From the IMG/VR virus record IMGVR_UViG_3300043353_000018, positions 1 through 22,371 of that record: DNA of 22,371 nucleotides. One strand, 5' to 3'. The position numbers and the translations under genes are program-made. Under the pieces are notes generated by a model. The model saw nothing but the letters and a program-made list of their open reading frames with translations. It was not told the DNA's origin and made no database searches. Below are positions 1 through 22,371 of the stretch, piece after piece. How positions within the stretch are numbered: position 1 is the first letter of the stretch; each line of letters starts with the position of its first letter. This DNA comes from a virus.

Positions 1-735
1 GACTTGCGCTTGCACGGCTTTATCGACCTGACGGCTTTGCAGGTAGTTGCCCGCGAGGTTCGCCGCCGTGCGCACCGCATCCGCTTTCGACCCGATGCCG
101 AGCAGGTTCTTCCACCAGGAACTCGTTCCGGCTGGCGCGGCCACACTGGGCGTGGCGCTCACGCCGACATCCGTGGCGACGGTGCCGACGCCGGGAGTCG
201 TCAATCCAGTGATGGTCGATGGTGCCAGAGCCGCCGCACCACCCGTGGCCGCCGCGGCCCCGCCTTCAGCCGCGAGCGATGCCGGAACCGCCGCGCTCGT
301 CGTGGCCGCACCGTAACCGCCAGCCAGCGGTCCATAGGTTGATGTGGCCGCAGGCGCACCCGCAGCCCCACCGAGCGCCCCCGCCGCACCGACACCACCC
401 ACAGCCCCGGCAAGGCCCAACTGCAGCCACGTCTCCCACTTGTTCCAGAGCCCGGAGTTCTTATCGAACCCCGCATTCCCGCCGCTCCACGACGGGTGGT
501 AATCCTTCAGGGCGCTCAGCGTCGTCGGCGGCAGTGTCGCCCCCGACACGATGTTGTAGCCCTCCTGCAGTTCCGGATGCTGCTTCAGGTAATCAGGATG
601 CGCGAGCGCATACCCCACCGGAGCGGGCACGGCCCCGCCGTTCGCCTGCACATAGGCCCGCAGTTGCTGCTGCCACTGCGCGAACGCGCTCTGGTCCGCG
701 GCTGAGAGTTGCGAGGGGTCGAAGGTCTTTGCCAT
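1..735 (-). CDS. Ala/Gly-rich virion-associated protein, C-terminus beyond window
   Basis: The frame is open for 245 codons from ATG at 735 to the window edge, with no stop, so the C-terminus is missing. It begins MAKTFDPSQLSAADQSAFAQ. Residues about 1-100 are mixed and Trp/Gln-rich, with repeated YxxxHPxY-like text (YALAHPDYLKQHPEL). Residues about 120-210 are an Ala/Gly/Thr low-complexity stretch that could be membrane-active or flexible. It then becomes ordered again (SSWWKNLLGIGSKADAVRTA) and heads into a helical segment (NYLQSRQVDKAVQAQV). Being last after the tail fibres in a P22-like order, it could be an internal or ejection protein, but I recognise no family. The start has only a weak ribosome site. 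I am confident that it is coding and unsure of the role. Confidence 0.75.
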   Translation of the reverse strand, partial: MAKTFDPSQLSAADQSAFAQWQQQLRAYVQANGGAVPAPVGYALAHPDYLKQHPELQEGYNIVSGATLPPTTLSALKDYHPSWSGGNAGFDKNSGLWNKWETWLQLGLAGAVGGVGAAGALGGAAGAPAATSTYGPLAGGYGAATTSAAVPASLAAEGGAAAATGGAAALAPSTITGLTTPGVGTVATDVGVSATPSVAAPAGTSSWWKNLLGIGSKADAVRTAANLAGNYLQSRQVDKAVQAQV

Positions 736-741
736 AAGCCG

Positions 742-801
742 TTACCAATGAAAGCGCGAGAGCACCATCCACACCGCAAACGTCCAGCGCAGGAGACGCA
801 T
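742..801 (-). CDS. Possible 19-aa hydrophobic peptide
   Basis: ATG overlaps the TGA of the preceding tiny ORF (TGATG) and encodes MRLLRWTFAVWMVLSRFHW, a basic N-terminus followed by one hydrophobic stretch. It fills most of the gap before the next gene. The coupling and hydrophobicity are suggestive, but at this length chance is a good explanation. I name no function. Confidence 0.2.
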   Translation of the reverse strand: MRLLRWTFAVWMVLSRFHW

Positions 802-920
802 CAGTTATCCAACCGTGCGATCAGGCCGGATTGGAACGTCGCGCCCCCATCGTCGCCGTAAAACGTCACCGTGCCGTCTCCGCTAAGGATTAATCCCACA
901 AAGACACCGTTAAACCACAT
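801..920 (-). CDS. 39-aa ORF repeating the fibre C-terminal strand
   Basis: ATG at 920 lies inside the end of the tail-fibre tip gene, in another frame, and the ORF stops with TGA at 801-803. The peptide starts MWFNGVFVGLILSGDG and its last 21 residues (TFYGDDGG...FQSGL...LDN) match the last 21 residues of the upstream fibre (TFFGDNGG...SQCGL...LWD) at about 10 positions, both ending in a stop. This looks like a diverged duplicate of the fibre tip end: either a remnant left when the tip domain was exchanged, or a small separately made partner. Translation as its own product is not shown; a GGTGG-like site lies upstream. If it is a remnant, only the last 24 codons were ever fibre sequence. Confidence 0.45.
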   Translation of the reverse strand: MWFNGVFVGLILSGDGTVTFYGDDGGATFQSGLIARLDN

Positions 921-2329
921 TGCGATCCATCACCACCGTTGTCGCCGAAGAAGGTGCTACGTGTTCCGCCAGCCCCACTTTCGTTCCAACTTATATAGTG
1001 ATAGCCCAACCCTGGAGCGCCCTCGTATACAGAAGAAATTGGAGTATTGATTCCAATGTTGTCAGCCGTGAAGGCTTGGGATCTAAGACCAGAAAATGTT
1101 GTAGTGCTGTCAACGCCCACACCGACTTTTGCTGTGCTTGTGTTATTGCCCCCAATTTGCACCACTGAAATTAGCGTGGCCCGAATCATGTTTACGCCGG
1201 AACCATCGACATATTCGACTTTGTTCCCACTTGCGCCATTCGCTTGCCGAACAGTATTCGTCCCATACGCCCAGTTGTCGGTCGTGTCGATGACTTTCAT
1301 TGGGCGCTGAACTTGGTTATAGGTATTCCAGACGAACCGCTTGCCGCCGACCTGTGTCGTGCCGGTGATGCCGCCGCTGTCTTCCGTCGTCGTCGTGCCG
1401 GTCGTGCGGATCGTGCCCACCCATCGATAGGTCGTCGTCCCGCTCTTGACGTAGACACCGTCCTGCAAGGCCAGCGAATCCGTGCGCGTGGTATCACTCG
1501 CCCATGCCGCCGAGAGCACCAGTTGCGGCGTCCCGGCGTTGTAGTCGCAGAACACGTCGTAGTTCTTGCCACTCGTCAGACCCGAGAGCGCCAGCGAGAT
1601 TTCCGAAAAGGTCAGCACCACCCAGACTGAGCCGGTATAGAGCGCGATCTGGTTCCCGTTGTAGGGCGTGAAGTAGAGCGTCGCTTGCGCCGTGCGGTCG
1701 GTGGTGCTGACCGGCACGCCCGTTTCTGTTGTCAGCCGCCCATTGACGATGCCGCCATGCACCCGCAACGGCGACACGTAATCCGTGCCTTCGGTCGCTG
1801 CGGAGAGGGTGCCCGTGGCCGCCTTGACGACCGTCGCCGTGAGACTGCTGACCGTGATGTCAGCGGAGCCGTTGCCCTGGATCGCCTTCCCACTGGTCAG
1901 CGTGCCGGTATTCGTGACCGTGCCCGTGCCCGACGTGGGTCCATTCGGACTGCCAAAGAGACATACCGCAGGATTCGCAGACGCTTCGAGCGCCACGGCG
2001 AAGTCACCTTCCTGCTGCGGCGAGCTATGCGGTGTGCCTTGTCCCGCCACCGTATGCGACTTGATGAATTGGCCCCGTGTCGCGGCGGTATTCAGCGTGA
2101 TCTGGGGACACCATCCGCCGACCGCCACCATCCCGAGCGCGTTGTTCGCGATGCCGTTCGGCTCGAGCACCACACCGACTTCGGCGGTGGAGATCCCGCT
2201 GGTCGTGGTCGTCGTGAAACTGCTATCCGTGGTCGTATCGACAATCACCACGGCGCCGTAAGCCACCGACCCGCCGGACTTGTTCGTCAGGAGGACTTGT
2301 GTCGTGCGATTCAGAGCCGTATTCGGCAT
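890..2329 (-). CDS. Tail fibre / receptor-binding tip protein
   Basis: 479 aa. Start MPNTALNRTTQVLL follows TAA of the previous fibre gene directly (TAAATG). Residues 1-130 are a Thr/Val-rich beta region. Residues about 130-190 carry fibre-like GTGTVTNTGTLTSGKAI spacers. From about residue 190 (RVHGGIVNGRLTTETGVPVS) there is a tip domain type that I have seen repeatedly in uncultured phages (TLYFTPYNGNQIALYTGSVW, then GLTSGKNYDVF, DGVYVKSG, KRFVWNTYNQVQRPM, GLGYHYISWNE). The likely role is host recognition at the end of the tail. The last ~420 nt are clearly AT-richer (27 of 60 G+C in 1021-1080 against 40 of 60 in 1501-1560), which points to exchange of the distal tip. The family is assigned by recall, without a search. 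Confidence 0.8.
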   Translation of the reverse strand: MPNTALNRTTQVLLTNKSGGSVAYGAVVIVDTTTDSSFTTTTTSGISTAEVGVVLEPNGIANNALGMVAVGGWCPQITLNTAATRGQFIKSHTVAGQGTPHSSPQQEGDFAVALEASANPAVCLFGSPNGPTSGTGTVTNTGTLTSGKAIQGNGSADITVSSLTATVVKAATGTLSAATEGTDYVSPLRVHGGIVNGRLTTETGVPVSTTDRTAQATLYFTPYNGNQIALYTGSVWVVLTFSEISLALSGLTSGKNYDVFCDYNAGTPQLVLSAAWASDTTRTDSLALQDGVYVKSGTTTYRWVGTIRTTGTTTTEDSGGITGTTQVGGKRFVWNTYNQVQRPMKVIDTTDNWAYGTNTVRQANGASGNKVEYVDGSGVNMIRATLISVVQIGGNNTSTAKVGVGVDSTTTFSGLRSQAFTADNIGINTPISSVYEGAPGLGYHYISWNESGAGGTRSTFFGDNGGDGSQCGLTVSLWD

Positions 2330-3175
2330 TTAGAGCGTCGCCTCCACGTATTGGAACGTCAGCACATGCCCTGCCGTGGGAGCGGTCGTAAACACCACGG
2401 AATCGCGTGTGCTTGCCAAGCTGAACAGCGTTGGGTCTACGATAAGCCCTGCATCGCTGATTGCCGTCACATATTCCGCAAGATCCGGCAAGAAAAACGT
2501 CGTCGTGGACCCATCTCCGAGCAACCGATCCACGCCGATGACCGTCCCGGCGCCCGTGCTCGACGCCGCAATCGTGACGCTGGCCGCACCGTTCGTGATG
2601 GTGATGCCGGTGCCTGCCGTCAATGTTCCGAGCGTGACTGAACCGTCCGAGCTTTTCCCGATTGGGACTTGTCCATCCGTCGCGGCCACCACTTTGATGT
2701 CGGCCCCGCCGTTGCCGACCACAAGTTCATTCGCCGTCAGGGCGCCGGCATGCGTGACGGTGCCCGTGGCGGCAATCGCCACATCCTGCGCGAAACTCAG
2801 ACGACCCTTGGCGTCAACGGTGAACTGCCCCACGTGCGTGCTGTCGCCATAGGTGCCAGGAGTCACGCCGGTCGTGGACAGCGTCGTCACGTTGCCATCG
2901 AACGGCGCCGTGATGTCGCCACTCAGCGCGGCTCGAGAGACGGAGGCTTGTCCTGCGACGGCGAGGTTCCAAACGTTGGAATTGCTGTTCGTGACGACAC
3001 GCGCGTTGGGGAGGTCACCATTCGCCACACCGACGAGGTATTCCGCGTTAGCCGGCGCGTTCCCGCCTCCACTCCCGCCCCCGAACAACTGGGCGAAATA
3101 CATCACCCACGGAACGGTCCAATTGCCCTCTTTGGTCAGCGGCGCGTTGTTAAGCGGTGGATAGTCTGTCGGCAT
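2330..3175 (-). CDS. Tail fibre protein with proximal anchoring segment
   Basis: 281 aa. ATG overlaps the previous stop (TGATG). The start MPTDYPPLNNAPLT, then WTVPWVMYFAQLFGG, is the short helical head seen on many phage tail-fibre or spike proteins, and is likely the attachment end. The rest is Gly/Ser/Thr/Val-rich fibre sequence (AEYLVGVANGDLPNARVVT, ALSGDITAPFDGNVTTLS, GDSTHVGQFTVDAKGRLSFA, TAGTGITITNGAASVTI), followed by a small C-terminal domain after residue 210 (VDRLLGDGSTTTFFLPDLAE...). It probably forms the shaft, with the 479-aa neighbour as tip. No catalytic residues are recognised. Confidence 0.8.
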   Translation of the reverse strand: MPTDYPPLNNAPLTKEGNWTVPWVMYFAQLFGGGSGGGNAPANAEYLVGVANGDLPNARVVTNSNSNVWNLAVAGQASVSRAALSGDITAPFDGNVTTLSTTGVTPGTYGDSTHVGQFTVDAKGRLSFAQDVAIAATGTVTHAGALTANELVVGNGGADIKVVAATDGQVPIGKSSDGSVTLGTLTAGTGITITNGAASVTIAASSTGAGTVIGVDRLLGDGSTTTFFLPDLAEYVTAISDAGLIVDPTLFSLASTRDSVVFTTAPTAGHVLTFQYVEATL

Positions 3176-4779
3176 CAGTTATCCCCACCCTCTGCGTCGA
3201 AGTAGGCGCCCACCAGATTCCAGAGGACAGGGTCTGTGCAGGAGACCTCGAAGACCCAGTCCCGTCCTTGCCCCCACTGCCACGCGTTGATGCGGTTGAA
3301 GAACTCGCCCACCCTGCCGGCCGTCAGGCGCCGTTCATTGCCCCACGTAAACCCGCCGTCCTTGCTGGCGCGAATCATCACCAGCGGATCGGGCGTATCG
3401 GCGGTTCCAACTCCTGGCTGCATGTCCACCGCGAAGAGGTTGATACGGACCCTGGTCTGGAGGCCGCCCTTCTCGTTCCAGACAATCGGCGCGCGACGGA
3501 GTCTCCTGCGGACCACTTCGCGGGTCCGGAAGACCGGTTCCGGCGGCGGCGGCGGCGGGACCACGGCCTCGCCAATCGCGAACCAGAGCACCTCGCAGGC
3601 GGTCCCACCGACGGAGTCCCACGTCATCGTAAACGTGCCCGCGTCGTCGTCCAGGTCCGTCAGACTCGCCACCGAGTTGAACGTGGTCGAGGCGCCATTC
3701 GGCGTGGCGAACCGGACCATCGAATCATCGGAGATATAGCGCGCGCCAAAGGCCGGCCCGACGTTCCCGTTCGTCTTCTCTCCCGCCCAGAACCCGCCCT
3801 GACTCGCAATGCTCGAGGCCCATCCCATCGAGAACTGCCCAATGGGAGATTGCGTCGAGGAACTCGCCGCATAGCCCGTGCTCAGCGTGAGCAGCCATTT
3901 AATCGCAAAGCCCACCGTGATGGTCTGACTACCTGTGGCCAGCGGTTGCGTGAACGATCCGGCGGCGGTCTGGATCAAGTCACCCGAGATCGCAATCGGC
4001 TGAGAGACCGCGGCGCTGGGATTCGCAATCGTGAAGGTCGTATCGGCCCATGCCGAGACCGTCGGGCGGCTGCTCTGGGTGCCCGCCCCGCCGTCCAGAT
4101 CGACCGTCCAGCCGTCTGTCCGCTGGGCGCTCCAGTTGTTGCCCTGACTCACCACATACAACGCATCGGTCCCGTAGACCCCGTCGCGCGTGGCAAAGCC
4201 CCATGGGATATTCTGCCCGCCCGTGCCGGTCGCAATCGATCCAGAGGAGCCTGGAACCGGCACGTTCAGCGCGAGTAAGCCCTGCGGCTTGGAGGGCGTC
4301 GTATACGTCCCGCTGGTGTAGTTCGTGAACGTAAAGTCGATGTCATCCCCACCGAACACCGTCACCAGCAGGGAATCGCCCGTGCGGTTGTTCGTGCTGT
4401 AGAGGATGTCGAACTCCCCCGACCGAATCGCAGAGATCTTGGCTGAGCGTTCGACGTGGACGGTGCCAAAGTTGTCCGTCCATTGGTCGATGATCGACGC
4501 ATCTCCACCGGATTCCGACGTGCCAGACGGCTTGAAGTTGAAGATGGAGTAGCAATCCGCGACAGTGCGGGCTGAGCGCACGCTACCAGTATCCACGCCG
4601 CGAAAGTCGGCATACCACGGGAACGCCACGTTGCCAGCGGTGAGGGTATTTATCGCCGCGTAGCCGCTCTGGAAGATGAACAGCTTCCCGATGAACGATC
4701 CCCCGCCATCGGCCACACCCGTCACGGTCTGGGTGCCGGTGCCGGAACGCGCCGCAAAGGACAGGACGCACGATCTCAT
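3175..4779 (-). CDS. Spike/fibre protein carrying a gp10-type C-terminal domain
   Basis: 534 aa from the ATG that overlaps the previous TGA (ATGA); a start 45 nt further upstream is possible, but its first residues are an Arg-rich antisense-like run. Residues about 1-200 and 265-410 look like two copies of a beta-sandwich module (GTGTQTVTG...GKLFIFQSGYAA and ATGSQTITVGFAIKWLLTLS..., the second ending DDAGTFTMTWDSVGG). A Pro run (VVPPPPPPEP) links to residues 416-534, a 119-aa domain 87/119 identical to the end of the upstream beta-helix protein. That domain (RRLRRAPIVW, DPLVMIRASKDGGFTWGNE, CTDPVLWNLVGAYFDAE) resembles the C-terminal part of P22 gp10-type proteins. It is likely a tail appendage docked by this domain; the function is inferred. 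Confidence 0.75.
   Translation of the reverse strand: MRSCVLSFAARSGTGTQTVTGVADGGGSFIGKLFIFQSGYAAINTLTAGNVAFPWYADFRGVDTGSVRSARTVADCYSIFNFKPSGTSESGGDASIIDQWTDNFGTVHVERSAKISAIRSGEFDILYSTNNRTGDSLLVTVFGGDDIDFTFTNYTSGTYTTPSKPQGLLALNVPVPGSSGSIATGTGGQNIPWGFATRDGVYGTDALYVVSQGNNWSAQRTDGWTVDLDGGAGTQSSRPTVSAWADTTFTIANPSAAVSQPIAISGDLIQTAAGSFTQPLATGSQTITVGFAIKWLLTLSTGYAASSSTQSPIGQFSMGWASSIASQGGFWAGEKTNGNVGPAFGARYISDDSMVRFATPNGASTTFNSVASLTDLDDDAGTFTMTWDSVGGTACEVLWFAIGEAVVPPPPPPEPVFRTREVVRRRLRRAPIVWNEKGGLQTRVRINLFAVDMQPGVGTADTPDPLVMIRASKDGGFTWGNERRLTAGRVGEFFNRINAWQWGQGRDWVFEVSCTDPVLWNLVGAYFDAEGGDN
3178..3534 (-). repeat. gp10-type C-terminal domain, copy B
   Basis: Coding direct repeat of 119 codons. It matches copy A at 4779-5135 in the upstream gene at 87 of 119 residues by my alignment, without gaps. 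Both copies end four or fewer codons from their stop. Confidence 0.85.
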
Positions 4780-6860
4780 GCGGTCCCGCCTTCGGCGTCG
4801 AGATACGCTCCCACCACGTTCCACAAGACCGGATCGGTGCAGCTAATCTCAAAGACCCACTGCCGTCCGCTACCCCACTGCCATGCATTCAGCCGCTGGA
4901 CATACCGCCCGACACGGCCTGCGGAAAGTTGCCGCTCGCTGCCCCACGTTCGACCACCGTCACGCGAGGCGCGCACCATCACCATCGGGTCAGGAGAGCC
5001 ACTGGTCCCAACTCCCGGCTGCACATCGACGGCAAACAGGTTGACCCGCACGCGGGTCTGGATGCCCTTGTCTTCCTTCCAGACAATGGGCGCTCTCCGG
5101 AGCCGTCTGCGGACCACATCGCGCAGGTGATAGACCGGCGACGGTGTCGGAGGCGCGGCGATTGTTGTGAAGCTCCAGAGCGGGCCAGATGTCGAGCCGC
5201 TGTCGTTGGTCGCCGTGATACGCCAGTAGTAGGTGCGCCCATTGATCAGCAGCGAGGGGAACGTATAGGTCGTCCCGGCCTGCCCCGTCGAAACGGTTGG
5301 CGGCGAGATCGTGAACCCGAACGCCACATCGTAGGTGTCGGTGTTCCCGCCTGTCACCCACGTCATATCCGTGTCGATGGCGACATCGATGGCCCCATCG
5401 GCAGGACTGGGCGTAGTCGGCGCTCCTGGCAGCGTGGTTGGCGGCGCAGACCCGAATCGCGCGCCGATGTCATCGCCGTCCGTCGCGGCGTTGTGATACG
5501 GCGAGGTCACCTGCAGTTCGTAGTCGTTCGCGGCGCTGTCCGTGAACTCCACGTCGGCCTCAGTGGCCGGGAAGAAGTTGTCAGCCGGATAGCTCGACTC
5601 AAATGCTCCCAGAATCAGGACGTTCTTGAGCATCGAATAGGGGATAGCAAAAGCCGTCAGCGCCGCGGTGCCGAGATTGCCCAACGTGTCGAATATCGCG
5701 AGCCCGTTGTCGTAAAAGATATTGTTCGTCAGCGTGAAGTTCGTGTTGGGCGCATCCACGAAGTAGATCGAGACGGTCCCGCTGTTAATCACCGTGTTGT
5801 GGTCGATGGTGATGGCGTTTCCGCTGTGAATCTGCGCGAAATGCCCCGCCCCGGTCCACGTCCCGCCGTTGATGTCATACGCCACGTTGTCGCGAATGAC
5901 GAGGTTATTCATCGTCACCGAACCAATACCCGACCGATCATCTTTCCCGAGTATGTTGAACAGCGAACCGGAATGCGTAATCGTGTTGTTCGTGCAGGTG
6001 ACGTTCTGGATGGTCGCCCAGTTGTTATCGCCTTCTTCGTTTCTGACCGTGAAGACGAGCGCATAGCCGCTCTGCCCTTCGCCGCCCCAGTTATAGGAGA
6101 AGTCGTTCGTGTCAATCAGGACGTTGACGCCGGTCTTGAGTTCCAGCAGGTTCTTGATGTTGTAGCCCGCCCCGCGCCATGCCTCCAGCTTCGTCACGGT
6201 GTTGTTCGTGAACGTGATGTCGGTCGGCAACAGGTCGGGAATCTGTATCGTGGCCCCGCCGACAAGGAAGTTCTCAGTCGTGGCTTCCAGGTAGCAGTTG
6301 TCAATCGTCCACGGTCCCGGACCGTTCCAGCCGGCAATCGCCTGCGCGTCCTGTCCCGTCTTCTTGATGTCGCTGATGTAGCAGTTCTTGATGGTCGTCG
6401 TCGCGGACTGCAGCGAAATGCCGCGCTTCTGGCCGTAGGTCGCATCCCCGTGGATGTAACAGCGGTCCACGACGAGATTAGACGGCACGGATGCGAGGGT
6501 GTTCTGGGCGCTCGAGCCATCCCCCAGCGTCAGGATGTCGTTGTCTCCCGTAGGCGTGGCGAGCAACTCAAGGCCGAGCAGCGTCCAGTTCTGGCACGCG
6601 GCCACCGTCGCGAACGCAGGGCCGCCACCGGACGCCGGTTGAATCTTGGCGAACGCAGCCGCCGTCGCTGGCGTGACACGCACGCCCGGAGACGGCAAAC
6701 TGCCGCCGGATTGAATGATGATGGCCGCCCCGCTGTGAATCGGCAGGTAGTAATTGCCAGTGAACGTCGCGGAGGCGTCGAGTTCCAGAATATCCCCGCC
6801 CGCCGCGGCGTTGATTGCGGCTTGCAGATCATCGCCAGCGTGGACGAGGATGGTCGCCAC
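4776..6860 (-). CDS. Right-handed beta-helix spike with Fn3-like and gp10-type C-terminal domains
   Basis: 694 aa. It starts with GTG directly after the TAA of the gp10-like gene. Residues about 1-460 are a parallel beta-helix: an HAGDDLQAAINAAAGGD opening and many short NN turns (FTNNTVT, CTNNTITHSG, LTNNIFYDNG), as in pectate-lyase-like and phage spike folds. Residues about 478-570 form an Fn3/Ig-like module (PSPADGAIDVAIDTDMTW, YYWRITATNDSG, LWSFTT). Residues 576-694 are the 119-aa gp10-type domain shared with the next gene. It is probably a tail spike that binds or cleaves surface glycan; I see no defined catalytic triad. The helix and Fn3 parts resemble proteins of environmental bacteria, suggesting capture from a host, though this is inference. 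Confidence 0.8.
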   Translation of the reverse strand: MATILVHAGDDLQAAINAAAGGDILELDASATFTGNYYLPIHSGAAIIIQSGGSLPSPGVRVTPATAAAFAKIQPASGGGPAFATVAACQNWTLLGLELLATPTGDNDILTLGDGSSAQNTLASVPSNLVVDRCYIHGDATYGQKRGISLQSATTTIKNCYISDIKKTGQDAQAIAGWNGPGPWTIDNCYLEATTENFLVGGATIQIPDLLPTDITFTNNTVTKLEAWRGAGYNIKNLLELKTGVNVLIDTNDFSYNWGGEGQSGYALVFTVRNEEGDNNWATIQNVTCTNNTITHSGSLFNILGKDDRSGIGSVTMNNLVIRDNVAYDINGGTWTGAGHFAQIHSGNAITIDHNTVINSGTVSIYFVDAPNTNFTLTNNIFYDNGLAIFDTLGNLGTAALTAFAIPYSMLKNVLILGAFESSYPADNFFPATEADVEFTDSAANDYELQVTSPYHNAATDGDDIGARFGSAPPTTLPGAPTTPSPADGAIDVAIDTDMTWVTGGNTDTYDVAFGFTISPPTVSTGQAGTTYTFPSLLINGRTYYWRITATNDSGSTSGPLWSFTTIAAPPTPSPVYHLRDVVRRRLRRAPIVWKEDKGIQTRVRVNLFAVDVQPGVGTSGSPDPMVMVRASRDGGRTWGSERQLSAGRVGRYVQRLNAWQWGSGRQWVFEISCTDPVLWNVVGAYLDAEGGTA
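4779..5135 (-). repeat. gp10-type C-terminal domain, copy A
   Basis: Coding direct repeat partner of 3178-3534, at the very end of the beta-helix gene (RRLRRAPIVWKEDKG through AYLDAEGGTA). Confidence 0.85.
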
Positions 6861-7991
6861 TTACCCCGCGCCCATCTGGACGAGCGTCGTCGTCGCGAGG
6901 TTGTAATCCTGCACGTAGACCGCTCCGCTTTCGCGGTCTCCCACCAGATGCTGGCCGAAACAGAACGTGTGGCAGCGGACCACGTCGGGAATCGTCACCA
7001 GTGCGACGGGATCCCAGAGGTCACGGGAGTGCCACTGCTGCGTGGCCGCGTCGTAGGTGTAGGTTGTGTCGAGGTCGGGCACCAAGAGGCTGTAGAAGGT
7101 ATGCCCATTCTCTTGGTATCCCCATCCGAGCGTGTCCGCGAGCCGGTTGGACTGGCTTAAGCGGTATTCAATCGCATGGGTGGAGATGCGCGTCGGGGCT
7201 GAACCCACACCCGTGCCGCGGTAGACGATCCCGTCGCCCTGATCATTGCCACCGAGCCAGAAGGCGGCGTTGTCGCCCACCCAGAAGGAGAACGGCGCCC
7301 GCGTCCCCACTTGCATGAGCGAACCAGGGATCGGCGCGAAGATGCTCGAGCCGCCGATGTCGGCCCATACGACGCCCGTCTTGGAGCCGAGGAGCCACAA
7401 CTGGCCGTAGACCGGGAACATACTCAGGATGAAGTCGGAACTCTGCGAGAGTTGCGCGACATCCAGACCGCTCCACGTCGTCCCGTCCTCCAGCGAACTC
7501 CAGAAGAAGGTGTTGCTCAGCGCCTCCAGCGCGAGGAAATAGCCATCAATAAAACAGCCCATTGAGCAGGGATTCGGGAAGTTCGGGTCTGTGATCGGCG
7601 TCAGCGTCCCGGCGATGAGGTCAAAGGTATAGCCCAACCCGCCAGACGTGATAAACAACTGGTGCCCAGCAGACCCGTTGCTGCAGATCGTGGCCGGCCG
7701 TCCATCGAGCGCCACCGCGCCGATCAGCGAGGTCGTATGATTGCTATGCACTTCGTAGAACCCGCGCGCACCCACCGCGAAGCAGCGCCCATCCTGCGAG
7801 AACAAGGCCCGCACGGGACCATCATTCAGGACGACGAACGGCTCGAGACCCGGCACTGGCGCTAACCACGCAGGTGCCTTGCCCGTTCCTGGAGCGGACA
7901 ACTCCAGAAACCAGTTCCGAGTCTCCTCGCTGTCCACGGAGGGACTCGCGAGCGCATTGGTTGGCCCAATGAAGCCGGGATAGAGACTCAC
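6861..7991 (-). CDS. P22 gp10-like packaged-DNA stabilisation protein, shortened
   Basis: 376 aa with a GTG start 7 nt after the previous stop. MSLYPGFIGPTNALASP, then ETRNWFLELS and APVPGLEPFVVLNDGPVRALF, is the typical opening of gp10/phage-stabilisation proteins: a beta-propeller-like body that plugs the tail hub below the gp4 ring and carries tailspikes. Later blocks fit too (FIDGYFLALEALSNTFFWSSLEDGTTW, LWLLGSKTGVVWADIG, QENGHTFYSLLVPDLDTTYTYDA, GAVYVQDYN). P22 gp10 is about 470 aa. Here the protein stops just where family members continue into a block with RRAPH..., SDDGG.TW and DPV motifs. A matching ~119-aa block is found instead at the ends of the next two genes; 376 + 119 would restore the usual length. 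Confidence 0.8.
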   Translation of the reverse strand: MSLYPGFIGPTNALASPSVDSEETRNWFLELSAPGTGKAPAWLAPVPGLEPFVVLNDGPVRALFSQDGRCFAVGARGFYEVHSNHTTSLIGAVALDGRPATICSNGSAGHQLFITSGGLGYTFDLIAGTLTPITDPNFPNPCSMGCFIDGYFLALEALSNTFFWSSLEDGTTWSGLDVAQLSQSSDFILSMFPVYGQLWLLGSKTGVVWADIGGSSIFAPIPGSLMQVGTRAPFSFWVGDNAAFWLGGNDQGDGIVYRGTGVGSAPTRISTHAIEYRLSQSNRLADTLGWGYQENGHTFYSLLVPDLDTTYTYDAATQQWHSRDLWDPVALVTIPDVVRCHTFCFGQHLVGDRESGAVYVQDYNLATTTLVQMGAG

Positions 7992-7997
7992 GCGCGG

Positions 7998-8249
7998 TCA
8001 GATCTGATAGAGCGCAACCATGAGTGTGGCCGTCGTCGTCGTGGAGTTCACGCGCTTGACCGCGATCGGGAGAATCTCGCCGGCGACAGCGGTGAAGTTC
8101 GACGTGGTGTCGTCCTGCCACACCGCGACGACGATCCCTGCCCCACCGACGTAGACCGCATCCGTGAGCGGCTTCGGGCCGGAGATGTTCACGGTGTCGT
8201 GCTTCGTGATGTCCATGCCCTTGTCGAAGATCACCGCTGGTTGTGCCAT
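7998..8249 (-). CDS. Small virion protein resembling the GTA head spike base (Rcc01079-like)
   Basis: 83 aa with a good ribosome site (GGAG 8 nt before ATG). The core TDAVYVGGAGIVVAVW, then FTAVAGEILPIAVKRVN and TTTTATLMVALYQ, matches my recall of the small spike-base family of gene transfer agents and related phages, which forms a trimeric base on the head or a similar small beta-barrel. It lies between the gp4-like adaptor and the gp10-like protein, so a role at a connector or as a decoration is possible. The family call is from memory; a structural role is likely. Confidence 0.65.
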   Translation of the reverse strand: MAQPAVIFDKGMDITKHDTVNISGPKPLTDAVYVGGAGIVVAVWQDDTTSNFTAVAGEILPIAVKRVNSTTTTATLMVALYQI

Positions 8250-8258
8250 GCGAAACTC

Positions 8259-9002
8259 CTAGCGCCCACCGGGCGATGATTGGCTGTCCGAGAGAATGTT
8301 GTAGCCCGCCTGATTGCCGATGGTCAGCGCCGCATCGACGCCGAGGAGTCCCGGTTCGACGTTGGGCCGCTTCATCACCGCCCACGCTTCCTGTGCGTCC
8401 TTGAGCAGATCCGGCGTCACCGGACGACCGAATGGCCGACACAGCCGCTTCGCCAACTGATACATAAACGCATCCTGGTAGCCCGATGGACCAAGCAGGA
8501 CGGTATCGAGCGAGACCGGCACGGTCACGGCTTGCGGCGCATACAGATACAGCGTCATCTCCTGCGTCGGCTGCGGCCAGATGAAGATCGAGCCGAGCAG
8601 CGTATCGATGGCGGTCTGGTAGAAGAACTGCTGCGGGAGACCGGACTGCAGGCTCTTGATGGTCTGCAGCGCATAGCTGTCCTGATCCATCGGACCCATG
8701 ACGACCTCAACCTCCGGACTCGAGCCGGGATTGACGTAGGTCATCGTGTTGATCCAGACCGGACGCTGTGTCGTGATGTCCGCGCCGGCAGGCCCGATGG
8801 TCTGCGTCGAGGTCGAGGACGGCCACGTAATCTGCGTGCGGGACTGCGTCGAGAGCGTGAGCCGATCGGCCGCCCATGCATCAATCTGGTTCTGAAACCG
8901 CAGCAAGGCGAACGCGCCCTGCGCGGCCGTCATGGCCTCGTCTTCGCCGAGCACGCCGATTTCGCGCAGGGCATCCACGCAAATCGCGCGGACGGTCGCC
9001 AC
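8259..9002 (-). CDS. P22 gp4-like head-tail adaptor protein
   Basis: 247 aa with a GTG start directly after TAA of the previous gene. The N-terminus VRAICVDALREIGVLGEDEA, followed by ALLRFQNQIDAWAADRL, is the helical signature of gp4-type adaptors, which bind under the portal after packaging and open the tail assembly path. A beta-rich middle (PEVEVVMGPMDQDSY, QQFFYQTAIDTLLGSIFIWP, LYLYAPQAVTVPVSLDTVL) and a C-terminal helix (YQDAFMYQLAKRLCRPFGRP, LLKDAQEAWAVMKRPN) follow. It is longer than P22 gp4 (166 aa) but close to related long adaptors. Order relative to portal and gp10-like protein supports the call. Confidence 0.75.
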   Translation of the reverse strand: MATVRAICVDALREIGVLGEDEAMTAAQGAFALLRFQNQIDAWAADRLTLSTQSRTQITWPSSTSTQTIGPAGADITTQRPVWINTMTYVNPGSSPEVEVVMGPMDQDSYALQTIKSLQSGLPQQFFYQTAIDTLLGSIFIWPQPTQEMTLYLYAPQAVTVPVSLDTVLLGPSGYQDAFMYQLAKRLCRPFGRPVTPDLLKDAQEAWAVMKRPNVEPGLLGVDAALTIGNQAGYNILSDSQSSPGGR

Positions 9003-9467
9003 TTACGCGACTGCCTTGGCCGGTCGGCCACGCTTCTTCGCGACAGGCTCCGGATTCCCCGCCAGGAGCCGCTCGAGCGCCTCCGGTGAGAGTTCCGCGA
9101 GCTTCGCGCTAATCGCATCGCGGCGCTGCTTCTTCTGCGCCTCGACAATCAGGGTCTGCTCTTCCACACTCAGACCAGCAAAAGCGTCCGAGAGGTCCGC
9201 AATGGGGTCATGGACGACCGACTGCGGCGCCACCAGCAGGTAGCCCTCTGCGAGTCGCGCATCCTGCTCGATCTGGCTATGCACACAGATTTCGACGCCG
9301 TCTTCGGACCACATCAGCTTGCCGTTCCCGAACTCGGTATGCGTGATGACCGTGTCCCGGCTCCCTTCGGCGCTCCAGAAGAACGTCGGCCGCGGATCGT
9401 CCGCAGTCGGCAGCAGTCGGAGGTCGTGCAACTGGCGGTCTCGCAGCGGCGAACGTCCATTACTCAT
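9003..9467 (-). CDS. Hypothetical protein with basic C-terminal tail
   Basis: 154 aa; ATG lies 8 nt inside the end of the preceding 54-aa gene. Residues about 1-75 look like a compact alpha/beta unit (TFFWSAEGSRDTVITHTEFG, MWSEDGVEICVHSQ). Residues about 95-140 are helical and charged (SVEEQTLIVEAQKKQRRDAI, LAELSPEALERLLAGN), ending in KKRGRPAKAVA, an AT-hook-like basic tail. It may bind DNA or another head protein. I recognise no family. Confidence 0.7.
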   Translation of the reverse strand: MSNGRSPLRDRQLHDLRLLPTADDPRPTFFWSAEGSRDTVITHTEFGNGKLMWSEDGVEICVHSQIEQDARLAEGYLLVAPQSVVHDPIADLSDAFAGLSVEEQTLIVEAQKKQRRDAISAKLAELSPEALERLLAGNPEPVAKKRGRPAKAVA

Positions 9468-9624
9468 CAGATTTCCCTTCGTCGTGTGAAGACGCAGGCA
9501 CGATGGCCTTGAGAGCCTCGACCTGCGCCTTCAAGTCTTCCACTTGCCAGACGAGACGCGCGATGGTCATCTCTTTCAGACCGAGCGTCTCCATGATGAT
9601 CTGGTCGAGCGTCCGTCCTGGCAT
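9460..9624 (-). CDS. 54-aa coiled-coil protein
   Basis: ATG comes directly after the TAA of the upstream gene (TAAATG), and the stop TAA overlaps the start region of the next gene. The peptide MPGRTLDQIIMETLGLKEMT, then RLVWQVEDLKAQVEALKAIV, has a clear heptad pattern at residues 20-42 and an acidic end. The tight packing on both sides supports a real gene. It is possibly an assembly factor or chaperone; no family recognised. Confidence 0.7.
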   Translation of the reverse strand: MPGRTLDQIIMETLGLKEMTIARLVWQVEDLKAQVEALKAIVPASSHDEGKSDE

Positions 9625-10020
9625 TTAGCTCCCGGTCAGAGTGGTGACGAGACCAGCCGTGGTCGCAATCGACGCCACGGTGGTGAACGGGCCAGCCGTG
9701 ACACCCGCCGTCGCCCCCGCATGGAACGTCGCGGCCTTGCAGTCACCGGACAGCACCACGCTGGTGCCGGTTGCCGCGCCGAGGACCGGTGTCGTCAGCG
9801 AGACGCTCGCCTTGATGGCGGTCGCCCCGGTGTTGATGATGGTCACATCACCGGACATCGCCACATCCGTCGCGACGCCAGCACCGCTGCCGACGAGAAT
9901 ATGCCCATCGGCGAGCGCCCCGCCGGCGGACGTGCCGCTCAGCGCGGCGAAGCTGTCGTTGATCTGCGTGGCGACATCGTTATCGAAGGCGCCGACTTTC
10001 GTGATGGTAGTAACGGCCAT
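9625..10020 (-). CDS. Head fibre / decoration-like structural protein
   Basis: 131 aa. MAVTTITKVGAFDNDVATQI is followed by FAALSG and the repeated phage surface-protein text ADGHILVGSGAGVATDVAMS, GDVTIINTGATAIKASVSLT. The rest is a Thr/Ala/Val-rich beta region ending TTLTGS. Proteins of this type follow the coat gene in many P22-like phages and are annotated as head fibre or decoration. Its start codon and probable ribosome site (AGAGGA) are inside a perfect 10-bp inverted repeat that fills the upstream gap. Confidence 0.65.
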   Translation of the reverse strand: MAVTTITKVGAFDNDVATQINDSFAALSGTSAGGALADGHILVGSGAGVATDVAMSGDVTIINTGATAIKASVSLTTPVLGAATGTSVVLSGDCKAATFHAGATAGVTAGPFTTVASIATTAGLVTTLTGS

Positions 10021-10083
10021 GAAGTCCTCTGATGAATGAGAAGGGCGAGAGCGCGGCCATCCGCGCCCCCGCTGACTTCATGG
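10017..10083 (-). promoter_or_regulatory. Leader stem-loop sequestering the start codon of the next gene
   Basis: CCATGAAGTC at 10074-10083 on the transcript pairs perfectly with GACTTCATGG at 10017-10026, which contains the start codon. Inside is a second perfect stem, GCGCGG/CCGCGC with a 4-nt loop (10051-10066). The structure begins right after the upstream stop codon, fills the whole gap, and buries both the ATG and the AGAGGA site flank. It is likely to lower or couple translation of the 131-aa gene. Confidence 0.55.
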
Positions 10084-10665
10084 TTAGGCGACCGTCACGC
10101 CGTTCTGTGCGATGCACGCCCAAACGCCGTTGGACGCCTTCATCGTGCAGGACGTGCCGATCTCCGCGGCGAACGTCGCCACGTCCGTCCCGGCCGCATT
10201 GCCCGCCATCGTGATGGTGTGAGCCGCTGCGGTGGTCGAGATGAACGTCAGCGTGTTCTGCTGGTCGATGCCAGCCGCAGCCAGCGTATACGCGCCAGCC
10301 GTGGCCTTCGTGAGATAGATCAGCGTGTTGGAGATCGGGACGCCTGCGCCGGACGGCCCCGTGATGGCCCCCGAGACGCCGAACGACTGCGAGGTGATGA
10401 CGCCACCCGGGACGACACCAGCGGACACGAAGTCCTGCGGATTGCCGTAGATGACCGGCGCGAGAATGCCGTGCGGGCCAGCGGTCGAGCCGTTGTAGCC
10501 GGGAACGACCTGCAACGTGGGGGTCAGGTCGGCCGAGGTGATGCGCATCCATTCCGCATCCACCAGCGCCAGCATCTTGCGCGCTGCGCCAGTGGCCGAG
10601 GTCAGAACGATGAACGTCGAGTTGGTCGTTTTCGCGCCCGCGAGCGTGGTTGCCGTCAGTGCCAT
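10084..10665 (-). CDS. Putative head decoration protein
   Basis: 193 aa, ATG 82 nt after the coat gene. MALTATTLAGAKTTNSTFIV, ALVDAEWMRITSADLTPTLQ and VVPGYNGSTAGPHGILAPVI resemble the small second head protein that follows the coat in many phages. The second half (SNTLIYLTKATAGAYTLAAA, TAAAHTITMAGNAAGTD, CTMKASNGVWACIAQNGVTV) is a regular beta-strand module similar to capsid fibre domains. It is probably exposed on the capsid. Family unconfirmed. Confidence 0.65.
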   Translation of the reverse strand: MALTATTLAGAKTTNSTFIVLTSATGAARKMLALVDAEWMRITSADLTPTLQVVPGYNGSTAGPHGILAPVIYGNPQDFVSAGVVPGGVITSQSFGVSGAITGPSGAGVPISNTLIYLTKATAGAYTLAAAGIDQQNTLTFISTTAAAHTITMAGNAAGTDVATFAAEIGTSCTMKASNGVWACIAQNGVTVA

Positions 10666-10704
10666 GTGAGGAAACTCCGAAGAGAAGTTAGAAGCGAGTG
10701 CTTA

Positions 10705-10731
10705 GGGGCGGCACCGGGATGATGCCGCCCC
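10705..10731 (-). other. Perfect 9-bp hairpin between coat and decoration genes
   Basis: GGGGCGGCA and TGCCGCCCC separated by 9 nt. It is very stable but has no T run on either side, so it is not a classic intrinsic terminator. It could be an RNA-processing or stability element separating the abundant coat message from the genes below. Confidence 0.5.
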
Positions 10732-10746
10732 CCGCTCCTGTTCGTG

Positions 10747-11913
10747 CTATCCGCCGACGCGGCAGGCCAGTTCCTGACGCAGCACGGCTACGCCGTAGAG
10801 CACGTCGAGACGCTGGATCCACTGGTCGCTGGTGGCGACGTAATCGCGAATGACGCGGATGCTCTTGCCCGACTTGCGCGACGCCGCGCGATACGCCTTG
10901 TCCGTGCCACCCGGGAGCGGCATGTCCACCATCGCGAGCGTCCCGAAGTCCTTGTGGACCGCGAGATTCTGCGGGGAGACCTTGCTGGCGACGTTCGCGA
11001 AGTTCGCCGCTGCCGTGTCGAACACGTAGACCGCCGTCGAGGTCGCCGGCAGGTTCGTGACGTTCTGCAGCTGCGAGCCGGGTCCGATGATGGCCGGCGC
11101 GAACGGAATCACCATCGTGCCGCCCGCATCCGCCGTGGTCGCCGTGACGACGAACTGCATCGGCTGTCCAGTGCTCTGGTAGCTCTGGGGATTCACGGCG
11201 TTGACCGGCACCGATGTGGAGATGAACGAGATCACATCCCCGGCGTTCAGGATGCCCGTGCTCCAGCCTGTGGTGCTGATCGTGGTCGCACCGCTCGATG
11301 GCGACGTGCCGACAACCGGCGTCGAGGCGCCGAGTGCGCCCACGGTGTGGACGTAGACGTTCTGATCCATATACCAGTCGAAGCCGATGGACCGGCCCAT
11401 CATGCCCGACAGATACTGCTCGCGGATTTCGTTCGCGGCCTGAAAGAGACCCTTCAGGTTGTCCACGATGGACGATTCCGCAGCGGGGTTCAGGAACATG
11501 CAGCGGCCGCCGTCCATCGGGGCAGCGTTGTTGTCCAGACGGGTCTTCGCGGCGAGGTAGGTCGAGAGTGCGGTCGGCGTCGTGCCGGGAACCCCGACGA
11601 AGTTGTTGATGCCCTGCGCCAGCCCGCACACGTCCTGGTCGATCAGGTTGCTCACGCGAACCACCTGCGGCTCGAGGACGCGCTTGCGGTAGTTGTCGAT
11701 GTCGAGGGTCAACTGCTGCGAACTGACCTGGGTGTCCACACCGCGCTGATACGACAGCGTGAGAGGCACCTGCGTCTCGGTGATGGCTTCGATCTGGGCC
11801 GCCTGTCCGAGACGACCGAGATACCGCGGTGGTTTGCGGATGTTCAGCGTCTGGCCGAGCACGGCGCCGCCGAACTCGAACTGGTTGCTGTATTCGCTGT
11901 TGATGTGGATCAT
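10747..11913 (-). CDS. Major capsid (coat) protein, P22 gp5-like
   Basis: 388 aa from the first in-frame ATG; this is probably not the true N-terminus. Family features: INSEYSNQFEFGGAVLGQTL, RKPPRYLGRLGQAAQIEAIT, IDQDVCGLAQGINNFVGV and QQLTLDIDNYRKRVLEPQV, as in the P22-like HK97-fold coat, with an inserted beta-rich region in the middle (about 150-270). P22 coat is 430 aa. The frame stays open upstream to 11998, and the extra residues ANTLLTNDIVTYEALDILEN are exactly the conserved coat N-terminus, so about 25 residues are cut off by the ATG at 11913. That ATG has no good ribosome site. The scaffold gene lies upstream with an endonuclease gene between. Identity is strong; the start is unresolved. 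Confidence 0.85.
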   Translation of the reverse strand: MIHINSEYSNQFEFGGAVLGQTLNIRKPPRYLGRLGQAAQIEAITETQVPLTLSYQRGVDTQVSSQQLTLDIDNYRKRVLEPQVVRVSNLIDQDVCGLAQGINNFVGVPGTTPTALSTYLAAKTRLDNNAAPMDGGRCMFLNPAAESSIVDNLKGLFQAANEIREQYLSGMMGRSIGFDWYMDQNVYVHTVGALGASTPVVGTSPSSGATTISTTGWSTGILNAGDVISFISTSVPVNAVNPQSYQSTGQPMQFVVTATTADAGGTMVIPFAPAIIGPGSQLQNVTNLPATSTAVYVFDTAAANFANVASKVSPQNLAVHKDFGTLAMVDMPLPGGTDKAYRAASRKSGKSIRVIRDYVATSDQWIQRLDVLYGVAVLRQELACRVGG

Positions 11914-11988
11914 CGCGTTGTAGGTGTTCTCGAGGATGTCGAGAGCCTCATACGTGACAATGTCATTTGTAAGCAGCGTGTTCGCGAT
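11914..11988 (-). other. Coat protein N-terminal coding stretch lacking a canonical start
   Basis: 25 in-frame codons upstream of the coat ATG encode I-ANTLLTNDIVTYEALDILEN-TYNA, the family N-terminus. The first codon, where MANTLLT-type homologues have ATG, is ATC (11986-11988). AGGG lies 7 nt before it. The GIY-YIG stop is only 4 nt upstream. No ATG, GTG or TTG is in frame before 11913. Confidence 0.7.
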
Positions 11989-11992
11989 ATAG

Positions 11993-12679
11993 CTACCCTA
12001 CCTTCGATTCCACACCAGACTGCTTCGCCGCCTCAAACATCGCGCGTCGCTTCGCTGACCACGGCTTGCCACGCTTCGTGGCTGCCATTTTCCACGCCCA
12101 CGTAGACGTGTCTCGGCCAGTCATCAACGCCCGCATATGGGCTTTGTATTCGTCGGTGTGTTTCTTGCCGGTGTTGGAGAGACTGATCTTCTGACAATGC
12201 TCAGGCGAATGCTTGCGCCCACGTAGCGTGGCGGCTTGGGTCGGATTCGACTGGCCGCGGCGAGCAGCCGCGATGTTCGCCCGATGCGTATCTGACTTCG
12301 GACGACCGCGCATGGCCTCTGCCATCTTCAGCCGTGAGGCGTCGGTATGACGGAAGCCATCGCGTGGGCCTGAGCCAGCACGTCGAGCGGCATTGTAAAG
12401 ATCGGTGGATGCGTCGATATGGGTTTGCTCTGCGGCTATGGCGTCGTTCCGGCTTGCACATTCGGAGACGAACGACCAGGAAAACGCTTTCCCGCCATAC
12501 TGCGACCAATCCATCTGCAACGCATCGTTGGGATGATTCCCATTGGTGAGTTTGGACAGATGCTCACGCCAACGGCGAGGCACATCGGAACTGCTCCCGA
12601 TGTAGACCTTACCCGTGACGAGATTGGTGATGGCGTAGACGCCGATCAAGCCGTAAACCCTCTGAGGGTTGTCGCGCAT
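11993..12679 (-). CDS. GIY-YIG homing endonuclease with NUMOD-type repeats
   Basis: 228 aa. The nuclease domain is residues about 11-100: GVY at 13-15, YIG at 26-28, the Arg-containing RRWREH at 35-40, and a catalytic-type Glu in AAEQTHID at about 84, then LYNAARR. From about 108 come NUMOD3-like DNA-binding repeats (FRHTDASRLKMAEAMRGRPK, DTHRANIAAARRG, KHSPEHCQKISLSNTGKKHT). It introduces a site-specific break that copies its own gene into empty alleles. It sits between scaffold and coat, a typical conserved target, and has lower G+C (31/60 in one sampled line) than its neighbours. Whether it is free-standing or inside an intron is open: I find no group I core. Start by first ATG; the domain begins 10 residues later. 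Confidence 0.85.
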   Translation of the reverse strand: MRDNPQRVYGLIGVYAITNLVTGKVYIGSSSDVPRRWREHLSKLTNGNHPNDALQMDWSQYGGKAFSWSFVSECASRNDAIAAEQTHIDASTDLYNAARRAGSGPRDGFRHTDASRLKMAEAMRGRPKSDTHRANIAAARRGQSNPTQAATLRGRKHSPEHCQKISLSNTGKKHTDEYKAHMRALMTGRDTSTWAWKMAATKRGKPWSAKRRAMFEAAKQSGVESKVG

Positions 12680-12776
12680 CCCCTACCGGCTCAATAGGGT
12701 GAGCACTGAAGCCATGCACTCTCGCCGTCGATGCCGGACATAGCGACGACGGAGCGCCCGAACGACGAAGGTCTAT
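12680..12776 (-). other. Scaffold-endonuclease gap with possible old coat start and hairpins
   Basis: 97 nt. It contains GAGAGTGCATGGCTT, a plausible ribosome site and ATGGCT (12710-12715), in a position fitting an original coat start. It also contains CCCTA-N9-TAGGG (12681-12699) and, just inside the endonuclease gene, AACCCT-CAG-AGGGTT. The GGCTT at 12709-12713 can pair with GAGCC about 17 nt downstream ending in a U-G pair, the shape of a group I P1 helix, but nothing else of such an intron is visible. Confidence 0.3.
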
Positions 12777-13736
12777 CTACCGCTTGCGCCCGAGTTCTCT
12801 GGCGCGCTTCTCGCGGTAGCCGCTGCTGTCGAAGTCATAGCCTGCCTTCTTCGGCAGCTCTGACAACGGCACAGAGGCGGTGCGACTGCCCGATCCAACC
12901 GGCGAATACGGGGCAGGGACGGACGACTCTCGCGGCGCCGAGGCCGGACTAGCAGCAGCCTGTGAGAGTTGCGACACGGCGATGCCGAAGTCGATATCGG
13001 TCATCGAAGCGAGACGCGAGGCGAAGGCACCATCTCTGGCGATGGCGTAGAGGACATGATCCGCGTCCGGACGGCTGACGAGCCAGTCGCGGCGCTGTTT
13101 CCCAAAGTCAATCTGCGAACCTGGACCCTGCGCGATGACCGCATCGAAGTCCGGATAGCTCTGACGGGCTTTCGTGAAGACGCCGCTCACGGTATCGGCA
13201 AAGTGGCGCGTCGCACGATCGGCTTCAATGCCCTGACGGACGGCAGCGTTGATGTCGAACGCACCGAGGCGCTGTTCCACCTTCCAATCCGCGAGGTCTT
13301 CCGCGAAGTCGGCGTAACTCTGGTATTTCGTGCCGATCTCGTCTTCGATGGGCTTCGTGCGCGTCGCGGCGGGCTGTGGCGCAGCGTCCAGGCGAGAAGG
13401 GGGTTCTGCCGGCGCACGTTCCACAGGGGCCGCTAACCTCGCACGAAGTTCGTCGCGCTCGCGCTTCGCCTCTGCCGCATCCCGACGGGCCTCTTCGCGT
13501 TCGCGGGTTAGTTCGTCAAAGCGGCGCTGGCCGCGGGTCTGTTTGGGTTGCGCGGGCTGAAATTGCCCGGTATCGGTGCGGGCCTGAGTGGGTGCGGCAG
13601 GCTCTGGTTCAGCCTCCGTGTGCCGGTCCATCGTCTCCGCGAGGTTGTCTTGCGAGACGCCGACGCCGGTCAGAATCCGTCCATCGACCTCATGCGAGAC
13701 CTGGACATTCGGATCAACCGCAACCGACTCACTCAT
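12777..13736 (-). CDS. Capsid scaffolding protein
   Basis: 319 aa, acidic and helical. Ribosome site GGAG 8 nt before ATG. Residues about 35-70 are a disordered Pro/Gln/Thr region, 68-100 a strongly charged coiled coil (RRFDELTREREEARRDAAEA, KRERDELRARLAAP), 130-235 helical (KYQSYADFAEDLADWKVEQR, SYPDFDAVIAQ), and 250-290 Ser/Pro/Ala-rich. It ends in a basic segment (REKRARELGRKR), as in P22-type scaffolds, whose C-terminal basic helix-turn-helix binds coat. Placement between portal and coat is standard. It directs procapsid assembly and is lost on maturation. Confidence 0.8.
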   Translation of the reverse strand: MSESVAVDPNVQVSHEVDGRILTGVGVSQDNLAETMDRHTEAEPEPAAPTQARTDTGQFQPAQPKQTRGQRRFDELTREREEARRDAAEAKRERDELRARLAAPVERAPAEPPSRLDAAPQPAATRTKPIEDEIGTKYQSYADFAEDLADWKVEQRLGAFDINAAVRQGIEADRATRHFADTVSGVFTKARQSYPDFDAVIAQGPGSQIDFGKQRRDWLVSRPDADHVLYAIARDGAFASRLASMTDIDFGIAVSQLSQAAASPASAPRESSVPAPYSPVGSGSRTASVPLSELPKKAGYDFDSSGYREKRARELGRKR

Positions 13737-13747
13737 GGAATGCTCCG

Positions 13748-13776
13748 AGTATCCATAGTTCCTGTAGAGGTGTCAA
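13748..13776 (-). promoter_or_regulatory. Candidate sigma70 promoter before the scaffold gene
   Basis: On the minus strand TTGACA (13771-13776), 17 nt, then GATACT (13748-13753), in the short gap after the LAGLIDADG gene. The -35 is perfect, the -10 is 4/6, the spacing ideal. The predicted start at about 13741 leaves only ~5 nt before the scaffold ATG and would omit the GGAG site, so the message would be nearly leaderless, or the site is fortuitous. Confidence 0.4.
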
Positions 13777-13790
13777 GCGATTGGCGCTCA

Positions 13791-14243
13791 TCACCTAGAC
13801 CTAGCGCCAGCCATTATCATGGTTCGGCCAGATGGCACCATGAACGCGTCCGTCCGCGTATTTGATGCTGCCGGGACGTCGATGTCCGCTGGCGGCACTG
13901 ACGTTGGAAGTAGATAGTTTGGCCTCGTGAACAGTTCAAGCGCCCTATTTCTACGGCGCTCTCCAAGCCACGGCCAGAACTTAATAAGCACGAGGTGGCA
14001 CTTCTGGTCCCCGTGTATGCGCCACTCAAACATCGTCTTGTGATGCTCGTGTTCCTTCGTGAACCGTTGACGAATACGGCCTATTCCTACCGCAGAAACG
14101 AACCGCTCCATGACGTCCAGGTCCGACATGCAGCACGCCAGCACTGGCGTTTCTGGGTTTCCGCTATGAGTGATGCATCCTTCGCCCTCGAAGAGACCAG
14201 CAGCCCAGGCTATTTCGGTCAAGCTCCGTGTCATCTCGTTCAT
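13791..14243 (-). CDS. LAGLIDADG-type homing endonuclease
   Basis: 150 aa with ATGA overlap to the preceding gene. The motif IAWAAGLFEGEGCI at residues 11-24 is a LAGLIDADG helix with acidic residues E19/E21, followed by a strand region (SDLDVMERFVSAVGIGRIRQ, HKTMFEWRIHGDQKCHLVLI) and FWPWLGERRRNRALEL, the usual single-motif layout. Such proteins dimerise to cut DNA. The C-terminal 45 residues are disordered-looking. G+C is lower than in flanking genes (31/60 in one sampled line). It lies between small genes after portal and the scaffold. No intron features are visible, so it is taken as free-standing. Confidence 0.75.
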   Translation of the reverse strand: MNEMTRSLTEIAWAAGLFEGEGCITHSGNPETPVLACCMSDLDVMERFVSAVGIGRIRQRFTKEHEHHKTMFEWRIHGDQKCHLVLIKFWPWLGERRRNRALELFTRPNYLLPTSVPPADIDVPAASNTRTDAFMVPSGRTMIMAGARSR

Positions 14244-14401
14244 GGCTTTGGCGGTCTCGACGGTTTTTTGACGGGGCCAGCGAAGTCGGCCAGTTGGCTG
14301 ATGGTCATCGAAGACCGGACCTTCTTCGCTAGCGGGAAGGAGGCACCGTGCAGCGCGGCGGCCATCAGACGCTGTTGCTTCGGAGTTTTGGCCGGACTCA
14401 T
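14240..14401 (-). CDS. Small DUF3008-like phage protein
   Basis: 53 aa; start and stop both overlap neighbours as ATGA. MSPAKTPKQQRLMAAALHGA and AKKVRSSMTISQLADFA match the common short phage family PAKS.AQQR.MG...-A..-S...L.DFA, known to me as DUF3008-type, of unknown function. A basic Pro-rich end (KKPSRPPKP) follows. Too short for usual ORF cutoffs, but packing and family text make it convincing. Confidence 0.75.
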   Translation of the reverse strand: MSPAKTPKQQRLMAAALHGASFPLAKKVRSSMTISQLADFAGPVKKPSRPPKP

Positions 14402-14589
14402 CGCGCCTCCGGTGTGTCTGGATGAATCATCCCGTGGTCAACCAGCACATCAGCCAGTGACTTATTCAGCGAGGAGAGTTCCTGCACAAAGAACAGCCGC
14501 GAGTCTTCCGGTAGCGCGTCGATCAGGTCAGCCAACACAAGCAACGACTGATCGACCAGCAATGAAGGAGTCACCAGCGTATTTGGCAT
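14398..14589 (-). CDS. Hypothetical helical protein, 63 aa
   Basis: I use the ATG that overlaps the preceding stop (TAATG), with GGGG about 9 nt upstream; an ATG 12 nt earlier is possible. The protein MPNTLVTPSLLVDQSLLVLA continues DLIDALPEDSRLFFVQELSS with an amphipathic, Leu-rich and acidic pattern suggesting a small helical bundle or dimer. No family recognised. Confidence 0.65.
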   Translation of the reverse strand: MPNTLVTPSLLVDQSLLVLADLIDALPEDSRLFFVQELSSLNKSLADVLVDHGMIHPDTPEAR

Positions 14590-14873
14590 TAGACGCCCCA
14601 TCCGTAAGCGGTAATCACTGGCACGTTCGGATCATCGCGCCATTCAGTCAACACCGTGCCATCAGGGAACAACGTGCTGACGATGTGCTTAGGATGGAAC
14701 TTCACCTGCGCGCTGACTTCGTAATGCTTCTCGATACGCACAAGACCGCTGTCGTCGGTCGTCATCACCATCTCTCCGAACCGATTCCGGCACGGGGGAC
14801 AGTCGCAGTCCACGCCATGCGTCGGGAACTGGTAATCGGCAGGGAGGGGTAAGCGGCGGTCTTGATGGCTCAT
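14589..14873 (-). CDS. Hypothetical protein with HGxDCDCPPC motif
   Basis: 94 aa, ATGA overlap with the preceding gene. Residues 19-29 hold His and three Cys (THGVDCDCPPC), a possible metal site or redox motif. The remainder is strand-rich (GLVRIEKHYEVSAQVKFHPK, TVLTEWRDDPNVPVITAYG). It lies in the string of four small genes between portal and the LAGLIDADG gene. No family recognised. Confidence 0.65.
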   Translation of the reverse strand: MSHQDRRLPLPADYQFPTHGVDCDCPPCRNRFGEMVMTTDDSGLVRIEKHYEVSAQVKFHPKHIVSTLFPDGTVLTEWRDDPNVPVITAYGWGV

Positions 14874-15085
14874 ACCGGGTGCCCATCAATCCGCTCAAAC
14901 CGCAGACTCTTCAGTGCCTCAACTTCACGCTGCTCAAGCGCGGCCCGAGCGCAATACAAGCCGAGAATCGCCTCGTCGCTCCAGCCAGCGAGGAGATCCT
15001 GCACGGCCTCCGGCGGATCGTAGGCCCGCCGAAGGAACCGATCCGCAGTGGCGATGTTCTCAGGGGTCAGAAGGAGTTCGCTCAT
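14870..15085 (-). CDS. Hypothetical helical protein, 71 aa
   Basis: ATG overlaps the portal stop (ATGA), so it is probably translationally coupled to portal. The protein MSELLLTPENIATADRFLRR, then VQDLLAGWSDEAILGLYCAR and ALEQREVEALKSLRFER, is almost wholly helical and acidic. No family recognised. Confidence 0.65.
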   Translation of the reverse strand: MSELLLTPENIATADRFLRRAYDPPEAVQDLLAGWSDEAILGLYCARAALEQREVEALKSLRFERIDGHPV

Positions 15086-17352
15086 ACGCCCGCCTCCGGT
15101 TGCTGCGCCATCTGCTGCGCGGCGATATCCGCCTGATCCCGTTCGTGCTGGTGCTGGAGCGCCGTCAACCCGACTTCGTGCGCCTGATCCTGCTGCGTCT
15201 GCATCGCTTCATGGATCTGCCCCAACTTCGCCATGTGCAACTCGAGTAAGCCCGCCACGCGATTCTCCATCGCATCCACAAACGTGCGCGCGTCCTCCGC
15301 GTCGATCTTGCCCTGCGCGACGTTCATCGTGGTCGAGGCCTGAATCAGCGCGATCTTCTCACGGCTCGCGATCTCCATTGAGGTCTTCTGGAGATCCACC
15401 TGGGCGTCCATCTGCGCCTTCTGGAGTGTCGCTTGCTGTTTGGCCTGTTCTTCGGCCTGTCGGCCCTGCAAGGCTTGCTGCAACTGCCCAATCTGCTGCT
15501 GCATCGCCTGCTTCTCCGGGTCAGGCCCGCCTTCGGGCTGTTCCTGGAGTTGCGGCGGCAAGGCTTTCTTCAGCTTCTCGGCAATCTTGTGGGCGCCAGG
15601 GAAACTCAGCTGCTCAACGTAGTCCGGAGTCGCCACGGCAGCCATCTCTGGCGGCAGATGAGGTATAAGATCCGCAAGCGCGGCGGCGCCCTCTTCTCGC
15701 CTCGTCGCAGAGCCTTTGCCCACTGTGACGGTGACGGCATACTTCCCCTTTTTGAAGTCGTAGAAGTCCGTGTAGTCGGGAATATGCTGCGGCGCCGGCA
15801 CGGGCTGGCCGTCCGGTCCCTGCTGGAAGGGCTGACCCACCATCACCTGTTCGGGTTCTTCATCGGCCCCGATGATCTGCACGATCTGCCCCGGTCGCGT
15901 GATCTTCGGGATGATCTCGATCATCAGTTCGCCCGCGTAAATGAGCGCGCGCTGAACGTGCATCGGGTAATTGCTGCCCGAGATCTCGCTCTGCGCCTGC
16001 AGCGACTGGATGGCCTTGCCCGAATGCTCCCGCGGGTTGTTGTATTCCAGACTGGGATCGTAGATGCCCGTCGTGGCCTTGATGGCCTCCTCAGACTTGA
16101 GCATCAACGCGACGGCGGCCTGAATCGGAGGCTCTGAATTCTGACGCTGCGGCGGCGGCAGGACTTCCCCGCCAATGCTCACGGGTTCATACGGCAGATA
16201 CGCGTAGTTGAACGTATTGGCCGTCTTCCACATCTCCAGGTAGGGGTCAATCTGCCCAGCCGCGGCCACAAAGGGCGACTTGGGCGCGAGCGCGAAGATT
16301 TCCATCGCGCCGGAATAGGTGTAGTTCACCATCCGCTGCGCGTCCATGCCCTCCGAGATGACGCCACGAAGCACAGGCGCGCCATCGACGTTCAATTCTT
16401 CACCGAGGATGGGAATCAGCGGGATGCGGGAGCCGAGCCAGTCCCACTGCTCGAGCACTTCACTCGCCGTAATCTTGAAGCCTTCGACCTTCGGCCGGCG
16501 AACGATGCGCTCCTGGTCACCGATAACCAGCTTCTCGTCCTTAAAAGAGACGCGCCAGTATTCCGCGATGCGGATGGAGTCTGGCCCCGCCCAATCCTTC
16601 ATCTTCACATCGCCGGTCGCGATGAAATCGTCAATCCCCTTGATGTCCGCATCCGGCCAGCGACTCTCAAACTCGTCCCGGGAGAGGTCTTCTGTCACGA
16701 ACATGAACAGCGCATCCGACCGCGTCGGCTTCATCGCTGACGGATCGCAATACACGGAGAGGTTGTTCGTGATGCGGTCCAGTTTGATTTCCTGGTCGAA
16801 CGCGGCGGGGTCGTCCGGCATCCCGTCCCACGTCTCATAGACGTAGTCCGTCCGGATGCGGAACCACCCTATGCCGCCCTCGATCGCCCCGTCTGCCGCC
16901 CACTCGATCGGGCCTTCGGTCCTCGCGTTGTTCTGAATCCGGCGTAACACGCCCTGCAGGATCTCCGCAGTCTCCTGGTCGGCCCCGAACCCATTAGGCA
17001 GCACCTCGATGCTGAACGCCGCCTGCTTGATCTGGTTGGACAGTTGCCGGACAGGCTGAGAGAGGCGGTCGATGGTCAGACAGGGCCGAGCGGGCTGGGC
17101 TGCAATGCCCTGAATCGCGCTTGAGCCTTCGCGCTGAATCTTGATGGCTTCCGGCCATTGGTCACCCGCACGGAACTTCTTCGCGGCAAGGATGCGCGTC
17201 CGTTGGGCTTCTTCAGCCTCTTCGGAGAGCTTCCAGCGTTTACGGGCTTCGGCAATGACGGGGTCAATCCCCGCGGTGCGGTCAGGCGCGGCAGGACGCC
17301 GCACGGGGGAGTCGGTGGAGTCACGAACGGCCAGAGCCGTGGAGTCAGCCAT
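15082..17352 (-). CDS. Portal protein, P22 gp1-like
   Basis: 756 aa (P22 portal is 725), with TGATG overlap to the previous gene. After a disordered start come the family blocks: VIAEARKRWKLSEEAEEAQR and FRAGDQWPEAIKIQRE at about 32-75, RPCLTIDRLSQPVRQLSNQI at 89-108, GGIGWFRIRTDYVYETWDG at 159-177, LSVYCDPSAM, EYWRVSF, LGSRIPLIPILGEEL and EHSGKAIQSLQAQSEISGS. Residues about 600-756 are a long Gln/Ala-rich coiled coil (PEKQAMQQQIGQLQQALQGR...), the barrel-type C-terminal helix of P22 portals that projects into the head. It is the dodecameric ring through which terminase packs DNA. Confidence 0.9.
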   Translation of the reverse strand: MADSTALAVRDSTDSPVRRPAAPDRTAGIDPVIAEARKRWKLSEEAEEAQRTRILAAKKFRAGDQWPEAIKIQREGSSAIQGIAAQPARPCLTIDRLSQPVRQLSNQIKQAAFSIEVLPNGFGADQETAEILQGVLRRIQNNARTEGPIEWAADGAIEGGIGWFRIRTDYVYETWDGMPDDPAAFDQEIKLDRITNNLSVYCDPSAMKPTRSDALFMFVTEDLSRDEFESRWPDADIKGIDDFIATGDVKMKDWAGPDSIRIAEYWRVSFKDEKLVIGDQERIVRRPKVEGFKITASEVLEQWDWLGSRIPLIPILGEELNVDGAPVLRGVISEGMDAQRMVNYTYSGAMEIFALAPKSPFVAAAGQIDPYLEMWKTANTFNYAYLPYEPVSIGGEVLPPPQRQNSEPPIQAAVALMLKSEEAIKATTGIYDPSLEYNNPREHSGKAIQSLQAQSEISGSNYPMHVQRALIYAGELMIEIIPKITRPGQIVQIIGADEEPEQVMVGQPFQQGPDGQPVPAPQHIPDYTDFYDFKKGKYAVTVTVGKGSATRREEGAAALADLIPHLPPEMAAVATPDYVEQLSFPGAHKIAEKLKKALPPQLQEQPEGGPDPEKQAMQQQIGQLQQALQGRQAEEQAKQQATLQKAQMDAQVDLQKTSMEIASREKIALIQASTTMNVAQGKIDAEDARTFVDAMENRVAGLLELHMAKLGQIHEAMQTQQDQAHEVGLTALQHQHERDQADIAAQQMAQQPEAGV

Positions 17353-17681
17353 CAGTGGCGAACCTCATGGGACCGTGTCGTGAAGAGCGAGAGCGGGCGA
17401 GCCGAGATCGACCGATGGACGGCAGCCAACAACTCTCCGCGCACCGCCCCATCAAGGCCGTAATGGGCGCAGATGTCTTCGACGATCAGCCGGATACGCT
17501 CCAGCGCCTCCGGTCGTGATGTCCAGCGCATCATCTCGGCCGTATCATCCTGCAGTCGCTCCACAATGCCACGCAAGGACGACTCGTTAGCCGCATGGAA
17601 TCGCACCTGTCGGCGTAGTTCAGCGTTCGCACGCTCCAGATGCCAGACCTTCGATTTCAACGTGACGCGGCGCTTCTTCAA
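17352..17681 (-). CDS. Hypothetical coiled-coil protein, TTG start
   Basis: 109 aa. TTG start with GAAAGG 10 nt upstream; the first internal ATG would remove the helical N-terminus. It starts MKKRRVTLKSKVWHLERANA with a basic coiled coil to about residue 50 (ELRRQVRFHAAN, LRGIVERLQDDTAEM), then an amphipathic region (RPEALERIRLIVEDICAHYG). It ends at TGA overlapping the portal ATG. The TTGA at its start would give a 4-nt overlap with the +1-frame end of the preceding gene. No family recognised. Confidence 0.6.
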   Translation of the reverse strand: MKKRRVTLKSKVWHLERANAELRRQVRFHAANESSLRGIVERLQDDTAEMMRWTSRPEALERIRLIVEDICAHYGLDGAVRGELLAAVHRSISARPLSLFTTRSHEVRH

Positions 17682-17710
17682 TGGCTATAGACCTTTCGGG
17701 GCTTCAACGA
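17678..17710 (-). repeat. Copy 2 of conserved C-terminal peptide SLKPRKVYSH, out of frame
   Basis: Read in the +1 frame of the 102-aa gene, these 33 nt encode SLKPRKVYSH and TGA. They match the 136-aa gene end residue for residue, with only synonymous codon differences. Confidence 0.8.
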
Positions 17711-17993
17711 TTGCGTCCACGCGGGTCTGGAACCCCTCGTCGCCCATTGTGCCCGGGGTATATGCCACGATGGCTCGCATACCGTCATGGGTGTATCGCG
17801 CCAATTCCACCGCAACGGGCAGCGGGAGACGCTCGTCTGACACGCAGACATGCTCACGCGCAATGTGCGCCCGTAGCGTGTCCGCGAGCGTCACTAACTT
17901 GGACTTCGCCTCATCGGAGGTCTGAACTAGGTCGCCTTCGATCAGCCAGTGCCGATCATTCATCGGATGCGCGATCACGGTGTTCTTCGTCAT
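17685..17993 (-). CDS. Hypothetical protein, possible +1 frameshift at the end
   Basis: 102 aa, ATG overlapping the previous stop (TGATG). MTKNTVIAHPMNDRHWLIEG, then DEAKSKLVTLADTLRAHIAR, LPLPVAVELARYTHDGMRAI and VAYTPGTMGDEGFQTRVDAI form a compact alpha/beta protein of unknown family. In the annotated frame it ends IVEAPKGL-TAG. The same DNA one base later reads TQSLKPRKVYSH-TGA, the exact C-terminus of the upstream 136-aa protein. An indel, a sequencing error or a programmed +1 slip (for example around ACCCGC) would join the two. The TGA of that frame overlaps the next start. Confidence 0.65.
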   Translation of the reverse strand: MTKNTVIAHPMNDRHWLIEGDLVQTSDEAKSKLVTLADTLRAHIAREHVCVSDERLPLPVAVELARYTHDGMRAIVAYTPGTMGDEGFQTRVDAIVEAPKGL

Positions 17994-18025
17994 CAGTGTG
18001 AATACACTTTACGAGGCTTCAACGA
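17993..18025 (-). repeat. Copy 1 of conserved C-terminal peptide SLKPRKVYSH, in frame
   Basis: End of the 136-aa gene. Codons differ from copy 2 at Pro, Arg, Lys, Val, Ser and His, every change silent. Confidence 0.8.
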
Positions 18026-18403
18026 TTCCCGCAGGATGTCCATCTCAAGGCTCTTGTGGTCCCGCGCCAGCCGCAGTTTCGTATTCAGCCGCTTATCCCA
18101 CGCCGTCACCGCTTGCGCCCCGCTCAGGAGCTCCAGCCGCGCCTTCTGGGCGTGCGCATCTTCCGGCCCGACCAGGAGCATCAGGTAGCCAAAGACCGCA
18201 TCGGCGAACTCATCATCGGCCTTGAGCGCACGGAACGCAGACTTGAACCGCTTGCGCCAGAGGTCGCGGCCTTTGATGACAGTCTCGAGCAGGAGGAGTC
18301 GGTCGCGCTCCATGCCCCTAATGAGGAACATTAAGGCGTCGGAGAGTTCACGTTGCAGCGGGGTCTGAAACCCCGCATTCGGGATGTCTGGAAGACGCTG
18401 CAT
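17993..18403 (-). CDS. Hypothetical helical protein, 136 aa
   Basis: ATG overlaps the zinc-ribbon gene stop (TAATG). MQRLPDIPNAGFQTPLQREL starts a mostly helical basic protein (DALMFLIRGMERDRLLLLET, DLWRKRFKSAFRALKADDEF, ARLELLSGAQAVTAWDKRLN) ending in the peptide SLKPRKVYSH. It lies upstream of portal in a region that often holds small packaging or host-takeover genes. No family recognised. Confidence 0.65.
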   Translation of the reverse strand: MQRLPDIPNAGFQTPLQRELSDALMFLIRGMERDRLLLLETVIKGRDLWRKRFKSAFRALKADDEFADAVFGYLMLLVGPEDAHAQKARLELLSGAQAVTAWDKRLNTKLRLARDHKSLEMDILRESLKPRKVYSH

Positions 18404-18558
18404 TAGGTGTGCGGCTCAGTTTGCGCCAACCGTTTGACGCTGTCAATAAGTCTCTTCACCAACACAAACGCGGGCGAGCCGCAATGCGGACACCGCGTGA
18501 ACGTCCACCGAATCGAGGCGAACTCATTGCCGCAGACCCGACAGCGGTAGATTCTCAT
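18403..18558 (-). CDS. 51-aa zinc-ribbon protein
   Basis: MRIYRCRVCGNEFASIRW continues TFTRCPHCGSPAFVLVKRLI: CxxC at residues 6-9 and CPHC at 23-26 make a four-Cys zinc ribbon (rubredoxin-like knuckles), with a basic helical tail. ATG begins 5 nt after the CCA of the tRNA-like RNA and has no recognisable ribosome site, so its expression may depend on processing of that RNA or on coupling. Its TAA overlaps the next ATG. A DNA- or RNA-binding or protein-contact role is likely. Confidence 0.75.
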   Translation of the reverse strand: MRIYRCRVCGNEFASIRWTFTRCPHCGSPAFVLVKRLIDSVKRLAQTEPHT

Positions 18559-18562
18559 GGTG

Positions 18563-18706
18563 TGGTGCGAGGGGCAGGATTTGATACCTGCACGTTGGGC
18601 TGCTCACGGGCGGCGACAACGAGGAGCGACCTCGCGTCCTTTCCAGTGAGTCTGCTAGTCAACGACGGCTCCGTGGTGCCGCTGTGTCTGCTTCCACCAC
18701 CCTCGC
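18563..18706 (-). tRNA. tRNA-Leu-like RNA with oversized variable region (gene or remnant)
   Basis: It begins 2 nt after the previous stop. Acceptor GCGAGGG pairs perfectly with CCCTCGC, then A and an encoded CCA (18563-18565). D-arm TG-GTG-GAAGCAGA-CAC closely follows tRNA-Leu (GGCGGAATTGGTAGACGC type) with a shorter loop. An anticodon-like hairpin GCGGC/GCCGT has an 8-nt loop without U33, so no anticodon can be assigned. A ~70-nt variable region can fold as three stacked stems: CGTTG/CAACG, CTCAC/GTGAG and CGAGG/CCTCG. T-stem GCAGG/CCTGC encloses an 8-nt loop TATCAAAT, one base longer than normal. Normal class II tRNAs are about 85-90 nt. Either a degenerate tRNA, one with an insertion, or a tRNA-like structure with another job. 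Confidence 0.42.
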
Positions 18707-18708
18707 GT

Positions 18709-18891
18709 TCATTTGGTCTTCAGCTTCCAGTCGCCCCAATCGAGCGGCAGCCGCAGAATCGGCTCATAGCCGTTCGGGCCATCCGGCAGGTGCTTCAATC
18801 CCACCTCGTTGTCGCTGATCGCCACCACTTCATACCGCCGACCGAGGATCTCGATCTTCTCCCCGAGCTTGAAGGCGTCCCGGTGTGGCAT
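18709..18891 (-). CDS. Small SH3/KOW-like hypothetical protein
   Basis: 60 aa, starting 3 nt after the membrane peptide's stop. MPHRDAFKLGEKIEILGRRY continues EVVAISDNEVGLKHLPDG and LRLPLDWGDWKLKTK. The short beta pattern (KLGEKIEILGRRYEVVAIS) resembles a five-stranded SH3-like barrel. Its TGA is 2 nt from the tRNA-like RNA. No family recognised. Confidence 0.65.
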   Translation of the reverse strand: MPHRDAFKLGEKIEILGRRYEVVAISDNEVGLKHLPDGPNGYEPILRLPLDWGDWKLKTK

Positions 18892-18894
18892 ACA

Positions 18895-19074
18895 TCATCT
18901 CGGCAACACATTCGGCAGGTTGACGAACCGCGTGAGGATGTAGAGGACGAGGACGACGAGCGCCAGCACCTGGATGGCCTTCGCCCAGACCGGCGGCATG
19001 GGCACCTGCGTGGTTAACACCCAGACGATGAACCCGATGACGACGCAGACGACGATCAGCAGTAGCAAGTCCAC
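18895..19074 (-). CDS. Two-helix small membrane protein (Thivi_2564-like; holin candidate)
   Basis: 59 aa from GTG with an excellent ribosome site (GGAGGTC, about 5 nt before it). Two hydrophobic spans, residues 3-20 (LLLLIVVCVVIGFIVWVL) and 32-48 (KAIQVLALVVLVLYIL), flank a short loop TTQVPMPPVWA, with a basic end. The text is like the small membrane family I know as Thivi_2564. With two spans and no other lysis gene in view it could be a holin, but that is inference and it may just be a membrane protein. It is preceded by a 92-nt gap with a dyad. Confidence 0.7.
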   Translation of the reverse strand: MDLLLLIVVCVVIGFIVWVLTTQVPMPPVWAKAIQVLALVVLVLYILTRFVNLPNVLPR

Positions 19075-19107
19075 GGATGACCTCCAGAGCGACGGGTTGC
19101 AACTCGG

Positions 19108-19124
19108 TGTCCATACGGTGGACA
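19108..19124. promoter_or_regulatory. Dyad in the gap before the membrane-protein gene
   Basis: TGTCCA-N5-TGGACA, a perfect 6-bp inverted repeat in the only sizeable gap between terminase and portal genes (19075-19166). It could be an operator half-site pair or a weak hairpin. I could not place a convincing promoter around it; a TAATTA element lies nearby without a matching -35. Confidence 0.3.
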
Positions 19125-19166
19125 GATCGCATAATTACTAATGTTTCTGCCCGGGCGACGAGAAAC

Positions 19167-19415
19167 CTACAGCGTCCCAGAATTGAAGACACCTGAGATT
19201 TCCAGCCCATCTTCGGTCTCTTGCGCTAATCCCACCTTCAGGCCGGTCTCGCCCTGCGGTTCGCCACAGACGCTATGTGTCGCCAGCCACCGTTCACGGT
19301 CCTCCGCCGTCTCTCTCGATGGCAACCAGATGCCATCCATCCCAACTTGAAGGCGGGCGATGGAAACGGCGTTATTGCAGCGCAAACAGACCAGCAGTAG
19401 ACGGTTGATCGCCAT
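19167..19415 (-). CDS. Small CxxC protein after terminase
   Basis: 82 aa from the ATG that overlaps the terminase stop (TAATG), with GGGTGG upstream; a GTG 12 nt earlier is possible. MAINRLLLVCLRCNNAVSIA carries CLRC, and ATHSVCGEPQGE carries one more Cys with a His nearby, suggesting a small zinc-binding fold. Between them is an acidic helical stretch (SRETAEDRERWLATHSVC). No family recognised. Confidence 0.65.
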   Translation of the reverse strand: MAINRLLLVCLRCNNAVSIARLQVGMDGIWLPSRETAEDRERWLATHSVCGEPQGETGLKVGLAQETEDGLEISGVFNSGTL

Positions 19416-20695
19416 TAACTCAGCCACCCATGTGGCCCAACCGGCGCTTTGTGGGCGTTCAAGACCTTCGGCTTATCCTTCGGACTCTGCTGGCGCACCG
19501 CCAGATACCGGAACGCGCTCGAGCCATGCTCAGCCCAGTCATGCACCGGGGTCGGCTTGAACTCGTTCAGCCGCGTGTTGTAATCCCGTCGGTAATGCTG
19601 CAAGGCTTCAAGCCCCTTCTCGCACTTCCGCTCATCGAAGTAGCACCGGGGCAACAACATACGGGCGGCGTGGATGCCGTCCTCGAGAGGGATGTTCGGG
19701 CAGGTCTGGAACTTGATGCCGAGGCTGGCCGCGGTCTCGAGCCGGGAGCGGCCTGAACCCAGTTCTCTCACTTGGATGTCGTGCGGCGCCCAGTGCTGGC
19801 CGTAGGTGTAGCCCTTTTGCGTGAGGACTTGGGCGTAATGGGGAAGTCCTTCGCCGGACGCCTCATAGTAGTCGATTACGCGAACCTCTCCGCTACGTAG
19901 ACTCTGGGAGAACCAAATGGCCGTGCTGTCACCAACACCCAAGTCCCAGTCGGTATCGACGGGCAAGATTGGATCAAGCGGTACAGCAGATATGCGCCCA
20001 GCGGATCGAGCGGCGCTGAGTTCCGACGCATAGATCGCTCCTTTAACGGACGCTTCAAAACTGCACTCGTATTCCTGCGCGTATTCGTCATCGGTCATGT
20101 CCTTCCGCGCCGCCGCGAGCTCCTCAGCCGCCACATAGCCGGTATCCGAGGCTTTGTATTCCGCGAAGAACCAGGCCGGGTCACGCTTGGCCTGCTGAAT
20201 CACGTCGTAAAACTGGTTCTTGCCGGCGGGCGTGCCGAGAAAGAGCGCCCACCCCTGACGGTCTGAGAGCGCCGGCCGCAGCACTTCACTGAAGATGCGC
20301 GGCGGCATCAGGCCGTATTCATCCAGCACCACGCCGTCGAAATACAGGCCGCGCAAGCTGTCCGGATTGTCTGAGCCAAACAAGCGCACCTGCCCACCGT
20401 TCGGATAGTTCACGATCAGTTCGCTGACTCGGACCTCGACGCCGGGAATCGGATGGCTGAAGTGAATCAGGTAATCCCAGACGATGGCCTTGGCCTGGGC
20501 GTAGGTCGGCGCAATGAACGCGAAGCGTGGTCGCTCCCGCTTGCACTCGAGCGCCGCCACCTGGAGGTGATTGATCCCAAGAACCGTCTTGCCGAATCTC
20601 CGATGGCAGACCACGGCGCCGAAGCGGTGCGAGTCCATGCCGCGGTGGATGTTCGCTTGGAGGGGCCGCGGTTGGTAGTCGAGCGTGATGACCAC
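19415..20695 (-). CDS. Terminase large subunit
   Basis: 426 aa, GTG start overlapping the preceding TAG. ATPase domain: Walker A CHRRFGKT at 30-37 (Arg-rich form common in terminases), IAPTYAQAKAIVWDYL (61-76), Walker B GVVLDEYG at 121-128 with catalytic E126, coupling motif LFLGTPAGK at 151-159. Nuclease domain: VDTDWDLGVGDSTAIWF from 246 with the first Asp pair, HDIQVRELGSGRSR at 305-318, and HDWAEHGSSAFRYL at 385-398. It pumps DNA through the portal and cuts it to length. All key residues are present. I do not assign a packaging strategy. Confidence 0.92.
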   Translation of the reverse strand: MVITLDYQPRPLQANIHRGMDSHRFGAVVCHRRFGKTVLGINHLQVAALECKRERPRFAFIAPTYAQAKAIVWDYLIHFSHPIPGVEVRVSELIVNYPNGGQVRLFGSDNPDSLRGLYFDGVVLDEYGLMPPRIFSEVLRPALSDRQGWALFLGTPAGKNQFYDVIQQAKRDPAWFFAEYKASDTGYVAAEELAAARKDMTDDEYAQEYECSFEASVKGAIYASELSAARSAGRISAVPLDPILPVDTDWDLGVGDSTAIWFSQSLRSGEVRVIDYYEASGEGLPHYAQVLTQKGYTYGQHWAPHDIQVRELGSGRSRLETAASLGIKFQTCPNIPLEDGIHAARMLLPRCYFDERKCEKGLEALQHYRRDYNTRLNEFKPTPVHDWAEHGSSAFRYLAVRQQSPKDKPKVLNAHKAPVGPHGWLS

Positions 20696-21030
20696 TAGTC
20701 GTAAATCGCTTCAGCGGGGAGATATTCATCAATGCGATGGGCGCGCACCGTGGCCGCGATCACGTCCGGTCTCTCGCTTGCCCGCAGTTCCCATACCACC
20801 ATTGAGATGTTTGGGCACCCATCCTGCGCCACCGGAGACCATGTGCAGGGTTCCCACCCATAGACCGGGAGCGAACCGTCATCGTCCTGGTATTTACGCG
20901 GCACAAGGTTGTTGTCCTGCGCGACGAACATGGCCCGCTCCAATGTCGAGCAGACCGCCTCGCAGGTGCCCTCTCTGTCGCAAGCAACCCAGACCACCGG
21001 CCCCGATTTGTCCGTAGGTGCTGGAATCAT
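20695..21030 (-). CDS. Hypothetical protein between terminase subunits
   Basis: 111 aa from the ATG overlapping the preceding stop (TAATG). MIPAPTDKSGPVVWVACDRE continues AVCSTLERAMFVAQDNNLVP, DDGSLPVYGWEPCTWSPVAQ and VVWELRASERPDVIAATVRA. It has several Trp and Cys without an obvious metal motif. No family recognised; the operon position suggests a packaging accessory role. Confidence 0.65.
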   Translation of the reverse strand: MIPAPTDKSGPVVWVACDREGTCEAVCSTLERAMFVAQDNNLVPRKYQDDDGSLPVYGWEPCTWSPVAQDGCPNISMVVWELRASERPDVIAATVRAHRIDEYLPAEAIYD

Positions 21031-21431
21031 TACCACGGCTTGCTGATGATGATCTCGAGCGGCTTCCCATCGCCGCCGGTCAGGGCCACGGCTTGGGCGG
21101 GCTTGCCTTCGGTGCGGTCAAAGACTTCTCGGGCGGCGCCCAGTTGCACGGTCGGGAACTCTTCGCGCTGTAAGAGGCTGTGAATGGTCTGAATCGCCAA
21201 CGGCTGCAGGGCCATCATCCGTTCGCGCGCCGAGGCTTGCACCTGCGGGGCGCCTCCTCCGTGCATCCGGCAGACGGTCCCACCCATGATCGCAGGGTTG
21301 TTGCACGGCTTCTGACTGCGCTTGCTCTTGGCGGTGCATCGCGCCGCACCTGGAGCCAGCAGAACCTTTTGCAAGGTGTCTGTGCTTTGCGAGGGGTGAG
21401 CCTTCACTGGGCCGCGAGGCGCATGCTTCAT
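21030..21431 (-). CDS. Cys/His protein in the terminase small subunit position
   Basis: 133 aa. Residues 32-57 hold C32, C43, C54 and H57 followed by GGG: RCTAKSKRSQKPC, then VCRMHGGG, a known phage zinc-binding motif of the CxxxxK..GKPC..HGG type. The second half is helical (ARERMMALQPLAIQTIHSLL, LGAAREVFDRTEGKPAQ), and AAREVFDRTEGKPAQ is typical of the region that precedes the end of small terminases. The likely role is recognition of phage DNA for packaging with the large subunit one gene away. The link is by position and this block, not a full match. Confidence 0.6.
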   Translation of the reverse strand: MKHAPRGPVKAHPSQSTDTLQKVLLAPGAARCTAKSKRSQKPCNNPAIMGGTVCRMHGGGAPQVQASARERMMALQPLAIQTIHSLLQREEFPTVQLGAAREVFDRTEGKPAQAVALTGGDGKPLEIIISKPW

Positions 21432-21439
21432 GGATGAGA

Positions 21440-21682
21440 TTAACCGTTGAGGCTCTTGACTGAATGACTCGGCCCCATAACTGGCACGGTCATCATGCGC
21501 TCAGCTAATCGCTTCCGCGCCCGTCGAGTCTCCACGCCCTTCTTGCCCGCCGCGCTCGCTTCCGCCTTCGTCCACTGATGGGCTTTACCGAGGGCGTGGG
21601 CTTTCTTCCCGCCGGCTACACAGATGGCGAGAAGGGTTTGCTTGTCCATGCTGGCGAAGCCACGCTTGTGGGTGTTGCTCAT
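21440..21682 (-). CDS. KGG-repeat (Con-10/stress-protein-like) small protein
   Basis: 80 aa. RGFASMDKQTLLAICVAGGK, then AHALGKAHQWTKAEASAAGK and KGVETRRARKRL, matches the KGG family (GFASMD.EK...IASKGGKAAH..G.AHE.T.EEA..AG.KGG), whose bacterial members are general-stress proteins. Two KGG-like turns are present as AGGKK and AGKKG. Such proteins also occur in phages, where the role is unclear. It lies immediately upstream of the small terminase candidate with a 9-nt gap. The start is the ATG after GCAC; upstream support is weak. Confidence 0.75.
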   Translation of the reverse strand: MSNTHKRGFASMDKQTLLAICVAGGKKAHALGKAHQWTKAEASAAGKKGVETRRARKRLAERMMTVPVMGPSHSVKSLNG

Positions 21683-21704
21683 GTGCGGTCAGTATGCCTG
21701 AGCC

Positions 21705-22259
21705 TTAGACCGGAGGCAAGGAAACAAATCGCCCTGTCTCGGGATTTATAGGAGGCATGGAGCGCCGCGGCCTCCGATTGTTCGCCTGAAGCGTCGGATC
21801 GGCCCACCTAACATTCCCAGACATGTAGCCGAGGTCGTTGTTAATCCTGTCAATAGATGCCCGTGGAAACGGCGATGGCCCCAACTCTCGTTCAATATCA
21901 GCTATATACCGCTCTGGGCGCTGCCATTCAGGTGCGACCGAAATACCGCGCCCACCGTAATAACTGAATTGCTTATGGGAGGGGTCACAGCATCGACCCA
22001 TCATGTGCGCCCAACGGCTATAGAGGGGATGCTTCGAGACGCCATGTGTGCGGCTCTGCTGCGACATACGCTCGCGGGTATAGCACCCACAGGATCGCGT
22101 GGCATCACCGGGGCGCAAACTATTCGACCATACCGTGACTTCCGCGCCGCAGGCGCAGCGGCAGACCCACATGGGCACACCGCGCGTCTTATCAGCGCCA
22201 CGCCGCAGAATCGTCAGCCGACCGTAGACCCATCCCGTCCTATCGACAGCATGATTCAT
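21705..22259 (-). CDS. HNH endonuclease (phage zinc-ribbon type)
   Basis: 184 aa; ATGA overlap with the upstream small ORF. Residues 1-60: RTGWVYGRLTILRRG, then VCRCACGAEVTVWSNSLRPG and SCGC, an N-terminal Cys module (C33, C35, C37, C57, C59). Residues about 72-125: HGVSKHPLYSRWAHMMGRC and FSYYGGRGISVAPEWQ. Residues 135-163: SIDRINNDLGYMSGNVRWAD and QANNRR, the core of this well-known phage HNH group. It nicks or cuts DNA for homing, or assists packaging when next to terminase; here two genes separate it from the terminase region. G+C is lower than average (29/60 in one sampled line). Confidence 0.85.
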   Translation of the reverse strand: MNHAVDRTGWVYGRLTILRRGADKTRGVPMWVCRCACGAEVTVWSNSLRPGDATRSCGCYTRERMSQQSRTHGVSKHPLYSRWAHMMGRCCDPSHKQFSYYGGRGISVAPEWQRPERYIADIERELGPSPFPRASIDRINNDLGYMSGNVRWADPTLQANNRRPRRSMPPINPETGRFVSLPPV

Positions 22260-22363
22260 GGCAATGGCGGCAGCCCATATTCCGCTCTGAATGCCGAGAT
22301 ATGCTTGTGGTAGGACTGCTCAAACGACAGTCCTCCACAGCAGGTGTCCCACTGGCACCGCAT
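22256..22363 (-). CDS. 35-aa Cys/His ORF at right edge, possibly the end of a longer gene
   Basis: MRCQWDTCCGGLSFEQSYHK continues HISAFRAEYGLPPLP. Cys at 3, 8 and 9 and His at 19 and 21 give a small zinc-finger-like layout. Its TGA overlaps the HNH start (ATGA), as at real gene junctions here. The frame stays open two codons further to the window edge, so the true start may lie outside. Confidence 0.5.
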   Translation of the reverse strand: MRCQWDTCCGGLSFEQSYHKHISAFRAEYGLPPLP

Positions 22364-22371
22364 GGCGTAAA

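Follow-up and report, generated by a model that had tools for sequence, protein, structure and literature searches.

In a metagenomic virus (IMG/VR record IMGVR_UViG_3300043353_000018; the window, that is the whole stretch of DNA analysed, is 22,371 nt long), which belongs to a group of uncultured short-tailed phages, a tail hub protein related to gp10 of phage P22 lacks its C-terminal domain (CTD), and this domain forms the C-terminus of two other proteins. The ancestral fused gp10 broke at the propeller/CTD seam, and passengers now stand N-terminal to the freed CTD on the next gene. In the window and the related loci L001 and L002 (hereafter the window clade), there are two copies of the CTD, each joined to a different passenger. 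We consider it probable that this represents a split tail hub, in which the CTD is a platform supplied in trans that anchors the passengers to the hub. No description of a split-hub arrangement was found in the open-access literature, most subscription journals being outside the scope of this search.

The structural module of the window is P22-like, with portal and coat matches at 2e-128 and 3e-27, and the genes and domains given with coordinates here are on the minus strand. The gp10 gene (6861..7991) comes after a gp4/gp11-type head-tail adaptor gene (8259..9002; phrog_637, head-tail adaptor Ad3, 1.4e-5; phrog_12985, 2.9e-27), whose product would be the partner of the CTD, and encodes a hub body of 376 aa, made of the N-terminal segment and the beta-propeller. 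Its TAA stop is directly adjoined, at the next base, by the GTG start of CTD-bearing protein 1 (4776..6860, 694 aa), which is composed of a beta-helix-like passenger, an FN3-like segment, a Pro-rich linker and the hub CTD. Passenger 1 (beta-helix-like and FN3-like, 5136..6860) is a predicted, probable receptor or polysaccharide module, and CTD copy 1 (4779..5135) corresponds to residues 576-694. The ATG of CTD-bearing protein 2 (3175..4779, 534 aa) overlaps the stop codon of protein 1; passenger 2 (3535..4779) is fast-evolving and has a PPPPPPEP linker at its end, and CTD copy 2 (3178..3534) corresponds to residues 416-534. The 549-aa open reading frame of the mechanical list is this same protein 2 with its start placed further upstream. 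A homing-endonuclease gene sits among the structural genes of the window.

An earlier note on this DNA had claimed that the gp10-like protein ends before the C-terminal block of its family. This was confirmed by profile comparison, as its match to phrog_578 (head closure Hc3, 486 positions) ran from 13 to 362 (E 3e-60), and the domain missing from the 376-aa chain was present on the next two genes. Split gp10s aligned with a profile built from 24 fused gp10s of phage and IMG/VR origin over columns 5-359 (hhalign, probability 100), their N-terminal segment being kept, and the best PDB matches for the body were the hubs 7eeq and 9vyg (6e-14). The last 119 residues of proteins 1 and 2 were identical at 87 of 119 positions, exactly the count given before, and matched phrog_578 at 382-473 and 374-472, respectively (1.7e-10 each). 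Together, gp10 and these two C-termini cleanly partition one family profile.

Alignment of the free CTD to the fused profile covered columns 365-473 (hhalign, probability 99.5, E 1.7e-22), and body and free CTD thereby tile the fused gp10 family with five columns missing between them. The 24-member profile in turn matched residues 38-470 of the 472 of P22 gp10 (probability 99.6, E 1.1e-23). It is only via this fused family that the link to P22 works, direct hhalign comparison of P22 gp10 with the shallow alignments of the CTD or of split gp10s having given no match. When the 118-residue block was searched with tblastn against 50,697 phage records, 30 records were matched, all in gp10-family genes annotated as stabilization, Hc3, TTPB or hypothetical, and a scan of genome contigs with the spike CTDs gave no match. 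The free CTD was predicted as a beta-sandwich of about 119 aa (pLDDT 75, pTM 0.67). Foldseek ranked the Pan3 hub (9vyg, 3e-5), the Pam1 hub (7eeq, 6e-4) and P22 gp10 (8u10, 8e-3) first to third in the PDB; another P22 chain superposed on the model at 2.4 A (TM 0.67 by query), and the named top matches in BFVD were mostly 'Bacteriophage P22, Gp10' proteins. The nearest match of T7-size nozzles was weak (9vvr_V, E 0.054). The free CTD and the C-terminus of fused gp10s, P22 gp10 among them, are homologous, and on this point profile and structure both agree with the origin first suspected for the block.

That suspicion had been drawn from short sequence marks, one of which deserves a reservation. 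The block does match gp10 C-termini over about 110 residues, but the mark DGG.TWG is an Asp-box, which alone also matches sialidases (1e-5) and is not diagnostic; the identification is due to the whole alignment and not to this motif. A convergent likeness to gp10, arising through an Asp-box common to sialidases and other beta proteins, could appeal to this partial match, but is extremely improbable: the alignment spans about 107 columns up to the very end of gp10 and takes in 368-442 of the solved Pan3 hub, and the best fold matches are hubs. Moreover, the CTD has a single Asp-box-like segment and not the sialidase/BNR layout of several Asp-boxes on a six-bladed propeller.

Body and CTD profiles were run over 154 loci, and eight distinct split loci were retained: the window, L001, L002, L007, L042 (counted together with its near-copy L043), L044, L045 and L046. 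L137, which has no second CTD half and contains a masked run of N, was left out, and neither L082 nor L146 was taken as a split. At all eight loci, the CTD was the C-terminus of the next gene and the start of that gene abutted or overlapped the gp10 stop, suggesting translational coupling. Relatives with the same short gp10 end and no CTD nearby were not encountered among the other distinct relatives, seven of seven having it on the next gene. L007, L042, L044, L045 and L046 possess one CTD gene each, so that a pair of CTD-bearing proteins occurs only in the three records of the window clade. In L045, the broken end of gp10 is extended by about 500 residues. Trimerisation or chaperone domains of phages are usual at the spike C-terminus, and the CTD is C-terminal on probable spikes; it could then be a folding or trimerisation module with no hub role left. 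This is improbable, however, since loss of the CTD from gp10 was strictly linked with its gain next door (8/8 loci) and since the domain is conserved and still falls into the same family profile.

In a tree of gp10 bodies (85 rows), the eight split proteins formed one clade (100/99) nested among fused gp10s, which is consistent with a single origin followed by long maintenance. The CTD tree agreed weakly with it (split-CTD monophyly 68/74), as expected from so short a domain, and duplication of the CTD before or after the split from L007 could not be separated (AU p 0.37). Within the window clade, bodies were 91-94% identical and CTD copies 82-94%, with dN/dS of 0.04-0.09 for the body and 0.035-0.12 for both CTD copies (0.04-0.12 for copy 2); across the split loci, body and CTD diverged in step. 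An adaptor homologue was present in the seven split relatives, in L002 at the very edge of the contig and with just its 3' part. Chance and assembly error were rejected as causes of the split in view of the CTD profile match, the eight split loci and their supported clade. Decay or misassembly of gp10, or disruption of the gene by a mobile element, might be suspected from the metagenomic nature of the record and from the homing-endonuclease gene, but such a defect is hardly credible in eight distinct loci of one clade with purifying selection on the body and on both CTD copies.

The receptor proteins of podoviruses are commonly regarded as independent trimers anchored through their N-terminus. 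The P22 tailspike gp9 has an N-terminal head-binding domain followed by a beta-helix, whereas protein 1 starts straight with its passenger, showed no tailspike head-binding domain match in Pfam, NCBIfam or PHROG, and has its sole hub-type domain at the C-terminus. In the window, a C-terminally located part of the hub itself seems to serve as the anchor, and the hub would be incomplete without the receptor protein. The passengers had no Pfam or NCBIfam match apart from a weak DUF5123 match of protein 1 below the cut-off (1.3e-4), the one sign of a right-handed beta-helix in this protein; a weak FN3-type match was located at residues 446-566 of the same protein. Passenger 1 was without homologue in the 50,697 phage records and passenger 2 without known relative outside the window clade; an AF2 model of full-length protein 2 (534 aa) was uninformative (pLDDT 41). 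The designation of both genes as spikes in the earlier note is plausible for the beta-helix gene, but was not borne out for the second, whose passenger lacks such relatives.

Among the window, L001 and L002, identity was 87-91% for passenger 1 and only 33-46% for passenger 2, whose CTD was at 82-92%; the dN/dS of passenger 2 was 0.34-0.48, with synonymous sites near saturation. Five unrelated kinds of passengers were found in the split clade, and L044 and L045 bear unrelated ones on bodies and CTDs that are 69% and 72% identical, respectively. Most split-clade members also have a Pro-rich linker ahead of the CTD. This variability and the linker design suggest that the passengers are probably receptor-binding parts.

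P22 gp10 (phrog_578) resembles the hub of the window in that body and CTD are both homologous and the gene order is the same, after a gp4-type adaptor. It is nevertheless one 472-aa chain, with spikes attached via a separate gp9, whereas in the split hub the CTD terminates one or two further proteins. The hubs of the cyanophages Pan3 ('stabilization protein', 9VYG) and Pam1 ('needle head', 7EEQ), closest solved relatives of body and CTD, also differ from the window in being single fused chains (446 and 442 aa). T7 gp12 and SU10 gp17 are hub proteins that assemble as hexamers and have a propeller at their centre, and their C-terminal domain is a platform that binds the dodecameric adaptor and is completed by N-terminal strands; the T7 fibre dock is on the outer surface, between propeller and platform (PMC6702177, PMC9509320). 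They share with the window the succession of propeller and C-terminal platform, the T7 dock being at the same seam, but they are unsplit and their fibres are held on a dock domain or loop and are not covalently joined to the platform. Judging from chain order, fold class and these papers, the P22-type CTD would be the equivalent of the T7/SU10 platform.

Several observations favour a platform supplied in trans, namely the break at the T7 seam, the N-terminal segment kept in gp10 and the adaptor gene in all split relatives. A passenger was probably inserted at the propeller/platform seam, leading to the gene split, and the window clade would afterwards have acquired a second CTD copy with a new passenger. 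The freed CTD would be the platform seating a hexameric hub on a dodecameric adaptor, each gp10 body keeping its N-terminal platform segment and taking up one platform domain in trans. Through the Pro-rich linker, the CTD could hold the passenger on the outside of the hub, at the site of the fibre dock in T7, and the passenger could contact the host surface. This in-trans assembly, receptor function and any mixing are our inferences, the structure models made here being of monomers. It had been proposed previously that the domain moved to the spikes. As the order body-passenger-domain is kept, fission and insertion at the seam describe the data better than movement; apart from this and the points noted above and below, the earlier interpretation is supported overall.

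Another, rather unlikely possibility is that a gp10-derived domain was re-used as an anchor: spikes would dock beside the hub (on the adaptor, for example, or in between the subunits of the hub) but not occupy a platform position, gp10 having no platform or a new one. According to the title of PDB 8u10, the P22 spike N-terminus does lie next to gp4 and gp10, and the design at the CTD junction is modular and linker-tethered. Such re-use is less easily reconciled with a gp10 that keeps the N-terminal segment completing the platform in T7, with the divergence in step of body and CTD, and with the finding of no other platform-function gene beside gp10.

If platforms are indeed taken up in trans, the two genes of the window clade, their platforms being interchangeable, would either compete for the six positions or share them, giving two receptor specificities per phage. 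Mixed trimers, as suggested in the earlier note, received no support; the hub being a hexamer, mixing would take place among up to six platform positions. One can go further and tentatively imagine, though we would sooner bet against it, a mosaic hub in which two receptor proteins compete to fill the six platform positions in trans; the ratio of the two specificities would then vary between single virions, or between different virions of one clone, and receptors would act as plug-in parts recognised by fold complementation. A hub completed in trans would couple its own assembly to the loading of receptors, would account for the exchange of unrelated receptor modules (one clade has five kinds of passenger) and would be a natural split-protein design. 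It also bears on annotation: hub proteins of this kind look truncated and their receptor proteins have no recognisable name.

The fused form was sought among relatives as well. Among 145 complete gp10 ORFs (some loci having been fetched more than once), 79 had an intact contiguous CTD, and most of the others were fused but had 32-118 aa inserted into a single CTD loop, which accommodates 730-738 aa in eight Gluconacetobacter prophages. Such insert-bearing gp10s (L008, L012, L052 and the Gluconacetobacter prophages L141-L151) differ from the split clade in their unbroken chain and the lack of alternative passengers. The same CTD also occupies the last 70 of the 595 positions of phrog_19101, a family known here from its profile alone, the first 516 positions of which match open frames of 1000-1500 aa in mostly alphaproteobacterial genomes. 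Finally, prophage L177, from a gammaproteobacterial genome, has a 961-aa gp10 with an Ig/LamG-like insert that stops inside the CTD, the remainder being encoded by an overlapping ORF of 74 aa. As in the window, gp10 is made in two pieces, but the break is inside the CTD and the passenger stays on the gp10 chain, only 74 aa being separate. This fission is independent of that in the split clade and supports the view that the hub tolerates manufacture in pieces.

Added sequence was frequent in the C-terminal domain of gp10, the tail hub protein, where this hub domain remains fused to the body of the protein. Many fused gp10s, including those of loci L008, L012, L052, L065, L083, L112 and L119, carried inserts of 32-118 aa in one loop of the domain, which apparently represents a general hot spot for insertion into the hub. 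In Gluconacetobacter prophages (L141-L145, L148, L149 and L151; gp10 at 4989 to about 8615) approximately 730 aa were lodged within a single loop of this domain, bringing the whole protein to about 1206 aa. At the G. liquefaciens locus L146, the long gp10 frame was broken into 785 and 561 aa.

A gp10 in two pieces, interrupted within the C-terminal domain itself, was found in prophage L177 (2877-5986, minus strand): a body of 961 aa with an Ig/LamG-like insert was followed by an overlapping ORF of 74 aa encoding the second half of the domain. In L045 (4001-6697), the split gp10 continued past the seam where it is broken for about 500 additional aa at its C-terminus, so that added sequence flanks both sides of the break. 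At L007, the stretch separating the split gp10 from the adaptor region contained an ORF of 694 aa without hub domain (5451-7535). At L082 (3932-6028), the C-terminal domain of gp10 was truncated past its first third; in place of the remainder stood roughly 300 aa in which a motif of the type NMF..A..FNQ.I..W recurred.

The final 70 positions of phrog_19101, a PHROG of unknown function, matched the gp10 C-terminal domain, and this family is possibly a further passenger fused to the hub domain. Its positions 8-516 were matched by open frames of 1000-1500 aa, mostly from alphaproteobacterial genomes; these frames appear to encode gene-transfer-agent tail proteins.

In the window, a 33-bp block (1896-1928 and 2736-2768; copies 85% identical) encoding a GTVT..G.LT-type motif occurred in each of the two genes that follow the split-hub genes, at 2330-3175 and 890-2329. 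The first of these genes (2330-3175) gave weak matches to tail-fibre PHROGs. A GIY-YIG homing-endonuclease-like gene with a NUMOD3 motif was located between the scaffold and coat genes (11993-12679, minus strand). Two small ORFs (13791-14243 and 21705-22259), which gave no Pfam match, resembled homing endonucleases by eye.

What the first reader, a model, noticed from the sequence alone, without database searches (positions are those of the whole stretch)
11914..12776. Coat gene loses its start next to a GIY-YIG endonuclease insertion
The coat reading frame continues 25 codons above the first ATG with the conserved N-terminus ANTLLTNDIVTYEALDILEN, then meets the endonuclease stop 4 nt away. 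The codon where homologues begin (M-ANTLLT) is ATC, with AGGG 7 nt before it. Options: (a) a rare AUC start; (b) splicing, with ATGGCTT at 12709-12715 as first exon: GGCTT can pair with GAGCC in a P1-like helix with the right U-G, and joining to GTAGCTATATC would give M-A-C-S-Y-I-ANTLL; (c) the phage uses the ATG at 11913 and the coat is shortened; (d) an assembly error. No group I core motif is visible, which counts against (b).
Basis: partly seen in the sequence, partly recalled or inferred. Interest (0 to 1): 0.85.

Follow-up and report, generated by a model that had tools for sequence, protein, structure and literature searches.

The report
Phage genes with AUC start signal
This virus's coat-protein gene really does seem to start at AUC instead of AUG, using a short fixed leader sequence (GGGTAGCTAT) that also sits before many unrelated genes of other bacterial viruses but before no gene found in bacteria, which suggests a start signal for protein synthesis that we could not find described.

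Summary
In detail: the P22-like coat gene (minus strand) has ATC (11986-11988) where homologues have their start codon, next to a GIY-YIG endonuclease gene.

The endonuclease is not the cause. Eight coat genes from different metagenomes share the exact 13-mer GGGTAGCTATATC at this place; two have no endonuclease. The 16-mer AGGGTAGCTATATCGC occurs 20 times in IMG/VR virus contigs; 19 sites directly precede long frames, including unrelated major heads and a tape measure. In 84,980 bacterial and archaeal genomes none of 34 copies starts a gene. Without fixing the codon, GGAGGGTAGCTAT precedes gene starts with ATC, ATT, ATA or ACG, and at most one ATG. Freeing four spacer bases shows that AGCT is specific.

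The N-terminal codons are under the same purifying selection as the body of the gene. The first in-frame ATG is not conserved. No intron model fits, and several ATC coats have no possible first exon.

Best reading: a portable phage initiation element (Shine-Dalgarno, fixed TAGCTAT spacer, near-cognate start codon). Sequence evidence for the start is strong. How the spacer acts, and whether IF3 or another factor is involved, is inference.

The parts
11996..11999 (-). Shine-Dalgarno-like AGGG of the coat initiation element (GGAGGG in about half of the sites found elsewhere)
11989..11995 (-). Fixed spacer TAGCTAT; its TAG is also the stop codon of the endonuclease
   Evidence: identical in 8 coat genes and in unrelated genes; spacer test
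11986..11988 (-). ATC start codon of the coat gene (position of Met1 of homologues)
10747..11988 (-). P22-like coat protein gene, read from the ATC start (413 codons and a stop)
   Evidence: PF11651 E 3.5e-27; relatives
11993..12679 (-). GIY-YIG/NUMOD3 homing-endonuclease gene between scaffold and coat; a neighbour, not the cause of the ATC
   Evidence: PF01541, PF07460; relatives at the same place
12680..12699 (-). Hairpin with the conserved loop AGCCGGTA that lies upstream of many coat genes of this family; here just before the endonuclease ATG. Probably separate from the start element
12777..13736 (-). Scaffold gene upstream (no Pfam match; assigned by position)

Best explanation
The coat gene is translated from the AUC at 11986-11988. 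That codon belongs to a portable, phage-specific initiation element: a Shine-Dalgarno sequence (AGGG, often GGAGGG), the fixed 7-nt spacer UAGCUAU, then a near-cognate start codon (AUC most often; AUU, AUA or ACG elsewhere), usually followed by an Ala or Pro codon. Shown from sequence: the position equals Met1 of homologues, no other start is available, the N-terminus is under coding selection, the spacer is specific, canonical codons are nearly absent behind this leader, and bacteria do not use it at gene starts. Inferred: the 30S subunit docks by the Shine-Dalgarno pairing, initiator fMet-tRNA reads the near-cognate codon with one mismatch, and the spacer compensates for the weak codon, perhaps by lowering the discrimination by IF3 that normally rejects codons outside AUG/GUG/UUG. 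The element needs no endonuclease and no upstream gene.
For: Eight coat genes share GGGTAGCTATATC at Met1. AGGGTAGCTATATCGC: 20 distinct viral sites, 19 directly before long frames, 17 of 20 meeting a strict start test, against 0 of 34 in bacterial and archaeal genomes (p about 2e-11). Codon left free behind GGAGGGTAGCTAT: AUC/AUU/AUA/ACG 15 of 18 strict starts, all other codons 0 of 43. Spacer left free: AGCT 7 of 8, others 5 of 64. Same leader with ATG/GTG/TTG + GC: 9 hits, none a gene start. No ATG/GTG/TTG until codon index 99, 103 or 149 in L224, L020, L226. pN/pS 0.23 in codons 2-25, 0.22 in 27-60. ATC of L230 aligns with the annotated ATG of the major head gene of isolate Tunturi_3; ATA of L326 aligns with the annotated ATG of replication genes of TL-2011b and 673R7. 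ATC arose or spread repeatedly on the coat tree. IF3 discriminates against codons other than AUG/GUG/UUG (PMC4611024).
Against: No protein or ribosome data. In E. coli AUC is a very weak start (own knowledge), so its use for major capsid genes is unexpected. No partner for the spacer was found: pairing with E. coli 16S, 23S and the tRNAs tested is no better than with shuffled spacers. No gene is shared by all the phages, and no IF3 homologue or altered initiator tRNA was found in the long contigs. The scans fix parts of the motif, so its degeneracy is only partly known; the strict start test was chosen after seeing the first hits.
Confidence: 0.8

Rival explanations
1. The leader marks a place where the mRNA is changed: trans-splicing or another leader-joining or editing event supplies the AUG, and GGGTAGCTAT is the acceptor signal.
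For: One exact short sequence before unrelated genes with no AUG behind it; repeated gain on the coat tree.
Against: No donor sequence, ribozyme or shared gene found. The codon behind the leader is not random but limited to one-step neighbours of AUG, the leader has a Shine-Dalgarno sequence at the right distance, and the next codon is typical of a second codon. A splice acceptor would need none of these.
Confidence: 0.06
2. Homing endonucleases drive it: the leader and altered start codon are a target site or escape allele spread with endonuclease genes by co-conversion, and initiation at AUC is only tolerated.
For: GIY-YIG genes lie upstream in 6 of 8 ATC coats against about 4 of 45 others (p 2e-4). 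Other sites follow LAGLIDADG (L221), HNH (L326) and AP2/HNH-like (L220) genes.
Against: About two thirds of the sites have no endonuclease beside them, including L042 and L046; the neighbouring endonucleases belong to unrelated families; four endonuclease-bearing coats (L009, L012, L055, L078) keep normal starts. It would still require AUC initiation.
Confidence: 0.1
3. A group I (or II) intron with the endonuclease splits the coat gene after ATG-GCT(T) at 12709-12715.
For: An ATGGCTT lies upstream and the bases around TATATCG|CGAAC could restore M-A-S-N-T; GIY-YIG genes are common in such introns.
Against: No intron model of Rfam matches up to E 10 in the region. The space outside the endonuclease gene is about 40 nt. 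L006, L010, L042 and L046 have no plausible first exon. The same sequence occurs only at starts of genes.
Confidence: 0.02
4. The coat is shortened and starts at the ATG at 11911-11913.
For: It is the first canonical start in frame.
Against: The ATG is not conserved among ATC coats; in L020 the next canonical start is at codon index 103; codons 2-25 are under full purifying selection.
Confidence: 0.02
5. Assembly or sequencing error at 11986-11988.
For: None.
Against: Same bases in independent contigs from several metagenomes, with different flanks.
Confidence: 0.005

Closest known systems
Non-AUG initiation at AUU in E. coli infC (IF3 gene) and similar cases
   Same: A near-cognate AUH codon at Met1 behind a good Shine-Dalgarno sequence; codons outside AUG/GUG/UUG are discriminated by IF3 (PMC4611024; infC from own knowledge).
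   Different: Here a fixed 7-nt spacer and a set of near-cognate codons recur before unrelated phage genes, including major capsid genes, and bacteria do not use the leader.
Initiation at elongator codons after cleavage of initiator tRNA by VapC (Winther and Gerdes, cited in PMC3905216)
   Same: Shows that bacterial ribosomes can start at non-start codons.
   Different: That is a stress response without a conserved leader; no such nuclease was looked for in these phages or their hosts.
Free-standing homing endonucleases of T4-like phages (PMC2988022)
   Same: Intergenic endonuclease gene between phage genes.
   Different: The neighbouring gene has a non-AUG start, and the start element occurs without the endonuclease.
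Capsid and tail group I introns of Cluster J mycobacteriophages (PMC3706429)
   Same: Endonuclease-bearing interruption at a capsid gene.
   Different: Those interrupt the coding frame and are spliced; here no intron core and no first exon.

Membership tests
Non-AUG (near-cognate) translation start | Near-cognate codon at the position of Met1 of homologues | tested here: met
Non-AUG (near-cognate) translation start | Shine-Dalgarno sequence at suitable distance and no canonical start in the open stretch | tested here: met
   (a TTG upstream remains possible in L002 and L201 only)
Non-AUG (near-cognate) translation start | Codons after the proposed start are under coding selection | tested here: met
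Non-AUG (near-cognate) translation start | Protein N-terminus or initiating ribosomes seen at that codon | not testable with these tools
   no proteomics or ribosome profiling available
Non-AUG (near-cognate) translation start | Dependence on IF3 | not testable with these tools
   needs reporter in infC mutants
Group I/II intron | Conserved catalytic core | tested here: not met
Group I/II intron | First exon with ATG in relatives that share the feature | tested here: not met
   (L006, L010, L042, L046)
GIY-YIG homing endonuclease | GIY-YIG domain with NUMOD3 DNA-binding motifs | tested here: met
GIY-YIG homing endonuclease | Cuts the endonuclease-free allele and is copied into it | not testable with these tools
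   presence/absence polymorphism at the site is seen, activity not
P22-like coat protein | PF11651 domain, gene order portal-scaffold-coat | tested here: met

The most novel reading that the evidence does not exclude
GGGUAGCUAU plus a near-cognate codon is a dedicated phage start signal recognised by something specific (a phage factor or a ribosome state during infection), so that selected genes are translated by a route that host genes do not use.
Probability: 0.35. Interest if true: 0.92.

Novelty: new variant of a known kind. Interest (0 to 1): 0.8.

Why it matters
Gene finders generally accept only ATG, GTG and TTG as starts, so genes with this element are wrongly shortened or missed, including major capsid genes. 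If the leader really makes AUC, AUU, AUA or ACG work as strong starts, it is a compact natural tool for studying how bacterial ribosomes and IF3 choose the start codon, and it raises the testable question of why phages, but not bacteria, use it.

Tried and rejected
Group I/II introns and other known RNAs by Rfam, curated threshold and E up to 10: none (two snoRNA-like chance matches only). Altered initiator tRNA: no tRNA with a GAU anticodon in the long contigs; the one tRNA-Met (in the L221 contig) begins G-G-G and does not look like an initiator. Shared trans-acting gene: an all-against-all comparison of 24 phage records shows only related structural genes among the P22-like members. IF3 homologue: none in 14 records. 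Pairing of the spacer with E. coli rRNAs or tRNAs: no better than shuffles. Translational coupling as a requirement: rejected, since several sites have no gene ending nearby (L394, L042, L230). Pattern GTAGCTATATCNCNAAY gave mostly chance hits. Literature: nothing found for the sequence or for AUC starts in phages, but only open-access papers are held. Lookalikes between the motif and tRNA D-arms or rRNA were judged to be chance.

Full report
What is in the window. The window is a 22.4-kb fragment of a P22-like phage genome, late genes on the minus strand (large terminase, portal, scaffold, coat, tail genes). The frame is closed by a TAG just upstream, and the first ATG/GTG/TTG is 25 codons downstream.

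The endonuclease is not the cause. Eighty coat relatives from virus contigs were compared at their starts. Normal relatives start with ATG, GTG or TTG. Eight (window/L001, L002, L006, L010, L020, L031, L042, L046) have ATC, and all eight carry the identical 13-mer GGGTAGCTATATC; none of the others has it. L042 and L046 have no endonuclease between scaffold and coat. The eight come from several metagenomes with different flanking sequence, so this is not an assembly error. On a tree of 53 coat proteins the ATC label needs 6 changes, at least 4 forced by well-supported branches, and no bootstrap tree gives a single origin: the element was gained, or moved between lineages, several times.

The element is not a coat feature. 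A scan of 2.9 million IMG/VR contigs for AGGGTAGCTATATCGC gave 19 contigs with 20 sites. Nineteen are directly followed by an open frame that starts with the ATC; one (L219) is not. Besides coats the genes are unrelated: two other major heads (L221, L230), a tape measure (L225), two divergent members of phrog_644 (L201, L223), a tail-fibre-like protein (L227, L228), phrog_17226 (L220) and others. In three genes no canonical start codon follows until codon index 99, 103 or 149 (L224, L020, L226). The same 16-mer in 84,980 bacterial and archaeal genomes gave 34 hits, none at a gene start. With a strict criterion (frame of 80 aa or more, stop within 30 codons upstream, no canonical start between) the counts are 17 of 20 against 0 of 34.

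Which codons and which spacer. With the codon left free (GGAGGGTAGCTATNNNNC, 61 distinct sites) gene starts are found with ATC, ATT, ATA and ACG (15 of 18 such sites) and with no other codon (0 of 43) under the strict test; one ATG case (L291) looks real but fails the test because of upstream starts. A separate scan for the leader with ATG, GTG or TTG followed by GC found no gene start. With four spacer bases left free (GGAGGGTNNNNATATCGC, 72 distinct sites) AGCT gives 7 of 8 strict starts and all other spacers 5 of 64; of those five, L394 (ATCT, one base different, 418 aa) looks like a true variant. In all I count 31 start sites on 29 contigs: 24 ATC, 3 ACG, 2 ATT, 2 ATA. One contig (L330) carries two, with ACG and ATA; another (L221) carries two with ATC.

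Why this is a translation start. (1) The codon sits at Met1 of families: ATC of L230 aligns with the annotated ATG of the major head gene of isolate Tunturi_3; ATA of L326 aligns with the annotated ATG of replication genes in two Escherichia phages; the tape-measure profile match of L225 begins at residue 2. (2) Codons 2-25 of the ATC coats have pN/pS 0.23, the same as codons 27-60 (0.22), so they are translated; the later ATG is not conserved. (3) The second codon is Ala or Pro in most cases, as is usual after Met. (4) The codons used are one-step neighbours of AUG, and they lie outside the set AUG/GUG/UUG that IF3 accepts (PMC4611024). A splice acceptor would need none of these.

What I infer about the mechanism. 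The Shine-Dalgarno pairing places the 30S subunit; fMet-tRNA reads the near-cognate codon. Because the 7-nt spacer is fixed while the surroundings vary, I infer that it compensates for the weak codon, possibly by reducing rejection by IF3. I found no pairing partner in E. coli rRNA or tRNA above chance, no shared gene, no IF3 homologue and no altered initiator tRNA. Whether the spacer acts on the ribosome alone or needs a factor is open. Upstream translation is not required: some sites have no gene ending nearby.

The link with endonucleases is real but partial: GIY-YIG genes precede 6 of 8 ATC coats against about 4 of 45 others, and LAGLIDADG, HNH and AP2/HNH-like genes precede three other sites. 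A conserved start region may be a good homing target, or endonuclease insertion may favour takeover of a self-contained start element. About two thirds of the sites have no such neighbour.

Limits. Everything rests on sequence. The strict start criterion was defined after the first hits. The literature search covered open-access papers only. The novelty label is set at 'new variant' because non-AUG starts as such are known; what appears new is a portable, sequence-specific leader dedicated to them.

Noticed in passing
window 12680-12699 (-); L031 3813-3860, and L045, L049, L052, L055 near 3940-3985: A hairpin with a constant loop (NNNN-AGCC[A/G]GTA) and a stem whose sequence differs between phages lies upstream of the coat start in at least ten relatives; a likely conserved RNA element.
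   Followed up: partly
L212 2715 (+); L215 4079-4113 (-): Two other P22-like coat genes have ATC at Met1 behind a different shared leader, TTTGCAGCC, with no canonical start in frame in L212; possibly a second kind of AUC start.
   Followed up: no
L335 3672-4103 (-): A 144-aa frame that may start at ATC behind GGAGGGTTGAAAT, without the TAGCTAT spacer.
   Followed up: no
window 13791-14243 (-) and 21705-22259 (-): Two more genes that look by eye like homing endonucleases (LAGLIDADG-like and HNH-like), without a Pfam match.
   Followed up: no
window 3175-4824 and 4776-6860 (-): Two neighbouring tail genes end in a similar module of about 120 aa, suggesting duplication or exchange of a C-terminal part.
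   Followed up: no
L053 3984-4000: A coat with TTG start in a related context, GGGTAGCGATTTG, possibly a relic or intermediate of the element.
   Followed up: no

Follow-up and report, generated by a model that had tools for sequence, protein, structure and literature searches.

A duplicated gene ending upstream of the portal gene of a P22-type podovirus is probably a recombination scar of phage gene acquisition

In mycobacteriophage Island3, the small orphan gene 68 has ~60 bp of its 3' end in common with the upstream gene 67, and phage Brujita possesses a single copy (PMC3029335). The 67/68 arrangement is interpreted as the outcome of recombination between short similar sequences, and the authors could not settle whether an insertion or a deletion had taken place (PMC3029335). 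The same source names an own promoter and terminator as typical of morons and cites short conserved boundary sequences at gene junctions for phage mosaicism (PMC3029335).

Here, we describe a comparable arrangement in an IMG/VR contig of 22,371 bases (further referred to as the window, i.e., the whole stretch of DNA analyzed). The minus strand of the window encodes the head module of a P22-type podovirus, which consists of genes for TerL, small proteins, a protein that we call X, 102-aa and 109-aa proteins, portal and coat (Table 1). The peptide SLKPRKVYSH followed by TGA is encoded twice in this module, once as the in-frame end of X (copy 1, TCG TTG AAG CCT CGT AAA GTG TAT TCA CAC TGA) and once at the end of the 102-aa gene (copy 2, TCG TTG AAG CCC CGA AAG GTC TAT AGC CAT TGA).

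Table 1. Features of the head module discussed in the text, in window coordinates.
Feature	Position	Strand	Remarks
Terminase large subunit (TerL)	20695-19415	-	
Gene X, 136 aa	17993-18403	-	Homologues in L003 (81%) and L002 (73%); 21 others aligned
Tail copy 1	17993-18025	-	In frame; present 3' end of X
102-aa orphan gene	17685-17993	-	Between X and portal; missing in L002 and L003; final codons and TAG inside the probable scar
Probable scar with tail copy 2, left over from the 3' end of an X gene	17678-17712	-	BLASTN match to L003 4967-5001
109-aa orphan gene	17352-17681	-	TTG start within the probable scar; stop overlaps the portal ATG; missing in L002 and L003
P22-type portal protein, 756 aa	15082-17352	-	PHROG 156, E 3.9e-94; 83% identity to L003
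P22-type coat protein	11913-10747	-	

Like in the Island3 67/68 pair, a small orphan gene appears inserted after a conserved gene, the shared 3' end is recognizable at the DNA level, and a relative carries one copy. We found that the two closest relatives of the window, L003 and L002, possess the tail only once, on X, which is directly followed by the portal gene at the syntenic place where the 102-aa and 109-aa genes are missing, and that the 3' DNA is homologous to the end of the upstream gene. Yet, the Island3 ending lies in frame in the new gene and covers 18 residues (~60 bp), whereas in the window it is out of frame and covers 33–35 bp. In addition, the Island3 and Brujita genomes are nearly identical, while the relatives of the window are ~20–25% diverged. 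Island3 genes 67/68 provide a published precedent for the window arrangement. Compared with morons as characterized in the same source, the window likewise has small genes that separate a gene pair adjacent in relatives; in contrast to morons in the strict sense, no own promoter or terminator was detected around the inserted genes, as a sigma-70-type scan and a simple stem-T scan of positions 17300–18450 gave zero promoter-like and zero terminator-like sequences. In turn, recombination at short sequences at gene junctions would be a trait shared with the cited boundary sequences, but the sequence in the window is the coding end of X and not a dedicated boundary element.

The two copies of the tail agree at 25 of 33 bases, with AATCGTTGAAGCC as the longest exact tract in common (13 nt). 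Their eight nucleotide differences affect six of the ten codons and all are synonymous, including TCA/AGC for serine. The peptide repeat is not a product of chance: a degenerate SLKPRKVYSH pattern matched twice in the window and never, even with three mismatches permitted, in 100 dinucleotide shuffles, and eight simulated random substitutions were all silent in ~1 of 500,000 trials. Some caution is advisable, since a six-frame self-scan revealed two further repeats, one R/S-rich (9 residues; 6422 and 21260) and one R-rich (8 residues; 13314 and 8836), i.e., short repeated peptides as such occur here. Copy 2 starts 283 nt past the start of the 102-aa ORF and is therefore in the +1 frame relative to its body, which stops at TAG (17687–17685); the TGA of copy 2 and the TTG that starts the 109-aa ORF (17681) overlap. 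These observations, namely the two tails differing at six codons by silent changes only, the +1 register of the second one and the overlap of its stop with the next start, had been reported in an earlier note on this DNA, and we confirmed them in every detail.

A scan with X alone yielded one relative (L002), and a scan with the portal protein yielded 13 loci. The X gene of L003 ends with ...RESLKPRKVYSH, its TGA overlapping the portal ATG, and that of L002 with ...RESLKPRRIYSS, three bases ahead of the portal ATG. As both end in the tail, which is present in 3 of the 24 X proteins of our alignment A2 and lacking from the others, SLKPRKVYSH represents the X ending of a small clade. When the window was compared with L003 by BLASTN, a separate 35-nt match (91.4%, E 5e-7) was found beyond X, which pairs 17712–17678 with the very end of X in L003; outside this match the two sequences are unrelated on either flank. 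The L003 X end matches copy 2 at 30 of 33 bases versus 25 of 33 for copy 1, has CGAAAGGTCTATAGCCA in common with copy 2, including AGC for serine, and shares identical tail codons with copy 2 at seven and with copy 1 at four of ten positions. Ahead of the tail, the L003 X gene, with its single tail copy, resembles X of the window, and inside the tail it resembles copy 2. At conserved residues, codon identity between the window and L003 amounts to 0.55 in X, 0.61 in portal and 0.56 in TerL, i.e., silent sites are near saturation; thus, the closeness of copy 2 to L003 is a weak and no more than suggestive pointer to the source allele. Since amino acid and silent-site identity between the window and L003 are similar in TerL, X and portal, a donor/breakpoint test did not reveal a clear mosaic breakpoint. 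A 12-nt sequence, GCCACTGATGGC, is common to the X/portal junction of L003 and the 109/portal junction of the window. Further downstream on the minus strand, positions 14834–14777 are 86–90% conserved with L002 and L003 over 41–58 nt within a diverged surrounding region.

The reading frame of the 102-aa gene was scored with a codon table built from 14 window genes. Over 17993–17713, the 102-aa frame scored +19.2 bits, as opposed to -80.0 for the +1 and -69.4 for the +2 frame, and in the final 60 nt ahead of the homology the values were +8.6, -11.6 and -12.9, respectively. Within the tail, the order is reversed (frame 0, -11.0; +1, -0.3). Such a switch at the edge of the homology is expected from two coding sequences joined out of register. 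Of the earlier interpretation of the silent differences, selection on the peptide in its own frame stands. The proposal that the 102-aa protein carries, or did so until recently, this tail as its C-terminus is not supported, as the relatives possess one copy, on X, the DNA of copy 2 and the X 3' end of L003 are homologous, and the 102-aa frame looks coding up to the homology edge. A recombination scar was not among the possibilities weighed in the earlier note.

The lack of both small genes in L003 and L002, the homology of copy 2 to the X end and the frame-0 coding character up to the join imply that the X-portal interval acquired two orphan genes, with a remnant of an older X end lying between them. 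We thus regard the second SLKPRKVYSH as a recombination scar from phage gene acquisition, with a probability of roughly 0.87; the scar accounts for the repeated ending, so that no unusual decoding is required. The ancestral order was most likely X, ending in the tail, and leading straight into portal. The unrelated 102-aa and 109-aa genes would have entered this interval in at least two steps. The 109-aa gene may have been taken up at the X/portal junction, and the 102-aa gene may have entered by itself or arrived with another X allele, the old X end being left downstream of it. In this way, another X allele would have left ~33–35 bp of its 3' end at the join after the 102-aa gene. Because of a crossover out of frame with the latter, a TAG occurring by chance in the remnant would have become its stop, and the final bases of the remnant would have provided the TTG start of the 109-aa gene. 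That the copies differ only silently would be due to each having evolved as a true X end in a lineage of its own until a single genome brought them together. The number, order and direction of these events, and the enzyme responsible (a general recombinase or illegitimate joining), are what we infer from the comparison of loci. The direction, i.e., gain in the window lineage, rests on two relatives; independent losses in L002 and L003 are possible, yet deletion of the small genes in both would require more events.

The finding amounts to ordinary phage mosaicism in which the scar is unusually legible. It would constitute a readable record of gene gain between tightly overlapping neighbors, would date the join to after the divergence of the X alleles, and would exemplify how a crossover gave one gene a new stop and its neighbor a new start. 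The case is also a warning, since a short out-of-frame peptide conserved by silent changes only may owe this pattern to another gene, and recoding need not be involved.

Both an in-frame ancestor and a real frameshift appear unlikely as explanations of copy 2. The former supposes that the 102-aa gene was once fused in frame to the X tail and that a small indel at the join followed, either as a recent mutation or as a sequencing error. It draws on Island3, where the C-terminal residues of the new gene match those of the upstream gene in frame (PMC3029335), and on the fact that an indel exactly at the join would look identical to an out-of-frame crossover. Yet, since frame 0 looks coding as far as the homology edge, just before which the +1 frame does not, any indel must fall within a few bases of the join; moreover, no in-frame version was found in any homologue, as searches with the 102-aa gene gave none, and we consider this course of events improbable. 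Programmed +1 ribosomal frameshifting near ACC CGC, by which the X tail would be added to a fraction of the 102-aa protein, e.g., as a docking tag in head assembly, would fit the identical peptide with silent differences only, and the +1 frame is open from 17863. Two different proteins made beside portal would then carry an identical C-terminal docking peptide, one of them in only a fraction of its copies, which we deem very improbable. At the proposed site, TTC CAG ACC CGC GTG GAC GCA ATC GTT, we saw by eye no stop, rare-codon arrangement or slippery codon run, and the negative score of the +1 frame just ahead of the tail (-11.6) does not point to coding. Furthermore, most X proteins are themselves devoid of the tail, and the DNA homology to the 3' end of X in L003 accounts for the silent pattern, beyond which frameshifting has no positive evidence in its favor.

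The window could, finally, be an assembly chimera, in which sequences of two related phages were erroneously merged into one metagenomic contig at a common X end. The IMG/VR contig is known here as assembled sequence alone and the copies resemble two alleles, which would suit such an origin, but the three genes around the join still overlap tightly or adjoin, and the exact tract of 13 nt common to both copies (AATCGTTGAAGCC) is short for an assembler join, which makes an artifact of this kind most doubtful.

No homologue of the 102-aa gene was detected in viral contigs, phage records, genome contigs, the loci examined or six whole records, and no convincing homologue of the 109-aa gene in viral contigs, the loci examined or six whole records. 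For the latter, we attributed to chance a weak match of 29 aa in L006 (E 0.02), a contig that recurs as L080, and another match in L059 (E 0.11). In the sequences searched, we encountered neither a donor nor any genome carrying one of the two small genes elsewhere. The single-sequence structure prediction of the 102-aa protein was of low confidence (pLDDT 50.7) and was kept out of the evidence. Retention of the scar as a ribosome-binding site (Shine-Dalgarno) of the 109-aa gene was considered and rejected, as the duplex energy upstream of its start is -3.4 kcal/mol, close to the background median of -3.0 kcal/mol.

Throughout this podovirus group, the X gene is located shortly upstream of portal. 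The AlphaFold model of X is predicted to be all-helical (mean pLDDT 85.6), the final nine residues being without helix. We found no Pfam or PHROG family for X at a meaningful level, searches of BFVD and PDB yielded no matching structure at E 0.001, and no X relatives were confirmed in genome contigs (possible prophages). In L008, the gene immediately before X (3393–3911, 172 aa) contains NUMOD3, a motif typically found in homing endonucleases.

A wider portal scan, from which 80 of 104 relatives were kept, allowed us to survey the X-portal interval in 117 sequences (116 loci and the window), many of which are overlapping pieces of the same contigs. X and portal were both located in 106 of them, 72 stretches being distinct by sequence, and the gap between the two genes across these 72 ranges from -1 to 1041 nt. 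In the close pair L009/L010, L010 carries a whole 120-aa receiver-domain gene (3742–4104; PF20274, E 9.8e-10) between X and portal and L009 does not. The variable gaps and this difference identify the X-portal interval as a hotspot at which genes were repeatedly gained or lost. A repeated 7-residue peptide in the X-portal region was found in the window only (1 of the 72 distinct stretches), so the scar is not recurrent. Recurrent tail scars were likewise dismissed on the basis of 15 intervals of at least 100 nt (of 26 loci), among which only the window scored far above shuffles (59 versus a maximum of 23); L023 and L037 were rejected as scars, with 22 versus 20 in shuffles and nothing like an intact tail.

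Another C-terminal duplication was noticed elsewhere in the window, where adjacent genes on the minus strand (3175–4824 and 4776–6860) encode 549- and 694-aa proteins that have their C-terminal 126 aa in common at 72% identity, their bodies being without clear similarity to each other. Eleven other relatives possess one copy each of this region and the L003 contig has both; thus, this duplication predates the split of the window and L003.
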